Shown here one piece after another: positions 1 through 64,000 of a stretch of 64,000 bases of DNA; the stretch's first letter is position 1; the number at the start of each line of letters is the position of its first letter. Below the pieces are notes generated by a model. The model saw nothing but the letters and a program-made list of their open reading frames with translations, made no database searches and was not told where the DNA came from. The stretch covers positions 620,001-684,000 of the forward strand of contig NZ_MSPW01000001.1 in assembly GCF_001955655.1 (NCBI RefSeq). The letters run 5' to 3'. This stretch comes from Viridibacillus arenosi. Lineage in GTDB: Bacteria; Bacillota; Bacilli; Bacillales_A; Planococcaceae. The translations under genes and the position numbers were made by a program.

Positions 1-955
1 CTGCGCCACCGATAACATATACACTATATACTCTTGTTAATACTAGGACACCGATATTTTCACCGTAAGTTGTTTTCGGTGGTCCACCGATGAAAGCGCT
101 CATTAGTGTTCCTAAACCATCACCTAATAGTGAACGATGTAAACCTGGCTCTTTAATGTAGTTTCGATTCACAACTTTACCCAATACTAATTGGTGGCCA
201 ATATGTTCTGAAATTGTGACAATCACGATTGGTACCATCGCTAGAAGCAATGTGCTTGTCACCTTGAATTCATAATCTATTCCTGGTATTAAAAAGTCAG
301 GAAGTGCGAACCATTTCGCTTGTCCAATTGCAGTATAGTCAACAATACCGATTGCTGCTGAGTATATATATCCTACAACTAAACCAATTAAAATTGGCAT
401 TGTGCTAATGATATTTTTGAAGAAGATTGTACAAATAATGGCTGCAGCTAACGTAACTAGTGCTGCAGAGAAGTCTGGGAAACTATATATCTTCCCACCA
501 TTACCATCTGAAATATTCATCGCCATATCAACTGCGACTGTTGCAAGTCCAAGACCGATAACCATAATAACCGGCGCTACAACGATTGGCGGTAGTAATT
601 TCATAATCCATTTATAACCCGTTTTCCAAATGAGTAGTGAGACTAAGCCGTAAGTTAAACCGACGAACATTGATCCAATCATCGCACTTCCAACACCACC
701 CGAGTGAGAAACAAAGATAATTGGTGTGATAAAAGCGAATGAAGATCCTAAGTAAGCTGGGACTTGAAATCTTGTTACTAATAAGAATATCAGTGTTGCG
801 ATACCGCTTGTTAAAAGAGCCATCGCTGGGCTCAAGCCAGTAAGTTTAGGTACTAATATTGTTGAGCCGAACATCGCAAACATATGTTGAGCACTAAGGG
901 TAATAAGTTGGAGTGCTTTTGGTTTTTCATCTATATCTAATACTGTGTTTGCCAT
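1..955 (-). CDS. pyrP: uracil permease, 3' part outside window (partial)
   Basis: Inner-membrane uracil:proton symporter of the NCS2/nucleobase-ascorbate transporter family, feeding the pyrimidine salvage pathway. The first ~318 codons are present and the C-terminus lies beyond the window edge. The N-terminal part reads ALQLITLSAQHMFAMFGSTI, the family's QH..AMFG signature, and near the window edge GGPPKTTYGENIG, the conserved NCS2 TTYGENIG box. Several hydrophobic membrane segments lie between. The start ATG at 955 follows GTGAGGATAAAAGGAT. It sits 30 nt behind pyrR in the same direction, so it should be co-transcribed and governed by the pyrR leader attenuator. There is no room for a second attenuator between the two genes. 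Confidence 0.93.
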   Translation of the reverse strand, partial: MANTVLDIDEKPKALQLITLSAQHMFAMFGSTILVPKLTGLSPAMALLTSGIATLIFLLVTRFQVPAYLGSSFAFITPIIFVSHSGGVGSAMIGSMFVGLTYGLVSLLIWKTGYKWIMKLLPPIVVAPVIMVIGLGLATVAVDMAMNISDGNGGKIYSFPDFSAALVTLAAAIICTIFFKNIISTMPILIGLVVGYIYSAAIGIVDYTAIGQAKWFALPDFLIPGIDYEFKVTSTLLLAMVPIVIVTISEHIGHQLVLGKVVNRNYIKEPGLHRSLLGDGLGTLMSAFIGGPPKTTYGENIGVLVLTRVYSVYVIGGA

Positions 956-985
956 ATCCTTTTATCCTCACATTCTTTACCTTGC

Positions 986-1642
<657 letters not shown>

Positions 1643-1650
1643 TCACGCAT

Positions 1651-1672
1651 ACCTTCTCAGCCTCTCTGGACT
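1651..1672 (-). promoter_or_regulatory. PyrR RNA-binding loop (anti-antiterminator)
   Basis: The minus strand reads AGTCCAGAGAGGCTGAGAAGG, which fits the PyrR-binding consensus ARUCCNGNGAGGYU. The AGAGG inside it can pair with the CCTCT of the terminator arm, as expected for competing structures. PyrR with bound UMP would stabilise this hairpin and favour termination. Confidence 0.88.
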
Positions 1673-1709
1673 GTCTTTAAAGGTGAATATTTTGTTTTTC
1701 ACTACGACA

Positions 1710-1739
1710 AGTATATTACGCTAGGACTTAAAATGTCAA
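1710..1739 (-). promoter_or_regulatory. sigma-A promoter of pyrR-pyrP
   Basis: TTGACA (1734-1739) and TATACT (1710-1715) are separated by 18 bp on the minus strand, 38 bp upstream of the PyrR binding loop. The -35 box overlaps the rluD stop codon. Confidence 0.75.
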
Positions 1740-2650
1740 TAGTTACTTTTCAATTCTTTTAATAACTCTTCATAATCAGCTGGTAATGGCGCCTCAAATT
1801 CTAAATATTCACCAGTTGAAGGATGAATAAAGCCTAATACACCGGCGTGTAGAACTTGTCCACCAAAGTCGAGTGTTTTTCTCGGCCCGTATTTTGGATC
1901 ACCGGCTAATGGATAACCAATATAGTTCATATGGACACGGATTTGATGTGTACGTCCTGTTTCTAGTCTACATTGTACAAGAGTGTAATCCACTCCTAAA
2001 CGGTCGATTACAGTAAAATGCGTAATCGCATGCTTTCCATTATCAACAACACCCATTTTTTGACGATCGCGTGAATCACGACCTATCGGAGCATCAATTG
2101 TTCCTTTATCGTGCGGAATATGACCGTGAACAAGCGCCGTATAACGACGAGTTACTGTCTTATCTACAAGTTGCTGTACTAATGATTCATGTGCTTTATC
2201 ATTTTTGGCAACCATTAATAAACCAGAAGTATCTTTATCAATACGATGTACGATTCCAGGACGCGCTACACCATTAATGCCTGATAAATCTTGGCAATGA
2301 TACATTAGACCATTTACAAGAGTACCAGTTGCATGACCTGGTGCTGGGTGTACAACCATGCCTTTTGGCTTGTTAACTACAATAACGTCGCTATCTTCAT
2401 AGACGATTTCTAAATTTAAATCTTCTGCAACGATTTCAAGTGGTTCTGTTTCTGGTGGGGTTACTGAAATAACGTCCCCTTCTTTGACTTTATATTTTGT
2501 TTTAACAGGCTCATCATTTACCATAACGATTCCATCTTTTAACCAAGTTTGAATTTGAGAACGAGACCAGTCTTGTTGCATTGCTGCAAATGCTTTATCA
2601 ATACGCTCACCATTCAATTCTTGCATTACTGTATAACTTACTGCTGTCAT
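1736..2650 (-). CDS. rluD: RluA/RluD-family 23S rRNA pseudouridine synthase (YlyB)
   Basis: Isomerises uridine to pseudouridine in 23S rRNA. The 304-aa protein has an N-terminal S4 RNA-binding domain (about residues 13-75). The catalytic domain contains GIVHRIDKDTSGLLMVAKN, where the Asp after HRID/RIDKD is the nucleophile, and GRTHQIRVHMNYIGYPLAGD, the family's GRTHQIRVH motif. It overlaps lspA by 4 bp (ATGA), so the two are translationally coupled, in the same order as in B. subtilis (lspA-ylyB-pyrR). The exact target uridines cannot be read from sequence, so the rluD symbol is by family. Confidence 0.92.
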   Translation of the reverse strand: MTAVSYTVMQELNGERIDKAFAAMQQDWSRSQIQTWLKDGIVMVNDEPVKTKYKVKEGDVISVTPPETEPLEIVAEDLNLEIVYEDSDVIVVNKPKGMVVHPAPGHATGTLVNGLMYHCQDLSGINGVARPGIVHRIDKDTSGLLMVAKNDKAHESLVQQLVDKTVTRRYTALVHGHIPHDKGTIDAPIGRDSRDRQKMGVVDNGKHAITHFTVIDRLGVDYTLVQCRLETGRTHQIRVHMNYIGYPLAGDPKYGPRKTLDFGGQVLHAGVLGFIHPSTGEYLEFEAPLPADYEELLKELKSNY

Positions 2651-3126
2651 TGTTTCACCTTTTTCTGATTGAGTTTCTCTTCAAAGAGCATATAAATAAT
2701 TAACATCACAACACCAATTGTTAGCGCTGCATCTGCAATATTAAAAATCGGGAAATCATAATTAATAACTGGGATTAGTACATTTACAAAATCCACTACT
2801 TCACCGCGAAATACACGATCAATAAAATTACCAATCGCTCCACCTAATAAGAACATAAGGCTCACTTGAAATAATGGCTTTCCTTTTGCTTCTTTATGAA
2901 AATAATAAAGAATACCGATTATTACAGCTACCGTAACAATTGCAAATAACCAAAATTGTCCCTGCAACATTCCCCATGCTGCTCCGCGATTACGATGCGA
3001 AAGAAGTCCAAAATAAGGATCCCATAGCATAATACTTTCACCAAGTTGCATGTTTTTAACGATACTCCATTTTGTTAGTTGATCGATAATTACTACAAAA
3101 GCTGCTAGCCCATAATATTTATACAC
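2647..3126 (-). CDS. lspA: lipoprotein signal peptidase
   Basis: Membrane aspartic protease that removes signal peptides from prolipoproteins after diacylglyceryl transfer; it would process CtaC in this window. The 159 aa carry four membrane segments. Both catalytic aspartates sit in their family motifs, GNFIDRV (NxxDR) and FNIADAALTIG (FNxAD). The start is GTG at 3126, with CGGAGG placed 8-9 nt before it. The B. subtilis gene ylyA, normally between ileS and lspA, is absent; two terminators occupy that space. Confidence 0.95.
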   Translation of the reverse strand: MYKYYGLAAFVVIIDQLTKWSIVKNMQLGESIMLWDPYFGLLSHRNRGAAWGMLQGQFWLFAIVTVAVIIGILYYFHKEAKGKPLFQVSLMFLLGGAIGNFIDRVFRGEVVDFVNVLIPVINYDFPIFNIADAALTIGVVMLIIYMLFEEKLNQKKVKQ

Positions 3127-3159
3127 CGCAATATCCTCCGTTTACTCTATATCTTAACC

Positions 3160-3188
3160 ATTTTAACATAACAGAGCTATGAATGAAA
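3160..3188 (-). promoter_or_regulatory. candidate extended -10 promoter of lspA-rluD
   Basis: The minus strand shows TGTTAAAAT, an extended -10 box, with a weak -35 TTTCAT 17 bp upstream. It lies between two terminators and lspA, where a separate promoter is needed. Confidence 0.45.
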
Positions 3189-3220
3189 AAAACTACTCAT
3201 AAAATACTTCTTTTTGCAAC

Positions 3221-3258
3221 AAAAAAGCCCCTTTCTATGAATAATCGTTGAAAAAGGC
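3221..3258 (-). terminator. second terminator after ileS
   Basis: On the minus strand GCCTTTTTC pairs with GAAAGGGGC (two G-U pairs), followed by TTTTTT. It lies 66 nt beyond the main ileS terminator and shields the lspA promoter from readthrough. Confidence 0.6.
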
Positions 3259-3323
3259 AGTCTCTTAAACAAAAATATATTTTTATATTGTTTCTGATAT
3301 CTTTGAATGTACATTTTTCATAT

Positions 3324-3364
3324 AAAAATGAGCAGTCCGATTAGTTATCGACTGCTCATTTTTT
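3324..3364 (-). terminator. ileS terminator
   Basis: A perfect 14-bp inverted repeat (AAAAATGAGCAGTC with its complement) flanks a 12-nt loop and gives a U-tract in either direction. It begins 3 nt after the ileS stop codon. Confidence 0.85.
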
Positions 3365-3367
3365 CAA

Positions 3368-6136
3368 TTATGCTTCAGGATAGTATTTTTCTACAACATC
3401 CGCACAGTGTGCACATAATGTTGGGTGTGATTCACTTTGACCAACTGTTTCAGAAATTGACCAGCAACGTTCACATTTTTCACCTGTAGCTTTTTCTACA
3501 AGAACAGCTACGTTATCTACTACTACTGCTTCTGCCGGAGCTTGTGTAGTTTCGCCGCCTACCACGAATTCTGAAACGATATTCAATTGAGCAAAATTAA
3601 TATCTTGATCTGCAAGTAAAGATGTAGTTGCTTCATCTGCAAAGACTGTCACTTTTGCTTCTAATGATTTACCGATTATTTTCGCGTTACGCGCTTCTTC
3701 TAAAGCTTTTAAAATTGCATTACGAACAGTGATGATTTGAGCCCATTTCGTGCGTAATGCTTCAAAATCTTCTTGTTCAACAGCTTCTGGCATATCAGTT
3801 AATTGAACGCTTACTGCCTCTGTGTTATCTAAATACGACCACATTTCATCTGTTGTATGTGGAATGATTGGAGTTAATAATTTTAATAATGCTTGTAATG
3901 TATCATACATAACCGATTGCATTGCACGACGGTCTGCATTATCTTGACCTTCGATATACACAACGTCTTTTGCAATATCTAAGTAGAATGAGCTTAACTC
4001 AGTTGCTACGAAGTTGTTGATTGTGTGATATACGCTTGCAAATTCATAGTTATCATAATGTGTGCGTACCGCTTTAATCACATCTTGTAATTTCATGTAC
4101 ATATAGCGATCCACTTCACGAAGATCTGCATATGCTACGCGATCTGTTTTAGGATTGAAGTCGCTCACATTACCATGTAGGAAACGAAGCGTATTACGGA
4201 TTTTACGGTAGACTTCAGAAACTTGCTTCATGATGTCCATCGAAATACGAACGTCAGCTGTGTAGTCTACTGATGCTACCCATAAACGTAGAATATCGCC
4301 ACCATATTGGTTCATTACTTTGATAGGAGCGATAATATTCCCAATAGATTTACTCATTTTGCGCCCTTCGCCATCTAATACGAAACCGTGAGAAAGTAAA
4401 CCTTTATACGGCGCATGCCCATGTATAGCAACACTTGTAATAAGTGAAGAGTTGAACCATCCACGGTATTGGTCAGAGCCTTCTAAATAAAGATCTGCAG
4501 GGTAGCGTAATTCTGGGCGTTCATCTAATACACCTTGGTGTGTAGAACCTGAGTCAAACCAAACATCCATAATGTCGGTTTCTTTAGTAAATTCGCCATT
4601 TGGACTACCTGGATGAGTGAAGCCTGCTGGTAATAAATCTTTTGCTTCACGTTCGAACCAAATGTTTGAACCGTGTTCTTTAAATAGATTTGCAACGTGT
4701 TCGATTGTTTCTTCAGTAATGATTGGTTCATCATTCTCAGCATAAAACACTGGAATTGGAACACCCCAAGCACGTTGACGAGAAATACACCAGTCCCCGC
4801 GATCACGAATCATATTGAATAGACGTGTTTCACCCCAAGAAGGTGTAAAGTTTGTATCACGAATTGCTTGTAACAATTCTGGACGGAATGCTTCAATTGA
4901 AGCAAACCACTGTGCAGTTGCACGATAAATAACTGGTTTTTTGGTACGCCAGTCATGTGGATATGAGTGTGAGAAGAATGAAAGCTTTAGTAACGCTCCT
5001 TTTTCTTCTAATGCTTTTGTAATTTCTTTATTGGCATCATTATAGAACAATCCTTCAAAACCAGGAGCCTCTTCAGTTAATACACCACGGTTATTAACTG
5101 GGCTTAAAATACCGATATCGTATTTTTTACCGATGTTAAAGTCGTCTTCACCATGTCCAGGGGCTGTATGAACGCAACCAGTACCTGCGTCAAGTGTAAC
5201 GTGGTCACCACACATAATCAATGCATCACGGCCATATAAAGGATGAGCTGCTACAACGTATTCTAAATCTTGTCCAGCAATTTCACGATCAATTTCGTAG
5301 TTTTCCCATTCTAAAGTTTCTGCTACTTTTTCAAGTAAACCTTTAGCTATGATAAATTTCTTATCAGCCACTTTTACTACCGCATATGTGAATTCTGGAT
5401 TCACGGAAATACCTAAGTTAGCAGGAATTGTCCATGGCGTTGTTGTCCAGATGATAAAGTTTTCATCAGTATTAACTACACCTTTACCGTCTTTTACAGC
5501 AAATGCAACATAGATAGATGGTGATTTGATATCTTGGTATTCAATTTCTGCTTCAGCTAATGCTGATTCACTTGATGGAGACCAGTAAACTGGTTTTAAA
5601 CCTTTATAGATATAACCTTTTTTAGCCATTTCACCAAAGACTTTAATTTGACGCGCTTCGAATTTAGGTTGTAATGTGATATATGGATTATCCCAGTCAC
5701 CACGAACACCGATACGTTTAAATTGAGTTCGTTGACGATCAACTTGCTCGTAAGCATACTCTTCACAAAGTTTACGGAATTCCGCAGTAGTCATTTCTTT
5801 GCGTTTTACACCTTTGTTAGTTAGTGCTTGCTCGATTGGTAGACCATGCGTATCCCAACCTGGTACATAAGGAACGAAGTAACCAGTCATTGAACGGTGA
5901 CGATTAACCATATCTTTTAATACTTTGTTTAATGCATGTCCCATATGAAGATCGCCATTTGCGTATGGAGGGCCATCATGTAAGATGAATGCTGGGCGAT
6001 CTTTTGTACGCTCTAACACCAACGCGTTGATGTCCATTTCTTCCCATTTTTCTTGAATTTTCGGTTCATTAGCCGGTAAATTTCCACGCATCGGGAAATC
6101 TGTTTTCGGCATTAATAACGTATCTTTGTATTCCAT
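3368..6136 (-). CDS. ileS: isoleucyl-tRNA synthetase
   Basis: Class I synthetase charging tRNA-Ile, with an editing domain against valine. The 922 aa match the bacterial length. [15 protein letters not shown] holds the HIGH-type motif near residue 60, [10 protein letters not shown] is the KMSKS loop near residue 600, and the C-terminus has the zinc-binding pairs CERCW and CAHC. The start ATG at 6136 has GAGGAGG upstream. Transcription starts about 280 nt upstream at a strong promoter and runs through a T-box leader, so expression should respond to uncharged tRNA-Ile. It follows divIVA in the same direction, as in B. subtilis. Confidence 0.97.
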
Positions 6137-6159
6137 ATAAAATCCTCCTCTTTTTTAAG

Positions 6160-6418
6160 CAAATAAAAAACTCCCCATCCCAAAAAAGGGACGAGGAGGA
6201 ATTATCTCGCGGTACCACCCTAATTGCGTATAATAATTTAATACGCCTCTTAGACACCTTAACGTGGTGTGAGCCGAGATTACTTACTGTTTTTGTTCAG
6301 TAATCTAGTTCCAGAGTGATTTTCTTCCTTGAATGTATAGTCTGAGCTTACACCGTCCTCAGATCGCTTTTACATCACTCAAAAAATACTGTCTCCATCA
6401 TAACTTTTTCTTTGATAT
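6160..6418 (-). promoter_or_regulatory. T-box riboswitch leader of ileS
   Basis: The minus strand carries AGGGTGGTACCGCG at 6208-6221, the invariant T-box antiterminator sequence that binds the CCA end of uncharged tRNA. A terminator that it can compete with follows directly. The ~260-nt leader length and the downstream ileS gene fit a T-box. A long-range pair GAGTGAT / ATCACTC may form the base of stem I. I could not place the Ile specifier codon with certainty. Confidence 0.93.
6165..6198 (-). terminator. T-box regulated terminator of ileS
   Basis: The 11-bp stem CTCCTCGTCCC / GGGATGGGGAG closes on a T6 loop and is followed by TTTTTTATTT on the minus strand. It lies just after the T-box sequence and 30 nt before ileS. 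Confidence 0.88.
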
Positions 6419-6424
6419 GTTGAC

Positions 6425-6453
6425 ATTATAGAAAACAGAAAGCATTCAGTCAA
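6425..6453 (-). promoter_or_regulatory. sigma-A promoter of the ileS T-box leader
   Basis: TTGACT (6448-6453) and TATAAT (6425-6430) with 17-bp spacing on the minus strand, directly upstream of the leader and just before the 3' end of divIVA. Confidence 0.82.
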
Positions 6454-6460
6454 GTATCGT

Positions 6461-6970
6461 TTACTCTACAGGTGTATCTAAGCGCTCTAATTCTGTTGAA
6501 TCAATTTCATACTCCAATAAATGATCCCAATCATCGGATTCAATCAAATCTAATTGGGCTTCAACAATCATTTTGAAGCGATTACGGAATACTTTAGATT
6601 GTTTTTTCAACTCTTCAATTTCTAGTGCAATACGACGTGCTTTTGATAGAGCTTCGTTAACAATACGATCAGCATTCTTCTCAGCTTCTTTAACGATCAA
6701 TTTTGCTTCTTTAGTAGAATTACGTCGCACTTCTTCAGCAGCTTCTTGTGCAATGACAATTGATTTTTGAAGTGTTGATTCAATTGAATTATAGTGACCA
6801 ATTTGCTCATTCGAAGTTAGTAATTTGCTTTCTAGCTCTTTTTTCTCTTTTAAAACAACTTCATAGTCTTTTATGATTTGCATTAAAAACTCATTGACTT
6901 CATCTTCATTGTAACCTCTGAAACCACGAGTAAACTCTTTATTATGTATATCAACAGGCGATAACGGCAT
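6461..6970 (-). CDS. divIVA: septum-site / cell-pole protein DivIVA
   Basis: Curvature-sensing coiled-coil protein that marks septa and poles and recruits MinJ/MinD-type and sporulation factors. The N-terminus (MPLSPVDIHNKEFTRGFRGY) carries the lipid-binding domain with Phe17 and Arg18 in the positions known for membrane insertion in B. subtilis DivIVA. Residues ~30-130 form a long Glu/Lys/Ala-rich coiled coil. The length, 169 aa, is typical. It lies between ileS and ylmH, as in other Bacilli. The 98-bp upstream gap has a TATAAT box (minus strand, near 7002) without a clear -35. Confidence 0.95.
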   Translation of the reverse strand: MPLSPVDIHNKEFTRGFRGYNEDEVNEFLMQIIKDYEVVLKEKKELESKLLTSNEQIGHYNSIESTLQKSIVIAQEAAEEVRRNSTKEAKLIVKEAEKNADRIVNEALSKARRIALEIEELKKQSKVFRNRFKMIVEAQLDLIESDDWDHLLEYEIDSTELERLDTPVE

Positions 6971-7068
6971 TTTCTACACTCTCCCTTATAGCATAATATA
7001 TATTGTAAACTATTATACAGGTCATTAATGGTAAGTACATCGAAAAAACAACAAATTTAATGAAATTG

Positions 7069-7857
7069 TTATGTTTTTCTTTCCATACGACCTATATTAA
7101 TGCGAATTTTATCTTTTTTTGTTCTTCCTTCAATAGCTCTTATCATAAATCTCCCGAAACCTCGAATCGATAGTAAATCGAGTTCATGCAACTCAAAAGA
7201 AATATTTTCACGGATAGTAAAGTTAACCTTCACTTTTCCACTATTAATAAGTGCTGCTGATTTCTGACGAGATATATTAAATACAGAAGCGATAACTGTA
7301 TCTAAACGCATCGAACTTACTGTCATCATTTCATCCGTCCAAACTTCTTCATTTGATAGTAACATTTCAGTTGAATTTAGCTCTTCTACATATACTTTTA
7401 CCTTACCAATTGAAGTGAGATTAGCTCGGACATAATCTTCTATTTCTGAAGCAATAGCGAATTGGGCTGTAGAGTTGTCTAATCTTATATCCCCAAATTT
7501 CTCTCTTCCTAAACCAAGTGATAGTAACGCCCCTAAAACATCTGGATGCTCAAGCTGAACAAACTTAGTAGGATAGCGCAGATGGAATACCGTGATTTGA
7601 TAATCCTCTTCTACTGGTACAAAATAGGACGGGTATATAAGAATCCTTCTGCGCTCAGCTTCATCAAATGCACCAAAATTCGCCATTTCAATATCGCCTT
7701 GATGTCCAATAATTGACTGTGCTATAAAACGTTGACGCGGATCTAGAAAGTCCGTTAACTTTGGCGCATATCGATTTTCTACTTCCATACGCCAGCCACT
7801 AACTTGATCAATAAATTCACGCTCTTCTGGTCGGAAATGCTGAAATATCTCTTCCAT
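7069..7857 (-). CDS. ylmH: S4-domain RNA-binding protein YlmH
   Basis: Member of the YlmH family, which has been linked to ribosome-associated quality control in Bacilli. The first two thirds form a YlmH-specific domain. The C-terminal S4 domain starts near residue 180, with SRQKSAALINSGKVKVN, a canonical S4 RNA-binding helix-loop. The 262 aa are the usual length. The ATG at 7857 follows AAAGGAGGGG. A terminator separates it from ylmG upstream, so it probably also has its own transcription start. Confidence 0.9.
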   Translation of the reverse strand: MEEIFQHFRPEEREFIDQVSGWRMEVENRYAPKLTDFLDPRQRFIAQSIIGHQGDIEMANFGAFDEAERRRILIYPSYFVPVEEDYQITVFHLRYPTKFVQLEHPDVLGALLSLGLGREKFGDIRLDNSTAQFAIASEIEDYVRANLTSIGKVKVYVEELNSTEMLLSNEEVWTDEMMTVSSMRLDTVIASVFNISRQKSAALINSGKVKVNFTIRENISFELHELDLLSIRGFGRFMIRAIEGRTKKDKIRINIGRMERKT

Positions 7858-7877
7858 AATACCCCTCCTTTCTTAAT

Positions 7878-7905
7878 AAAAAAACCCCACATTCATATTG
7901 TGGGG
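7878..7905 (-). terminator. terminator between ylmG and ylmH
   Basis: CCCCACA / TGTGGGG stem with a 7-nt loop followed by TTTTTTT on the minus strand. Placed 21 nt after the ylmG stop, it should cut the ylm transcript before ylmH. Confidence 0.8.
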
Positions 7906-7926
7906 AAGAGTGACATTGACTAAAAA

Positions 7927-8193
7927 CTAGAGTAAAAATCCATTAAACAAACTTATTACTCCTTGATTTGCCAAATTCAATACAAATAACGCGACGATTG
8001 GCGAAATATCAATCATACCTAGCGGTGGAATAAAACGTCTAAATAACTCTAAATACGGCTCGCAAATTTTACCTAAAATTTGTCCGAATTTAGACTCATA
8101 AGCTGCTGGAACCCACGACATCAAAATATAAATGATAAGCGCAATTGAATAATAGAAAATTAATTTTGAAATTATACTACCTACTATAAACAT
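7927..8193 (-). CDS. ylmG: YggT-family membrane protein YlmG
   Basis: Small integral membrane protein of the YggT/Ycf19 family (88 aa, two membrane segments at about residues 5-27 and 65-85). Its molecular role is unclear; it is a constant member of the sepF neighbourhood. The segment CEPYLELFRRFIPPLG is the family core. ATG at 8193 with TGAGGAG upstream. It lies 24 nt after sepF in the same transcript. Confidence 0.9.
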   Translation of the reverse strand: MFIVGSIISKLIFYYSIALIIYILMSWVPAAYESKFGQILGKICEPYLELFRRFIPPLGMIDISPIVALFVLNLANQGVISLFNGFLL

Positions 8194-8217
8194 AAATTAT
8201 TAAACTCCTCAGTTTGA

Positions 8218-8733
8218 TCAGTCTTCATAATAATATTCAGAAATATTACCGTCAACTTCTACATTATCTGGTGTGCATAAAAATATGTCCGTACCAATAC
8301 GTTTTATATCTCCACCCAGTGCACATATTGTACCACTTAAGAAGTCAATAATACGAATACCTTGCTCTTTATCTATACGCTGTAGATTTACAACGACTGC
8401 ACGCTTGCTTTTTAGATGTTCAGCAATATCTTGAGCTTCTGCATAGACACGAGGTTCCGCTAAGACAACCTTAGAAGATTTTTGTGTAATACTTACTAGA
8501 TTAGGTGTATTTGTATGTTCAGTTGCCACACTCCGTCGCTCCTTGTTGCTTACTTTTTTAACTGCAGGTTGACTTACTGCAGCTTGATGAACTGGTTGTG
8601 ACATGACTCTTTGTTGGCGTTGCTCTTGCTGTTGATGTTGCTGTTGTGGTTGCGATTGCTGTGATTGCTCATAATAGTCTTCATCATCTTCTTCTAGTAA
8701 AAAAAAGTTCTTAATTTTATCCTTCATGCTCAT
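8218..8733 (-). CDS. sepF: cell division protein SepF
   Basis: Membrane-associated ring-forming protein that binds the FtsZ tail and helps form a smooth septum. The N-terminus [20 protein letters not shown] is the amphipathic membrane-targeting helix plus an acidic stretch. The conserved SepF core runs from ~residue 80 to 171 and includes [20 protein letters not shown] and [12 protein letters not shown]. Between them (residues ~22-50) is an unusually Gln/His-rich linker. The start overlaps the ylmE stop (TAATG), so translation is coupled. Confidence 0.95.
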
Positions 8734-9422
8734 TAAGAATCCCTTCTTTCGTTGCCAACTAGAGCCGTACCAATTCGAACATACGTTGCACCCTCTTCGA
8801 CAGCGATTTCATAGTCATTTGACATTCCCATCGATAAATCGTGACATGGTGCATGAGCATATCCGTTATTTTCGACTTCCAATTGTAGTTTTTTGAGATT
8901 TTTAAAAATGTTGCGAACTACTTCTAAATCTTCTGTATTTGGGGCCATTGTCATTAAACCCACTACGCGTATACGAGAATATTGCGATAGTTGCTCTATA
9001 AACGGTATGACTTCTTCTGGTTGCAGACCATGCTTTGATTCTTCACCTGAAACATTTACTTGTACAAAACAATTAACAATACGTGTTGCTCGTTTTTCAA
9101 TTTCGTCTGCTAAACTAATACGATCTAAAGAATGTAGATAATCAATTTTATCGATGACTTGTTTAACTTTACGAGTTTGCATCGAGCCGATATAATGCCA
9201 TACAGCACCCTCGGTAATTGTTTCTCTTTTTTCTAACAAGCCTTCTGGACGATTTTCGCCTAATTGATTTAATCCTGCATCAAGCGCTTCAATAGCTCGT
9301 TCAGTAGACACTTGCTTTGTAACTGCGATTATTGATACATCTGCTACTTGTCTATCTACCCTGTTTGCTGCTTTTTTAATCTTTAGCTGAATTTCTTCTA
9401 AGTTATTTATAATAAACGTCAT
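8733..9422 (-). CDS. ylmE: pyridoxal phosphate homeostasis protein YlmE (YggS family)
   Basis: PLP-binding protein of the YggS/PROSC family that buffers free PLP and affects amino-acid homeostasis. It has the alanine-racemase N-terminal TIM-barrel fold (229 aa). Lys36 in IIAVTK is the Schiff-base lysine, and [21 protein letters not shown] and GLMTMAP are family motifs. It is cotranscribed with sepF. The gene ylmD, which separates ylmC and ylmE in B. subtilis, is missing here. Confidence 0.93.
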
Positions 9423-9505
9423 TTTATTCCCATCTTTTCAAAGATACTTGTTAACTTATTGTACCAAGCCACGGATTAATTATCAATGAATTGTCATACA
9501 TTTCA

Positions 9506-9739
9506 CTATCGTGCTTTCACTAATATGACATCCTTCCCAACTACTAGAATATCTTCTATACGAATTTTCATTGTATCATTATCACTTTGTGAAAATTGAA
9601 AGAATCTTTTTGGTTCAGATACAACAAATGCTTCAATCAAGCCCGTTTCCTCCGACAAAACTGCATCTAGGACAAACCCTAAAAATCGGCCATTACCAGC
9701 TTCAATAATTTCTTTTCTTTGGATATCAGAAAATCTCAT
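9506..9739 (-). CDS. ylmC: YlmC/YmxH-family PRC-barrel sporulation protein
   Basis: Single PRC-barrel protein of 77 aa, in the YlmC/YmxH family found in spore formers and often co-regulated with sporulation genes. The barrel is visible as RFSDIQRKEIIEAGNGRFLG, then the VLDAVLSEETG turn and the IRIEDILVVGKDVILVK C-terminal strand pair. The biochemical role is unknown. ATG at 9739 with TAGGAGGGATG upstream. It is separated from sigG by a terminator. Confidence 0.85.
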   Translation of the reverse strand: MRFSDIQRKEIIEAGNGRFLGFVLDAVLSEETGLIEAFVVSEPKRFFQFSQSDNDTMKIRIEDILVVGKDVILVKAR

Positions 9740-9777
9740 CTACATCCCTCCTAACTCAGTCTATGAAGGGAAATAGC

Positions 9778-9810
9778 AAAAAACGCATCAACTTTTAGAG
9801 TTTGATACGT
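9778..9810 (-). terminator. sigG terminator
   Basis: ACGTATCAA pairs with TTGATGCGT (one G-U) around a 10-nt loop, followed by a six-T run on the minus strand, 15 nt after the sigG stop. Confidence 0.75.
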
Positions 9811-9824
9811 CTTTGCCATAGTTA

Positions 9825-10610
9825 TTAATTATCGTATTGTGATATTTGCTTTTGAATTGTTTTGATTGCACTTTTTTCCAGCCTTGAAATTTGAGCTTGC
9901 GAAATTCCTAATTCGTTTGCTATCTCAGTCTGAGTTTCACCATAGTAAAAACGTTTTGCTAAGATTTTTTGTTGTCGTTCATCTAGCTTCATAACATTTT
10001 CTTTCATGGTTACATAAGTCAACCATCGTTCTTCTGAAACTGCATTATCTTTCAATTGATCCATCATATAAACTGGATCACCACCATCTGAATAGATCGG
10101 CTCATGCAATGACATTGGTTCTTGAATCGCATCTAAAGCAAATAATATATCCTCTTGCGGCAAGCCTGTCATACGCGCTAAATCAGATAACGTTGGTTCA
10201 CGTAATTGCTCATTGATAAACTGCTCTTTAGCCTGCATTGCCTTATAGGCAATATCACGCAATGAACGAGCAACACGCAGTGGGTGATGGTCCCGCAAAT
10301 GCCTGCGAATTTCCCCAATAATCATTGGCACTGCATAGGTTGAAAATCTCACATTATGAGACAAATCAAAATGATCAATTGATTTTAACAAACCAATACA
10401 ACCGACTTGAAACAGGTCATCAGCCTGTTCACCACGATATGCAAAACGCCCTACAATACTGAGTACTAAACGTAGATTGCCCATAACGAGCTGATCTCTT
10501 ACTTCCTCTTGGCCACTTTGCAATTGGATAAATAACTGACGCATTTCCTCATGCTTTAATACAGGTAACTTTGCAGTATCTACACCGCATAAATCCACTT
10601 TTGTTCGCAT
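9825..10610 (-). CDS. sigG: RNA polymerase sporulation sigma factor sigma-G
   Basis: Late forespore-specific sigma factor. The N-terminus MRTKVDLCGVDTAKLPVLKH matches the sigma-G signature (KVEICGVDTSKLPVLK in B. subtilis). Region 2 is DDLFQVGCIGLLKSIDHFDL, and the region 4 helix-turn-helix is QTEIANELGISQAQISRLEK. Two in-frame ATGs exist; the second (10610) is preferred because GGAGG is 8 nt before it versus only 2 nt for the first. The result is 261 aa, against 260 in B. subtilis. The upstream gap holds a sigma-F-type promoter. It lies downstream of sigE in the same direction. Confidence 0.96.
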   Translation of the reverse strand: MRTKVDLCGVDTAKLPVLKHEEMRQLFIQLQSGQEEVRDQLVMGNLRLVLSIVGRFAYRGEQADDLFQVGCIGLLKSIDHFDLSHNVRFSTYAVPMIIGEIRRHLRDHHPLRVARSLRDIAYKAMQAKEQFINEQLREPTLSDLARMTGLPQEDILFALDAIQEPMSLHEPIYSDGGDPVYMMDQLKDNAVSEERWLTYVTMKENVMKLDERQQKILAKRFYYGETQTEIANELGISQAQISRLEKSAIKTIQKQISQYDN

Positions 10611-10649
10611 AGTCATTTCCTCCGGACGCTTCTTTCTTTGTTGTAAGTT

Positions 10650-10678
10650 CAGTTTGTCCGTTAAGTGACAGAATATGC
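10650..10678 (-). promoter_or_regulatory. candidate sigma-F promoter of sigG
   Basis: The minus strand has GCATA (10674-10678) and GGACAAACTG (10650-10659) 14 bp apart. These fit the sigma-F consensus GYATA and GGnnAnAnTR, and spoIIIG is a known sigma-F target. The spacing is one or two bases shorter than most sites. Confidence 0.65.
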
Positions 10679-10704
10679 GATGGAAAAATGACCAATTTCA
10701 ACCA

Positions 10705-11412
10705 TTACATTGTTGGTTGATTTAAATTTTCACGTAATTCATGAATAATTTTCTTCTCTAAACGAGAAATATAAGATTGTGAAATACCAAGATGATCTGC
10801 TACTTCCTTCTGTGTCATCTCTTCTCTACCATTTAGTCCGAAACGACATTCCATAATATAACGCTCGCGCTCTTCCAAGATATGAATCGCTTGAAACATA
10901 TGTTGGCGTTCGATTTTTTTTTCAACATTATCCGTAATAATATGCTCGTCCGTTCCTAAAATATCCGAAAGTAATAGTTCATTACCATCTGCATCTGAAT
11001 TGAGTGGTTCATCAAGTGAAACTTCACCTTTAGTTCGACTTGTTTTGCGTAAATGCATTAAAATTTCATTTTCGATACATCTAGAAGCGTATGTAGCGAG
11101 TTTGATATTTTTTTCAGTATTAAAAGTTTCAATTGCTTTTATTAATCCAATCGATCCAATACTGATTAAATCTTCAATTGGTGTATTTGAATTATCAAAA
11201 CGCCTAGCAATATAAACTACTAAACGCAAATTACGTTCGATTAACGTATCTCTAGCACTCATATCTCCCCGCATAAACGCCGCAATAACTTCCTTCTCCT
11301 CCTCTTTTTTCAATGGTACAGGCAGCGATTCATGACTTCCTATATAAAAAGTACCCTTCGTTCTCCAAGTAATGAACTTCTGCTGTAGCCAATGCCAAAA
11401 TTTTCGAATCAT
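10705..11412 (-). CDS. sigE: RNA polymerase sporulation pro-sigma-E
   Basis: Mother-cell early sigma factor made as an inactive precursor. The N-terminal ~22 residues ([17 protein letters not shown]...) form a basic amphipathic pro-sequence. The processing site should lie near [10 protein letters not shown], matching YYIGGSEALP in B. subtilis. Region 2 is [20 protein letters not shown] and region 4 [21 protein letters not shown]. The frame opens 14 codons earlier inside spoIIGA. The ATG at 11412 has GGAAGGGG at good spacing and gives 235 aa, close to B. subtilis (239). It follows spoIIGA, whose product cleaves it. Confidence 0.96.
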
Positions 11413-11431
11413 GTAAAAACCCCTTCCATCA

Positions 11432-12262
11432 TTATTGACAAAGCGTTGAGACATTCAGAATGACATTTACCTGCTGTGGGAAATGATCTGATTCCCTTGT
11501 AAGTACGAAAAACCCTGGTGCGATAAAGAAACTATCTTCCCCGTGTACCTCCCAGTGATCAAAACGGAAAGCGATTCCATAAACTGCTTTTTCTTGTACA
11601 GTTGAGAATCGAATAACCGTCAACTTACTTTGTAACTCTTTCGGGAACATTGATAATTTGTAAGGATTAGTTGATTGCCAGCTATCTAGTGCATTTTTTA
11701 GCCCAACATCCATATGATCTTCTAACGCACTCCAAGCAATAAAATGAACAGCCCTACCAGTTAATGGTTCGATACAACTATTTCCTGTATCGATAAAGCC
11801 GCTTAACTGCCAGCTCTTACCTTGAAACGTCATTGTCGTATCTAATACAAGTCCACGCTCAAGAGATTGCTGTTTACTAACGGTCCATCTATTTTGCAAA
11901 AGAACAAGACCCGCCACAGCGATGATACTGCTTGTCGACGCAAAATAGACAGTAGGCATTTTAAAAAATAGTGGCTCAAGTGCAGTTAATAGACCACCTG
12001 CAAATAATGCGGCCACAATGCAAATAACAGCACTTTTGAGCCATTTCATAAAATGAAAACCAAAAGCACAAATTGTCATCACGACAAAAGCAAAAATCAT
12101 TGGTATAACAGATTGACCAATAAAGACAACGACACATGCACCTATTAGAGCACTAAACAACAATCTTTTTCTCGACACTTGTAATGCACCAATCTTACTT
12201 GTAAAGGTCAAGACAATGTAATTAAAAATTGTATTGAGCGCTAAAATAACTTCTCCGTACAT
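11432..12262 (-). CDS. spoIIGA: sigma-E processing peptidase SpoIIGA
   Basis: Membrane-embedded aspartic protease that removes the pro-sequence of sigma-E after the forespore signal SpoIIR. Five hydrophobic segments fill residues 1-125. The C-terminal protease domain has the single catalytic motif IDTGN with Asp158. The length, 276 aa, is slightly shorter than in B. subtilis (~309). ATG at 12262 after GGGAGG. The sigE start lies 19 nt beyond its stop. Upstream are Spo0A-box-like heptamers. Confidence 0.95.
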
Positions 12263-12309
12263 GAGACCGCCTCCCTACTGAAAGGTTATCATCCTCCAAC
12301 TTCAAAAAA

Positions 12310-12348
12310 TGTCAAACTGTGAAGTGATTACGCAAAAAATTTGCGACA
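12310..12348 (-). promoter_or_regulatory. candidate Spo0A boxes / spoIIG promoter
   Basis: Minus-strand TTTGACA (12310-12316; complement TGTCAAA) and TGTCGCA (12342-12348) each differ by one base from the 0A box TGTCGAA, read in opposite orientations. The spoIIG operon is a classical Spo0A~P target. TTGACA may double as a -35, with TGATAA 18 bp downstream. The boxes are imperfect, so this is tentative. Confidence 0.4.
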
Positions 12349-12393
12349 GAAAAAAGTGTATACTGACATTTTTTTGCAGAAATTTTTCGCAAA

Positions 12394-12424
12394 ATAAAAA
12401 GCCCACACAATAAATTGTGTGAGC
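12394..12424 (-). terminator. ftsZ terminator
   Basis: GCTCACACAA / TTGTGTGGGC stem with a 4-nt loop (one G-U) followed by TTTTTATTTT on the minus strand, starting 17 nt after the ftsZ stop; it closes the dcw cluster. Confidence 0.88.
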
Positions 12425-12440
12425 TAGTTGGATTTATAAA

Positions 12441-13607
12441 TTAACGTCTTTTTTGGCGATTACGTAAGAATGTTGGAATATCTAAAGCATCATCTTGAGA
12501 TTGTGACGTATGTGTTTGACGCACAGGCTCTTGATGTGCCTTTACTTCTTCTTGTCTTACTTCACGAACAGCTTGTTGAGGAGCCGCAGTAACAGCTGGA
12601 CGGCTAGCACCGATTCCACCACGACCAGATGAACGCGGATCTATAGGCATATCATCATCTGAGAATCCAGTTGCAATAACTGTAACGATGATTTCATCTT
12701 TCAAGTTATCATTAATAACCGCACCGAAGATAATATTCACATCTTCATCAGATGCTGCAGATACAATATCAGCGGCATCCCCTACTTCATAAAGACCAAG
12801 GTTTGAACCACCAGTCATATTCATTAGGACACCTTTTGCACCATGAATCGATGTTTCTAGCAATGGACTTGAAATCGCCTTTTTGGCAGCTTCTATTGCA
12901 CGATTTTCACCAGATGCTATACCGATACCCATTAATGCAGAACCTTTATCTGACATAATAGATTTTACATCTGCAAAGTCTAAGTTAATAAGACCTGGTG
13001 TTGCAATTAAATCCGAGATACCTTGTACACCTTGACGAAGAACATTATCAGCTTCACGGAATGCTTCTAGCATTGGCGTGTTTTTATCAACTATTTCAAG
13101 CAAACGATCATTTGGAATAACAATTAATGTATCAACTGCTTCTTTCATAGCAGTTGTACCGCCATATCCTTGTGATTGACGTTTTCGTCCTTCAAAAGTG
13201 AATGGACGTGTTACAACACCAACTGTTAACGCACCTAAATCGTGAGCAATTTGAGCAATAACAGGTGCAGCACCTGTACCAGTACCGCCACCCATACCAG
13301 CAGTAACGAATACCATATCTGCTCCGCTTAGCGCTTCTTCTAACTGTTCTTTACTTTCTTCAGCAGCTTTTTTCCCTACTTCAGGGTTTGCTCCTGCACC
13401 TAATCCACGTGTTAATTTACTACCAATCTGTAATTTTACATCTGCTTTTGATAGTTTTAATGCTTGTGAGTCTGTATTCACGGCAATGAATTCTACACCT
13501 TGTACACCATGTTCAATCATACGATTGACTGCATTATTACCGCCGCCGCCAACGCCGATCACTTTAATAATTGCTAGTTGTTCGACATCTGTATCAAATT
13601 CTAACAT
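12441..13607 (-). CDS. ftsZ: cell division protein FtsZ
   Basis: Tubulin-like GTPase that assembles the Z-ring. [15 protein letters not shown] (residues ~104-118) is the GTP-binding signature, and [11 protein letters not shown] the T7 catalytic loop (Asp pair). A Pro/Gln/Glu-rich linker (~320-370) leads to the conserved C-terminal peptide [13 protein letters not shown] that binds FtsA, SepF and EzrA. Length 388 aa. ATG at 13607 behind AATAGGAGGAA. It is last in the dcw cluster, directly after ftsA. Confidence 0.98.
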
Positions 13608-13656
13608 CTCTATTCCTCCTATTTTAGCTCATTGTGTGTAGAGAAAGCCGCATATA

Positions 13657-14934
13657 TTATTCTAAAAATTTGGTTAAGAAACTACGAACCTTACCAACTA
13701 CGCCTTCTTTTTGCTCTTGTGTATCATAAGCAGTTGGCACTTTTGTATTTGACTCTGTATTTTGAATTGGTCCTAGCGGTTTGTCATCGCTATAATCTCC
13801 GAGAAACTCGGATTCCATATATGCATAACGGATTAAGTTTACTGCTGATGTATATTCAGGTTCTCTTACACCGATATATTCAGGCGTGTAAACTCTTACT
13901 CTCGTTTGTAACACATGGCGAGCTAGTTGAGAAATACCTTCTAATTTGGCAACGCCACCAGTTAATACGACGCCACCTGGTAAATCTTGAATACCCATCC
14001 GATACAACTCATCGATTATCAATTCGAATAGTTCTTCCAATCGAACACCGATTATTTCGGATATGTACCTTTGACTAAATTGTTCCTTTGTATCTCCATC
14101 AATAACTGGCACTTCAAATAGTTCATCCTCTGAAGCATCGTCGTAAAATGCATGTCCATAGTCAATTTTAATCTTCTCAGCTTGTTCTGTAGGTGTTTTT
14201 AATACAATCGATAAATCTTTCGTAATATGTTCTCCACCTACTGGAATAACAGCTGTGTGAGTGAAATGCTCATCTTTGAAAACAGCAATTGTTGTTGAAC
14301 CACCGCCAATATCAATAAATGCAGTGCCTCGGTTCTTTTCATCTTCTGTTAATGCAAATTCACCTGCAGCAAGTGACTGTAAGTAAATTTCTTGTATATC
14401 TAATCCCGCTTTTTCAACGCAACGGAGTACATTATGCAGGATTGTTTTAGAAGTAGTAATTAATGTACCATCCATTTCTAATCGGATACCAATCATACCT
14501 CGAGGGTCTTTGATTTCATCTAAATTATCTACTATAAATTGTCTAGGAACTAAATTGACTAGCTCTCTCTCTGGCGGAATAGACATCACTTGTGCCGATT
14601 CCATTACGCGATCTAAATCCTCATCGCCTATTTCACGGTTGTCACTATTAACAGCAACTACCCCTTTAACAGGTTGAAGCATAGCCTGATTGGCAGGAAT
14701 ACCTAGAATAACTTTATTAATAGTCATCCCTATCATTCTTTCGGCTTGTTCGACCGCTTTTTTAATAGATTGTACTGTAGCATCTATATCTACAATACTC
14801 CCTTTACGAATGCCAGTAGATTTTACATTACCTACTCCTATTACATGTAAAGTCTCATTATTTACTTCTCCAATAACGACTTTAATGGATGATGATCCTA
14901 TATCTAGTGATACATATAATTCTGAGTGACTCAA
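13657..14934 (-). CDS. ftsA: cell division protein FtsA
   Basis: Actin-like ATPase that tethers FtsZ to the membrane. The N-terminus YVSLDIGSSSIKVVIGEV is the actin phosphate-1 loop, IDIGGGSTTIAVF phosphate-2, and LTGGVAKLEGI the adenosine motif. The C-terminal GKVRSFLTKFLE is the amphipathic membrane-targeting helix. The start is TTG at 14934, placed after GGAGGTGCC. Length 425 aa. It lies between sbp and ftsZ as in B. subtilis. Confidence 0.97.
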   Translation of the reverse strand: MSHSELYVSLDIGSSSIKVVIGEVNNETLHVIGVGNVKSTGIRKGSIVDIDATVQSIKKAVEQAERMIGMTINKVILGIPANQAMLQPVKGVVAVNSDNREIGDEDLDRVMESAQVMSIPPERELVNLVPRQFIVDNLDEIKDPRGMIGIRLEMDGTLITTSKTILHNVLRCVEKAGLDIQEIYLQSLAAGEFALTEDEKNRGTAFIDIGGGSTTIAVFKDEHFTHTAVIPVGGEHITKDLSIVLKTPTEQAEKIKIDYGHAFYDDASEDELFEVPVIDGDTKEQFSQRYISEIIGVRLEELFELIIDELYRMGIQDLPGGVVLTGGVAKLEGISQLARHVLQTRVRVYTPEYIGVREPEYTSAVNLIRYAYMESEFLGDYSDDKPLGPIQNTESNTKVPTAYDTQEQKEGVVGKVRSFLTKFLE

Positions 14935-15031
14935 TCTGTGGCACCTCCTTCAACAACTCTTATCAATATTCTATTGTAAATTGAGTAACTTGTCTAAATA
15001 AATTCCTGTTTTTTTGAAAAAATTCCTTCTA

Positions 15032-15400
15032 TTAGACTGCTTTTTCAGATTGCTTTGCTTTTTTATCATTCCATTTTGATAATAATATCCTTCTAATGAT
15101 AGCAATATTTTGGAAAAGTCGCACTCCAAAAGCAAATACGGCTGCCAAATAAAGATCAACACCTAAGTGAACTCCTAAAAAAGCTAATCCTGCTGCTAGA
15201 GCAATATTAAAGAAAAAACCTGTCACGAATACATAATCATCATATACTTGTTGTAATTGTGCTCTTATCCCACCAAAGAGAGTATCTAAAGCAGCAAGGA
15301 CTGCAATTGATAAGTAACTTTCGTATATTGTAGGTATTTGAACGTCAGTTAACAGACCAAGGGAAATACCTAATAGTAAACCTAGTAATGGTAACCACAA
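15032..15400 (-). CDS. sbp: small basic protein Sbp (DUF1290)
   Basis: Membrane protein of 122 aa with three to four hydrophobic segments, in the DUF1290 family that always sits before ftsA in Bacilli. The core SIAVLAALDTLFGGIRAQL and GVHLGVDLYLAAVFAFGVRL are near-identical to B. subtilis Sbp by memory. Its function is not established. Start is TTG at 15400, 3 nt after the stop of the preceding gene, with GGGGAATAG upstream. The C-terminus is basic. Confidence 0.9.
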   Translation of the reverse strand: MWLPLLGLLLGISLGLLTDVQIPTIYESYLSIAVLAALDTLFGGIRAQLQQVYDDYVFVTGFFFNIALAAGLAFLGVHLGVDLYLAAVFAFGVRLFQNIAIIRRILLSKWNDKKAKQSEKAV

Positions 15401-15403
15401 ATT

Positions 15404-16123
15404 CTATTCCCCCTTTGTCGTTTCTGATAAAAATTTATTATGAAAAGAACGATCAAATCCATTTAAAGTTACCTTCTTCTGTGGTTTTCCAATTGATAAA
15501 GTTAAATTATCAAGATAAAATTCATCTGCTATGGATGAAGATTCCAAATAACTTGCAAGCTTATTAGCATCCGCTAAAGTACTTGTACCAATAGTTATCA
15601 TAAATGGAGGTGTTCGAACAGCCAAACTATTAACTGTTGTTTGTCCATTAATATCACGAATAGCTGTCGTTTGAACGATTCTCTTACCATCAATCACAAC
15701 TGCATTGCCCTTAAAACGATTAATATCATTGACAAGCTTTACTAATAAATCGGGCGAGATATTTGATACTGCTTGTCCTAATGCCTTTGCCTCAGGCGAA
15801 ACATCAACTCTAAGTACTAAACCCGGAGATTTTATTTCTGCTAATCCCGCTTCTTGTTTCAGCCCTTGAACTGTTTCCCTCAATATGCGATCTGGACTAT
15901 CATTATCCATATTCTCATATTTGCTAATCGTGGAATTTAATAGCTGAATGTTTGCTAACAGTTCTGAATGACGCTGCTTTTCTAGCGATAGTTCCCGACG
16001 AATATCCCATAAATCACGTGTATCACGTTGTTGTGGATTTTTCACTGTGTTATACTGCATCGCTAACATAAATCCAATGATGAAAAATACAATGATGAAC
16101 GGTGTATGCATTTTACGCTTCAA
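15404..16123 (-). CDS. ylxX: DUF881 division-cluster protein (YlxX-like)
   Basis: Single-pass membrane protein (239 aa): N-terminal membrane segment at residues 7-24, coiled coil ~40-70, then a DUF881 domain that starts about IKSPGLVLRVDVSP and includes NRFKGNAVVIDGKRIVQ and FMITIGTSTLAD. The role is unknown; the domain may bind nucleotide or act as a scaffold. Start TTG at 16123 behind AAGGAGGCG. It is a tandem paralogue of the next gene upstream, an arrangement also seen in B. subtilis (ylxW-ylxX). Confidence 0.85.
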   Translation of the reverse strand: MKRKMHTPFIIVFFIIGFMLAMQYNTVKNPQQRDTRDLWDIRRELSLEKQRHSELLANIQLLNSTISKYENMDNDSPDRILRETVQGLKQEAGLAEIKSPGLVLRVDVSPEAKALGQAVSNISPDLLVKLVNDINRFKGNAVVIDGKRIVQTTAIRDINGQTTVNSLAVRTPPFMITIGTSTLADANKLASYLESSSIADEFYLDNLTLSIGKPQKKVTLNGFDRSFHNKFLSETTKGE

Positions 16124-16148
16124 TCTATCGCCTCCTTACCTTAGACCA

Positions 16149-16877
16149 TTAAGAATTTCCTTGGACAGCAGGCATGACGAGCTGCTTACTACCATCTATC
16201 GTCACAATAATATTATCATCAATGAGTTGGTCAAAAACGCCACCAGCTAGTGTTAAACCTGCAGACAATACCTTTGGATTACCTACTGCTTCAATGACAA
16301 ATGGCGCTGGGAATTGGTCGTCATCAATCGTGATTACTGGACCATTACATTTAATATAAGAATTAGCTTTTAATCGATGACCATTAATGGCAATCGCTTG
16401 TGCTCCAGAAATCTTTAATTCATTTAATACTTTGAAAACGTGACTTTCATGAACGATATAGTCATTCGGGTTGACCGATTTCGGATCATATTCAGCATCT
16501 TGTAAGGTCACAGTAACACCCGATCCTCGTCCAGGTATTTTACCAAGTAAAAGACGTAAATCATCAGCCTGCTTCACTAAACCTTTATATCCCTCTTTAC
16601 TACCCGAAAAGTCTTGTTCATAATCCTTTATTTTTTGTTGTAAAAGTAATTTTTCTTCTTCAAGTTCTTTATTACGCTCTTGTTGAGCAATTAAATCTTC
16701 ACGTAATTGTTCTTTTTTTTCAAAATCAGAAGAGCTTGTTTCCGTCATCGTGTGATCTTTTGTCTTTGCCGTGTTATAGGCATATGCGAAAAGAAAGCCT
16801 AGTGCAATCGAAACTACTAAAAAGGCAAATTGATGTTTAAATGAATGTCGTTTTTTATTGGCCGGTTGTTTGGTCAT
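16149..16877 (-). CDS. ylxW: DUF881 division-cluster protein (YlxW-like)
   Basis: Paralogue of YlxX: membrane segment at residues ~13-32, strong Glu/Lys coiled coil (~47-95), then the DUF881 domain (GRGSGVTVTLQDAEYDP..., KISGAQAIAINGHRLKANSY, GNPKVLSAGLTLAGGVFD). 242 aa. Molecular function unknown; location in the dcw cluster suggests a role around the septum. ATG at 16877 with AGGGAGG. It overlaps the end of divIB by 23 bp, so it is translationally coupled. Confidence 0.85.
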   Translation of the reverse strand: MTKQPANKKRHSFKHQFAFLVVSIALGFLFAYAYNTAKTKDHTMTETSSSDFEKKEQLREDLIAQQERNKELEEEKLLLQQKIKDYEQDFSGSKEGYKGLVKQADDLRLLLGKIPGRGSGVTVTLQDAEYDPKSVNPNDYIVHESHVFKVLNELKISGAQAIAINGHRLKANSYIKCNGPVITIDDDQFPAPFVIEAVGNPKVLSAGLTLAGGVFDQLIDDNIIVTIDGSKQLVMPAVQGNS

Positions 16878-17649
16878 CTATTTCCTCCCTTGAAGTTGGT
16901 TTACCATATTCACTCGAATACGAGCGATAGAATGAACCTACTTCTAAGTCAATAACCCCTTTTTCACCTTTTTTGACTTGCGAAATGATAGATGGATAAT
17001 AACGCAATTTTTCAGCCAGTGTCGTAATAGTTGCACGAACTTCAAAACCATCATTCATAAATAAACGTACCGCATAAGGATTGGATTTTGTTGGAATAGC
17101 ATTTACTTGAGATATTAAAGTCTTTAATTCTTGATCGACCTTGTCCAATTGTTTAATCATTTTAAGTAATAAGGCGTCTTCTTGGAAACCAACCAAGATG
17201 GGCAAATTCAAATCATGTGGTATTTCATCTAAGCTGTAAATTACGCCATTTTGCAACACTAGATTATATTGACCACCATTCTTAATAAAAGCTTTTTTAT
17301 CGTACTCTTTTACTTTTATAGTCACAGTGTTTAACCAATTTCGTTCAACTGATACACTTTCGACCCAATCTTTTTTTTGAAGGGTCTCTTCAATTTTTTT
17401 CGGCTTAAATGCCCACAAAGAATCCCCTACACGGATCTTGCTATGTTTTGTGTAGTATTCTGCTTTTTTTAATTGACCACCAGTTACTTTAATTTCCCCT
17501 ATATGACTTAATGATGATTGAAAATAAAGAAGTGCCAGTAAGATAATGCCGAAAATGGCTAGCAATATTGTAAACCGCTGATTCGTCCGTTTTTTACGAC
17601 GTTCACGAAGCGTAGGAATACGTTCTTCTATATCTATAATTTTCTCCAT
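16855..17649 (-). CDS. divIB: cell division protein DivIB (FtsQ family)
   Basis: Bitopic divisome protein that stabilises FtsL/DivIC. A basic cytoplasmic tail (RERRKKRTNQR), a membrane segment (residues ~24-43) and an extracellular POTRA domain beginning SHIGEIKVTGG... are visible. The frame opens at a GTG at 17658, but that codon touches the ribosome-binding site. ATG at 17649 lies 7-8 nt after GGAAGGAG and gives 264 aa. In B. subtilis murG and murB lie directly upstream; both are absent here, so divIB follows the SEDS gene by 24 nt. Confidence 0.93.
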   Translation of the reverse strand: MEKIIDIEERIPTLRERRKKRTNQRFTILLAIFGIILLALLYFQSSLSHIGEIKVTGGQLKKAEYYTKHSKIRVGDSLWAFKPKKIEETLQKKDWVESVSVERNWLNTVTIKVKEYDKKAFIKNGGQYNLVLQNGVIYSLDEIPHDLNLPILVGFQEDALLLKMIKQLDKVDQELKTLISQVNAIPTKSNPYAVRLFMNDGFEVRATITTLAEKLRYYPSIISQVKKGEKGVIDLEVGSFYRSYSSEYGKPTSREEIDDQTTGQ

Positions 17650-17673
17650 ACTGTGCACTCCTTCCTCTTTTAT

Positions 17674-18723
17674 TTAAATTCTTTTTGTAAAATTCCAAAT
17701 TACACCGACTATAAGCCAAGCGGACATTAGGGATGAACCACCATAACTTATAAAAGGCAAAGTCACCCCTGTTACAGGGAGTAAGCCTGAAACAACTCCA
17801 ATATTCAAAAATGCTTGAAAACCTAGCATACTGATCAATGCTGCAACACTGTAATAATAGCTTAATTGCTGCGTTCTGACGGCCAAAGCATAACCAGAGT
17901 ATAAAGCCACAGCAAAGGTTATAACGATCAATGCTGCGCCTATAAAGCCTGTTTCTTCGGCAATGATTGAAAAGATAAAATCATTTTGCGGTTCGGGTAA
18001 ATAGAGATACTTTTGACGACTGTTACCAAAACCATGTCCAAACAGTCCAGCAGGTCCAATTGCAAGTAAGGATTGGATTGCTTGGAAGCCACTACCTAAT
18101 GGGTCAGACCAAGGATCCAGATACGCCTCTATACGCTTTAATCGATAAGGAGCCGCCATTATTAAACCCACTAAACCACTAATACCAATCATCATTAGAA
18201 AAACGTAAAAACGAATTGGATAACCAGCTATAAACAGTAAAGCAAAGGATGATACGAGTAAAATAAACGCAGAACCAAAATCAGGTTGCAGCATTATAAG
18301 CGCTGCTGGCAATAGAATCAAAACAAAGTGACTTAGTTGAATAGTTCTTTCCGTACTTTTCTTACGCGCTAATACAAAGCTCAATTTTACAAGCAATGCA
18401 ATCTTAGCAAATTCAGCGGGCTGAATACTAAGGGGTCCAAAAGCAATCCAGCTTTGAGAACCATTTCGCACAGCGCCTATTCCAGGAATCAATACCGCTA
18501 TTAAAAGTAAGAGTGAAAATATGTACAGTATTGTCCAACTTTTTTCCATTCTTAGAAGGGAACTATTGGAAACAACATAAAATGCTCCGACTGCCACACC
18601 TAAATAAATTAGTTGCTTAAAAAGAAAAGGGGCAGTATTACCATAGTGTACCTTGCCCCAATATGTCCCTGCAGAATAGACGAAAACAATGCCTATCAAT
18701 GTCAATAAAATGATTGCACTCAT
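17674..18723 (-). CDS. spoVE: SEDS-family peptidoglycan glycosyltransferase (FtsW/SpoVE)
   Basis: Polytopic membrane enzyme that polymerises lipid II into glycan strands with a partner class B PBP. Motifs include SWIAFGPLSIQPAEFAKIAL, DPWSDPLGSGFQAIQSL, GFGNSRQKYLYLPEPQNDFI and PFISYGGSSL. About ten membrane segments. Position after murD matches spoVE; a role in vegetative division (ftsW) cannot be excluded. The ATG at 18723 lacks a clear ribosome-binding site. A CTG at 18750 has AGGAAGGA ~9 nt upstream and adds the basic residues NQRERTLF. Confidence 0.9.
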   Translation of the reverse strand: MSAIILLTLIGIVFVYSAGTYWGKVHYGNTAPFLFKQLIYLGVAVGAFYVVSNSSLLRMEKSWTILYIFSLLLLIAVLIPGIGAVRNGSQSWIAFGPLSIQPAEFAKIALLVKLSFVLARKKSTERTIQLSHFVLILLPAALIMLQPDFGSAFILLVSSFALLFIAGYPIRFYVFLMMIGISGLVGLIMAAPYRLKRIEAYLDPWSDPLGSGFQAIQSLLAIGPAGLFGHGFGNSRQKYLYLPEPQNDFIFSIIAEETGFIGAALIVITFAVALYSGYALAVRTQQLSYYYSVAALISMLGFQAFLNIGVVSGLLPVTGVTLPFISYGGSSLMSAWLIVGVIWNFTKRI

Positions 18724-18781
18724 AAAAAGTGTGCGTTCACGTTGATTCAGCTATGGCATCCTTCCTGTTGTTCGAATTTCC

Positions 18782-20131
18782 TTACAACTTCATTGCAGCT
18801 TCGATGAACTTATCACCACGCACCTCGAAAGTCGGGTATTGATCCCAGCTTGCGCATGCAGGAGATAATAAGATGACATCTTCTTCATTTGATAAATCTG
18901 CTGCTTGTTTAACACCTGATTCCATATCATTAGCATATGCTATCTTTTCAACACCACATGATTCTGCGAATTCAGCAAATCGCTTAGCTGTTTCCCCAGC
19001 TACGACAACTGCGTGAACATTCCCCATATGTGGACGTAGTTCTTCAAATGAGTGCCCTCGATCTAAGCCACCTGCAAGTAAAACAATCGGCTGTGTAAAA
19101 GCTGCTAACGCACTGCGAGTAGCTAATGTATTAGTCGCTTTAGAATCATTGAAAATTTTACGACTTTGCCATTCTCGAACAAATTGTGTACGGTGCTTAA
19201 CACCCGTAAATGATGATAAAACATGCTCTATCTTATCTTTCGGACAATCCATAATTATTGCTGCTGCAACTGCTACTAAAACATTCTCTAAATTATGTTG
19301 TCCAGGAAGAGCTATAATGCTACGTTTGATAAATGGTTTACCTAACCAGTAAACCATTTCATCATCTGCACTTATTCCTAGATAATTAATACCATTTGTT
19401 GTGAATGGAATTTTACGTGCATGTGATTTATTTGCATAACTCACAACTACTTCTTGATCTGCGTTATAGATTAAATAATCTGATGCATCCTGGTTGCGTG
19501 TTACAGCAAATTTAGCATTACTGTATTCTTCCATCGAACCGTGATAGTCAATATGCGCTTCATATAAATTCGTCCAAATCGCAATTTTTGGCTTGAAATG
19601 TTCAGTACCCATTAATTGGAATGAAGATAATTCTGTAACGACTACATTATCTGGTGTAGCATTTTCAGTGACTGAACATGCTACTGTACCTATATTTCCA
19701 GCGATGAGAGGATTTAAACCACCTTGTTTTAAAATATGATAAAGCAAGGTGGTCGTTGTTGTTTTACCATTTGAACCCGTAATACCAATCATTGGAGCCT
19801 CGCTAATTAAGTAAGCGAGCTCTATCTCAGTCCAAATTGGAATACCTCGTTTTACAGCATCTGCTACTAGAATATTTGTATAAGGAATACCAGGGTTTTT
19901 CACAACTAATTCGAAGCCTTCATCTAGTAAATCTTCTGGATGACGGCCACAAATCACTGTAATTCCTTGTTGTAACAGACGTTGTGCATCAGTGTTCTCT
20001 TCAAATGGTTTAGCATCATTCACAGTAACGAAAGCACCCATTTTATGCAGTAATTCCGCAGCTGCGACACCACTTTTAGCTAATCCTAGTACAAGTACTT
20101 TTTTATGTTCCATCTCTTTTATGCTTTTCAT
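18782..20131 (-). CDS. murD: UDP-N-acetylmuramoyl-L-alanine--D-glutamate ligase
   Basis: Cytoplasmic ATP-dependent ligase adding D-Glu to UDP-MurNAc-L-Ala. GITGSNGKTTTT (residues ~114-125) is the ATP-binding loop, and the central domain carries the Mur ligase DYHGSMEEYSNAKF carbamoyl-lysine region. KKVLVLGLAKSGVAAAELL at the N-terminus is the Rossmann UDP-binding fold. The frame extends to 20206, but ATG 20131 has GGAGG 7 nt before it and overlaps the mraY stop (ATGA), giving the normal 449 aa. Confidence 0.96.
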   Translation of the reverse strand: MKSIKEMEHKKVLVLGLAKSGVAAAELLHKMGAFVTVNDAKPFEENTDAQRLLQQGITVICGRHPEDLLDEGFELVVKNPGIPYTNILVADAVKRGIPIWTEIELAYLISEAPMIGITGSNGKTTTTTLLYHILKQGGLNPLIAGNIGTVACSVTENATPDNVVVTELSSFQLMGTEHFKPKIAIWTNLYEAHIDYHGSMEEYSNAKFAVTRNQDASDYLIYNADQEVVVSYANKSHARKIPFTTNGINYLGISADDEMVYWLGKPFIKRSIIALPGQHNLENVLVAVAAAIIMDCPKDKIEHVLSSFTGVKHRTQFVREWQSRKIFNDSKATNTLATRSALAAFTQPIVLLAGGLDRGHSFEELRPHMGNVHAVVVAGETAKRFAEFAESCGVEKIAYANDMESGVKQAADLSNEEDVILLSPACASWDQYPTFEVRGDKFIEAAMKL

Positions 20132-21102
20132 TTCAAGACCTCCGGAACCACTGCGATCAACGCTGCAACTACTGCTGTCAACCAGAATGTTAGAACAATA
20201 CGCCATTCAGACCAGCCTGATAACTCAAAATGGTGATGTAGTGGACTCATTTTAAAAATTCGCTTACCTGTTAATTTGAAACTTGCTACTTGTAAAATAA
20301 CAGATAGTGTTTCAGCTACAAAGATAATACCAATCAGTAATAGTAATACTTCATGCCCAACTAATACTGAAAGCATTGCAAGTGCTCCACCTAAAGCAAG
20401 TGAACCAGTATCTCCCATAAACACTTTTGCTGGATTAGCATTAAATAATAAGAAACCAAGTAAAGCACCTGTTACAGCAAATGCAAATATCGCGATATCA
20501 ACTTGACCGTTTACAAGCGCTAGTACACCAAATGCAGTAAAAGCAATGGAAGCTGTACCCGACACAAGCCCATCTAACCCATCTGTTAAATTGACAGCGT
20601 TTGAGAAACCTACTAACCAAAAGATTAAGAATAAAACATAAAATCCACCTAAGTTAAAGGCGAAATCAGTAAGCGGTATCTGGATTGTATTATGGAAAAC
20701 GCCTAGACCTAATAAGAAATAGGCAGCAATCGAAATAATAATTTGTCCGATTAACTTTTGGAGGGATGTTAATCCCAAATTACGCTTGAAAATAATTTTA
20801 AGACCATCGTCTAAAAAGCCGATTAAACCAAAGCCGAATAAGACGAGAATTAATACAACAGATTGTGAAGTAAAGGCATCATTTAGATAACCTAATACTA
20901 TAGTTGTAACGATAATAGCGAATAAAAATATTACGCCACCCATCGTTGGAGTTCCCGCTTTTTTCTGATGTGATTTTGGTCCTTCTTCTCGAATACTTTG
21001 ACCAAATTTCATTCGACGTAATAACGGAATAACAGCTGGTGCTGTGATAGCCGTTAAGACGAATGAAGTGGCCAAAACAATTAAAGTTGTTGCAATTGTC
21101 AT
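20128..21102 (-). CDS. mraY: phospho-N-acetylmuramoyl-pentapeptide transferase MraY
   Basis: Membrane enzyme that makes lipid I from UDP-MurNAc-pentapeptide and undecaprenyl phosphate. FGQSIREEGPKSHQKKAGTP is the first cytoplasmic loop, NLTDGLDGLVSGT the Mg-binding Asp motif, and MSPLHHHFELSGWSE the HHH motif. Ten membrane segments. The frame opens at 21144, but ATG 21102 behind AGAAGGAG gives 324 aa, the B. subtilis length. It follows spoVD by 78 bp; murE, which is usually between them, is missing. Confidence 0.96.
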   Translation of the reverse strand: MTIATTLIVLATSFVLTAITAPAVIPLLRRMKFGQSIREEGPKSHQKKAGTPTMGGVIFLFAIIVTTIVLGYLNDAFTSQSVVLILVLFGFGLIGFLDDGLKIIFKRNLGLTSLQKLIGQIIISIAAYFLLGLGVFHNTIQIPLTDFAFNLGGFYVLFLIFWLVGFSNAVNLTDGLDGLVSGTASIAFTAFGVLALVNGQVDIAIFAFAVTGALLGFLLFNANPAKVFMGDTGSLALGGALAMLSVLVGHEVLLLLIGIIFVAETLSVILQVASFKLTGKRIFKMSPLHHHFELSGWSEWRIVLTFWLTAVVAALIAVVPEVLK

Positions 21103-21180
21103 GAAAATTCTCCTTCTAACCTTCTTTAGTACATGTACTATCATAGTAGTTTCAATTCTATTTTTAAAGACTAATACACG

Positions 21181-23094
21181 CTATTTTTCTAAATAAACGT
21201 GAATTATGCCATCTAGTCCGATTTGTGCATCTGCTTTTGGCAGTTGAGAGGCAATTTTGGAGCCATTTCCATGCCATTCTAAACGAAACGGATATTGTAA
21301 TTTTGCTATATCTTCTTTTGTCTGACCGACCAAATCAGGTACGCGCACTTTTTCAACATCCCCCCATTTATATATCTTTTCTAATTGTCCCTTTCGCTCT
21401 GTAATACCGACTTTATCATGAACATCCTCAATGATTTGCCCTACAATTGGTGCCGCAATAACACCACCAAATTGCGTAACGTTCTTTGGATTATCTATTG
21501 CAACATAAACAACGATTTCTGGATCATCTGCTGGTGCGAAGCCGATAAAGGATACAATATATTCCCCATCCTTATACCGTCCATTTTCAACTTTTTGAGC
21601 TGTTCCAGTCTTACCACCTATGCGCAGGTGATCTCTAAATGCATTTCTACCAGAACCTAAAGCAACAACCGATTCTAATGCTTCACGAACTTTTTTGGAC
21701 GTTTCGGGCTTAATGACTTGTCGTTTTTTTACAGGCTTGTAGCTTTTCAATATCTTGCCTGAATTTGAATCGATTAGATTTTTAACTATATAGGGTTGAT
21801 AGAGTGTACCACCATTAATCGCTGCTGATACTGCCTGGACTTGTTGAATTGGTGTGACAGAGATTCCTTGCCCAAAAGACGTTGTAGCATGTTCAACAGG
21901 ACCATATGCCTTTTCAGAGAACAATATCCCACTTGATTCTCCAGCCATATTCGATCCTGTTGTTTGCCCAAAGCCAAAATCACGTATATATTTTTGAAGT
22001 TTTGTTGGTCCTACTCTTCTTCCGAGCTCTATAAAACCTGGGTTACAAGAATTTTGTACGACTTCTAAAAAGGTTTCGCTTCCGTGGCCTTCACGCTTCC
22101 AACAACGTAGACGAGCACCTTCTACCATTGAGTAGCCCGGATCAAAGAAATGATCCTTATCTAAATCAACAACCTGTTCTTCTAACGCTGCACTTAATGT
22201 AATGATTTTAAATGTAGAACCTGGCTCAAAGGTCATCCACACTGGTAGGTTTCTGTTATAAATTTTGGAATCGACTTTGGAAAATGAAGGAGGAGAGAAT
22301 GTTGGATAAGATGCTAACGCTAATATTTCACCAGTTTTAGGATTCATAGCAATACCCATTGCCTGGTCTGCCTCGTATTTCACCATAGCTTGAGAAAGTT
22401 CACGTTCTACGACCTTTTGAACATCAACATCAATGGTCAATTCCATTGTTGCACCGTCTTTACCATCTTTCCAACTATCTTGGACATGAGGAAGTGCTGA
22501 ACCTTTAGCATCTGTAAATAGGCGAATTGCGGAAGCTTTTCCCATCAATAAATCATCATACTGATACTCTAATCCAGCTAATCCTTGCTGATCATAACCA
22601 GTGAAACCAATTAGCCTAGAGAGTAATTGATCATACGGATAATAACGTATGTAATCAAGCCCTGCGTAAATTCCTGGTATATTTTTTTGTTGTATTTTTT
22701 CGGCAAGTTCTTTAGATATGTTTTTAGCTTCAGGAGCAAGCTTTACTATTGACGTTTTTTGTTGCATTTTTTTTGCTAATGCTTGCTCATCTACTCCAAG
22801 TAATGTTGCCAACTCTTTTGCAGCATCTAAAGGTTTATCATTTTGCGCTGGCATAAAATACAATGTTGGGGCTAGTTTATTACCAACGATTAACTTACCA
22901 TTGCGATCTACTATATTTCCTCTTAAACTTGAAACTGGTATTTCACGGTCCCAGCTTTCTTCTGCCCTTTTTGTTAACAAATCATGTTGTATAAACTGTA
23001 CATGTACTAATTTCCCAATAAGCATGAGGAATAAAACAACAAAGACAATCCACATCCACTGCATTCTTTTTTTTGTACTTTTAGTGGCCCACAT
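21181..23094 (-). CDS. spoVD: class B penicillin-binding protein, SpoVD-type
   Basis: Transpeptidase with an N-terminal membrane anchor (~residues 15-35), dimerisation domain, transpeptidase domain with catalytic EPGSTFKI (SxxK), SCN (NSCNPGF) and KTGT (GGKTGTAQ), and one C-terminal PASTA-like repeat (VRVPDLVGQTKEDI...). It cross-links spore cortex or engulfment septum peptidoglycan with SpoVE. The identity is supported by a sigma-E-type promoter in the pbpB-spoVD gap. The start is uncertain: ATG 23094 gives 637 aa, while GTG 23109 touches the AAAGG motif. Confidence 0.9.
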   Translation of the reverse strand: MWATKSTKKRMQWMWIVFVVLFLMLIGKLVHVQFIQHDLLTKRAEESWDREIPVSSLRGNIVDRNGKLIVGNKLAPTLYFMPAQNDKPLDAAKELATLLGVDEQALAKKMQQKTSIVKLAPEAKNISKELAEKIQQKNIPGIYAGLDYIRYYPYDQLLSRLIGFTGYDQQGLAGLEYQYDDLLMGKASAIRLFTDAKGSALPHVQDSWKDGKDGATMELTIDVDVQKVVERELSQAMVKYEADQAMGIAMNPKTGEILALASYPTFSPPSFSKVDSKIYNRNLPVWMTFEPGSTFKIITLSAALEEQVVDLDKDHFFDPGYSMVEGARLRCWKREGHGSETFLEVVQNSCNPGFIELGRRVGPTKLQKYIRDFGFGQTTGSNMAGESSGILFSEKAYGPVEHATTSFGQGISVTPIQQVQAVSAAINGGTLYQPYIVKNLIDSNSGKILKSYKPVKKRQVIKPETSKKVREALESVVALGSGRNAFRDHLRIGGKTGTAQKVENGRYKDGEYIVSFIGFAPADDPEIVVYVAIDNPKNVTQFGGVIAAPIVGQIIEDVHDKVGITERKGQLEKIYKWGDVEKVRVPDLVGQTKEDIAKLQYPFRLEWHGNGSKIASQLPKADAQIGLDGIIHVYLEK

Positions 23095-23124
23095 TGTTCG
23101 ACATATCACACCTTTTTTTCTTAC

Positions 23125-23153
23125 AAAGTATGATATGACACTCCGTACTATTC
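23125..23153 (-). promoter_or_regulatory. candidate sigma-E promoter of spoVD
   Basis: Minus strand GAATAGT (23147-23153) and CATACTTT (23125-23132) with exactly 14 bp between, fitting the sigma-E consensus kmATATT-14-CATACAhT. It lies in the pbpB-spoVD gap; spoVD is sigma-E dependent in B. subtilis. Confidence 0.7.
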
Positions 23154-23177
23154 AAATTCTTTGCGAAATCACATGAA

Positions 23178-25349
23178 CTATTTATAAATCTCCTCTGGTT
23201 TTTTCATTTTCAAAATAATTTTCTTATTTGCATTTAGCACAGTACCAGCTTTAACACTTTGTTTCTGTACGTAGCCTTCACCGTTAATTTCTATATTGGC
23301 ACCAGCCATTGTTTGATACGTTAAAACGTTACGGAGTGACCAATCTGTAAAATCAGGTACTACCGAATCCCCATCTGTCTTCAAGAATACAAAACCACCA
23401 GATAAAACTTCTGATTTTTCTGCTGGGTATTGGTCCGTAATTTTATCACCATTACCTATGATAACCGTTTCTATGCCATTTTCTTCAAATTCTTTTTCAA
23501 CATCCTCAACAAGTTGACCTTTTAAGTTCTCCATCGTTTGGGATTTTGTTTTTTTAATTTTTTGCGGCTTAATATTTAAGTACTTCAAACTACTTCCCAT
23601 TACTGTATTAAATACAGTAGATGTTGGCTCTGAGCCGACATCTGTTGGTCCAAGCTTAGGTTTTTCCACCGCAATGTACATAACTAACTGAGGATCATCT
23701 GCAGGAGCCATACCCAAAAATGAATACAAGAATTCATTTTTTCCCCAGTAGTATCCACCAGATGCTTTCGGAATTTGAGCTGTACCTGTTTTACCGGCTA
23801 CTTCATATTCTTTACTTGCAAAGTTTTGACCAGTTCCTTTTTCGGAATAAATGGTAGAAGCTAAAATCTTTCTAACTTCCTTAGCCGTTTTTTCAGAAAT
23901 AGGCTGACCTTTAATTGTTGGGGTGTTCTCTTTGACGATTTTTTTCGTATTTGGATTCACAATTTTCTCAATTACATACGGTTGCATCATTTTACCATCG
24001 TTTGCGATGGCAGAAACAGCTTGAATTAATTGAATAGGGGTAACCGTAGATCCTTGGCCATAAGTAGTTGTGACACGATTAATTGGATATTTATCTAAAA
24101 TTTGTCCTGTCGCTTCATTTGGTAAATCGATTCCCGTCTTTTCTCCGAAACCAAACTTTTTCATATAAGAAATAAAGGTATCATCGCCCATTAACTTTAA
24201 TAAATGAGCCATACCTACGTTTGAAGACCGTTGGATTCCTTCTAAATAAGAGATACTTCCCCATCCAACTTGGTTACTATCTCGAATAGTTCGATCGAGC
24301 ACAGTATACTGACCAGACTGAAATGTAGCATTCGGGAACCATTTATCTTCTTCGACTGCAGCTGCTAATGTAAATGTTTTCATTGTTGAACCCGGTTCAA
24401 TCGTCAATTCTGTTAACTGGTTTAACCAGCTATTTTCAAGTCCAGTACCGTCTTGTGGATTATATGTTGGTCTTTGCGACACAGCAAGTATTTCTCCCGT
24501 TTTCGGATTGGCAACGACCGCTACCATCGATTCAGGATTATATTTCTTATAAACTTTAGACATTGAATCTTCTAAAAAGTTTTGAATGGTTTTATCAATC
24601 GTTAAATATACATCCGCACCATCTTTAGCAGGTTCTACCATCTTATTGCTATTAGGTAGCAAATAACCCCATACATCACTCTTATACTGAACCCTTCCAT
24701 CCGTACCGGATAATTCTTTGTTATAGATGGACTCTAGTCCCATTTTACCTACGGTTTTAGTTTGTCCATCTTGCTGAGTATCCCGTTGTGCTAAGCCGAT
24801 TAAGTTTGATGCAAAGATACCATTTGGATAAAAACGCTTTGTTTCTTCCATGAAAATGATGCCAGGTAGCTTTTCACTACTAATTTGCTCCATTACACCA
24901 TGGCTAATATTACGTCCTGCAGCACCAAATTCTACTTGGCGAATTTCATTACCTTGTGCATTCTTTACTTTAGTATTTAATTTATCAAATATATCTTTCT
25001 CACTAATAGAAAGATATTTCGCTAAAATTTTGGCTGTTTTCTCTTTATCTGCTACGTGCATAAGAGTTTTAGTTCCTTCAGATGCCTTAGGACTAATTAC
25101 AGCTACTAAGCGATAGTTAATAGTATCTTCTGCAATAACTTGTCCTTGCCGATCGAGAATGTTCCCTCTATTAGCTGTAATTACTTTTGATCTTTCGTAT
25201 TTTGCTGCCGCTTTTGCCGCCAAAGCTTGCCCCTCTACTTGGCCCGAAGCTTGGATTCCAAATATACGGAAAAACATAGCAAAAAAGAGCCCTCCATAAA
25301 CGATTAACATTAGAAAGGCTCCCCATTGAAACCGAAACTTTCTCTTCAT
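23178..25349 (-). CDS. pbpB: class B penicillin-binding protein 2B (division transpeptidase)
   Basis: Essential septal transpeptidase (FtsI type). Membrane anchor at residues ~10-30, then NRGNILDRQGQVIAEDT of the pedestal domain, catalytic EPGSTMKTF (SxxK), SSN (RSSNVGMAH) and KTGT (AGKTGTAQIP). Two PASTA-like repeats follow (about residues 590-720). Length 723 aa. The ATG overlaps the ftsL stop by 4 bp. PBP2B and the adjacent FtsL and DivIB act as one complex. Confidence 0.95.
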   Translation of the reverse strand: MKRKFRFQWGAFLMLIVYGGLFFAMFFRIFGIQASGQVEGQALAAKAAAKYERSKVITANRGNILDRQGQVIAEDTINYRLVAVISPKASEGTKTLMHVADKEKTAKILAKYLSISEKDIFDKLNTKVKNAQGNEIRQVEFGAAGRNISHGVMEQISSEKLPGIIFMEETKRFYPNGIFASNLIGLAQRDTQQDGQTKTVGKMGLESIYNKELSGTDGRVQYKSDVWGYLLPNSNKMVEPAKDGADVYLTIDKTIQNFLEDSMSKVYKKYNPESMVAVVANPKTGEILAVSQRPTYNPQDGTGLENSWLNQLTELTIEPGSTMKTFTLAAAVEEDKWFPNATFQSGQYTVLDRTIRDSNQVGWGSISYLEGIQRSSNVGMAHLLKLMGDDTFISYMKKFGFGEKTGIDLPNEATGQILDKYPINRVTTTYGQGSTVTPIQLIQAVSAIANDGKMMQPYVIEKIVNPNTKKIVKENTPTIKGQPISEKTAKEVRKILASTIYSEKGTGQNFASKEYEVAGKTGTAQIPKASGGYYWGKNEFLYSFLGMAPADDPQLVMYIAVEKPKLGPTDVGSEPTSTVFNTVMGSSLKYLNIKPQKIKKTKSQTMENLKGQLVEDVEKEFEENGIETVIIGNGDKITDQYPAEKSEVLSGGFVFLKTDGDSVVPDFTDWSLRNVLTYQTMAGANIEINGEGYVQKQSVKAGTVLNANKKIILKMKKPEEIYK

Positions 25350-25723
25350 TGTCCAGACACTACTTTCACGTTTTTTTCGTTCAGCTTCAAGCCTAATTCC
25401 TTCGCTTTATTCCAAATACGCTCATATGTAGAGAGTTCACTTACCTCGATGGACAATTCCGCATTTTGTTTCTTCGTTTCATCAATTTTATTTTCGATAT
25501 TTTGAATTTCAACAGATGTTGTATTAATTGCAGATTGCGTATTTAAATTCATAACTGACAATAATGCTATTATTGTCACCATGGCCACAAGGAGAACCCT
25601 TTCCCCCTTAGACAATATTCTCTTGGAAGGTCTGGGTGTTGGCTGCTGGACGGTTCTTTCCGGTACTGTAGGCTGTGGCTGCTGGATGTACGTTTGTTGT
25701 TGTTGCCGATTAAGCAATGCCAT
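25346..25723 (-). CDS. ftsL: cell division protein FtsL
   Basis: Small bitopic divisome protein. A Gln/Pro-rich cytoplasmic tail (1-35) precedes a membrane segment (VLLVAMVTIIALLSVMNL, ~43-61). The outer part is a leucine-zipper-like coiled coil (INTTSVEIQNIENKIDETKK..., ~65-100), ending ELGLKLNEKNVKVV. 125 aa, ATG at 25723 behind AAGGGAAGTG. It lies between rsmH (4-nt gap) and pbpB. Confidence 0.92.
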   Translation of the reverse strand: MALLNRQQQQTYIQQPQPTVPERTVQQPTPRPSKRILSKGERVLLVAMVTIIALLSVMNLNTQSAINTTSVEIQNIENKIDETKKQNAELSIEVSELSTYERIWNKAKELGLKLNEKNVKVVSGQ

Positions 25724-25727
25724 TTAA

Positions 25728-26675
25728 TCACTTCCCTTTTTCTTTGATTTTTTCAGCTATTCTGAGTTTCGCTGAGCGAGCTCGATTATTTTCTTCTAGT
25801 TCTTGCTCTGAAGGTAATATCGGTTTACGTGTAACAAGTTTTATACCTGGAGCTAATTCCTCTGGAATAACGGGTAAACCTGGTGGTAATTCTGGCAAAG
25901 AGGATGCTTCTTTGAAGATAGTTTTACATAATCGGTCTTCTAACGAGTGGAAAGTAATGACGCTAACTCGTCCACCTACATTAATGACTTCAAGTGCTTG
26001 TATTAATGAATCTTCCGCTGCACCAAGTTCATCATTTACAGCAATTCGAATGGCTTGGAATACACGTTTCGCTGGGTGTCCGCCTTTACGTCTTGCTGCA
26101 GCTGGGATACCTTCTTTAATTAAATCTACTAGTTCACCCGTGGTTTCAATTGGGCTTGTCTTTCTAGCTTCTTCAATTTTTCTGGCAATTTGTTTCGAGA
26201 ACTTTTCTTCACCGTATCGATAGAAAATACGTACAAGATCTTCGAATGACCATTCATTCACAACATGAAATGCCGAAAGTTCAGCTGTTGTATCCATTCT
26301 CATATCAAGTGGTGCATCTTGGTGGTAACTGAATCCTCGTTCTGCGTTATCTAATTGAGGAGATGATACGCCTAAATCGTATAAAATCCCGTCAACTTTA
26401 TCTATGCCTAATGCTTCTAGTTCTTCCTTCAAATAACGGAAGTTTGAATGTACGAAAGTTATTTTATCTAAATATGGTGCTAAACGTTCTTTAGCATTTT
26501 CAATGGCTGAAGTATCTTGATCAAAGCAAATAAGTCTACCTTTTGATGATAATTGGCTAACTAAATATTCACTGTGTCCAGCCCCACCTAAAGTACAATC
26601 TACATAAATGCCGTCAGGACGAACGTTCAATCCATCAACGGTTTCCTTTAATAATACAGTCGTATGATTAAACAA
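25728..26675 (-). CDS. rsmH: 16S rRNA (cytosine1402-N4)-methyltransferase RsmH
   Basis: Methylates N4 of C1402 in 16S rRNA using [20 protein letters not shown] is the SAM-binding motif [21 protein letters not shown] and RMDTT are family signatures. C-terminal [14 protein letters not shown] is typical. 315 aa. Start is TTG at 26675, 9 nt after GGAGG. Second gene of the dcw cluster, after mraZ. Confidence 0.96.
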
Positions 26676-26698
26676 GGTTTGTCCCTCCTCTAAATTGG

Positions 26699-27130
26699 TT
26701 ATATATCAAAATCAATCATATTCTCAGCAATGTCATTGAAGGATTCCTCAGATTCAGCAAAATAATTTTGCCAAGACTCTTTGGACCAAATTTCAATACG
26801 ATTAGAAACGCCGAGTACTACACAATCCTTTTGAACATTAGCGTGTGTTAATAAGTTACTTGGGATATTAATACGGCCTTGCTTGTCCACTTCCACCTCT
26901 GTAGCACCTGAAAAGAAGAAACGCGTAAAAGCTCTGGCATCTTTCTTAGTAACAGGTAATTGCTTCAGTTTTTCCTCCAGCTTACGCCACTCCAAAATAG
27001 GATACCCGAATAAGCAATTATCCAATCCTCGGGTAATGACAAAGCCTTCCGTAAGGTGTTCACGGAACTTAGCAGGTATAATCAATCGGCCCTTCGCATC
27101 AATACTATGTTGATACTCTCCCATGAACAT
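26699..27130 (-). CDS. mraZ: transcriptional regulator MraZ
   Basis: Double SpoVT-AbrB DNA-binding protein that binds tandem repeats before its own operon. The two half domains read [14 protein letters not shown] (residues ~11-24) and [14 protein letters not shown] (~80-93). The frame extends to 27175, but ATG 27130 ([10 protein letters not shown]) behind GGGGTGAG gives 143 aa, exactly the B. subtilis length. First gene of the dcw cluster. Three GTGG direct repeats with 10-bp period lie 32-55 bp upstream. Confidence 0.95.
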
Positions 27131-27161
27131 ATTACTCACCCCACTATATGAAATTAATGTA

Positions 27162-27185
27162 CCACATCCCCCCACATTCCACCAC
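27162..27185 (-). promoter_or_regulatory. MraZ operator: three GTGG direct repeats, 10-bp period
   Basis: On the minus strand GTGG occurs at 27182-27185, 27172-27175 and 27162-27165, an exact 10-bp (one helical turn) spacing. MraZ proteins bind such tandem G-rich repeats upstream of mraZ in other bacteria. A further GTGG sits in the ribosome-binding site (27141-27144), out of phase by one base. Confidence 0.65.
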
Positions 27186-27350
27186 TAATTCATTGGAAAA
27201 TAAGGGTGTTTACATTAAAATGCGTAAATCGTCCTTATCAACAACAATATTTCTACTAATTTTTACCTTTTTGTTAAAAAAACTTCATACTTCTTATTAT
27301 TATTTTATTATTTTAATACCATATTGTAGTATTTATTTGATATTTTTAAT

Positions 27351-27381
27351 AAAAAAAAGCTATCTCAATTGAGATAGCTTT
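27351..27381 (-). terminator. bshC terminator
   Basis: A perfect 26-bp palindrome (AAAGCTATCTCAA and complement) with T-runs on both sides, in the minus strand followed by TTTTTTTT. It lies 78 nt after the bshC stop. Confidence 0.8.
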
Positions 27382-27458
27382 TAATACCCTAAAATCAGGG
27401 TAATATTATATCTATTTTATTTTAAAAACAGCCATTTTTTAATCCGCATTATTCCATT

Positions 27459-29075
27459 TTATATATATATTACTTGATGCAATTCACTAACTTCTAATGG
27501 TAACTGTAAAATATCACCAATTAAAGTCATGCCATATTCATTCATATATTGGAATGGATTAAATACACGTTCCATTAAAATACCTTCAGGAATTAGCTGA
27601 CCTTCCATCTCGTTGAATCTGCGAATAGCAACATCATGCTGAAGTAATACTTCTGCTTCGATTTTCTTTAATAGAAAGTCTAATTGGTTTTCATGAATAT
27701 CTAGATTTTTTATTACTAGTTTATCTAGGTGCACATCATTCTTATGCAAATGCTTTTGTAAGTCCACATATTGCTGCTGTAGCAACGCTTTTGTTTTTTC
27801 AATAGCCTCTTTTGCAGCATCATCATATACTTCATTTACAAAGGTATGATGCATTTGGGCCACTTTACCACTTAATACTTCAGTAACAGATAAATCATGT
27901 GTCTCTAATAAGTGGGAGACTTGGCGATTAACAAGCGTCATATTCATACGTGGTACGAAAACTGGCACCTTCATACCAAGCAACTCGAAAGCGTCTTTTA
28001 ATGTAGACCAATACGCAAGCTCTCCAGGCCCTCCAACAAATGCAAGTACAGGCAAGACCATATCCTGCATTAGCGGTCTTGTTACAACGTTATTACTTAA
28101 ACAAGCAGGCTGTTCAATTGCTAGCTGTAACATGTCTTCTTTTGTAAATTGGACATTCGCGACGTTATTGATAAACTTGCCATCTTTACGCTCTAATAAG
28201 AAGCGTTCACCTTCCTTGACGTAAAAAAGGTTAGCATTTTCTTTCGTTGCACCTATCGGGGTACCATAACCACTATCGGCCAATAGTGCCTCGCGATTTG
28301 AAACTACATCTGCAATCTCTTCAGAGTGGTTCACTAATCTCTCGAAATACGGTGCCTCATAAGCACGCAATTTCGGATCAGCGGCATCTAATAGAAGTAA
28401 CCCTTCTTCTTTGAAAAGCCAGTGCATTAATTGGGCGAAAAAGTCAGTATATGTATGACTCCTTACTAATAAAGTATCGATTTTCGCCAACAGCTCTTCT
28501 GTATATGCAGTTTCACCATATTGTTGGAAGACATTTTTTATAAATTTTCGTGTATCTTCAATATCTAAAGTTGTTGTTGAAGCCATTGTTTTTTTCTTTG
28601 AACGGTCTGGATGAATATGTTTTTGCAAACGACCATTTAACGCTGTAAATGTATGATTGATTTCATCAATGTCATGATCTTCACCAGCAATCCAAAATAC
28701 AGGAACGACTGGAACATCTAATTTCGCGCGCTGTTCTTTAGCTAAAAGTAAAACAGAAATAGCTTTATGGACTGAATATAGAGGTCCAGTTAATAAGCCC
28801 GCTTGTTGCCCACCAACAACAACCACTGCATTGTTTTCTAATTCTCGTAAATGTTGTTCCATTTTTACCGATTTCTCAAGAGGTGCCATAAATTCACTAA
28901 TGACTTTTACAAGCTCAGCTCGGCGAATCGGATGATTTTTTAAATCTTCTAAACGGCGTTCAAAAGATTCATCTTCATTTGTATAATGGAAAAACGACGA
29001 GATTGTTGATTTTTGATTTCGATAATCTACCAATAATTGATTGTTTACCGGTACATCTATTTGTTCCAGTTTCAT
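27459..29075 (-). CDS. bshC: bacillithiol biosynthesis cysteine ligase BshC
   Basis: Catalyses the last step of bacillithiol synthesis, joining Cys to GlcN-malate. The 538-aa length and the motifs VVVGGQQAGLLTGPLYSVHK and VFWIAGEDHDIDEINH are typical of the YllA/BshC family. A coiled-coil region lies near residues 410-480. In B. subtilis it also precedes mraZ. ATG at 29075; an extended -10 (TGCTATACT) with -35 TTCAAT lies at 29113-29141. Confidence 0.94.
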   Translation of the reverse strand: MKLEQIDVPVNNQLLVDYRNQKSTISSFFHYTNEDESFERRLEDLKNHPIRRAELVKVISEFMAPLEKSVKMEQHLRELENNAVVVVGGQQAGLLTGPLYSVHKAISVLLLAKEQRAKLDVPVVPVFWIAGEDHDIDEINHTFTALNGRLQKHIHPDRSKKKTMASTTTLDIEDTRKFIKNVFQQYGETAYTEELLAKIDTLLVRSHTYTDFFAQLMHWLFKEEGLLLLDAADPKLRAYEAPYFERLVNHSEEIADVVSNREALLADSGYGTPIGATKENANLFYVKEGERFLLERKDGKFINNVANVQFTKEDMLQLAIEQPACLSNNVVTRPLMQDMVLPVLAFVGGPGELAYWSTLKDAFELLGMKVPVFVPRMNMTLVNRQVSHLLETHDLSVTEVLSGKVAQMHHTFVNEVYDDAAKEAIEKTKALLQQQYVDLQKHLHKNDVHLDKLVIKNLDIHENQLDFLLKKIEAEVLLQHDVAIRRFNEMEGQLIPEGILMERVFNPFQYMNEYGMTLIGDILQLPLEVSELHQVIYI

Positions 29076-29112
29076 ATTAGTATAAACTCCTCTATATTGT
29101 TAACTACAATCG

Positions 29113-29141
29113 AGTATAGCATTTTAATCAGTTGGATTGAA
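29113..29141 (-). promoter_or_regulatory. candidate promoter of bshC
   Basis: TATACT (29113-29118) preceded by TGC as extended -10, and TTCAAT 17 bp upstream, minus strand. Confidence 0.55.
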
Positions 29142-29150
29142 AAAATACGC

Positions 29151-29546
29151 TCACGTCATCGTCACATATAAAATAATTCTTTGAACTATTATAATAATCC
29201 AAATAACCACGTAAGTAATGGTTAATGCTAAAAATAAAAAGCGCCAAATTTTCCGGAATAATGGTAGTATTTCAATTTCTTTTGTAGAGCGCCATTCAAT
29301 TATCGTGAAAACTATCGCAATTATAATTGCAAAGATAAAAGTTATAAACCCGATATCATACCCCCATAAAAAATGAACAGATTCCGGAACAGAAAAAAAC
29401 AGTAGAAATGTCGTTATATCTGCTGCCCTACCAAATACTTTCTCTCGCTTCTTAGGTAATTTTTTCAGTAGAGAATAAATAATGAGAAATAAGATGACTG
29501 GGCAAAGTACAATGAAATGCAAAAAAATTGACAGTATATACATCAT
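29151..29546 (-). CDS. DUF3397-like four-helix membrane protein
   Basis: Small hydrophobic protein (131 aa) with about four membrane segments and a conserved-looking centre (VFGRAADITTFLLFFSVPES). I recognise it as a DUF3397-type protein, a family found near bshC in Bacilli; the function is unknown. The frame opens much further upstream inside panE. ATG 29546 overlaps the panE stop (ATGA), so it is translationally coupled to panE. The next ATG (29543) is an alternative. Confidence 0.65.
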   Translation of the reverse strand: MMYILSIFLHFIVLCPVILFLIIYSLLKKLPKKREKVFGRAADITTFLLFFSVPESVHFLWGYDIGFITFIFAIIIAIVFTIIEWRSTKEIEILPLFRKIWRFLFLALTITYVVIWIIIIVQRIILYVTMT

Positions 29547-30445
29547 CTTTCCACACCGCCTTGTTGCAATGTCATTAATATCATATAAAGCGTCTCTAAT
29601 GTCGGCAGATCGTGACCACGATTTTGTGCTATTTCTAATATCCCACCAACAATCGCATCTACTTCCATTAGCCTTCCATTTAATCGATCTGTAAGCATAG
29701 AAGAAGTATTCATTGCTGTACTTGTACATAATGAAAGTACATCTTCAAATAGAAGCTGATCCTGTTGTTCCGGGAAGGCGCTCATGAGCTCTTTGTACAA
29801 TTGCTCTAATAATATTAAGCTATGCTCATTCGTAATAAGAGAACCGTTTTTAACATTTAGTATAGTCGTTAAAGAATTTATTAGACAATTTAATAGTGCT
29901 TTTCGTATTAACATTTGTTCTGCATTCTCAATCCATTCAATAGGTAATTTAGAATCTGATAGCTGGGAAAATTCCTTAAACGGTTGTCCATCTCCTCTTC
30001 CTATAGCTATTTTCATCTTGCCAATCCCTCTGTGTGCAACGCTTGAATTCGATAGCTTCTCAGCTCCAAACTCTACTGAACTAAAAGCGATTTGCTTCTG
30101 TTGCAAGTTATTTGCAAATTGTAAGTGCTTCACACCATTTTGAATAAAAAGTAATGGCGTGCTTTCTGGTAATGCATTTAATAGATACTGTAAACTAGCT
30201 AGATGATGATATTTTACGGCAATTATCCATATTGCATCTGTCGGAAATACTTTAAAGTCCTGTGAAGCTTTAATATATGTATGGTGCGACTGTTGCAAGA
30301 CATCGATTTGCTGTAGACCTTTGTCATTAAGTTCACTTGCTTGAGTTTCTCGGTGAACAAGAATATTCATCTGGTTGTGATCTTTTTGTAGCAAGGATGC
30401 TAGCAGTAATCCAACCGCTCCTCCACCTACAACAACAATTTGCAT
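29543..30445 (-). CDS. panE: ketopantoate reductase (2-dehydropantoate 2-reductase)
   Basis: NADPH-dependent reduction of 2-dehydropantoate to pantoate in CoA synthesis. MQIVVVGGGAVGLLLASLL is the Rossmann motif; KALLNCLINSLTTILN is the C-terminal signature with the catalytic Lys and Asn. ATG 30445, 8 nt after AAGGAG, gives 300 aa; an upstream extension to 30484 lacks a site. Corresponds to B. subtilis ylbQ, next to bshC. Confidence 0.88.
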   Translation of the reverse strand: MQIVVVGGGAVGLLLASLLQKDHNQMNILVHRETQASELNDKGLQQIDVLQQSHHTYIKASQDFKVFPTDAIWIIAVKYHHLASLQYLLNALPESTPLLFIQNGVKHLQFANNLQQKQIAFSSVEFGAEKLSNSSVAHRGIGKMKIAIGRGDGQPFKEFSQLSDSKLPIEWIENAEQMLIRKALLNCLINSLTTILNVKNGSLITNEHSLILLEQLYKELMSAFPEQQDQLLFEDVLSLCTSTAMNTSSMLTDRLNGRLMEVDAIVGGILEIAQNRGHDLPTLETLYMILMTLQQGGVER

Positions 30446-30516
30446 ATCGATATCTCCTTTTAATAAAAATAGACTGAGGTCCACCTGATACAGGCAGACC
30501 TCAATAGCAACACTTA

Positions 30517-32058
30517 TTATACAGGATAAACCGGATGTTTTCGATAAGGCAGTAAGATTTGTTTTGAGTCATAATAAGCCAAGCGTTTCGTAATGACTGT
30601 TCTTAAATCACTTGGCGCGACGATTTCATCGACAATCATTTCGGATGCCATTTTGTAGATATCAATTTCCTTTTTATATTCATCATGTTTTTCTTTAACA
30701 AACTGCATTCGTTCTTTCAGATCTTCAATAGCTTCAATTTTATTTGAATAAACAGCATTAACTGCCGCCTCTGGACCCATTACGGCAATTTGCGCAGTTG
30801 GAAGAGCAATACAGACATCAGGATCAAATGCCGGACCGCACATTGCATATAGTCCTGCTCCGTATGCTTTACGTACCACTACTGAAATTTTAGGTACTGT
30901 TGCCGAACTCATCGCTGAAATTAACTTCGCACCGTGGCGAATAATACCAGCACGCTCAACTTTTGTTCCAATCATGAAGCCTGGCACATCAGCTAGGAAC
31001 AATAATGGAATTGAAAATGCATCACATAAATTAATAAATTTAGCCGCCTTATCTGCCGAGTCAACAAATAATACGCCGCCCTTTGCCTTCGGTTGGTTTG
31101 CAATAATTCCCACCACTTGACCATCCATACGCGCTAAACCTGTAATCAATTCCTGTGCAAAAAGTTTTTTTATTTCAAAAAAACTTCCCTCATCTATTAA
31201 CTGATCAATCGCTTCATACATATTAAAAGGTGCATTTTGATTTTCAGGAATTATTTCTTCTAATTTGCGACCTTGTATTGGTTGTTTTCCATCAACAACT
31301 GCTGGCTTATCTGCGAAATTCGCTGGAAAATAATTTAAATATCGACGCGCTTCGGAAATAGCTTCTTCCTCAGTTGAAACAAGTAGATCTCCGCACCCAC
31401 TAACAGTACAATGCATACGTGCTCCACCCATCTCCTCAAGCGACACCTTTTCACCAATAACCTTCTCAGCCATACGTGGTGAACCTAAGTACATGGAAGC
31501 ATTACCTTCTACCATAACAACGATATCACAAAACGCCGGTATGTATGCTCCACCTGCAGCAGAAGGACCAAATAATAAACAGATTTGCGGAATCATTCCT
31601 GACATTCTCACTTGATTATGGAAAATACGCCCTGCTCCACGACGCCCAGGAAACATTTCTAATTGATCTGTAATACGTGCTCCTGCCGAATCTACTAAAT
31701 AAATCATAGGTACTTGATTTTTCTCCGCTACTTCTTGGATACGGATAATTTTCTCAACAGTTCGAGAACCCCACGAACCTGCTTTAATAGTCGAATCATT
31801 CGCCATAACACAAACGGTTTGGCCATTTACTTTCCCCATAGCAGTGACCACGCCGTCTGCAGGTAAATCACCTGCTTCACAATTCGCAAAACGTCCATCC
31901 TCTTCATATTCTCCATCATCAAAAAGTAGCGTTAAACGATCTCGCACGAACAATTTATTTGTTTCTTTTAGTTTTTCATGATATTTCGGATGTCCACCTG
32001 CAAAAATCCCTTCAAGTTTGTCAGCTAGACGTTCGTTATATACTGTGTGTTCAGTCAT
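30517..32058 (-). CDS. biotin-dependent acyl-CoA carboxylase, carboxyltransferase subunit (YngE/PccB-like)
   Basis: Transfers CO2 from carboxybiotin to an acyl-CoA. The 513 aa form the tandem crotonase-fold carboxyltransferase: GPSAAGGAYIPAFCD (first oxyanion loop) and VRKAYGAGLYAMCG (second). Closest in type to propionyl-/methylcrotonyl-CoA carboxylase beta subunits such as YngE. Substrate cannot be assigned from motifs. ATG at 32058 behind GGGGAGGAC. Forms a three-gene unit with the BCCP and biotin carboxylase genes upstream. The HMG-CoA lyase expected for leucine breakdown is not here. Confidence 0.88.
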   Translation of the reverse strand: MTEHTVYNERLADKLEGIFAGGHPKYHEKLKETNKLFVRDRLTLLFDDGEYEEDGRFANCEAGDLPADGVVTAMGKVNGQTVCVMANDSTIKAGSWGSRTVEKIIRIQEVAEKNQVPMIYLVDSAGARITDQLEMFPGRRGAGRIFHNQVRMSGMIPQICLLFGPSAAGGAYIPAFCDIVVMVEGNASMYLGSPRMAEKVIGEKVSLEEMGGARMHCTVSGCGDLLVSTEEEAISEARRYLNYFPANFADKPAVVDGKQPIQGRKLEEIIPENQNAPFNMYEAIDQLIDEGSFFEIKKLFAQELITGLARMDGQVVGIIANQPKAKGGVLFVDSADKAAKFINLCDAFSIPLLFLADVPGFMIGTKVERAGIIRHGAKLISAMSSATVPKISVVVRKAYGAGLYAMCGPAFDPDVCIALPTAQIAVMGPEAAVNAVYSNKIEAIEDLKERMQFVKEKHDEYKKEIDIYKMASEMIVDEIVAPSDLRTVITKRLAYYDSKQILLPYRKHPVYPV

Positions 32059-32097
32059 ATTATGTCCTCCCCTTTGTGTTAGACACTTACATCTACT

Positions 32098-32310
32098 TTA
32101 GCCTAAGACGACTAGTACATCATCCTCGTTAACGAAGTCACCTTCGTTCACTTTCACTTCAGCAACTGAGCCTGACACTTCAGCATCTACTGGAATTTCC
32201 ATTTTCATAGACTCTAAAACGATGACAGTTTGACCAGCAGATACTGCATCTCCTTCTTTTACCTCAACACGAAATACTGTACCTGCCATCGATGCTTTAA
32301 TTTCTCCCAT
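32098..32310 (-). CDS. biotin carboxyl carrier protein (biotin/lipoyl attachment)
   Basis: Free-standing 70-aa swinging domain. [11 protein letters not shown] holds the biotinylated Lys36 (ESMKM in place of the common EAMKM). The N-terminal half is the usual beta-barrel. It overlaps the biotin carboxylase gene by 14 bp and precedes the carboxyltransferase by 39 bp, so subunits are made from one transcript. Comparable to yngHB in B. subtilis. Confidence 0.9.
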
Positions 32311-33667
32311 AAATCTTATCCCCCTTGTGATTGGCTAACCATTCTGTTAGCGAACTTGTGTGATAAACCCCGGATTGGAACATTTCTTCTTGCAATAAGC
32401 GATCAAATAATAGCAAATTTGATTTTACCCCTTGTATATCTATGTCCTTTATAACCGTTTCAGAATTGGCCAATGCTTGCTCTCTTGTTTCCCCAAACAC
32501 GACAAGTTTTGCAATAAGTGGATCATAAAACGGTGATACTCTATTCCCTTCAACGTAACCACTATCAATACGGCAATTCTCTATTTGAGGGAACATCAAT
32601 ACTTGCAACTTACCCGGTGACGGCAAAAACCTCTCTGGATCCTCTGCGTAAATACGATATTCAATTGCATGGCCAGTGCACTTTATAGCTGTTTGGTCTT
32701 TTATAGGTAATGTCTTGCCTTCTGCTACTTGTAATTGCCACTCAACAAGATCAAATCCAGTAATAGCCTCCGTAACTGGATGTTCAACCTGTAAACGTGT
32801 ATTCATCTCGAGAAAATAAAAGTGATTTTCCGCATCCACTATAAATTCTACCGTTCCAGCATTGGTATAACGAACAGCTTTTGCAGCATCCACAGCGGCT
32901 TGCAGTAATTTTACGCGCTCAGCTTGTGGAAATTGAGGTGAAGGTGATTCTTCAATAACTTTTTGGTGACGTCGTTGAATCGAACAATTCCGTTCAAATA
33001 AATGAACGATATTCCCAGCATCATCGCCGAAAATTTGCACTTCAATATGACGCGCATTTGGAATATACTTCTCGATAAAAACGAGGTCATTCTTAAAATA
33101 CGATTGTGCACGTTTTTTTACATTTTCAAAGCTATGACTGAGCGCTTGCTCATCTTCACAGCACACCATGCCAATACCGCCTCCGCCAGCTGATGCCTTC
33201 AGCATTACAGGGTATCCAATTAGACTAGCAAATTGCAATGCCTCTTCTAATGAAGTTAGACCTTCCTCTGAACCTGGTACAACTGGAACACCGGCAATTT
33301 TCATCGTTTGGCGCGCTTGAATTTTATCACCCATTTGTTCGATTACATCTGCATTTGGACCAATCCAGCGAATTCCCGCAGCCTCTACTTTTCTAGCAAA
33401 ATCCGCGTTTTCTGATAGCAACCCGTAACCTGGATGAATATCACTTACCTGATGCTCAATGGCAAGTTGAATAATTTCATCAGCCTTCAAATAAGATTGT
33501 GCGACCTGATTTTCACCTATGCGAACAGCATTTGTCGCTTCTTTAACGAAAGGTAAATCTTGATCTGCATCTGAATAGATAGCAACTGTTTCAATACCTA
33601 ACTTGTGGCATGTCGAGATAATTCTTCTCGCAATTTCCCCACGATTGGCAATTAGAACTTTGCGCAT
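32297..33667 (-). CDS. biotin carboxylase subunit of acyl-CoA carboxylase (AccC/YngHA-like)
   Basis: ATP-grasp enzyme carboxylating biotin on the adjacent carrier protein. [19 protein letters not shown] starts the pre-ATP fold; [11 protein letters not shown] is the glycine-rich ATP loop; [16 protein letters not shown] is the catalytic signature. 456 aa. ATG 33667 is chosen over 33673 because the GGGGG motif touches the first ATG. A second copy relative to the housekeeping accC is expected elsewhere. Confidence 0.9.
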
Positions 33668-33864
33668 ATTCATCCCCCTTTGCTTAAACCGTTTCTCCCT
33701 TTCCTTATTAGTCTAAACGAAATAAGAAAGCGATTTCAACTATTAACTAGCAAATTTTACTTATTATTGAGTATTTTTTCTTCTTTGATATTTTATTCAC
33801 AATAAAAAGATCATTCCAAAATAGCTTTAGAATGATCTTCCATACGAAATATTCAACTGCATTT

Positions 33865-34251
33865 TTATTGTCTAACCTTCTCTAAACCTTGTTCGAGCCA
33901 TTTTACTAAATCATCATGCTCATGCTTTAATGCTTCATGAGATTTCTTCAATGATTGATAAGCTTCAGATAATTGATCAAAGCTCATCAGTGCTTGTTTT
34001 AGATGCGAACGCATCATTTGCTTTGGTCTTGTTTTAGCATCTTCTAATTCAGCTTCATATTGCGCTCTTAATGTTTTATTCCATCGAAACCCACAAGCTT
34101 GCTTTGTACGACCTAACTCTTCAGCCGCTTCTTCAAAACCCGCAAGTTGTGATCGACCTTCACGAACAGCCATTAATATAATTTCCACCAAACGTGTATC
34201 ATCTACAGCTAACCATTGATCTTTTCTTTTTTTAACTTCTATCTCAATCAC
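33865..34251 (-). CDS. ylbO: RsfA-family transcriptional regulator (YlbO-like)
   Basis: Myb/SANT-like helix-turn-helix protein of 128 aa: KDQWLAVDDTRLVEIILMAV...GFEEAAEELGRTKQACGFRW resembles the RsfA/YlbO DNA-binding domain, followed by a basic linker and a coiled coil (~90-128). RsfA proteins tune forespore or mother-cell sporulation genes. Shorter than B. subtilis YlbO (~190 aa). The GTG at 34251 lies right at the GAGGTGA ribosome-binding site, so the true start is uncertain. A 7-bp hairpin covers this site. Confidence 0.8.
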   Translation of the reverse strand: MIEIEVKKRKDQWLAVDDTRLVEIILMAVREGRSQLAGFEEAAEELGRTKQACGFRWNKTLRAQYEAELEDAKTRPKQMMRSHLKQALMSFDQLSEAYQSLKKSHEALKHEHDDLVKWLEQGLEKVRQ

Positions 34252-34277
34252 CTCGCATTTTTATTACTATATGCGAG
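34252..34277 (-). promoter_or_regulatory. hairpin occluding the ylbO ribosome-binding site
   Basis: CTCGCAT / ATGCGAG, a perfect 7-bp stem with a 12-nt loop on the minus strand. The 3' arm includes the GAG of the GAGGTGA ribosome-binding site at the ylbO start. No U-tract follows, so it is not a terminator. Confidence 0.45.
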
Positions 34278-34294
34278 TTTTTCAATTTTAGAAG

Positions 34295-35056
34295 TTATTT
34301 TGATTTTGATAGAAAACGATTTACAGCTTGGTGATGTGCTTCACTTTCCCACAATTTTGCGCAGGTGTGAACTTCCTCCATAACACGATCAAATAGCCCC
34401 ATTTCTCGCCATTTGCGTAACTCCATTTCTTTATAAGCTTTATGAACCGAAGGGTGGACTTTACGCATATCCTCTATAAACGTCTCAAGAGCCGCTTCTT
34501 TCCCCCCTTCAAATACACGCATAGCCCAACCGATTTCATATAAAAGTTCAGCTGGATACGCTTTAGCGTCCACTAACATTTTCAAGGCACGATCATGGCG
34601 TAATCCACGTTCAAATAAATATGTTCCGCCACCCCAGCCAGAAGTAATTGCTAAAGTCCCTTGAATGAAACCACATTTTGCTTCAGTAGCTACTAATCGG
34701 AAATCACAAGCTGTCGCAATTTCACAACCTCCGCCAACTGCAGCGCCATTAACTAAGGCAATAGTCGGAACTGGTAATGTTGCCAGATCATAAAGAATTT
34801 TAGCCATTTTACTTAGCATTCCAAAAGCTTGCTTTTCAGTTGTTAATGAATGAAACTCTGCTAAATCCCCTCCGGAACAAAATGCACGCTCCCCTGCTCC
34901 AGTGACGACTAAAAAACGTACGGTATCATGATCATGTACATATGTAATTACTTCTTTAAACCCTTCCATTACTTCATCATTTATGGCATTACGTCGTTCT
35001 GGACGATCAATAGTAAATGTTAATACTCCATCTTGTTCTTGAAAATGATACGCCAT
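34295..35056 (-). CDS. enoyl-CoA hydratase/isomerase-fold protein, possibly acyl-CoA decarboxylase (ECHDC1-like)
   Basis: Crotonase superfamily, 253 aa. NGAAVGGGCEIATACDFRL keeps the first catalytic Glu of hydratases. At the second catalytic position (20 residues on, E164 in rat hydratase) there is Gln in GFIQGTLA, so hydratase activity is doubtful. The CDFRL and SGWGG stretches resemble ethylmalonyl-CoA decarboxylase (ECHDC1) as I remember it. It precedes ylbO and the acyl-CoA carboxylase on the same strand, which fits a metabolite-repair or decarboxylase role. ATG 35056 behind AAAAGGAG. Confidence 0.75.
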   Translation of the reverse strand: MAYHFQEQDGVLTFTIDRPERRNAINDEVMEGFKEVITYVHDHDTVRFLVVTGAGERAFCSGGDLAEFHSLTTEKQAFGMLSKMAKILYDLATLPVPTIALVNGAAVGGGCEIATACDFRLVATEAKCGFIQGTLAITSGWGGGTYLFERGLRHDRALKMLVDAKAYPAELLYEIGWAMRVFEGGKEAALETFIEDMRKVHPSVHKAYKEMELRKWREMGLFDRVMEEVHTCAKLWESEAHHQAVNRFLSKSK

Positions 35057-35101
35057 TTAACTCTACTCCTTTTAGAATAATTAGAAAATAGAAATAATAT
35101 C

Positions 35102-35130
35102 ATCATACCTGTTTTAATCGGACGATGCAA
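35102..35130 (-). promoter_or_regulatory. sigma-A promoter of the crotonase-fold gene / ylbO unit
   Basis: TTGCAT (35125-35130) and TATGAT (35102-35107), 17 bp apart on the minus strand, 46 nt before the gene start. Confidence 0.65.
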
Positions 35131-35510
35131 AGTGACCCACAAGTCCATCTCAAATGTTCCATACCATTTAAAGATGGTTTGAACCTTTTTAGCATTTGTA
35201 TTTCTATGACATTTCTATATTAAAGGAGATACTAAGTCCACCCCGTAAACAAAAAAAGAATTTTAAGTAACCGGGTTCACTCCAAATCCTATTGACATTA
35301 CTCCAGTGAATTTTTGGAATATTTTTAAAAACAAAGGACTTTTCAGAAGTTTTTTACATGACTTAATAGATAAACTAAGTTCAAAAACTATACCGCGGCT
35401 ATTAAAGTTAATATTAATCCAATAAGTTGTTATGATTTGGTTCCATTAATGTTTATGAATTGAAGCATAAAAGTTATGTAGATCAAGACGGTTTTAAGAT
35501 TAAAAACAAA
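35131..35510. other. gene-free AT-rich stretch
   Basis: 380 bp with no credible coding frame or RNA gene on either strand. A plus-strand TTGACA (near 35292) lacks a properly spaced -10. A short ribosome-binding-like AAAGGAG near 35223 has no start codon after it. I see no repeat or mobile-element end. It may be decayed sequence. Confidence 0.5.
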
Positions 35511-35512
35511 TA

Positions 35513-35551
35513 AAAAAAGACCACTAGAGAGCCATGGTCTCTCTAGTAGTC
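35513..35551 (-). terminator. ylbN-rpmF terminator
   Basis: A 14-bp imperfect stem (GACTACTAGAGAGA / TCTCTAGTGGTC) followed by TTTTTTTA on the minus strand, 22 nt after the rpmF stop. Confidence 0.88.
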
Positions 35552-35572
35552 TTTTCCAGAACAAATACTGAA

Positions 35573-35746
35573 TTATTTGCTCACAACTTCTTTACCTTTG
35601 TATTGACCGCATGCTTTACATACGTGGTGAGCCAATTTACTTTCACCACAGTTTGGGCAAGCAACCATACCTGGTAGAGCTAGTTTAAAATGTGTGCGAC
35701 GTTTACGTTTCGCAGTTTTAGAAGTTCTTCTAAATGGTACAGCCAT
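35573..35746 (-). CDS. rpmF: 50S ribosomal protein L32
   Basis: 57-aa ribosomal protein. [19 protein letters not shown] is the universal N-terminus, and [18 protein letters not shown] is the zinc-ribbon with four Cys (zinc-type L32). ATG 35746 has GGAGG 8 nt upstream; a GTG three codons earlier lies inside the ribosome-binding site. Cotranscribed with ylbN, as in most bacteria. Confidence 0.97.
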
Positions 35747-35770
35747 CGATGGCACCTCCTTACAGATCGG

Positions 35771-36304
35771 TTATTCGTCTGTTTGATCAAAATACTTTGC
35801 TAAATCAGCAAGTCTTGGATCTACTTTTTTTGTGTCATTCTGTTTTTGATAGGCTAACTCGTCCTCCGTTGAAAAACTCCAATCAGAGTTATTCTTAGGT
35901 GTCGGAATTGTCGCATCTTCTTTATACACTTGCATTGGAATTTCTAATAAAATTAGTTCTTCTAACACAGGGTCAACATTTACTACTTCACCTTCTACAA
36001 TGTGAAGGTTATCATAGTCTGTTTCATTAGCAGTTTCTGACCAACTGAATATTTCGTCGGACTCGATATCAAATGAAAACTCAACGTCTTCCCATGTTCG
36101 TGCACAAGGAAGTGTTAGCGTGCCTGTCAATTGAAAATGACAAGTGATTTGGGATGCACCAAATGTACAGTGCCCTTTTACATGAACAGGTGTAATCTGA
36201 CGGATGTCCGGGTTACGTTTCATCACATCATCCAATTGAACTAATTCGTCAATCGGCATCCCGTTTTGGCGATATTTAGATAATTGTGGGATTGCCCATT
36301 TCAT
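35771..36304 (-). CDS. ylbN: DUF177 protein YlbN (YceD family)
   Basis: 177-aa YceD-type protein, linked in other bacteria to 23S rRNA maturation and large-subunit assembly. HCTFGASQITCHFQLTGTLTLPCARTW with its conserved Cys residues is the family core, followed by an acidic C-terminal half. Precedes rpmF by 24 nt. Transcribed from a consensus promoter at 36334-36362. Confidence 0.9.
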   Translation of the reverse strand: MKWAIPQLSKYRQNGMPIDELVQLDDVMKRNPDIRQITPVHVKGHCTFGASQITCHFQLTGTLTLPCARTWEDVEFSFDIESDEIFSWSETANETDYDNLHIVEGEVVNVDPVLEELILLEIPMQVYKEDATIPTPKNNSDWSFSTEDELAYQKQNDTKKVDPRLADLAKYFDQTDE

Positions 36305-36333
36305 ACGTTTATCACCTCAAGACAACAAAGTTG

Positions 36334-36362
36334 ATTATATAATGCTAAATTATAGATGTCAA
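36334..36362 (-). promoter_or_regulatory. consensus sigma-A promoter of ylbN-rpmF
   Basis: TTGACA (36357-36362) and TATAAT (36334-36339), both perfect, with 17-bp spacing on the minus strand. Confidence 0.88.
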
Positions 36363-36371
36363 GATATTTTC

Positions 36372-36400
36372 TTGTCACTACTACAAACTCTCCGTATAAT
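36372..36400 (+). promoter_or_regulatory. sigma-A promoter of tmcAL
   Basis: TTGTCA (36372-36377) and TATAAT (36395-36400) with 17-bp spacing. It lies back-to-back with the ylbN promoter. Since it sits downstream of the ATG at 36342, it supports the TTG start of tmcAL at 36432. Confidence 0.82.
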
Positions 36401-36431
36401 TACGGATATAGATTGTAAATGGGGTGAAGAT

Positions 36432-37643
36432 TTGATAGCAACCGGTGTAATTGTAGAATACAATCCTTTTCATAACGGCCACCTCCATCATATCAGACAA
36501 TCACGTAAAGAGACAAATGCAGATATTGTCATTGCCGTGATGAGTGGTCATTTTTTACAAAGAGGTGAACCTTCTTTTGTCGATAAATGGACGAGAACTA
36601 AGATGGCTCTTGCTTCAGGTGCAGATCTTGTTGTCGAATTACCTTATGTGTACGCAACCGCTCAAGCATCCGATTTTGCTAAAGGTGGTATAAGCATATT
36701 AGACGCTATGTGCTGTGACTATTTTTCATTTGGTAGTGAAGAAGGTAATATAACACCGTTTTTAAACAGTTATAGCCTGTTACAAGAGCATAACGATACT
36801 TTACAACAAATGATAAGGGATTCTATTCAAACAGGTATAAGCTATCCTCAAGCATTAAATACGGCATATAAACAGCTTATCCCAACAAATGAACTGTCAT
36901 TCGTAGATTTATCAAAACCAAATAATATTTTAGGTTTTCATTATATTGAAGCAGCAATTAAAATTCAGTCAAATATAAAAGCTGTAACAATCCAACGTAT
37001 TAAAGCTGGTTATCATGATGAGATTGAAGTAGATTCAACGATTGCTAGTGCTACCGGAATTAGAAAATCTGTTTTCGAAAAAGATTCGATAGATGGAATC
37101 GCCACCTACATGCCTCTGGCTTCTTTTAAAGGATTAGAAGCATGGCAGCATTCAAATATCACTTTCGGAAGTTGGGAGGCTTTCTGGCCACTCTTACGCT
37201 TTACAATCATTCGTCATACACCACAAGAATTAGCAAGTTTTGCAGAAGTGACGGAAGGTATTGAATATTTGCTACTACGTGCTGCAAAAGAAAGTGAATC
37301 TTTCGTGTCGTTTATGCAAAAGGTTAAATCAAAACGCTACACATGGACACGTATACAACGTATGTTAACACATATTTTTACCGGCTTTACGTGGGACCGT
37401 TTAAAATCCTTTAAGCAGCCCTCATATATTCGCTTGTTAGGGATGACTGCAAATGGTCAAAGATATTTGTCCTCAAAGAAAAAGGATTTTACATTACCTA
37501 TTATTAGCCGTGCAGCGAGCTCTGACGACGCAATGTTAATGCAAGATATTCATGCTACCGATTTGTACATGCTTGCGCTTAGCAGACCTGCAAATACAAA
37601 AAGAATGGGCTTGGATTATAAAACCCCGCCCATTCGTGTATAA
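36432..37643 (+). CDS. tmcAL: tRNA(Met) cytidine acetate ligase TmcAL (YlbM)
   Basis: Makes N4-acetylcytidine at the wobble position of elongator tRNA-Met from acetate and ATP. GVIVEYNPFHNGHLHHIRQS is the nucleotidyltransferase HxGH motif, with ADIVIAVMSGHFLQRGEP the family signature. The frame opens at 36342, but the promoter at 36372-36400 and GGGGTGA at 36421 point to TTG 36432 (MIATGVIVEYN...), giving 403 aa. First plus-strand gene of the window. Confidence 0.93.
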   Translation: MIATGVIVEYNPFHNGHLHHIRQSRKETNADIVIAVMSGHFLQRGEPSFVDKWTRTKMALASGADLVVELPYVYATAQASDFAKGGISILDAMCCDYFSFGSEEGNITPFLNSYSLLQEHNDTLQQMIRDSIQTGISYPQALNTAYKQLIPTNELSFVDLSKPNNILGFHYIEAAIKIQSNIKAVTIQRIKAGYHDEIEVDSTIASATGIRKSVFEKDSIDGIATYMPLASFKGLEAWQHSNITFGSWEAFWPLLRFTIIRHTPQELASFAEVTEGIEYLLLRAAKESESFVSFMQKVKSKRYTWTRIQRMLTHIFTGFTWDRLKSFKQPSYIRLLGMTANGQRYLSSKKKDFTLPIISRAASSDDAMLMQDIHATDLYMLALSRPANTKRMGLDYKTPPIRV

Positions 37644-37646
37644 AAA

Positions 37647-38693
37647 TTATTTTTGTTTTAAGTCTTTTAAATAATTTAATGCATCATCTACTGTTTTAAC
37701 AGGCACGATTTTCATTTTCGTGTCTATTTTTTTTGCGGTTTCAACAGCTACTTCATAATTTGTTTTGATTCCTGGATTTAATTTTTTCACTTCATCCGTT
37801 ATTGTATCGTCTGGCGCAAAGAAAATTTCGATACCGCCGTCATCAGCAGCAATTATTTTTTTATCAATACCACCAATTCGGCCAACTTCTCCTGATTCTA
37901 ACATTTCACCTGTACCTGCAACGTTATAACCTTTTGTTAGATCTCCTTCTGTTAATTGATCAATGATTTCTAATGTAAACATTAACCCTGCAGAAGGACC
38001 ACCAATTTCATCCGCTTCGATTTTTACATTTGGATTAGTTGTAATTGATTTATTTTCTGTGAAAGTAATACCAATACCAACTTTCCCTTTTGTCCCAGGT
38101 ATTTCTTTTAAAGTAACGGATTTTGTTTGCTCTTTTTCATCTCGAATGATAGTAAGTTTTACTTTTTCACCGGATTTTTTTCCAGCTAAGTAATCGATTA
38201 ATTCTGTTTGACGAATAATTTTTTTTCCATCTATTCCAATCACTTCGTCACCAGGTTTTAAAATACCGTCACTAGCACCGTCTTCTAAAACATACACAAC
38301 ATAGACGCCGTTGTACTGTATCTCGTATTCTTTATTTGCCTTTTTGAAACCAACGTATTTGGCGTTAAATTGTGAATCCGTCATAAGTTTTAATTGACGT
38401 AAATTATATTCGTCCTCACTCTCATGTGGACTTCTTACTTGCGTTTCTGGAAGCAATTCTTTTCGACTACTTAACTTAGCACCAGCATAAGTAAAAGGCG
38501 TTGCTTTAGACATCGATACAGTCATAAGACTCATTGTTCCTTCGCTGTCTAATTTTGCATTTTCTACCTCTACAAATTGTGAAAGCTCATAAGCTCCACC
38601 TGGTTGCATAATATAATAAGGTAATGGATAGACAAAACCTAATACCGCAATTGCTGCAATGACTATAAAACCTATAAATTTCTTGATATTCAA
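37647..38693 (-). CDS. ylbL: YlbL-type membrane-anchored PDZ-Lon (S16) protease
   Basis: Secreted-side serine protease; the B. subtilis homologue can degrade the checkpoint division inhibitor YneA. Membrane anchor at ~residues 5-22, PDZ domain ~115-200 (GVYVVYVLEDGASDGILKPGDEVIGIDG), and a Lon protease domain with catalytic Ser in IGGPSAGLMFTLEI and Lys in GIDKKIIAAD. Start TTG 38693, 8 nt after GGAGG, gives 348 aa; the frame opens 5 codons earlier at a TTG inside the ribosome-binding site. Converges with tmcAL with only 3 bp between stops. Confidence 0.9.
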   Translation of the reverse strand: MNIKKFIGFIVIAAIAVLGFVYPLPYYIMQPGGAYELSQFVEVENAKLDSEGTMSLMTVSMSKATPFTYAGAKLSSRKELLPETQVRSPHESEDEYNLRQLKLMTDSQFNAKYVGFKKANKEYEIQYNGVYVVYVLEDGASDGILKPGDEVIGIDGKKIIRQTELIDYLAGKKSGEKVKLTIIRDEKEQTKSVTLKEIPGTKGKVGIGITFTENKSITTNPNVKIEADEIGGPSAGLMFTLEIIDQLTEGDLTKGYNVAGTGEMLESGEVGRIGGIDKKIIAADDGGIEIFFAPDDTITDEVKKLNPGIKTNYEVAVETAKKIDTKMKIVPVKTVDDALNYLKDLKQK

Positions 38694-38817
38694 GACATGC
38701 ACCTCCAATTAACAAACTCTTAAGCTATGTATATGACGAAACATTAGAAGGTTTGTTCGATTTTTTCAAAAATAATTTTAGCATTTGTGAATTCGATTTA
38801 CAAAAAGATAAGAATGG

Positions 38818-39726
38818 GTGGAGCTAATTCTCGTTTCTCGTATGAACATCATTATTTGTTGGGTACTTATTGCTTTATTACTCTTGCAACCAGGTATTGC
38901 TCATGAGGGGGCAGATGTGGGCATCAAATTATTTATGAACGCACTCTTCCCCTATTTATTGCCTTATTTAATACTGACTCAATGGTTACTACGCCTGACA
39001 AATCAAGGCAGTAGTAATCCTTCTAAGACAGCTCTTTACTTAAAAGCATATGGTATAAGTGCGTTAGGAGGATTTCCAACTGGTTCTGCTACAATTGCCT
39101 TTATGACAAAAGAACAGCAATTAACACTGCGAGAAAGTAAGTTTCTACTTGCTATTTGTCATGCCCCAAGTCCACTTTTTATGATTGGCTTTGTTGGTTA
39201 TGAATTACTTGAAAATGCCTCAATTGGTTGGCGAATGTTACTGCTAATACATAGTGTAAATTTAGTGACACTTGGTATTTTCATATTATTTTCTAAACGC
39301 CCTTCTGAAACAACATCCGTGAAAAAGGAAATAAAACGCGCTTCATTTCCTTTAATCGAAAGTATGAAAGGTAGTATTCCGACTGTGCTTTTGGTTGGTA
39401 CAACTGTCATATTTTTCACTACAATTAGCCATGTGATTGCAAAGACATTACTTCATTTCTTTCACGATTTACCTACAGTTTTGGCCGTTTCTTTATATGC
39501 AGTATTAGAAATGACTTCTAGCTTACATATTGCAACACAATCATTTGCAAGTTCGGCTTACTTGCCTTTATGGCTCATGACTATTTTAGCAATCCAAGGC
39601 TTGAGTATTCATTTGCAAGTTGCAGTTTTAGCAAAAGATGCTGATATCCCTCTTGTTCCATACTTTTTATTACGCTTGATTATGATACCTGTACTCCCTC
39701 TACTGTACTGGGTGATTTTCTTATGA
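38818..39726 (+). CDS. ylbJ: sporulation integral membrane protein YlbJ-like
   Basis: Polytopic membrane protein with nucleoside-recognition-type (Gate) segments, about eight membrane helices. In B. subtilis YlbJ is a sigma-E-controlled protein for spore cortex formation. GISALGGFPTGSATIAFMT and LAICHAPSPLFMIGFVG are YlbJ/SpoIIIAx-like motifs. 302 aa, clearly shorter than B. subtilis YlbJ (~400). Start is doubtful: GTG 38818 lacks a ribosome-binding site, ATG 38842 is 19 nt after GGTGGAG. Divergent from ylbL. Confidence 0.78.
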   Translation: MELILVSRMNIIICWVLIALLLLQPGIAHEGADVGIKLFMNALFPYLLPYLILTQWLLRLTNQGSSNPSKTALYLKAYGISALGGFPTGSATIAFMTKEQQLTLRESKFLLAICHAPSPLFMIGFVGYELLENASIGWRMLLLIHSVNLVTLGIFILFSKRPSETTSVKKEIKRASFPLIESMKGSIPTVLLVGTTVIFFTTISHVIAKTLLHFFHDLPTVLAVSLYAVLEMTSSLHIATQSFASSAYLPLWLMTILAIQGLSIHLQVAVLAKDADIPLVPYFLLRLIMIPVLPLLYWVIFL

Positions 39727-39740
39727 AAATCACCGCAAAA

Positions 39741-39776
39741 AAGGCTGTTTTATGATGTACATCATAGAACAGCCTT
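39741..39776. terminator. bidirectional terminator ylbJ / coaD
   Basis: AAGGCTGTT...AACAGCCTT with an inner TATGATG / CATCATA extension, flanked by A- and T-runs. It lies between convergent ylbJ and coaD. Confidence 0.8.
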
Positions 39777-39780
39777 ACTT

Positions 39781-40834
<1,054 letters not shown>

Positions 40835-40875
40835 TGTTTCACCAAACCTTCTCTTACTTACATTTTTAATCGATT

Positions 40876-42297
40876 TTAATTCAAAATAGCAGATGGCGCA
40901 ATATTAATTTTGTCATCCGACTTTTCTACATCGACTAAGAATAACCTAACAAGCCATGCTTCTTCCACATAATAATCGTCACCAAATTTTTCGAAAGGTT
41001 GCGAAATGATATTATAGCGCTTTTGATTATACACATAGAATGACTCAGTCATTGGGAATCTGAAATTTCGATTATCACTTTCTATATACAATCCATTTTT
41101 CCCCTTGTTTACTTCATAGCCAAGACCATTTAATACCGGAACCGCTTTATAAAAAATACGACCATCTTTGAAAATAACTTGCGCATCATCATCCTCATTA
41201 TCTTTCAAATACACATGTCTCGAATCTTCAAATAACAACGGAGCAATCTCAGTGCGATCATTGTCATTCATTTCAAAAAATGACGTTTGTAAATCAAGTG
41301 TTTTTGACAACAATTTATCGAGCACTTTTGGTGAGATTACTTCACCTTTTTGAGCGATCAAACTATTTTTCCATGCTATTGATTGTTCGTTTGTCATGTA
41401 CTTATTTACAATCTGAGTGATTTCATGCGCCTTATCAGAGCCAATTTCTTTCCCAGATATAAAGGACGCAACTGCGATTGGTAACCAATTGTTATTACTT
41501 ACAAAGTCATATTGTTGTCCAATCTGAGACATGACGATTTTCTTTTCAATAGACCCAACATTAAATACGGGTGTAAATAAAATTCGTGTTGATGAGTTTT
41601 TCTTTGAACTTTGCATAATCGCTACATGATTAAAGCCTTCCAAAGAAAAGTCTTTTAAATCTGTTTTTAAATCCTTCGATATCGCCTTGTCACTATACAA
41701 AGTGACTTGCTCATTTTCAAAGACAGTTTTCAACTTTTGTTTTTGCCAATATAAATCAGTCACTGCTCCGTAACCGCTATACATTGAATAATCTACTAGA
41801 TCAAGTGTTTTTTGACCTACTAATTGTAGACCGGTAAACCATTGGCCACCCGATTTTGTCTCATCAGAAATGTGAACCTGTGTATGTACTGGATTCCCAT
41901 TTTGAAGAGTTAAAAAAATATTACGTAAAATTTCACCTGAAGTAAGCCCTTTTTTAGATATTGGAATTTCATAAGAGATGGATTGTTTCTCTTCATCTCC
42001 TACTTTTAGCTGAGTAAGTTGCTCATTTAAACGTTCGCAACTTTTTACATCGTCTAAAAGACATGCCTTTTTCTTACTCTTAGTTGGCCAAATAAGCTTC
42101 ACATTATCTTGAGGAAGGTCGGTAAAGTGATGATTCACTAGCAACTTTCCTTTACGATAAATCACTTCTATTTCTTGGTCATAGTTAAATACCCTATCCT
42201 CCTCAGACAATTGATCTGAAAAGACATGGTACTGAAAAGTTAACATTATGCCGTTTAAAAATAATAAAATTGAAAATAAGCTGGCAGCAAATTTCAT
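40876..42297 (-). CDS. uncharacterised membrane-anchored extracytoplasmic protein
   Basis: 473 aa. I do not recognise the family with confidence. Residues 4-24 form a single hydrophobic anchor or uncleaved signal (SLFSILLFLNGIMLTFQY), so the rest is probably outside the membrane. Two Cys (KKACLLDDVKSCERL) lie near residue 80. The last ~90 residues (VIFKDGRIFYKAVPVLNGLG...) look like a copper-amine-oxidase-N 'stalk' beta domain, a weak inference. Charged and Asn/Asp-rich loops suggest a soluble beta-rich ectodomain. It sits 41 nt upstream of rsmD on the same strand, and divergent from the next gene. Confidence 0.7.
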   Translation of the reverse strand: MKFAASLFSILLFLNGIMLTFQYHVFSDQLSEEDRVFNYDQEIEVIYRKGKLLVNHHFTDLPQDNVKLIWPTKSKKKACLLDDVKSCERLNEQLTQLKVGDEEKQSISYEIPISKKGLTSGEILRNIFLTLQNGNPVHTQVHISDETKSGGQWFTGLQLVGQKTLDLVDYSMYSGYGAVTDLYWQKQKLKTVFENEQVTLYSDKAISKDLKTDLKDFSLEGFNHVAIMQSSKKNSSTRILFTPVFNVGSIEKKIVMSQIGQQYDFVSNNNWLPIAVASFISGKEIGSDKAHEITQIVNKYMTNEQSIAWKNSLIAQKGEVISPKVLDKLLSKTLDLQTSFFEMNDNDRTEIAPLLFEDSRHVYLKDNEDDDAQVIFKDGRIFYKAVPVLNGLGYEVNKGKNGLYIESDNRNFRFPMTESFYVYNQKRYNIISQPFEKFGDDYYVEEAWLVRLFLVDVEKSDDKINIAPSAILN

Positions 42298-42352
42298 GTG
42301 CTAATCCTCCTGCATCATGATACTATGTGTTAGGAAAGGATGTGTACGAACA

Positions 42353-42742
42353 ATGATTCAACAATTTATTGAACTCGGCAAAGGTTTTGGTGACGTTTTT
42401 GAACTATGCGAACTTGCAGAAACAAATCAGCATCGCTATCGTAATGCCTTCATACTTGTATCTGAACATAACGGCAAAAGTGTAGCTTCTCTTGCAGTAG
42501 CTTTTAATCCAGTTGGTGAAAGTAAATTTACACCACTTTATATTTGTAGAGAAGGTATTTCGCATTCACAAACAAAGCCTTCTAAACGAGTTCAACTATT
42601 CGAAAATAAAATAACTGAAATCGGCAGACAAGCAATTACGTTAAACGTAAAACACTCATCTGAATTTGCAGAAAGTACTCTCTATTACCAATATCTTATT
42701 GGTATTATGCGTCTCAATCATTATATCCCATCCATGTACTAA
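42353..42742 (+). CDS. conserved protein of unknown function
   Basis: 129 aa, soluble. MIQQFIELGKGFGDVFELCE begins the likely protein; KSVASLAVAFNPVGESKFTPLYICREGI is a compact conserved-looking centre. I recall similar short Bacillaceae proteins of unknown function (sometimes mislabelled methylthioribose kinase) but cannot give a role. The frame opens at 42317; ATG 42353 fits the similar N-termini and follows AGGAAAGG at long (13 nt) spacing, so the start is moderately certain. Confidence 0.65.
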   Translation: MIQQFIELGKGFGDVFELCELAETNQHRYRNAFILVSEHNGKSVASLAVAFNPVGESKFTPLYICREGISHSQTKPSKRVQLFENKITEIGRQAITLNVKHSSEFAESTLYYQYLIGIMRLNHYIPSMY

Positions 42743-42822
42743 CTGATACGTTTCATCAATTTCCATTCAGTTTGACAACAATATACTGGATGCTCTTTTT
42801 ATCGACAAATATAACCAAAGTT

Positions 42823-43095
42823 TTATAAATCAGTTTTATAATCGTATTCTTTTGCCTTATCAGGTTTGGCATTTTCAAACTCAGTTGATACAAAAGGACG
42901 ATATGAGGGCACTACATTTTTAACATACGGAAGTCGTATCATTTTGGCCATCGTCGCTTCAATTTCATCTTGATCACAATAAAGTACAACATATTTTAAT
43001 TTTCTTGAAATATAATGTACATGTCCATATCTTCGCAAAGATTTTGCTTGTTTTAAATGATGGACATACACAATCAGGCCTTGTCGGTCTTTCAT
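42823..43095 (-). CDS. ylbG: DUF2129 protein YlbG
   Basis: 90-aa cytosolic protein of the YlbG family with no known function. [30 protein letters not shown] and LKYVVLYCD match B. subtilis YlbG closely by memory, ending KAKEYDYK. The frame extends to 43209; ATG 43095 behind GAGGGAATCC gives the family length. Divergent from the phosphodiesterase gene. Confidence 0.9.
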
Positions 43096-43161
43096 ATGGA
43101 TTCCCTCTTTTCTTACAAACAAGAATACCATAGCTTGGAATTCAACCGCAACCAAGTTTAG

Positions 43162-43191
43162 CTGACAGCGATATGGTTTATCCGTTATAAT
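43162..43191 (+). promoter_or_regulatory. sigma-A promoter of the glycerophosphodiester phosphodiesterase gene
   Basis: CTGACA (43162-43167) and TATAAT (43186-43191), 18-bp spacing, 34 nt before the ATG. Confidence 0.75.
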
Positions 43192-43225
43192 AAAATTAGA
43201 AGTCTGCATTTAGAGGAGGACTATA

Positions 43226-44125
43226 ATGGGAAAGAAAACGAAAGTTGCAATCGCAATTGCAGCGGCAAGCGCAGCAGCATGGGCAGGTTCAAAAGCTCTT
43301 TCAAAACCTCAAAAACGAAGCGATAAAGATGCATTACAGTATGACCAACCTATTGTACTTGCACATCGTGGCGGCTCACATTTAGCACCAGAACATACAA
43401 TGTCGGCATTCCACAAAGCAGCAGATCTCGGCGTTCACGGCTTCGAAATCGATATTCGTTTAACAAAAGATGAAGAAATCGTTGTTTTCCATGATGAGTA
43501 TGTAGATCGTACTTGTGACGGAACAGGTCGCGTAGCAGATTTAACTTTAGAAGAATTACAGTTATTAAACTTTGGCTATAATTTTGTTGATTTGGATGGT
43601 TACTTACCGTATCGCGAGGATAAACAATCAATCGTTACATTACGTTCATTGTTAGAAGAATTCCCTCAAATGCTCGTAAATATTGATATGAAAGATGCGC
43701 CAGATACATATGAGGGAGGACTAATGCCTTCAAAACTTTGGCGTTTAATCGAGGAGTTAGGTGTCGAAAACCGTGTTGTTGTAACAAGCTTCTTCGACGA
43801 ACAAATAGACCGATTCAATCTTTATGCTCAAAATAAGGTTGCTTTAGGTGCTGGTCAAGGAGAAGTGAAAAAGGCTTATACTTCCTTTACTAGTCAATTC
43901 GGTCATCTATACCATCCAAAAGTCGATGTATTCCAAATCCCATCGAAATTTGGTGTTTTTGCTTTAGATAATGCTAGCTTTATACGTTTCTTAGAGAACT
44001 TGAATATTCCTGTACATTATTGGACTATCAATGACGTATCAACAATGGAACAGCTACTCTCAGTCGGTGCAAAAGGTATTGTCACTGATCGCCCTGATTT
44101 AGCAATTGAACTATTAAATGAATAA
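43226..44125 (+). CDS. glycerophosphodiester phosphodiesterase family protein
   Basis: TIM-barrel GDPD enzyme hydrolysing glycerophosphodiesters to glycerol-3-phosphate and an alcohol. LAHRGGSHLAPEHTMSAF has the catalytic HRG, and FEIDIRLTKDEEIVVFHDEYVDRTCDGTG the EID metal site and second His. Residues 5-22 form an Ala-rich hydrophobic segment, probably a membrane anchor or signal. 299 aa. ATG 43226 behind AGAGGAGG. It is inserted between ylbG and ricF, which are neighbours in B. subtilis. Confidence 0.9.
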   Translation: MGKKTKVAIAIAAASAAAWAGSKALSKPQKRSDKDALQYDQPIVLAHRGGSHLAPEHTMSAFHKAADLGVHGFEIDIRLTKDEEIVVFHDEYVDRTCDGTGRVADLTLEELQLLNFGYNFVDLDGYLPYREDKQSIVTLRSLLEEFPQMLVNIDMKDAPDTYEGGLMPSKLWRLIEELGVENRVVVTSFFDEQIDRFNLYAQNKVALGAGQGEVKKAYTSFTSQFGHLYHPKVDVFQIPSKFGVFALDNASFIRFLENLNIPVHYWTINDVSTMEQLLSVGAKGIVTDRPDLAIELLNE

Positions 44126-44141
44126 CAGAGTTATATATAAC

Positions 44142-44178
44142 AAAAGAGACTTATACGAAATTCGTATAAGTCTCTTTT
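44142..44178. terminator. bidirectional terminator between GDPD gene and ricF
   Basis: An 18-bp perfect inverted repeat (AAAAGAGACTTATACGAA and complement), U-tract in both directions, between convergent genes. The ricF stop codon abuts it. Confidence 0.88.
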
Positions 44179-44179
44179 C

Positions 44180-44626
44180 TTATGCTGAACAAGAACAACT
44201 ACCGCCAGTTCCACAACCCGAACCACATGAGGAGCCAGAGTTTAAAAATGGGTTACTAACAGGTACTTTGACTGCCTCTGATACCGTTTTGCCGATTAAC
44301 AAACTGATTTCATCTAGTAAATCTTGATAATCATTTTCTGCAACTTTCAGGGCTGCTATTTTATCGTTTAAATCGAGTTTACGTTTTTGCAAACGAATCG
44401 ATTTCATAATTGTTTGGTAATCTGGATGATACTTCCCAAAACGTTGAACATCCTCATATTGCTCTTTCATTCGTTGGAATGAAGCAATTTCTTTTACAAG
44501 TTCAACATCGGAATAAACACTGTTGTAGGCATGCTGCAACATTGCTTTTTCTTTGGAGGATCGTATCATTTTACTCAGAACATCTACTTCATCAAGGATT
44601 TGTGCCCACTCCGAAGTAATCATCAT
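44180..44626 (-). CDS. ricF: RicF (YlbF), Fe-S regulator of RNA processing and development
   Basis: Subunit of the RicA-RicF-RicT (YmcA-YlbF-YaaT) complex that works with RNase Y and promotes competence, biofilm and sporulation. The helical YlbF domain fills residues 1-115. The C-terminal tail SSCGSGCGTGGSCSCSA contains four Cys, in line with the [4Fe-4S] clusters known for the complex. 148 aa. ATG 44626 behind GGGGGAATG. Own promoter at 44651-44680. Confidence 0.92.
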   Translation of the reverse strand: MMITSEWAQILDEVDVLSKMIRSSKEKAMLQHAYNSVYSDVELVKEIASFQRMKEQYEDVQRFGKYHPDYQTIMKSIRLQKRKLDLNDKIAALKVAENDYQDLLDEISLLIGKTVSEAVKVPVSNPFLNSGSSCGSGCGTGGSCSCSA

Positions 44627-44650
44627 ATTTCATTCCCCCATTCCATTAAT

Positions 44651-44680
44651 ATCATAACAGATTTACTGTTTTATTGTTAA
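44651..44680 (-). promoter_or_regulatory. sigma-A promoter of ricF
   Basis: TTAACA (44675-44680) and TATGAT (44651-44656), 18-bp spacing, with TGT before the -10 (extended -10), minus strand. Confidence 0.7.
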
Positions 44681-44827
44681 GTAAGGGATTGAAAAAAGTT
44701 ATTCGCTTAAATCTCCTTATTCTTTTTCGTATTTTTCTTCTAACCAAATCTTAACTCTCCCATGTATAACTGCACTATAAAAGATATCCTAAACAACTTA
44801 TCCTCACTTATTAACTGTCGCAACTAT

Positions 44828-44855
44828 TTATCAATAAGTCATGACTTATTGATAA
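44828..44855. repeat. 28-bp perfect palindrome, operator-like
   Basis: Each 14-base arm is TTATCAATAAGTCA and its exact complement, with no loop and no U-tract, in the ricF-yqhV gap. It overlaps the -35 of the putative sigma-E promoter at 44850-44878. This looks like a protein-binding site rather than a terminator. Confidence 0.6.
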
Positions 44856-44878
44856 TAGTGGAAAAGCATACATACACT
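44850..44878 (+). promoter_or_regulatory. candidate sigma-E promoter of the yqhV-like gene
   Basis: TGATAAT (44850-44856; core ATA) and CATACACT (44871-44878), 14 bp apart, match the sigma-E pattern kmATATT-14-CATACAhT; the -10 fits in all eight positions. The 5' leader to the ATG is ~90 nt and shows no other feature. Confidence 0.55.
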
Positions 44879-44977
44879 ATAAAAAAGCAAAAATGATAGT
44901 TACCAATAAACTAAATTTACATATTTTTCTTAAACCAGTTTTCACTACTTCTTTACGAGCTAAGTTATCTACTTACG

Positions 44978-45271
44978 ATGAATATGAAAAATAAGGTGGT
45001 CATTTTTATCGAAAAAGCTCTTCTTTTAATTATTTTGTTAAGACTATGTTCAGGGAGTATTGAGGTAACAGCAGCACTTTTTATGATTAAGTACAATGAT
45101 TTAGAGAAAGCATTTTATATCAATACTCTGCTCGCATTAGTTGGTCCAACTGTTTTAATTGTTACTACTGGAATTGGTTTAGCAGGTTTAGCTGAAAAAG
45201 TGTCGATACTTAAAATGGTTTGTCTATTCTCAGGAATTTTCCTCATCCTTTTCAGTTTGAATTCCAAGTAA
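44978..45271 (+). CDS. YqhV-like (DUF2619) small membrane protein
   Basis: 97 aa with about three membrane segments. LRLCSGSIEVTAALFMIKYNDLEKAF and INTLLALVGPTVLIVTTGIGLAG strongly resemble B. subtilis YqhV, a DUF2619 protein near the spoIIIA locus with no assigned function. The ATG has no obvious ribosome-binding site; GTG in-frame six codons on is an alternative. A sigma-E-like promoter upstream supports a sporulation link. This gene begins a block not seen in the B. subtilis ylb region. Confidence 0.65.
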   Translation: MNMKNKVVIFIEKALLLIILLRLCSGSIEVTAALFMIKYNDLEKAFYINTLLALVGPTVLIVTTGIGLAGLAEKVSILKMVCLFSGIFLILFSLNSK

Positions 45272-45303
45272 GTAAAAAAATCATGCATTTTCATATCAAA
45301 AAT

Positions 45304-45345
45304 AAAAAGGAACGATTCAGTTAAGTTAGCTGATCGCTCCTTTTT
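45304..45345. terminator. bidirectional terminator between yqhV-like and MFS genes
   Basis: AAAAAGGAGCGATCAG pairs with CTGAATCGTTCCTTTTT (one bulge, one G-U) with T-runs on both ends, between convergent genes. Confidence 0.75.
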
Positions 45346-45346
45346 A

Positions 45347-46588
45347 TTATGTGACGCTATTTTTTTGCCCGATTTTATCAATTTGAATGAACTTAAATAC
45401 TAAAAACAAGATAATAAGCCCTATAACACCTGCTGAAATATAGCTCACATTTAGGTATTTCTCCATAACCAGTGACATAACAGGTGGCCCTGCCGCAACA
45501 CCGATAAATCTAGCAGAGCTATAAAAAGAAGTGACGGTACCTCTCTCCTCTTTTCGAATATTTTCAGTAATGATAGCATCTAACACAGGTAATATTGCTC
45601 CGATTGCAACTCCTACAATACTGGTCACTACTAACAATAGGACCAACTTTTCTGCTGTATATCCTACAAATACAACACTAATAGAAAGAACAATTAAACA
45701 GATAATCATCAGCTTCTTAATGAGCTTCATATCCCCTTTTATCTTCCTTCCAGTAATAAAAGAAGCGATACAGAGCATCAGTAAAGGAATTGCTAACACG
45801 AATCCTTTTTTTACGCCTTTAATATCGTGTATTTTTTCAAGATTTTCAGATAAGAAAAATAACGCACCAAACAAAATAAGCATAACAAATGCCCCGTTTA
45901 GAAATACGGTGAATAACCACTTTCCTTCTTGCTTAAATGTGGTTTTAACATTAGTTAAAAATTCTTTTAGTTTTACTGGTTCATCTTTTTCTTTAGGTAC
46001 TTTCACAAAGAAAAAAATTAAAACGATAGAGATTAAGCTAAAAGCAGATATAGAGAAGAATGGTAAAAACCATAAGAAAGCTGCTAACAATGAACCTAGA
46101 ATTGGACTTAATACTTTTCCGAACGTGTTTGACGTTTCAATGATCCCTAAACAAGAACTTGTTTTTTCATCATCATCTTTATATAAGTCACCTACTAGCG
46201 GTAATACTATCGGCATAGCACCTGACGCCCCTGCACCTTGTAAAATCCTCCCAATAATAATACCCATATACGGATTTTCCATTTTCCAAGACGCTATACC
46301 AGCTATTAAGCCACCGATTAATGCTAAAATTAAACTCGGTAAGATGACCATTTTCCTCCCAAAACGATCTGATAAGTAGCCTGCAACTGGAATGAGAATA
46401 ATTGCCGCTACTGAATAACTGGTGATAATCATACTTGATTGAAAAGAAGAAATACCTACATTCTTCTCCAAGATCGGTAACACTGGAATTAACATAGAAT
46501 TTCCAAGTGTCATAACTAATGGAATTGAGGCCAAACTGATTAAACACCAGAGGCTGACATTGTCTTCACGATTATCCACATTCCCCAT
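45347..46588 (-). CDS. major facilitator superfamily exporter (DHA1 type)
   Basis: 413 aa, 12 membrane segments with a central loop (~residues 200-220). LSDRFGRKMVILPSL is the MFS motif A between helices 2 and 3; GRILQGAGASGAMPIVLPLVGDL is helix 4/5 motif B/C of drug:H+ antiporters, pointing to export. Similar in type to YmfD/TetA-like carriers; substrate unknown. ATG 46588 behind GAGGTG. No regulator gene lies beside it. Confidence 0.88.
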   Translation of the reverse strand: MGNVDNREDNVSLWCLISLASIPLVMTLGNSMLIPVLPILEKNVGISSFQSSMIITSYSVAAIILIPVAGYLSDRFGRKMVILPSLILALIGGLIAGIASWKMENPYMGIIIGRILQGAGASGAMPIVLPLVGDLYKDDDEKTSSCLGIIETSNTFGKVLSPILGSLLAAFLWFLPFFSISAFSLISIVLIFFFVKVPKEKDEPVKLKEFLTNVKTTFKQEGKWLFTVFLNGAFVMLILFGALFFLSENLEKIHDIKGVKKGFVLAIPLLMLCIASFITGRKIKGDMKLIKKLMIICLIVLSISVVFVGYTAEKLVLLLVVTSIVGVAIGAILPVLDAIITENIRKEERGTVTSFYSSARFIGVAAGPPVMSLVMEKYLNVSYISAGVIGLIILFLVFKFIQIDKIGQKNSVT

Positions 46589-46718
46589 CCATACACCTCT
46601 ATTAACTGTTAGATTAATTTCAATTATTAAAGGTATGGTTTCCTTGCTTATTCTTTTTATGCGTTAAGTTGCACATTATGTACACTAAGGAAAACAGCGT
46701 TGTGAACATAGTGACAAA

Positions 46719-47345
46719 TTAAAAAATTGAATGGTAAGCTTGAATACCAAAATAAATACCGAATCCAATCATCGATAGAGATGAAATAATAGAAACGATT
46801 TTCAAAAAAGAGGACGATAAAATTTTTCTTGAACCACCTGAAATAGTGGCCATTATTAAATCGACTAAAGAAATTCCTAGTAATATAAATACACTATAGA
46901 TAATTATTTCCATCCCTGATAATGTTCCCGCTCCTCCGACAAGGACCGATCCATATATACCTAACCAAAAAAGGATTGTTAATGGATTTAGCAATGCCAT
47001 TAAAAAACCTGATAATAATGAATGTCTTAATCGAACTACTTTCCCAAATTTTGAATCCACCTCAATAGTATGTAATGTAAGAAGATTCTCAATCCCTGTG
47101 TACATAAGTACGAAAAAGCCGAATGACCAAAGTAGCGTTTTTATAAAAGGTATTTCTATAAAGTGTCCAATGCCAAAGTACACCATGACCATATATAAAA
47201 TATCGGTGACGACTGCACCAAGCCCGAAAAACCAAGCATGGAAAAATCCATTTTTAATACCTGTATTTAATAAAGTTGCTTTTACAGGGCCAATTGGTGT
47301 AGCTAAAGATACCCCTAAAAAGAAGTAGGGAACTATGGAATTCAT
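46719..47345 (-). CDS. LysE/RhtB-family amino acid exporter
   Basis: 208 aa, six membrane segments. SLATPIGPVKATLLNTGIKNG is the LysE-family N-terminal signature (P-x-GP), FLMALLNPLTILFWLGIYG the NP motif of helix 4. These carriers export lysine, arginine, homoserine/threonine or related amino acids. ATG 47345 follows CGGAGGGG. Its neighbours murE and aspartokinase use or feed the aspartate/DAP/lysine pathway, so a lysine- or DAP-type substrate is conceivable but unproved. Confidence 0.88.
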   Translation of the reverse strand: MNSIVPYFFLGVSLATPIGPVKATLLNTGIKNGFFHAWFFGLGAVVTDILYMVMVYFGIGHFIEIPFIKTLLWSFGFFVLMYTGIENLLTLHTIEVDSKFGKVVRLRHSLLSGFLMALLNPLTILFWLGIYGSVLVGGAGTLSGMEIIIYSVFILLGISLVDLIMATISGGSRKILSSSFLKIVSIISSLSMIGFGIYFGIQAYHSIF

Positions 47346-47359
47346 GAAATACCCCTCCG

Positions 47360-47388
47360 ATATAATAGTGTCTTTGCATCATATTCAA
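47360..47388 (-). promoter_or_regulatory. candidate sigma-A promoter of the LysE-type gene
   Basis: TTGAAT (47383-47388) and TTATAT (47360-47365) with 17-bp spacing, minus strand. The -10 lies only ~15 nt before the ATG, so the leader would be very short. Confidence 0.4.
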
Positions 47389-47858
47389 GGAGCATTACTT
47401 GTACGACTATTTTAAAAAAAGAAAATTCTAAGAATACTTAAAACTAGGACTTATTATAATTATTAAAGGATTTTTTTCCTCACCATTAATAAATCATTTT
47501 CCAAATTACTTATTAGTCAATAGAAAAAACGAAGGATGTAAATATTCATCCTTCGTTTTGATAGAATCATTGTGATTTTCCTATAAATAATTTCAGGTCC
47601 CTCTAATTTAGGCAAATAATGTGAAATAAATTTATAAGAGAAACCGAATACGTCTGATTTCTAATGTTATTCAATTGAAAATTTGGGGTGTTCTATATAA
47701 TAAGAACCTTACTAATATTTTATCAAGAAGTTTTTCTAAATATGAGTTGCAAACTACTTTACGATATTTTAACGAGTACCTCCATCAAAATAGTTGTACT
47801 TTCGTACTCGAATCTTCAATTAAAAAATAAATTGGAAAATATTTCATTTGCAACTGGC
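47389..47858. other. intergenic region LysE-type gene / murE
   Basis: 470 bp without a convincing gene. It holds a terminator at 47526-47559, 300 nt beyond the murE stop. A 66-codon plus-strand frame starting at a GTG (47688) has no ribosome-binding site and runs into murE antisense, so it is not called. Confidence 0.55.
47526..47559. terminator. terminator downstream of murE
   Basis: AAAACGAAGGATG / CATCCTTCGTTTT, a perfect 13-bp stem with an 8-nt loop and weak T-runs in both directions. Confidence 0.7.
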
Positions 47859-49331
47859 TCATTTTTCGTCATTAAGTCTTGTTTTTAATAGTTTTATATA
47901 TTCTTTAGCAATTTCATAATCTGAAAATGGGACGACTTCATTACCAATTATTTGAGTCGTTTCATGCCCCTTTCCCGCAATTAAAACAGTATCACCCGGA
48001 ATAGCCTCAGCTATTGCACTTTCAATCGCTTGTTTTCGATTAATTTTAATTGCATATGGAGTCAGATCTATGCCCTGTGCAATTTGGGCAATAATCATAT
48101 CTGCTTGTTCTCTACGAGGATTGTCACTTGTTAACCATATTTTATGAGCGTAGCTATCCGCCACTTTCCCCATCTCACGACGTTTTCCATGATCCCGATC
48201 TCCCCCACAACCAAAAACAACTATTAATTTCTTTTTCGATACTAATTTTAGAGATTGTAAAACAGCTACAAGAGCACTTGGTGTATGAGCGTAATCTATG
48301 ACAATTCGTATACCGAGATCGTTTTCTACTTCTTGTTGTCTTCCTGAAGGCAATTTGAGATAAGGAATGCTTGGCGCAATGATTTGGAGAGGGTATCCAA
48401 GTTGCTGTACAGTTGCTACTGCCGCTAATACATTTTGTTGGTGGTGCTCTCCTACAAATGGCATCGTTAGTTCAACTGGATTTTCCAAATACTGCACAAG
48501 TAAAACTGTGGAAGTACCTTCAATCTCTTTATGAATAACACTAATATCCGCTGATCGATGTCGACCAAAAGTAAAGGATCTTACATGATGCTGTTTCATA
48601 TTTAAACAAAATGGATCGTCAGCGTTAACGATTATTTTATTTGCTAAAGTGGCTAATTTTCTCTTGGCTAATTCATACTTCTCCTTACTGCCATGTTCAT
48701 CATAATGGTCTCTACTCATATTTAAATATACTCCGTAGTTAAATGGGCAATGATCTAATCGATGTTGCGACAATCCTAAAGAAGATGCTTCTATAATAAT
48801 ATACTTCACGCCCAATTCTACGCATTGCGCAAAAATCGGGTACAAATAAGTTGGAGGTGGTGTGGTCATAGAGGAAGTATTCTGATTCTGACGCTCACCA
48901 TTTATCCATAATCCTAATGTGCCAAGTACAGCTACTTTAGCTCCTAGCTTTTGTAATATTTGCCCAATGAAATGTGTTACAGTTGTCTTGCCATTTGTTC
49001 CGGTCACCCCAATGATAGTCAATAACTCAATTTTATCCCCTACAATAGCTTTACATGCATAGGATAAAAATGTAGAACAATCTGGTACCCAAACATGCGG
49101 CACTTCTAAATGTTCAATTGGCTGGTCTTGATCATATACAATGGCTACTGCTCCTTTTGCCACTGCTTCGGAAACAAAATTCCAACCATTATGCAGTTTT
49201 CCTTTCCTTGCAACGAAAATATTACCTGGCTGGATTTGTTCTGCAACATCAGTTATTCCACTTATTTCTTCACGTATCGAGCCGCCCTGTACTTCACAAG
49301 GCCAATCCTTGATAAGCTCTGCTAAGATCAA
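47859..49331 (-). CDS. murE: UDP-N-acetylmuramyl-tripeptide synthetase (MurE)
   Basis: Adds the third amino acid (meso-DAP or L-Lys) to UDP-MurNAc-L-Ala-D-Glu. SMTTPPPTYL binds the UDP-sugar peptide, GVTGTNGKTTVTHF is the ATP loop (~109-122), MSRDHYDEHGSKEKYELAK holds the carbamoylated Lys, and SDNPRREQ carries DNPR, the motif tied to meso-DAP (Lys-type enzymes differ at Asn/Arg). 490 aa; TTG start 49331, 7 nt after AGGAGG. Located outside the dcw cluster, divergent from an aspartokinase. It may be the sole murE or a second, e.g. sporulation, enzyme. Confidence 0.88.
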   Translation of the reverse strand: MILAELIKDWPCEVQGGSIREEISGITDVAEQIQPGNIFVARKGKLHNGWNFVSEAVAKGAVAIVYDQDQPIEHLEVPHVWVPDCSTFLSYACKAIVGDKIELLTIIGVTGTNGKTTVTHFIGQILQKLGAKVAVLGTLGLWINGERQNQNTSSMTTPPPTYLYPIFAQCVELGVKYIIIEASSLGLSQHRLDHCPFNYGVYLNMSRDHYDEHGSKEKYELAKRKLATLANKIIVNADDPFCLNMKQHHVRSFTFGRHRSADISVIHKEIEGTSTVLLVQYLENPVELTMPFVGEHHQQNVLAAVATVQQLGYPLQIIAPSIPYLKLPSGRQQEVENDLGIRIVIDYAHTPSALVAVLQSLKLVSKKKLIVVFGCGGDRDHGKRREMGKVADSYAHKIWLTSDNPRREQADMIIAQIAQGIDLTPYAIKINRKQAIESAIAEAIPGDTVLIAGKGHETTQIIGNEVVPFSDYEIAKEYIKLLKTRLNDEK

Positions 49332-49394
49332 CTGCTTTCCTCCTGCACGTTTTTAACATCATCGAATACATTATTACAATCCGCTATTCACTTG

Positions 49395-49403
49395 TATCGT
49401 ATG
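49395..49403 (-). promoter_or_regulatory. sporulation-type -10 box before murE (weak)
   Basis: The minus strand reads CATACGATA, a full match to the sigma-K -10 CATAnnnTA and 7/8 of sigma-E CATACAAT. No AC (sigma-K) or kmATATT (sigma-E) -35 stands at the proper distance; TCATTTT lies 12 bp upstream, two bases too close. Confidence 0.25.
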
Positions 49404-49448
49404 AAGAGAGTGCACAAAATGACACGAAGAAAGATGGGAGTATTCACT

Positions 49449-50219
49449 ATGATTATTCAAAAGTTTGGTGGAATCGCAATGCAATCCGAAGCTTCGCGTA
49501 AACATTGCATCCTTCATATACGTAAGGCTATTCATAAATTTGAAAAGGCAGTTATTGTTGTTTCAGCTATGGGCCGCGGTGGAGATGCATATGCCACTGA
49601 TACCTTGTTAACCTTAACAAGCGCTTTTAAAAATGATTCTAAATCCAAAGACCTCGTTGCAGCATGTGGAGAAATGATTGCCGCAGCTGTCATTTCAGCT
49701 GAATTAGAACAAAGTGGTATCAATAATACATTGTTATATGGTCAAGGCATTGGCATTGAGACATCTGATAACTTCGGTGACGCAGAGATCCACGCTGTTC
49801 ACACAACAGCTATAGAAAAAGCATTAAGTGAGACTTCTTGCGTCATCATCCCTGGTTTTCAAGGTACCACTGCTGAGGGAGATATTACTACGTTAGGACG
49901 TGGCGGTAGTGATTTAACCGCAGCGCTACTTGGGGCTGCCTTGAAGGCACAATTTATTGAATACTATAAAGACGTCCCTGGAGTTATGACTTACAATCCT
50001 AAAATTAATGCTAACGCAGAATTAATTGCGAAATTAACGTATCCGGAATTCCACGAGTTACTGAATGATAGCCATCCCATAGTGCAAAAAAAAGCAGCGG
50101 AGACGGCTGAAAAACACCATCTCACACTGCATATTCGAAATACTTTTTCTATGGACCAAGGAACACTAATCATACCTGCTATTCATCATGGCTCATCTGA
50201 TATACTATCTATACTTTGA
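49449..50219 (+). CDS. aspartate kinase catalytic domain protein without ACT domains
   Basis: Amino-acid kinase fold, 256 aa. IIQKFGGIAMQSEAS (KFGG motif), AVIVVSAMGRGGD, GRGGSDLTAALLGAAL and YYKDVPGVMTYNPKI are aspartokinase signatures (phosphorylation of L-aspartate, first step to DAP, dipicolinate, lysine, Met and Thr). It ends where the ACT feedback domains of ~400-aa enzymes such as DapG would begin, so no allosteric control is expected. ATG 49449, 8 nt after GGGAG; an earlier ATG in frame has no site. Its 3' end overlaps ylbC by 34 bp. Confidence 0.85.
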   Translation: MIIQKFGGIAMQSEASRKHCILHIRKAIHKFEKAVIVVSAMGRGGDAYATDTLLTLTSAFKNDSKSKDLVAACGEMIAAAVISAELEQSGINNTLLYGQGIGIETSDNFGDAEIHAVHTTAIEKALSETSCVIIPGFQGTTAEGDITTLGRGGSDLTAALLGAALKAQFIEYYKDVPGVMTYNPKINANAELIAKLTYPEFHELLNDSHPIVQKKAAETAEKHHLTLHIRNTFSMDQGTLIIPAIHHGSSDILSIL

Positions 50220-51256
50220 ATAAACACCTGTGAAAAGTGTTTACCGAAAGCACCTGAGCCGAGCTGATTATAATCTTCATTTAATAATGTGTCTCGGTGT
50301 TTCTCTGAATTAAGTAATCCATTAATTGCTTCAGGAGCATCTAAGTAATCCTCCGCAATATTTTCTGCTGCCATATCAAAATTAACAACTGCATTTTTTA
50401 ATCGCTCTTTTAAAGTATCCGGCTGAATGCCCTCTTTTGAAAAATTACCAAGCGCTAAACTTGCAGCATGACTTTGAGCAATACTGTTTAAATCAATTGC
50501 TGCGTTTAAAGCTTGTAAACCTTTTTGAGTACGATAAACGTTCGTCAAATCAAAAAGTTGTCGCTGATTCGCTAAATCTATTTCAACTTGTAAATACGAT
50601 GAAGGTACGTTTGGTGTAATCATATCGCCGACATATGTCATATCATAAGGCTGCTGTTTCACAAGCGTTTCTCCGTCTATAAAGCGTACTGCCTGTAAGG
50701 TTCGATCTGTCGCATCAAAATACATTTGTGCATATAAACCATCATACATCGTTAAAATACGTGTCTTCATATCTTCTTCATCTAAAATAAAAGTGTAAAT
50801 ATTTTCATCGATTTGCACATTGACTTCCGCATCAATAATAGTAGATCGATATATATCATCTAAAGACTGACCTATCTTAAAAGGATTCGCTGCACCATTA
50901 ACACCTGCAATATACACTTGTGTTACTTTACGTCCCTCCACACCAACCATTAAATAATCATCATAACCCTCATCGTATACCCACCATTCATAGCCGTAAG
51001 CAGAAGGTTCTACTCGGTTAGGCTTGCCTTTTAATTTTTCTAAAGCATTAGTAGACTTTCCTACTAATATAGATAAGCCATCTTTTGGTCTAGGTATTGC
51101 CTTATCATTCACATTTGGAACATCTTGATTAGGTATTACTTTCCCTTGTGAATTTGGAGCTGTTAATAGTTCATTTTCCTTTACGGACTGATTTGTATAG
51201 AAGAAAACAACTAATATAGCTGCTAATATAATTAATATTCGAAATAACGCTTTCAC
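50186..51256 (-). CDS. ylbC: CAP/SCP-domain extracytoplasmic protein YlbC
   Basis: 356 aa. Membrane anchor at residues ~3-20, a CAP-associated N-terminal domain (~60-200; VGKSTNALEKLKGKPNRVEP, FILDEEDMKTRIL), then a CAP/SCP domain (~225-350; YRTQKGLQALNAAIDLNSIAQSHAA and NFDMAAENIAEDY, NSEKHRDTLLNEDYNQLGSG). Function unknown, possibly spore- or wall-related. GTG 51256 behind GGGGAGAGG is preferred over TTG 51271. In B. subtilis ylbC lies between ylbB and ylbD, which are missing here. Confidence 0.88.
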   Translation of the reverse strand: MKALFRILIILAAILVVFFYTNQSVKENELLTAPNSQGKVIPNQDVPNVNDKAIPRPKDGLSILVGKSTNALEKLKGKPNRVEPSAYGYEWWVYDEGYDDYLMVGVEGRKVTQVYIAGVNGAANPFKIGQSLDDIYRSTIIDAEVNVQIDENIYTFILDEEDMKTRILTMYDGLYAQMYFDATDRTLQAVRFIDGETLVKQQPYDMTYVGDMITPNVPSSYLQVEIDLANQRQLFDLTNVYRTQKGLQALNAAIDLNSIAQSHAASLALGNFSKEGIQPDTLKERLKNAVVNFDMAAENIAEDYLDAPEAINGLLNSEKHRDTLLNEDYNQLGSGAFGKHFSQVFIQSIDSISDEP

Positions 51257-51325
51257 ATGGCCTCTCCCCAATTTGTTTAGTTATTATATTATACCAATTG
51301 CCGTGATGTATTCACAATGTTGTCA

Positions 51326-51354
51326 TTGCAACCGATGCACTTTTGCTCTATTAT
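51326..51354 (+). promoter_or_regulatory. sigma-A promoter of yugN
   Basis: TTGCAA (51326-51331) and TATTAT (51349-51354), 17-bp spacing, 48 nt before the ATG. Confidence 0.7.
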
Positions 51355-51402
51355 AAAATGGAACGTATATATGGTACGATGAGTCAAAGGAGGACGAAAT
51401 TT

Positions 51403-51768
51403 ATGTATTTCGAAAATACAGGACTTGAAAACACTTTAGCTGACATTACACTTCTTGATGATCTTATGCGCGAACATGGTTTAATCCGTGCTACAGGCTG
51501 GGACTATGAACGCGTAACTTGGGACAGACGCTTTGATGTACGTGAAGGTACATTCTACCTACGTGTATTCGGTTTCACAAAAGACGGTGACATCGGCGCT
51601 AATGATGCAATGATTACACTATTAAAACCAGCTCTTGGTAAACACTACTTCCCACACGGCGTAGAATATGGTGAAGGTGAAGCATTCCCTGCTCATCTAG
51701 TAAAATCTTGCCAAGAAATTTTGAAATCTCTTGAAAAACAAATTAAATCATTTGAAATTCATGCTTAA
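51403..51768 (+). CDS. yugN: YugN-like family protein
   Basis: Cytosolic 121-aa protein of the YugN-like family; no known activity. MYFENTGLENTLADITLLDDLM at the N-terminus, WDYERVTWDRRF in the middle and GKHYFPHGVEYGEGEAFP are the family's conserved blocks. The frame opens at 51343, but ATG 51403 lies 9 nt after AAAGGAGG. Followed by a plus-strand terminator. Confidence 0.9.
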   Translation: MYFENTGLENTLADITLLDDLMREHGLIRATGWDYERVTWDRRFDVREGTFYLRVFGFTKDGDIGANDAMITLLKPALGKHYFPHGVEYGEGEAFPAHLVKSCQEILKSLEKQIKSFEIHA

Positions 51769-51780
51769 TAGTTTAATTGA

Positions 51781-51810
51781 AGTGCTGGTATCTTTCAGCA
51801 CTTTTTTTTA
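51781..51810 (+). terminator. yugN terminator
   Basis: AGTGCTG / CAGCACT stem with an 8-nt loop followed by a run of eight or more T, 13 nt after the yugN stop. Confidence 0.85.
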
Positions 51811-51811
51811 T

Positions 51812-51841
51812 TGGATAAAAATTAGAAATTTATCCATACTA
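51812..51841 (+). promoter_or_regulatory. candidate sporulation (sigma-G or sigma-E) promoter of the ytvI-like gene
   Basis: TGGATA (51812-51817) and CATACTA (51835-51841), 17 bp apart, fit the sigma-G pattern TGMATA/CATACTA. The same -10 extended to CATACTAT with GGATAAA 14 bp upstream also fits sigma-E loosely. It sits 31 bp before the TTG start. Confidence 0.55.
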
Positions 51842-51872
51842 TGAGCGTAAATTTAAAAGATAGGTGATTTAA

Positions 51873-52928
51873 TTGGCTAAATCCAATTTTTTTAGTACAT
51901 TAAAAAAAGTCTTACTAACCATTATTGTTCTATTACTATTATACATTTTGATTCCAGCATCTATACCAATTTTACTATCTCTTGTGACTGCCCTGTTGCT
52001 TGAGCCACTTATACAACTTCTACAACGAAAATGGATTAATTCTAGACGATTTTCAGTCATCGTTTTATTCTCTCTCTTTTTAATCCTATTATCAAGTATC
52101 CTGTATTTCGCCATCACAAATGCTATCACTCAAGTCTCTCATTTATCAAAAATAGCTCCTGAACTTTTCGATCAATTAACCGCTTCTTGGATGAACCTTC
52201 AAAACCGATTAGCAAAGATTACTCACGATCTACCTATTGAAGTAATTACTGAAATTCAACTTGGTATTGACAGAGTCATCGAAAGGCTTCAATCCTCATT
52301 TATCAATTTTTTTAACTACGATAGGTTAAAAATGATCGTATCTAAGCTACCGTTTTTTTTACTCAATTTACTTGTTTATATGTTTGCTCTCTTTTTATTT
52401 ATGTCTGAAATGCCGAAACTCAAAAAAAAGTTTAATTCATATATCTCTCAAAATAAGGCAGAAAAGTGGAAAGTACTTTTTCAAAAACTCCATATTGTAT
52501 TATTTGGTTATATTAAAGCTGAATTAATCGTTAGCTTATCTGTTTTAGTTGTTACTTTTTGCGCTTTGCTATTCATTGTTCCTAAATACGCCATTATAAT
52601 GGCTTTAATCATTTGGTTTGTCGATTTATTACCTATTTTAGGTGCCATTGTTATATTAGCTCCTTGGGCCATTTACGCTATGTTAACCGATCAAATGGCA
52701 ATGGGTATCAAATTGGCACTATTAGCGATTGTCATTATAATTCTTCGCCAAATCTTAGAGACGAAGGTTATGAGTGCTCAAATCGGGTTACCTCCACTTG
52801 CTACATTAATCAGTATGTATATTGGCCTGCAATTATTTGGGTTTTTAGGTTTTTTTATAGGTCCATTAATTGTCATGGTATTTATAACAGCGAAGGAAGC
52901 TGGATTACTAAGTAAATTTATTAAATAA
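51873..52928 (+). CDS. AI-2E/UPF0118-family permease, YtvI-like sporulation membrane protein
   Basis: 351 aa, about seven to eight membrane segments: two N-terminal helices (16-50), a helix at 60-85, a soluble helical loop (90-155) and four C-terminal helices ending GFFIGPLIVMVFI. The family (PF01594) covers AI-2 exporters and Na+/H+ carriers; YtvI-type members are found in spore formers. The sporulation-like promoter upstream favours YtvI. Start TTG 51873 behind AGGTGAT. Confidence 0.75.
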   Translation: MAKSNFFSTLKKVLLTIIVLLLLYILIPASIPILLSLVTALLLEPLIQLLQRKWINSRRFSVIVLFSLFLILLSSILYFAITNAITQVSHLSKIAPELFDQLTASWMNLQNRLAKITHDLPIEVITEIQLGIDRVIERLQSSFINFFNYDRLKMIVSKLPFFLLNLLVYMFALFLFMSEMPKLKKKFNSYISQNKAEKWKVLFQKLHIVLFGYIKAELIVSLSVLVVTFCALLFIVPKYAIIMALIIWFVDLLPILGAIVILAPWAIYAMLTDQMAMGIKLALLAIVIIILRQILETKVMSAQIGLPPLATLISMYIGLQLFGFLGFFIGPLIVMVFITAKEAGLLSKFIK

Positions 52929-52967
52929 AAAAGCTGCTCCCAAAAATAATAAGGGAACAGCTTTTTA
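52927..52967. terminator. bidirectional terminator between ytvI-like and DUF420 genes
   Basis: AAAAAGCTGCTCCC pairs with GGGAACAGCTTTTT (one mismatch) around a 13-nt loop, T-runs both ways, between convergent genes. Confidence 0.82.
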
Positions 52968-52970
52968 GCT

Positions 52971-53432
52971 TTAATTACTTAAAATAGCTTTAATAACTGA
53001 AGTTGTTTCTCCACCTTTGTATAATACATAAAGTAATGTATATACTGCTACGCCTGTAATGGCTGTGAAGAACCAAATTACACTTGTAATTGGTCCAATT
53101 TTACGATGACGTACAAGGTTATTTTGGAATCCTGCTAATAATGTTACGATACCGAAAACGGCACCTGTAGTTGCCAAGCAGATATGGAACACAAGGAAAA
53201 TCGTATAATAGATTTTCAAATTATCTGGTCCACCAAATGCTGTATTACCAATAAATACAGTACGTGATACGTAAATGATAAAGAATAATAATGCTGATAT
53301 TGCAGCTGCTATCATTGTTTTTTTATGCGCTTCAATTTTTCTTTGCTTAATTAGTGCCCAACCAATTGCTACTAAGATAGCACTTAATGCAATAAAGGTT
53401 GTACTAATTGTAGGTAAAATAGGTAAATTCAT
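52971..53432 (-). CDS. ctaM: DUF420 membrane protein, cytochrome oxidase assembly (CtaM/YozB type)
   Basis: 153 aa with five membrane segments and conserved His residues (IEAHKKTMIAAAIS, FLVFHICLATTG, LVRHRKIG). DUF420 members such as S. aureus CtaM are needed for haem-copper oxidase maturation. Its place after ctaG in the cta cluster supports this. ATG 53432 lies 8 nt after TTAGGAG; the longer frame to 53450 lacks a site. Gap to ctaG is 29 nt, so cotranscribed. Confidence 0.85.
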   Translation of the reverse strand: MNLPILPTISTTFIALSAILVAIGWALIKQRKIEAHKKTMIAAAISALLFFIIYVSRTVFIGNTAFGGPDNLKIYYTIFLVFHICLATTGAVFGIVTLLAGFQNNLVRHRKIGPITSVIWFFTAITGVAVYTLLYVLYKGGETTSVIKAILSN

Positions 53433-53461
53433 GCGTTTTTCTCCTAACAATCTTTTTGTAA

Positions 53462-54382
53462 TTAGTGATATTGATTAGCATTTAGTTGTTGTCTTTCCAA
53501 TAAAGCTTTTTGCGTAATTTCTTCCGCGTTTTCTTGTTCATTACGATACCATCTAACAAATACTTTACCTAATACAGATGCAAAGATAATTTCCTGAATA
53601 ATCTTCATGATAATCCCGCCTAGCTGTTGATCGTACATAGGGTCCATATTAGTAAATAATTCAGGTCCTGATAATGATAGTCCTGCTAATGTTGATACAG
53701 GTACACATAATTCCATTGCTTTCATCCACAATTCACCATCTGTATATGTAGCATAGAATGGAGATGAAGCAAAAATAATTAACGCACAAGCAGGTGTAAT
53801 AAGAACCGCATTTCCGATAATATAGCCAACTTTGTGTAAATCCTTCATACGAGGTTGTCCCTCTACAGAATTAATAAGCGGCCAGTACATAAATAATGCT
53901 GATACGAACAGAAGTAATGTATACAACCCATGTAACGTTTCATTTAGTTTTATATAGTCCAAAATCATTGGAATATGATAAAAAGAGAATAATGCAACGA
54001 AAAATGCTAATGCAAACATAGGTTTAGTCATAAAATGAAATACAGGTTTGATATAAGGTAATTCAATGACATACTTCCATAACCAATTTGGAATCCCTTG
54101 AATCAAGAAAATCGGTATTAATAAAAGTAGTAAAGCCATTTGCACCATATGCATTGTAAACATAATATGAGCCATTAAATCGACTGGCGAACCCATAACA
54201 ATATATAGCAATATCATACTGATTACGAAATTAATCGCCTCACGTTTCTTCAAAGGTTCACTATCTTTGAAGTCCGTTCTCCATTTAACAGTAATAAGAA
54301 AATATAGTACAGTTAAAAACAAAATGACGCCTATTAAATAAGGGCTCCACATTGCTTGAAATCCAAATATACTTAGAGGCAT
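53462..54382 (-). CDS. ctaG: cytochrome c oxidase assembly factor CtaG (caa3 type)
   Basis: 306-aa polytopic membrane protein (seven segments) needed for active caa3 oxidase in B. subtilis, probably in copper insertion. FTMHMVQMALLLLLIPIFLIQG and SFYHIPMILDYI, LHGLYTLLLFVSALFMYWPLIN are CtaG-family motifs. The frame opens at 54454, but ATG 54382 after AAAGGAG is chosen. Follows ctaF after a strong terminator and a 279-bp gap (54383-54661) without any gene. Confidence 0.93.
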   Translation of the reverse strand: MPLSIFGFQAMWSPYLIGVILFLTVLYFLITVKWRTDFKDSEPLKKREAINFVISMILLYIVMGSPVDLMAHIMFTMHMVQMALLLLLIPIFLIQGIPNWLWKYVIELPYIKPVFHFMTKPMFALAFFVALFSFYHIPMILDYIKLNETLHGLYTLLLFVSALFMYWPLINSVEGQPRMKDLHKVGYIIGNAVLITPACALIIFASSPFYATYTDGELWMKAMELCVPVSTLAGLSLSGPELFTNMDPMYDQQLGGIIMKIIQEIIFASVLGKVFVRWYRNEQENAEEITQKALLERQQLNANQYH

Positions 54383-54609
54383 AGTATTTCGCTCCTTTAG
54401 TCTCAATACCTCCATTATAAGTCCCAACCCCACGAACTTCAATGAACGAATCATGACAATTTTTACTTTAATGCTTAAGGCGCTCGTTCAGACTCGACAA
54501 GCACTGGAATTTTTGAATCAAAGTCATCTTTTCAGAGTTTGACGTGAGAAAAAAACGATTCGAGACTTTAATACTTAAAGTTTAATCACTTCTTCAAACA
54601 CTATCTAGC

Positions 54610-54652
54610 AAAAAAGCAAAAAACCGAGCCTGTAGTAGACTCGGTTTTTTTG
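54610..54652 (-). terminator. ctaF terminator
   Basis: AAAAAACCGAG / CTCGGTTTTTT stem with an 11-nt loop, T-rich on both sides, 9 nt after the ctaF stop. Confidence 0.85.
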
Positions 54653-54661
54653 CTCTGGTTC

Positions 54662-54994
54662 TTACCACCAAATGATTGTTACAAAAGCAAGAATCATTGT
54701 AAAAGCGATAAATGCTGCAGAGTACATGAAGAATTGTGCCATTCCATGACCTTTTTCGCTCCAGTGCATAAAGTAATACAATTGTAGCGCTACTTGTACA
54801 GCTGCAAATAATAAAATAAGTGGTGCAACTAAGTAAGCAGACATTCCTGCTTGAACTGCAGCAAATGCGATGAATGTTAAGAAGATCATAATCGCAAATA
54901 CTGTTACTTGATTACGCATACCTTGGTTTGCGCGTTTACGAGCATATTCATACTCGTGTTTACTTCTTGTACGTGCTTCAACGTCATGTGACAT
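54662..54994 (-). CDS. ctaF: cytochrome c oxidase subunit IV
   Basis: 110-aa small subunit of the caa3 oxidase with three membrane segments (YFMHWSEKGHG between helices 2 and 3 is typical). Basic N-terminal tail. The ATG at 54994 overlaps the ctaE stop (TAATG), so translation is coupled. The longer frame is ctaE-internal. Confidence 0.93.
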   Translation of the reverse strand: MSHDVEARTRSKHEYEYARKRANQGMRNQVTVFAIMIFLTFIAFAAVQAGMSAYLVAPLILLFAAVQVALQLYYFMHWSEKGHGMAQFFMYSAAFIAFTMILAFVTIIWW

Positions 54995-55620
54995 TAGCCC
55001 AACACTCCCATCAAGTAAACTACAGTGAAGATGAATACCCAAACTACGTCGATAAAGTGCCAATATAATGAAGCTAAGTAGTACTTAGGCGCATTATAAA
55101 GGTTTAAACCACGTTTAGAGTTACGTAGCATTAGAAGGATAAACCAAGCTAAACCTAGAATTACGTGCAATCCGTGAGTACCTACTAAAGTGTAGAATGA
55201 AGAACCGAATGCACTTTGAGTAAATGTAAAACCAAGATGTACATAGTGATAGAACTCATAAATTTCAAGACCTAGGAATCCTAAACCTAATAAAACAGTT
55301 ACGATTAACCAAGCTTGCATTGCCTTGAAATTATAGTTTTTCATATGATACATAGCGTAAACACTTGTTAATGAAGAAGTTAATAGTAACATCGTCATAA
55401 TAAAAGCAAGTGGTAACTCAAAAAGACTTTGAGTTGAGAATTCCATTCCAGCTGGTCCTTTATTTTTTAGCGCTAAGAAAGTCGCAAATAAAGTCGCAAA
55501 TAAAACTGTTTCACCGCCAAGGAAAATCCAAAAACCTAATGTTTTGTTTTTCCCTTCAAGTGTAGAGTTCTCTGGATGTGCTGGCCAAGATTGTGGGGTA
55601 AATTTCTTATTTAAATCCAT
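54994..55620 (-). CDS. ctaE: cytochrome c oxidase subunit III
   Basis: 208-aa five-helix subunit III (bacterial short form). GFWIFLGGETVLFATLFATF, LGLEIYEFYHYVH and LVGTHGLHVILGLAW are subunit III motifs; SLYWHFIDVVWVFIF is the conserved C-terminal signature. Start overlaps the ctaD stop (TAATG). Ribosome-binding site AAGGGGG. Confidence 0.96.
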   Translation of the reverse strand: MDLNKKFTPQSWPAHPENSTLEGKNKTLGFWIFLGGETVLFATLFATFLALKNKGPAGMEFSTQSLFELPLAFIMTMLLLTSSLTSVYAMYHMKNYNFKAMQAWLIVTVLLGLGFLGLEIYEFYHYVHLGFTFTQSAFGSSFYTLVGTHGLHVILGLAWFILLMLRNSKRGLNLYNAPKYYLASLYWHFIDVVWVFIFTVVYLMGVLG

Positions 55621-57491
55621 TAGTGTTTACCCCCTTTTTCATTCATTAATTCCTCTTTATGAATATGATAACCTAAATCATCTTTAAGAGAACGAGTAAT
55701 CATTGAAGCGAATGTAATCGCTAAACCAATAATTAATACTGGAATTGACCAAGTTTTATCTGCATCTTGGTGATAAAGTGCACCAAATGCTGCAACGAAT
55801 AAACCAAGTGAAATCATGAATGGAATGAATGAGTTGTTTGGCATATGGATATCTGAAATAGGCTCAGCATATGTCATACCCTCTTTGTTTCCTTCCATTT
55901 TTTCAATCCAAAAAGTATCTAATCCACGAACAAGTGGAGTTTGTTTAAAGTTATAATATGGTACTGGTTGTGGAATAGCCCACTCAAGAGTACGTCCATC
56001 TTTCCATGGATCGCGTCCTGCTGGTTCGTTTTTAATAGCAGTGATAATTACGTTTACTACTAGTAAAATAACACCGATTGCCATTAAGAAAGCACCAACC
56101 GTACTAATTAAGTTGAATTGGTCCCAACCTTGTCCGCCCATGAATGTGAACACACGGCGTGGCATACCCATTAAGCCTAAGAAATGTTGAACAAAGAATG
56201 TACAGTGGAACCCAACAAAGAAGAATACGAATGTAATCTTACCAAGAGTTTCATTTAACATTTGATTGAACATTAAAGGCCAGTAATAATGTGCTGAAGC
56301 AAATAATGCTAATACGATACCACCAACGATAACGTAATGGAAGTGAGCTACGATGAAATAAGAATCATGTAGTTGGTAATCAAGAGGTGCAGATGCTTGC
56401 ATTACCCCTGTTACCCCACCAGCTACGAATGATGGGATGAAACCTAATGCATAAAGCATTGGTGTCGTAACTTTAATGTTACCGCCCCAAATTGTTAATA
56501 ACCAGTTGAATACTTTCATACCCGTTGGTACAGCAATCGCCATTGTCGCTACTGCGAAGATTGCGTTTGCAGTTGGTCCAAGGCCTACAGTAAACATATG
56601 GTGAGCCCATACCATGAAGCCTAAGAAACCGATTAAGATAGTCGCGAATACCATTGAAGAGTAACCGAATAAGCGTTTTCTTGCGAATGTCGCGAAAATC
56701 TCAGAGAATAAACCGAATGCAGGAAGTACTAAGATATATACTTCAGGGTGACCAAAGATCCAGAATAAGTGCTCCCAGATAACTGTATTACCACCATTAA
56801 TATGATCAAAGAAGTTAGCATCGAACATACGGTCGAAAATCATGAAGAATAATCCCACTGTAAGTGGAGGGAATGCGAATAAAATTAAAGCAGACGCTAC
56901 AAATGTAGTCCATGTGAATAATGGCATACGCATATATGTCATACCTGGTGCACGCATGTTAATAATCGTTACAAGGAAGTTAATCCCCGCGATTAGTGTA
57001 CCCGCACCTGAGATTTGTAAACCTAAAGCATAAAAATCAATACCATGACCTGGTGATGCTAGAGATAATGATGCATAAGAAGTCCAACCTGCATCAGGAG
57101 CTCCACCTAAGAACCATGAAAGGTTTAAGAAAATACCACCAAATAAGAATAACCAAAAACCTAAAGAGTTTAGGAATGGGAAAGCAACATCACGTGCACC
57201 AATTTGTAATGGTACAGCGGCGTTCATAAATGCAAATAACAATGGCATTGCAGCTAAGAATATCATTGTTGTACCATGCATTGTAATAATTTCATTGAAA
57301 AGACCCGCACTCACAAAATCGTTATCTGGTTTTGCAAGTTGGATACGAATAAGCATTGCTTCTATACCACCGACTACGAAGAAGAACGTACCGGCAATAA
57401 GGTAAAGAATGGCGATTTTTTTATGGTCTACTGTTGTTAAGTAGTCCCAGATAGTTGCGCCAAAGCCCTTTTTCTTTGCTGTTGAGCTCAC
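55620..57491 (-). CDS. ctaD: cytochrome c oxidase subunit I
   Basis: Catalytic haem-copper subunit I (type A). 623 aa with 14 membrane segments. LFWIFGHPEVYILVLPAFG carries the His-Tyr crosslink (HPEVY) and CuB ligand, VWAHHMFTVG the other CuB histidines, and DSYFIVAHFHYVIVGG the haem a / a3 histidines. Start GTG 57491 behind GGGAGG at 8 nt; a TTG at 57509 lies inside that site. Overlaps ctaE by 1 bp. Confidence 0.97.
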   Translation of the reverse strand: MSSTAKKKGFGATIWDYLTTVDHKKIAILYLIAGTFFFVVGGIEAMLIRIQLAKPDNDFVSAGLFNEIITMHGTTMIFLAAMPLLFAFMNAAVPLQIGARDVAFPFLNSLGFWLFLFGGIFLNLSWFLGGAPDAGWTSYASLSLASPGHGIDFYALGLQISGAGTLIAGINFLVTIINMRAPGMTYMRMPLFTWTTFVASALILFAFPPLTVGLFFMIFDRMFDANFFDHINGGNTVIWEHLFWIFGHPEVYILVLPAFGLFSEIFATFARKRLFGYSSMVFATILIGFLGFMVWAHHMFTVGLGPTANAIFAVATMAIAVPTGMKVFNWLLTIWGGNIKVTTPMLYALGFIPSFVAGGVTGVMQASAPLDYQLHDSYFIVAHFHYVIVGGIVLALFASAHYYWPLMFNQMLNETLGKITFVFFFVGFHCTFFVQHFLGLMGMPRRVFTFMGGQGWDQFNLISTVGAFLMAIGVILLVVNVIITAIKNEPAGRDPWKDGRTLEWAIPQPVPYYNFKQTPLVRGLDTFWIEKMEGNKEGMTYAEPISDIHMPNNSFIPFMISLGLFVAAFGALYHQDADKTWSIPVLIIGLAITFASMITRSLKDDLGYHIHKEELMNEKGGKH

Positions 57492-57525
57492 AACTTTAAC
57501 CTCCCTCAATATGATTTAAATCAAA

Positions 57526-58611
57526 TTATTTTTCTACAGATAGACCCATTAAGTATGCGGCTAAAGCATCAAGCTCTTCATCTGTGAATTCTTTACCATT
57601 ATTTAAAGCTTTTTCTTCTGGCATTATGTTCCCTGGTTTAAGCTCTTGTGAGTTTTTAATCCAGTCTTTAATACCATCTTCTGAGTGTTCAAGGAAACCA
57701 GCAACACGGTTACGATCTCCAAATGCAGCTAAGTTAGGTGCAACTCCGCCTCCAGTACCTTCACCAGAAACTGCGTGACATGAAATACAACTATTAGCGA
57801 ATACTTGTTCACCTAAATCAGTTGATTTTTTATCAGCTGTTTTCCCTTTAGTAGCTTGCATGTTATCAACCCAATTGTCGAAGTTATCTTGGCTTAGTGT
57901 CTTAACTTTGAAATCCATTAAAGCATGTGAAGGACCACAAAGTTCAGCACATTTACCATAAAATACTCCGTCTTTCAAACCGTCTGATTCTTTATCAAAT
58001 GTCAAATAGAACTTGTTGATATTATCAACGTTCGTATCCATTTTACCACCGATAGCTGGAATCCAGAATGAGTGTTTTACGTCAGCAGCTTTTAAATTAA
58101 AGTAAACTTTCTGACCTGTCGGTACTACTAATTCTTGAGAAGTTACGATACCTTGTTCAGGGTATTCGAATTCCCACCAATATAATTTAGCAGTTACGTT
58201 TACAGTAACCGCTTTCGCGTTACCATCAGCGTCTTTCGCTTCCATCGCTTTAGTATCAGCGAATTTGTAAGTTAAACTTACAGTTGGTACAGCTAAGATT
58301 AATAATAAAACGATTGGAATTGCTGTCCAAATAATTTCTAGTGTATGGCTACCTTCAACTTGTTTTGGAATTGTATTTTCCCCAACTTTTTTACGTCGGA
58401 ACTTAACAATAGCAAGCACGTAGATGATAACCACTACGATAATAACAAACGTCATAATTGCAGTTGATAATAGCAGTAGATTGTATTGATCTTTACCAAC
58501 TTGACCCGCTGGAGTTAAAGTTGATAAATACTCTTCGCCACAACCTGAAAGGAAAATCGTTAGTGCTGCTAGCAATCCGAATAGACGCCATTTTTTAAGC
58601 CCTTTCATCAT
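57526..58611 (-). CDS. ctaC: cytochrome c oxidase subunit II with cytochrome c domain (caa3)
   Basis: 361 aa. Lipoprotein signal peptide ending LSGC (lipobox; Cys ~24), two membrane helices (~45-67, 89-110), and a periplasm-side CuA domain (KHSFWIPAIGGKMD, GKCAELCGPSHALMDF). A C-terminal cytochrome c domain with CISCH haem site (~residue 280) and an axial Met near the end. This fusion defines a caa3 oxidase. First of ctaCDEF, after ctaB. Confidence 0.97.
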   Translation of the reverse strand: MMKGLKKWRLFGLLAALTIFLSGCGEEYLSTLTPAGQVGKDQYNLLLLSTAIMTFVIIVVVIIYVLAIVKFRRKKVGENTIPKQVEGSHTLEIIWTAIPIVLLLILAVPTVSLTYKFADTKAMEAKDADGNAKAVTVNVTAKLYWWEFEYPEQGIVTSQELVVPTGQKVYFNLKAADVKHSFWIPAIGGKMDTNVDNINKFYLTFDKESDGLKDGVFYGKCAELCGPSHALMDFKVKTLSQDNFDNWVDNMQATKGKTADKKSTDLGEQVFANSCISCHAVSGEGTGGGVAPNLAAFGDRNRVAGFLEHSEDGIKDWIKNSQELKPGNIMPEEKALNNGKEFTDEELDALAAYLMGLSVEK

Positions 58612-58707
58612 AGCTTAATTAAACCCCTCTTTCTTTGTTGTATTTACATGTGTAACTAGGACTGTGGTTCATTCTATATGAATTCCTTTAAAGAAAGAAT
58701 CCCAAAG

Positions 58708-59625
58708 TTAGGCAAAGACAGAGAAAATGATCATTGAAACAAATAAAATAGTCATATAATTTAATGAATAAATAAACATCTTATTCGCCCATTTTATATC
58801 ATCTGTCGCTTTAAAACCCGTTAAAGCAAGTGCGAACCAACCAAGGTTCAATACTGTTGCGAGAATAATAAATCCTATTCCGAGCTTCATAAGCAGAAAT
58901 GGTAATGGGAATAACAATAATACCCATACTAACATTGAACGTTTAGTTCTTGCAAAGCCTTTAACAACTGGAAGCATTGGAATATTGGCTGCTCTGTATT
59001 CTTCTGTACGTTTCATAGCAAGTGCATAAAAATGCGGTGGTTGCCATACAAACATTATCAAAAATAGTGCCAATGCTCCAAAACCAAGTGACGGTTCAAC
59101 AGCAGCCCAGCCGATTAGTGGTGGAATAGCTCCTGAAATACTTCCTACAACGGTATTACTTACATGCCTTCTCTTTGACCACATGGAGTACAAGACTACG
59201 TAACTTAGTATGCCTGCAAGTCCCCACACACCGGCAGCAAAAGATGCCATAAATAACAAAAATTCACCTACAATTAAAAGAGAGAGAGCGATTGTCAATA
59301 CAAGGCTCGGTTTAAATCTACCTGTAACTGTCGGTCTTGACTTTGTCCGTTTCATTATTGGATCAATATCTTGATCAATATAATTATTCATCGCTCCAGA
59401 TCCTGCAATAATGAATGCCGCACCTACTAAAGTAAAGAACATGATATTCAATTCTTGTAAAAAATGTTTATCCGTGAATTGAAAGGCCAACCAAAGTCCT
59501 GTAAAAGTAGTAACTAAATTGGAATTAACAATGCCAATTTTGATAAGTGCTAAAAAGTCTTTTACTAGAGAACTTGTTTCAGGTTCCGAGTTTCCATTAG
59601 CAGACAATATACGACCATTTGACAT
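58708..59625 (-). CDS. ctaB: protohaem IX farnesyltransferase (haem O synthase)
   Basis: UbiA-superfamily membrane enzyme adding farnesyl to haem B. NNYIDQDIDPIMKRTKSRP has the first Asp-rich motif, WQPPHFYALAMKRTEEYRAANIPMLPVVKG the second. Nine membrane segments, 305 aa. ATG 59625 behind AAAGGAGG. Divergent from ctaA, upstream of ctaC. Confidence 0.96.
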   Translation of the reverse strand: MSNGRILSANGNSEPETSSLVKDFLALIKIGIVNSNLVTTFTGLWLAFQFTDKHFLQELNIMFFTLVGAAFIIAGSGAMNNYIDQDIDPIMKRTKSRPTVTGRFKPSLVLTIALSLLIVGEFLLFMASFAAGVWGLAGILSYVVLYSMWSKRRHVSNTVVGSISGAIPPLIGWAAVEPSLGFGALALFLIMFVWQPPHFYALAMKRTEEYRAANIPMLPVVKGFARTKRSMLVWVLLLFPLPFLLMKLGIGFIILATVLNLGWFALALTGFKATDDIKWANKMFIYSLNYMTILFVSMIIFSVFA

Positions 59626-59784
59626 ATTACCCCTCCTTTCGATTGGTAAGCATATTCCGTTAACCCTACTATAACGAAAAATAGCGTTGATTTCTAGACA
59701 GAAAGTGAAATTTCATGTCGAAGGGTAGATGTAACCGGTTTCTCTGACACAACATATCTATAGTAAATCATTTTCTTGTTTTAA

Positions 59785-59825
59785 TTGTGAAGGTTCTTGT
59801 ACGAAATTATGAACAATTTGTGAAA
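59785..59825 (+). promoter_or_regulatory. two ResD-like boxes upstream of ctaA
   Basis: TTGTGAA occurs at 59785-59791 and inside TTTGTGAAA at 59817-59825, 33 bp (three helical turns) apart. ResD, which controls ctaA in B. subtilis, favours TTTGTGAAT-like sites. Two copies with helical phasing fit but do not prove binding. Confidence 0.4.
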
Positions 59826-59904
59826 TCATTTTCTCTTTAGAATGACAATACTCTATACAAGTTGTTTTTTGGTCCTATTTTCGCTATCATCAGAAAGGCA
59901 GGTA

Positions 59905-59943
59905 CCACCTTTAAAAGGTGATTACTATATATAAAGTAGGTGG
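59905..59943 (+). promoter_or_regulatory. alternative hairpins in the ctaA leader
   Basis: CCACCT (59905-59910) can pair with the ctaA ribosome-binding site AGGTGG (59938-59943). Its overlapping CACCTT (59906-59911) can instead pair with AAGGTG (59915-59920). The two pairings exclude each other, so the second would free the ribosome-binding site. Speculative. Confidence 0.35.
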
Positions 59944-59948
59944 CAATT

Positions 59949-60869
59949 ATGCAATATAGTAAATACATGAAATGGTTTGCTGTTGCTGCAACAATTGGAA
60001 TGTTGCTCATTTTACTGGGCGGAGCACTCGTCACAAAAACTGATAGTGGTATGGGCTGTGGTAGAAACTGGCCTGATTGTAACGGTTCTCTAATACCAAA
60101 AGAAATTACTACAGAAGTGTTAATCGAATTTTCCCATCGTGTTGTAACTGGAGCTGTGTCATTTCTTATTTTGATTTTGACAGTTTGGGCTTGGAGAGTA
60201 TTAGGACATATTCGTGAAGTGAAATTCTTATCTTTCATGGCATTATTCTTCTTAATTGCACAAGCATTAATCGGTGCTGCTCAAGTTTTATGGGGACAAG
60301 GCGATTTTATATTAGCACTTCATTTTGGTATATCACTTCTTTCATTTGCAGCAGTACTCTTACTCACATTAATTATTTTCGAAGTTGACCAAAAATTTGA
60401 TGCGGACAAGGTCATTATTGGCAATACGTTAAAGAGACATACAATAGGTGTTACAATCTATTCTTATCTCGTAGTATATACAGGTGCCTTAGTACGTCAT
60501 ACAAATGCTAGTTTAATTTGTCCAGATTGGCCATTATGTAATAACAACAATATTGGATTACCTACTAATTTCTATGAGTGGGTTCAAATGGGGCATCGCT
60601 TTGCAGCTGGATTAATCTTTGTTTGGATTTTATTCATTGCTATTCATGCTATTAAACATTATAAAGAACAACGTGTCCTCTATTGGGGTTGGATCATTGC
60701 ACTAATAATAGTTTCTCTTCAAGTGTTAGCGGGTATGGCTGTAGTACTTTCTCGCTTAAATATCTTATTAGCATTACTACATTCACTATTAATCACATTA
60801 TTATTTGGTTTATTGTGCTATATGATTCTATTATTATCTAGAAGTCGACAAAATCAAAAAAGTAACTAA
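59949..60869 (+). CDS. ctaA: haem A synthase
   Basis: Membrane oxidase converting haem O to haem A. 306 aa, eight segments. The two Cys pairs of the bacterial enzyme are in MGCGRNWPDC and ICPDWPLC. Haem-binding His lie in EFSHRVVTG, LALHFGISL, MGHRFAAG and LLHSLLI. ATG 59949 follows AGGTGG; the frame also opens at GTG 59940 within that site. Divergent from ctaB. Confidence 0.95.
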   Translation: MQYSKYMKWFAVAATIGMLLILLGGALVTKTDSGMGCGRNWPDCNGSLIPKEITTEVLIEFSHRVVTGAVSFLILILTVWAWRVLGHIREVKFLSFMALFFLIAQALIGAAQVLWGQGDFILALHFGISLLSFAAVLLLTLIIFEVDQKFDADKVIIGNTLKRHTIGVTIYSYLVVYTGALVRHTNASLICPDWPLCNNNNIGLPTNFYEWVQMGHRFAAGLIFVWILFIAIHAIKHYKEQRVLYWGWIIALIIVSLQVLAGMAVVLSRLNILLALLHSLLITLLFGLLCYMILLLSRSRQNQKSN

Positions 60870-60890
60870 ATATTTTAACTAAACAATATA

Positions 60891-60922
60891 AAACACGCCT
60901 TTGCAAATGCAAAGGCGTGTTT
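60891..60922. terminator. bidirectional terminator ctaA / pycA
   Basis: A perfect 14-bp stem (AAACACGCCTTTGC with its complement) with a 4-nt loop and T-run, between the convergent stops of ctaA and pycA. Confidence 0.88.
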
Positions 60923-60929
60923 TTTCTAG

Positions 60930-63900
60930 TTATTCCATTTCGATTAGTAAATCACCCGTTGAAATTGCATCTCCAGCAGCTACATAAATTTCTTTTATCA
61001 CGCCGTCCTTAGGTGCTTGAACAGTCGTTTCCATTTTCATAGCTTCTGTAATCAGCAAATGCTCACCGCGTTTTACAGGGCTACCTTTAGAAATAGCTAC
61101 TTTCAATACTGTACCTGGCATTGTTGCGCCAATTTGATCTGGATTTGCAGGGTCTGCTTTCGCTTTACGATCTCCATCTACCTCAACTGTCATATCTTGA
61201 ATAATAATTTCACGAGGTTGACCGTTTAATTCAAAGTAAAGGACACGTGTACCATCATATTGAGCTTCCCCAATGGATACTAGCTTAATGATAAGTGTTT
61301 TACCTTTTTCTATTTCAACTTCAATCTCTTCGCCAAGTCTTAAACCATATAAGAATGTTGGCGTATCTAATACTGATACATCTCCAAACATATCTACTGT
61401 CTTCATGTAATCTTCAAAGACTTTTGGATATAAAGCTGTCGCAAGTACTTCATGACTTGTAATCGGACGATTATATTTTTTAAATAATTCATCGCGAAGT
61501 TCTTTTAAATCTATTGGCTCTAATAATTCTCCCGGTCTTACAGTAATCCCTTCACGGTCTTTTAAAATTACTTTTTGTAATTCTTCTGGGAATCCACCAT
61601 ATGGCTGTCCTAAATAACCTTGGAAGAATTCAATTACTGAGTCTGGAAAATCAATTGTTTTACCACGTTCAATGACTGATTCTTCATCTAAATCATTTTG
61701 AACCATGAATAATGCCATATCACCTACTACTTTTGAAGAAGGTGTTACTTTAACAACATCTCCAAATAACAAGTTTACGCGGGAATACATACTTTTCACT
61801 TCTTCCCAACGGTCGCCAAGTCCGACACCTTTAGCTTGCTGTTGTAAGTTACTATATTGACCTCCCGGCATTTCATGAACGTATATTTCAGAATGTGGGC
61901 TATTCATGCCACTTTCAAAGTCGCTGTAATATTTTCGAATATCTTCCCAATAATAAGAAAGTTTTTCTAGTCCTTCAATGTCTGCTCTTACTTGGCGTTT
62001 GCTACCTTTCATCGCATAGTAAAGTGAATTAGCACTTGGTTGCGAAGTTAGACCTGCCATTGAGCCTAGCGCTGTATCAATAATATCAACACCAGCTTCA
62101 ATTGCTTTAGCATATAAATAGATACCATTGCCACTTGTATCATGTGTATGCAAATGAATTGGTAAATCTGTCGATGCCTTTAATTCAGAAATTAACCGAT
62201 AAGCTGCTTCTGGCTTTAATAAACCTGCCATATCTTTAATAGCTAAAATATGAGCTCCAGCAGCCTCTAATTCCTTCGCCATGTCTTTATAGTATTGCAC
62301 TGTATATTTCGCTCTAGAGTCATCTAGAATGTCTCCTGTGTAGCAAATAGCAGCTTCTGCAATCTTACCCGACTGTCTTGTTGCATCAATGGCTATTTCC
62401 ATACCTTTAATCCAGTTCAAACTGTCGAAAATACGGAATACATCAATTCCTGCATCTGCTGATTTTGAGATAAACTCTTTAATAATATTATCTGAATAGT
62501 TTTTATAACCTACTGCGTTCGCACCACGCAATAGCATTTGGAATAGCACATTTGGCATTTTCTCACGTAGTTTAATTAAACGATCCCATGGGTCCTCTTT
62601 TAAGAAACGATATGCAACGTCAAAGGTTGCACCTCCCCACATTTCTAGTGAGAAGAAATTATGCATAATTTGTGCTGTTTCATCTGCAATATTGAACATA
62701 TCACGTGAGCGTACACGAGTCGCCAGCAATGATTGGTGAGCATCTCGCATAGTTGTATCTGTTAACAGTACATCATCTTGCTCTTTTATCCATTGTACAA
62801 GACCTTCTGGACCACGTTCATCTAAAATTTGTTTAGTGCCAGATGGAATTGATTGTACAATTTTAATATCTGGTTTATGGGGTTTCGAGAAAATTGGTTT
62901 CTGTTGATATTCAATACCAGGGAAGCCATTAACCGTAACATTGCCGATATAACTTAATAATTTTGTACCACGGTCTTTACGCGGTGAGAATAAAAATAGT
63001 TCTTGCGTTGTATCGATGAAACTTGTATCAAACTTACCATCTATAAAATTCGGATGACGAACAACATTTTCTAAAAACGGAATATTCGTTTTAATACCAC
63101 GAATACGGAATTCTTGTAGATTTCGATCCATCTTAGCTGCTGCTTCTTTAAATGTCATTCCCCAAGTTGAAACTTTAACAAGTAATGAGTCATAATATGG
63201 TGAAATAACTGCCCCTTGGAAGCCATTTCCTGCATCTAAGCGTACTCCAAAACCTCCACTTGAACGATAAACCATCAATTTACCCGTGTCAGGCATGAAA
63301 TTATTTAATGGATCTTCAGTCGTTACACGAGATTGAATAGCAAATCCAAAAAGTGGGATTTGTGATTGCTCAGGGATGCCAATTTCTTCACTATGTAAAG
63401 ATAAACCCTCTGCAATTTTAATTTGTGCATGTACAATATCAATCCCTGTAACCATTTCTGTAATCGTATGCTCTACTTGGATACGAGGATTAACTTCGAT
63501 GAAATAAAATTGATTACCCGCTACTAAAAATTCTACAGTCCCAGCATTTATATAGGACACATTTTTCATTAATTTTATTGCAGCTTGGCATATTTCTTCA
63601 CGTAATTCAGGTGTAATTGAGTTTGAAGGTGCAATTTCAACAACCTTTTGATGACGACGTTGAATAGAACAATCACGCTCATATAAATGAACAATATTGC
63701 CTTCTTTGTCTCCTAAAATCTGTACTTCAATATGCTTTGGCTTGTCTACAAATTTCTCAACATACACTTCATCAGATCCAAATGCTGCTTTCGCTTCTGA
63801 CTTGGCTCTATCATAAGCTTCTAATGCATCATCAGCAGAGTGTACAACGCGCATACCGCGTCCTCCACCACCAAGTGCAGCTTTTATCATTAATGGGAAG

Positions 63901-64000
63901 CCATACTCCTCACCAAACGCTAACACCTCATCAATAGATGCAACAGGTCCATCTGTTCCAGGAATCACTGGAATATTGGCTGCGACAGCTTGTTCACGAG
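60930..64000 (-). CDS. pycA: pyruvate carboxylase, 5' end outside window (partial)
   Basis: Biotin enzyme making oxaloacetate from pyruvate, the main anaplerotic step. About 1022 codons are present; the first ~125 lie beyond 64000. KAALGGGGRGMRVV is the ATP-grasp loop, EVNPRIQVEHTITE the biotin carboxylase signature, and LTDTTMRDAHQSLLATRVRSRD the start of the carboxyltransferase (HMGL) domain. The C-terminal carrier domain has EAMKMETT with the biotinyl Lys. Next to ctaA, as in B. subtilis. Confidence 0.97.
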   Translation of the reverse strand, partial: REQAVAANIPVIPGTDGPVASIDEVLAFGEEYGFPLMIKAALGGGGRGMRVVHSADDALEAYDRAKSEAKAAFGSDEVYVEKFVDKPKHIEVQILGDKEGNIVHLYERDCSIQRRHQKVVEIAPSNSITPELREEICQAAIKLMKNVSYINAGTVEFLVAGNQFYFIEVNPRIQVEHTITEMVTGIDIVHAQIKIAEGLSLHSEEIGIPEQSQIPLFGFAIQSRVTTEDPLNNFMPDTGKLMVYRSSGGFGVRLDAGNGFQGAVISPYYDSLLVKVSTWGMTFKEAAAKMDRNLQEFRIRGIKTNIPFLENVVRHPNFIDGKFDTSFIDTTQELFLFSPRKDRGTKLLSYIGNVTVNGFPGIEYQQKPIFSKPHKPDIKIVQSIPSGTKQILDERGPEGLVQWIKEQDDVLLTDTTMRDAHQSLLATRVRSRDMFNIADETAQIMHNFFSLEMWGGATFDVAYRFLKEDPWDRLIKLREKMPNVLFQMLLRGANAVGYKNYSDNIIKEFISKSADAGIDVFRIFDSLNWIKGMEIAIDATRQSGKIAEAAICYTGDILDDSRAKYTVQYYKDMAKELEAAGAHILAIKDMAGLLKPEAAYRLISELKASTDLPIHLHTHDTSGNGIYLYAKAIEAGVDIIDTALGSMAGLTSQPSANSLYYAMKGSKRQVRADIEGLEKLSYYWEDIRKYYSDFESGMNSPHSEIYVHEMPGGQYSNLQQQAKGVGLGDRWEEVKSMYSRVNLLFGDVVKVTPSSKVVGDMALFMVQNDLDEESVIERGKTIDFPDSVIEFFQGYLGQPYGGFPEELQKVILKDREGITVRPGELLEPIDLKELRDELFKKYNRPITSHEVLATALYPKVFEDYMKTVDMFGDVSVLDTPTFLYGLRLGEEIEVEIEKGKTLIIKLVSIGEAQYDGTRVLYFELNGQPREIIIQDMTVEVDGDRKAKADPANPDQIGATMPGTVLKVAISKGSPVKRGEHLLITEAMKMETTVQAPKDGVIKEIYVAAGDAISTGDLLIEME

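Follow-up and report, generated by a model that had tools for sequence, protein, structure and literature searches.

The window, as the whole 64,000-nucleotide stretch of Viridibacillus arenosi DNA analyzed here is termed, very probably encodes a MurE ligase that acts in the mother cell and supplies diaminopimelate (DAP) peptidoglycan to the spore cortex, alongside a lysine-type MurE for the vegetative wall, and an adjacent aspartokinase without ACT domains is likely to feed the synthesis of DAP and dipicolinate. The family appears to use lysine in the growing wall and diaminopimelate in the spore wall.

A DAP-type murE outside the dcw cluster

The genes relevant to the position of this murE are:

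20128-23109, minus strand: dcw segment without murE (spoVD 21181-23109, mraY 20128-21144)
44180-44626, minus strand: ylbF, conserved right neighbor
47859-49331, minus strand: murE, DAP type, 490 amino acids, TTG start, above the cut-offs of TIGR01085 and NF001126
49339-49343, minus strand: ribosome-binding site GGAGG of murE, 7 bases 5' of the TTG
50186-51271, minus strand: ylbC-type gene for a CAP-domain protein, left neighbor conserved in all relatives examined

A preliminary description of this DNA had called murE displaced, and this is correct. In the window mraY directly follows spoVD. These two genes flank murE in Halalkalibacter, Peribacillus and Heyndrickxia; the window gene is located between ylbC and ylbF instead. 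The window-type murE of relatives always occupies this same site, and in non-sporulating members ylbF is adjacent or nearly adjacent to ylbC with no murE between them. No Rfam elements were found in the 46-52 kb region of the window.

The assignment as MurE was confirmed by profile scores (TIGR01085, 441.9 bits with a cut-off of 257.3; NF001126, 440.7 bits with a cut-off of 373). The domains PF08245 (138 bits) and PF02875 (105 bits) were detected, and the N-terminal domain PF01225 scored slightly below its cut-off (20.4 vs 21). The protein contains the P-loop TGTNGKT and the first motif CGGDRD, and DNPR corresponds to D403-N404-P405-R406. Comparison of the binding pocket, as recommended in that description, revealed that the DAP-pocket residues are retained: R379, D403, N404, R406, G453 and E457 are invariant across 13 window-type orthologues, but P405 is not. 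The pocket arginine and glutamate of the E. coli enzyme are R389 and E468. DNPR binds the carboxylate of meso-DAP in the MurE proteins of E. coli and M. tuberculosis (PMC3829189). We propose that the window protein is specific to sporulation and joins meso-DAP to UDP-MurNAc-L-Ala-D-Glu for the cortex of the spore. It shares the Mur ligase domains, DNPR, the pocket arginine and glutamate and TGTNGKT with known DAP-type enzymes (E. coli 1e8c, M. tuberculosis 2wtz and the products of Bacillaceae dcw murE; EC 6.3.2.13). Unlike these, it is encoded outside the dcw cluster in the order ylbC-murE-ylbF, is restricted to sporulators within the family, accompanies a lysine-type MurE and has a conserved promoter of its own.

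A second, lysine-type MurE in the genome

A search of the genome by family and protein for a second murE identified a lysine-type copy elsewhere on the chromosome (G000:C11:769943-771418), which carries TGGNRD...DDPR. DDPR is also the motif of the T. maritima lysine ligase (4bub). The window MurE has the fold of lysine-type enzymes (T. maritima 4bub with DDPR, S. aureus 4c12 with DNPA), but harbors DNPR and CGGDRD where the lysine-type MurE has DDPR and TGG[NG]RD. The DDPR/TGG combination was present in 21/21 sampled orthologues, from sporulators and non-sporulators alike, whereas all 17 window-type sequences show CGGxRD...DN[PASC]R...GKG[HN]E. This indicates that the two specificities are held apart across the whole family. 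Sampled non-sporulators retain the lysine-type MurE and lack the window type, which evolves faster than the lysine type. The DDPR enzyme is absent from two genera (g2 and g5); these must therefore have another vegetative ligase, and the scheme of a lysine wall and a DAP wall is not uniform.

Co-occurrence of the window-type murE with sporulation

The presence of window-type MurE was compared with that of SpoIVA in 151 genomes of the family (Caryophanaceae); order-level searches returned matches from this same family only. Both proteins were found in 112 genomes and neither in 37, with one discordant genome in each direction. In one of the two (G020) the murE-kinase pair is present at the locus, and in the other (G097) the spoIVA match is a fragment near contig position 1. 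In a further genome (G039) murE appeared broken in the search output, yet inspection showed an intact frame of 480 amino acids. On supported branches murE was lost together with sporulation in five of five independent losses, and in three species with fragmentary spoIVA murE and the kinase gene at the locus are also mere fragments. By its presence in sporulators only and by this co-loss the window murE fits a sporulation-specific gene.

The promoter of murE

The intergenic region between murE and the kinase gene contains the following elements:

49364-49373, plus strand: GAATACATTA, between the two start codons, candidate kinase promoter or operator
49395-49403, minus strand: -10 element CATACGATA of murE, fits CATAnnnTA
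49419-49425, minus strand: upstream block GTGTCAT of murE (-35 position), conserved and at a fixed distance to the -10 element

The start codons of the two divergent genes are 117 bp apart (49332-49448), as originally stated. The promoter evidence had been described as a lone -10 element without a proper -35. A textbook hexamer is indeed absent. Nevertheless, the -10 element is accompanied at constant spacing by a conserved block with the pattern GTG[AT]C[AG]T (49425 to 49419, minus strand). Its GTG[AT]C core was found at this fixed distance from CATACGATA in 43/43 sequences of kinase-bearing genera, and the CATA of the -10 element is invariant among 38 distinct sequences. In the kinase-less genera g10 and g14, an equivalent, CATANNNTA, closely precedes murE in a similar layout (29/29 genomes). 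The 64-kb window contains the two-block pattern a single time, against an expectation of 0.17, and neither strand of five further 20-kb stretches from this genome contains it. Thus, it is not a product of chance.

The -10 consensus is CATAnnnTA for sigma-K and CATACAnT for sigma-E, and the -35 consensus of sigma-K is mACm. CATACGATA matches the former -10 sequence fully and the latter with one mismatch, but the -35 block of this genus (GTCA) matches mACm only in part; in the form GTGWCA the block is stricter than the B. subtilis consensus and fits it only partly. The gap between the murE blocks lies inside the range of 14-16 published for the blocks of such promoters (PMC517825). The murE promoter resembles mother-cell sigma-K/E promoters.

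The element GAATACATTA is visible by eye upstream in the genera g1, g17, g11 and g4 and in an altered form in g3. It is overlapped by a sigma-A-like match (TTAACA-16-TACAAT), which is at chance level, and a scan of the region for sigma-A promoters gave matches no better than chance.

The ACT-less aspartokinase

49449-50219, plus strand: ACT-less aspartokinase of the DapG type, 256 amino acids, PF00696 only

The presence of a kinase of 256 amino acids without ACT domain was verified, with PF00696 (122 bits) as its sole domain. Its best NCBIfam model is PRK08210, which we take to represent the B. subtilis DapG class; the match covers positions 4-248 of 405 and its 268 bits are below the cut-off of 474. 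At its 3' end the gene shares 34 bp with the convergent ylbC. The short kinases, all of which lack ACT domains, form a single clade nested inside DapG (support 100/100), and the best DapG-type matches elsewhere in the class are frames of about 400 amino acids or more, except for one cut by a contig end. The kinase is a DapG offshoot of single origin under purifying selection, with a dN/dS of about 0.05-0.12 in pairs with usable dS; purifying selection also acts on the window murE. Unlike DapG (aspartokinase I) of B. subtilis, it has no ACT domains, is located elsewhere and shows replacements of several conserved residues. The stem of the clade is long (1.52 changes per column). T174K is invariant in the short kinases and S10A, T156L, K210P, H213Q and P214K occur in most of them, at sites that are invariant among 17 sampled full-length DapG proteins. 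With respect to the class motifs KFGGTS, GRGGSDT, TDV and GAKVISPR, the kinase retains KFGG, GRGGSD and DV, and TS is replaced by [IV]A. Nearly all short kinases retain K5, G7, G8, S39, T50, D51, E75, R151, S154, D155 and D175, a set that includes the residues known to bind aspartate and phosphate.

The operon order in B. subtilis is spoVF-asd-dapG-dapA. V. arenosi has a spoVF-asd-dapA operon from which dapG is missing; it was recognized by synteny, as its DpaA scores below the NF006162 cut-off. The kinase, where present, is always divergent from the window-type murE, and it is missing from six sporulating genera. Formation of a DAP cortex therefore does not depend on the kinase. The unregulated supply of aspartyl phosphate envisaged in the preliminary description is unproven, and catalysis by the kinase is the least certain of the functions assigned here.

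Proposed roles and alternative explanations

Two ligases for the third residue would be kept for two walls. The lysine-type MurE (DDPR) would provide the vegetative wall precursor, and the window MurE, transcribed in the sporulating mother cell from its sigma-K/E-type promoter, would add meso-DAP to UDP-MurNAc-L-Ala-D-Glu to give a cortex of DAP peptidoglycan. The divergent kinase, active in that cell and free of feedback control, would most likely help to supply the branch leading to DAP and dipicolinate. The earlier suggestion of a cortex-specific MurE is strongly supported by the second, lysine-type enzyme, the DAP pocket, the co-occurrence and co-loss with sporulation and the mother-cell-type promoter; the suggestion that an exporter belongs to the same block is not:

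46719-47345, minus strand: LysE-family exporter (PF01810, 102.4 bits, cut-off 25.6)
47526-47559, minus strand: terminator-like hairpin (stem of 13 bp, then a T-rich tail), located between the genes for MurE and LysE

A LysE-family gene on the murE strand was found as originally reported, and its adjacency to murE and the kinase within the window would fit a single amino-acid block in which DAP or lysine is synthesized free of feedback and surplus lysine is exported. This is scarcely tenable and is contradicted by synteny. The LysE gene is present in two of three congeners (G000 and G005), and both it and the neighboring MFS gene (45347-46588) are absent from the third (G024) and from every other genus examined; moreover, the terminator separates it from murE, and no recognizable mother-cell promoter precedes it. 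It is a recent local insertion, acquired along with the MFS gene, and lies outside the murE unit. The dcw cluster without murE could also mean that the cluster broke up and its sole DAP-type murE simply moved elsewhere, with a vegetative housekeeping role and no link to sporulation. This is highly improbable and is contradicted by the second MurE, which the sampled non-sporulators retain in the absence of the window type, by the faster evolution of the window type and by its co-loss with sporulation. The window murE could also be a spare copy, induced in sporulation because the vegetative ligase is off in the mother cell, whose specificity is unchanged or relaxed (lysine or both residues); the cortex would then not have to differ from the wall. 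Sporulation linkage and promoter indeed reveal the timing of use and not the residue added, and the S. aureus A409R variant indicates that specificity is not set by motif swaps alone (PMC3829189). However, the distinct signatures kept by all sequences of both types argue against a spare copy. A further argument comes from B. sphaericus, in which a DAP-adding activity, distinct from the vegetative lysine-adding one, is reported by Linnett and Tipper (J Bacteriol 1974-1976) to appear during sporulation. A spare copy is thus improbable.

For the kinase, the alternatives carry more weight. It is possible, if doubtful, that it is a pseudokinase or acts on another substrate, and that it regulates MurE or DAP synthesis or serves as a partner of either. 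The long stem, T174K and the other replacements and the loss of ACT, all in a protein still under purifying selection, would fit this, as does its invariable orientation relative to the window-type murE, whereas the set from K5 to D175 with its aspartate- and phosphate-binding residues argues against it. A rather unlikely extension is that the kinase, which position and co-loss tie to the cortex MurE, is no longer a normal aspartokinase but a new kinase-fold protein specific to sporulation, which with a rebuilt nucleotide site controls or channels the delivery of DAP to the cortex ligase in the mother cell.

Implications for spore formation

The sporulation-associated DAP-adding ligase of B. 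sphaericus is known as an activity, and the window supplies a candidate gene for it. A literature search found no paper naming the gene of this activity and none linking a second murE to the cortex in these bacteria. The locus would thus provide the probable genes of a two-wall system for which the other evidence is early enzymology, and in which one cell makes two chemically different peptidoglycans per life cycle by a switch of MurE isoenzymes. The clade is also a natural example of the loss, in a single event and in a developmental context, of the regulatory domain of an aspartokinase. Within the Caryophanaceae, murE at ylbC-ylbF is a genomic marker of sporulation competence. Should the window MurE have the proposed role, position 3 of the cortex peptide could be altered with the vegetative wall untouched, and whether an endospore cortex must contain DAP, with respect to its lactam, lytic enzymes and germination, would become the subject of a single-gene experiment.

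Position of murE and its neighbors

A block of murE, a short aspartokinase gene and a LysE-type exporter gene had been proposed to supply a diaminopimelate (DAP)-type precursor for the spore cortex. The positions of all features in this preliminary description were correct, including those of the two divergent genes at its center:

47859-49331, minus strand: murE, with a TTG start preceded by a GGAGG site
49449-50219, plus strand: short kinase, an entire AA_kinase domain ending where the ACT region would start

The two start codons are separated by 117 bp. The kinase gene overlaps convergently with ylbC by 34 bp (window 50186-50219). The displacement of murE was borne out, as the dcw cluster in the window has the order pbpB-spoVD-mraY-murD without murE, whereas Halalkalibacter, Peribacillus and Heyndrickxia harbor murE between spoVD and mraY. 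In all sporulators examined, murE belongs to the cta-ylb cluster, where it is bracketed by ylbC and ylbF, as also seen in Sporosarcina highlanderae (NZ_JAROCC010000005.1). A divergent kinase gene lies between ylbC and murE in genera g1, g17, g3, g11, g5 and g4 and in genome G020, and is missing in g10, g13, g14, g15, g18 and g19; one change on the tree explains this distribution among sporulators. Besides the window genome, only one of the genomes examined, that of a congener, has the LysE and MFS genes, and a terminator-like hairpin of 13 bp lies between LysE and murE. Thus, the exporter lies outside the murE-kinase unit and is no member of the proposed block. Several relatives carry a small ORF of about 106-170 aa on the opposite strand between murE and ylbF (L094/L096/L097/L295, others), a place held by LysE and MFS in the window; in some non-sporulators such an ORF is also found next to ylbC.

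Lysine-type and window-type MurE

The window genome encodes three MurE-like proteins. The window MurE contains the motifs CGGDRD/DNPR/GKGHE. A second, lysine-type enzyme (L001, contig C11) adjoins an M42-type peptidase and shows TGGNRD/DDPR/GKGHE; DDPR also aligns in the lysine ligase 4bub of T. maritima. Orthologues of L001 with 54-98% identity were found in 17 of 19 family genera, in sporulators and non-sporulators alike, and all 21 inspected harbor DDPR. All 17 window-type sequences keep DN[PASC]R together with the pocket Arg and Glu. In the MurE tree, the lysine type forms a single group with 100% support; the window type, with far longer branches, is a single group in 98% of bootstrap trees. 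The MurE enzymes of E. coli and M. tuberculosis bind meso-DAP at its distal carboxylate through the Asn and Arg in DNPR, with the caution that this motif type is not the sole determinant of specificity (PMC3829189).

The third protein (G000:C1:86719-88026; L002:946-2415, L016:9121-10590) has an odd DDLN at the DNPR/DDPR position, adjoins a peptide ABC transporter and has relatives at 47-52% identity in g2 and g5. In the 19-genus survey the DDPR enzyme was missing from these two genera, which employ another vegetative ligase. They also harbor a very divergent MurE homologue of 512-542 aa (L254:1023-2567, L256:1415-2974, L258, L260, L261, L262), in which RGDRG/KDVV/AGCQGMDYG replace the pocket motifs; it is a candidate ligase for a different third residue, e.g. 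ornithine.

Loss of murE with sporulation

The presence of the sporulation marker SpoIVA (TIGR02836) was compared with that of window-type MurE in 151 family genomes, and both agreed in 149 (112 with both, 37 with neither). Both exceptions dissolve: G020, which has SpoIVA, also contains murE and the kinase gene at the ylb locus in diverged form (L084), and the SpoIVA match of G097 is a fragment close to position 1 of its contig. Because relatives are not independent, losses were also counted on supported branches of a tree built from six neighboring genes. murE was lost in all five independent sporulation losses (sign test, p = 0.0625, the minimum attainable with five pairs). In non-sporulating representatives of g6, g7, g9, g12 and g16, murE and the kinase gene are absent between ylbC and ylbF, where at most one other small ORF occurs. 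Genus g2, which looks to have been caught in mid-loss of sporulation, offers the best natural experiment. One species (G020) has spoIVA, murE and kinase all intact; in three sister species (G001, G038, G052; L245, L246, L247) spoIVA is in fragments, and murE and kinase at the ylb locus are reduced to C-terminal pieces.

The murE promoter

Upstream of murE, GTG[AT]C[ACG] is followed by CATA at a fixed distance in 43 of 43 sequences from kinase-bearing genera; as the collecting pattern already held the invariant letters, the informative point is that all 43 fit at a single spacing. Most often the two blocks read GTGACATT...TTCATACGATA, and the sequence of the spacer varies. The pattern was not clearly visible in the separately gathered region of G020. 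All 29 genomes of two kinase-less genera show a similar layout, with GTGTCA or GTCACA followed by CATANNNTA immediately upstream of the murE ribosome-binding site. The two-block pattern occurs once in the window (0.17 expected) and is absent from five 20-kb stretches elsewhere in the genome. CATACGATA matches the sigma-K -10 element (CATAnnnTA) and is one base off the sigma-E form (CATACAnT). The block spacing falls within the published gap of 14-16 nt (PMC517825). These features suggest a mother-cell type promoter, with sigma-K more likely than sigma-E. A further intergenic element between murE and kinase, GAATACATTA (window 49364-49373), is discernible in several genera and is possibly a kinase promoter or operator.

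The short aspartokinase

The 18 short kinases form one clade within DapG (100/100 support). The best DapG-type matches from other families of the class have frames of about 400 aa or longer, with one exception cut by a contig end. B. subtilis has dapG between asd and dapA, whereas the operon of the window genome, spoVFA-spoVFB-asd-dapA, lacks it (L023:6737-10158). The absence of a feedback domain, as first described, stands, since the AA_kinase domain stops at the would-be ACT region; the suggested role as a source of unregulated aspartyl phosphate is less clear. The simplest reading of the sequences is an active, feedback-free aspartokinase for DAP and dipicolinate. K5, G7, G8, S39, T50, D51, E75, R151, S154, D155 and D175, which presumably include aspartate- and phosphate-binding residues, are retained in nearly all short kinases, and dN/dS values of ~0.05-0.12 (pairs with usable dS) indicate that the protein is under selection. 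Activity may instead be altered or lost, as S10A, T156L, T174K, K210P, H213Q and P214K replace residues invariant in 17 full-length DapG, some of which probably surround the nucleotide; T174K occurs in 18 of 18, K210P and P214K in most.

A proposed DAP-adding ligase of sporulation

Distinct lysine- and DAP-adding activities were reportedly found by Linnett and Tipper (1974-76) in sporulating B. sphaericus. The literature search found no paper naming a gene for the sporulation DAP-adding ligase, and the survey of sporulation genes by Galperin et al. 2012 (PMC3533761) mentions neither murE nor dapG. Lysine and aspartate are wall constituents in Lysinibacillus (PMC6971209). The genes, pocket residues, synteny, promoter conservation and co-loss are established here. 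From these we infer the reaction of the window MurE, its timing and its compartment. The mother cell would transcribe murE late in sporulation. Such restricted expression makes sense because a wrong third residue damages wall synthesis, as seen with S. aureus MurE in E. coli (PMC3829189). The window MurE would compete for UDP-MurNAc-L-Ala-D-Glu and add meso-DAP; cortex lipid II would then contain DAP and the vegetative wall lysine.
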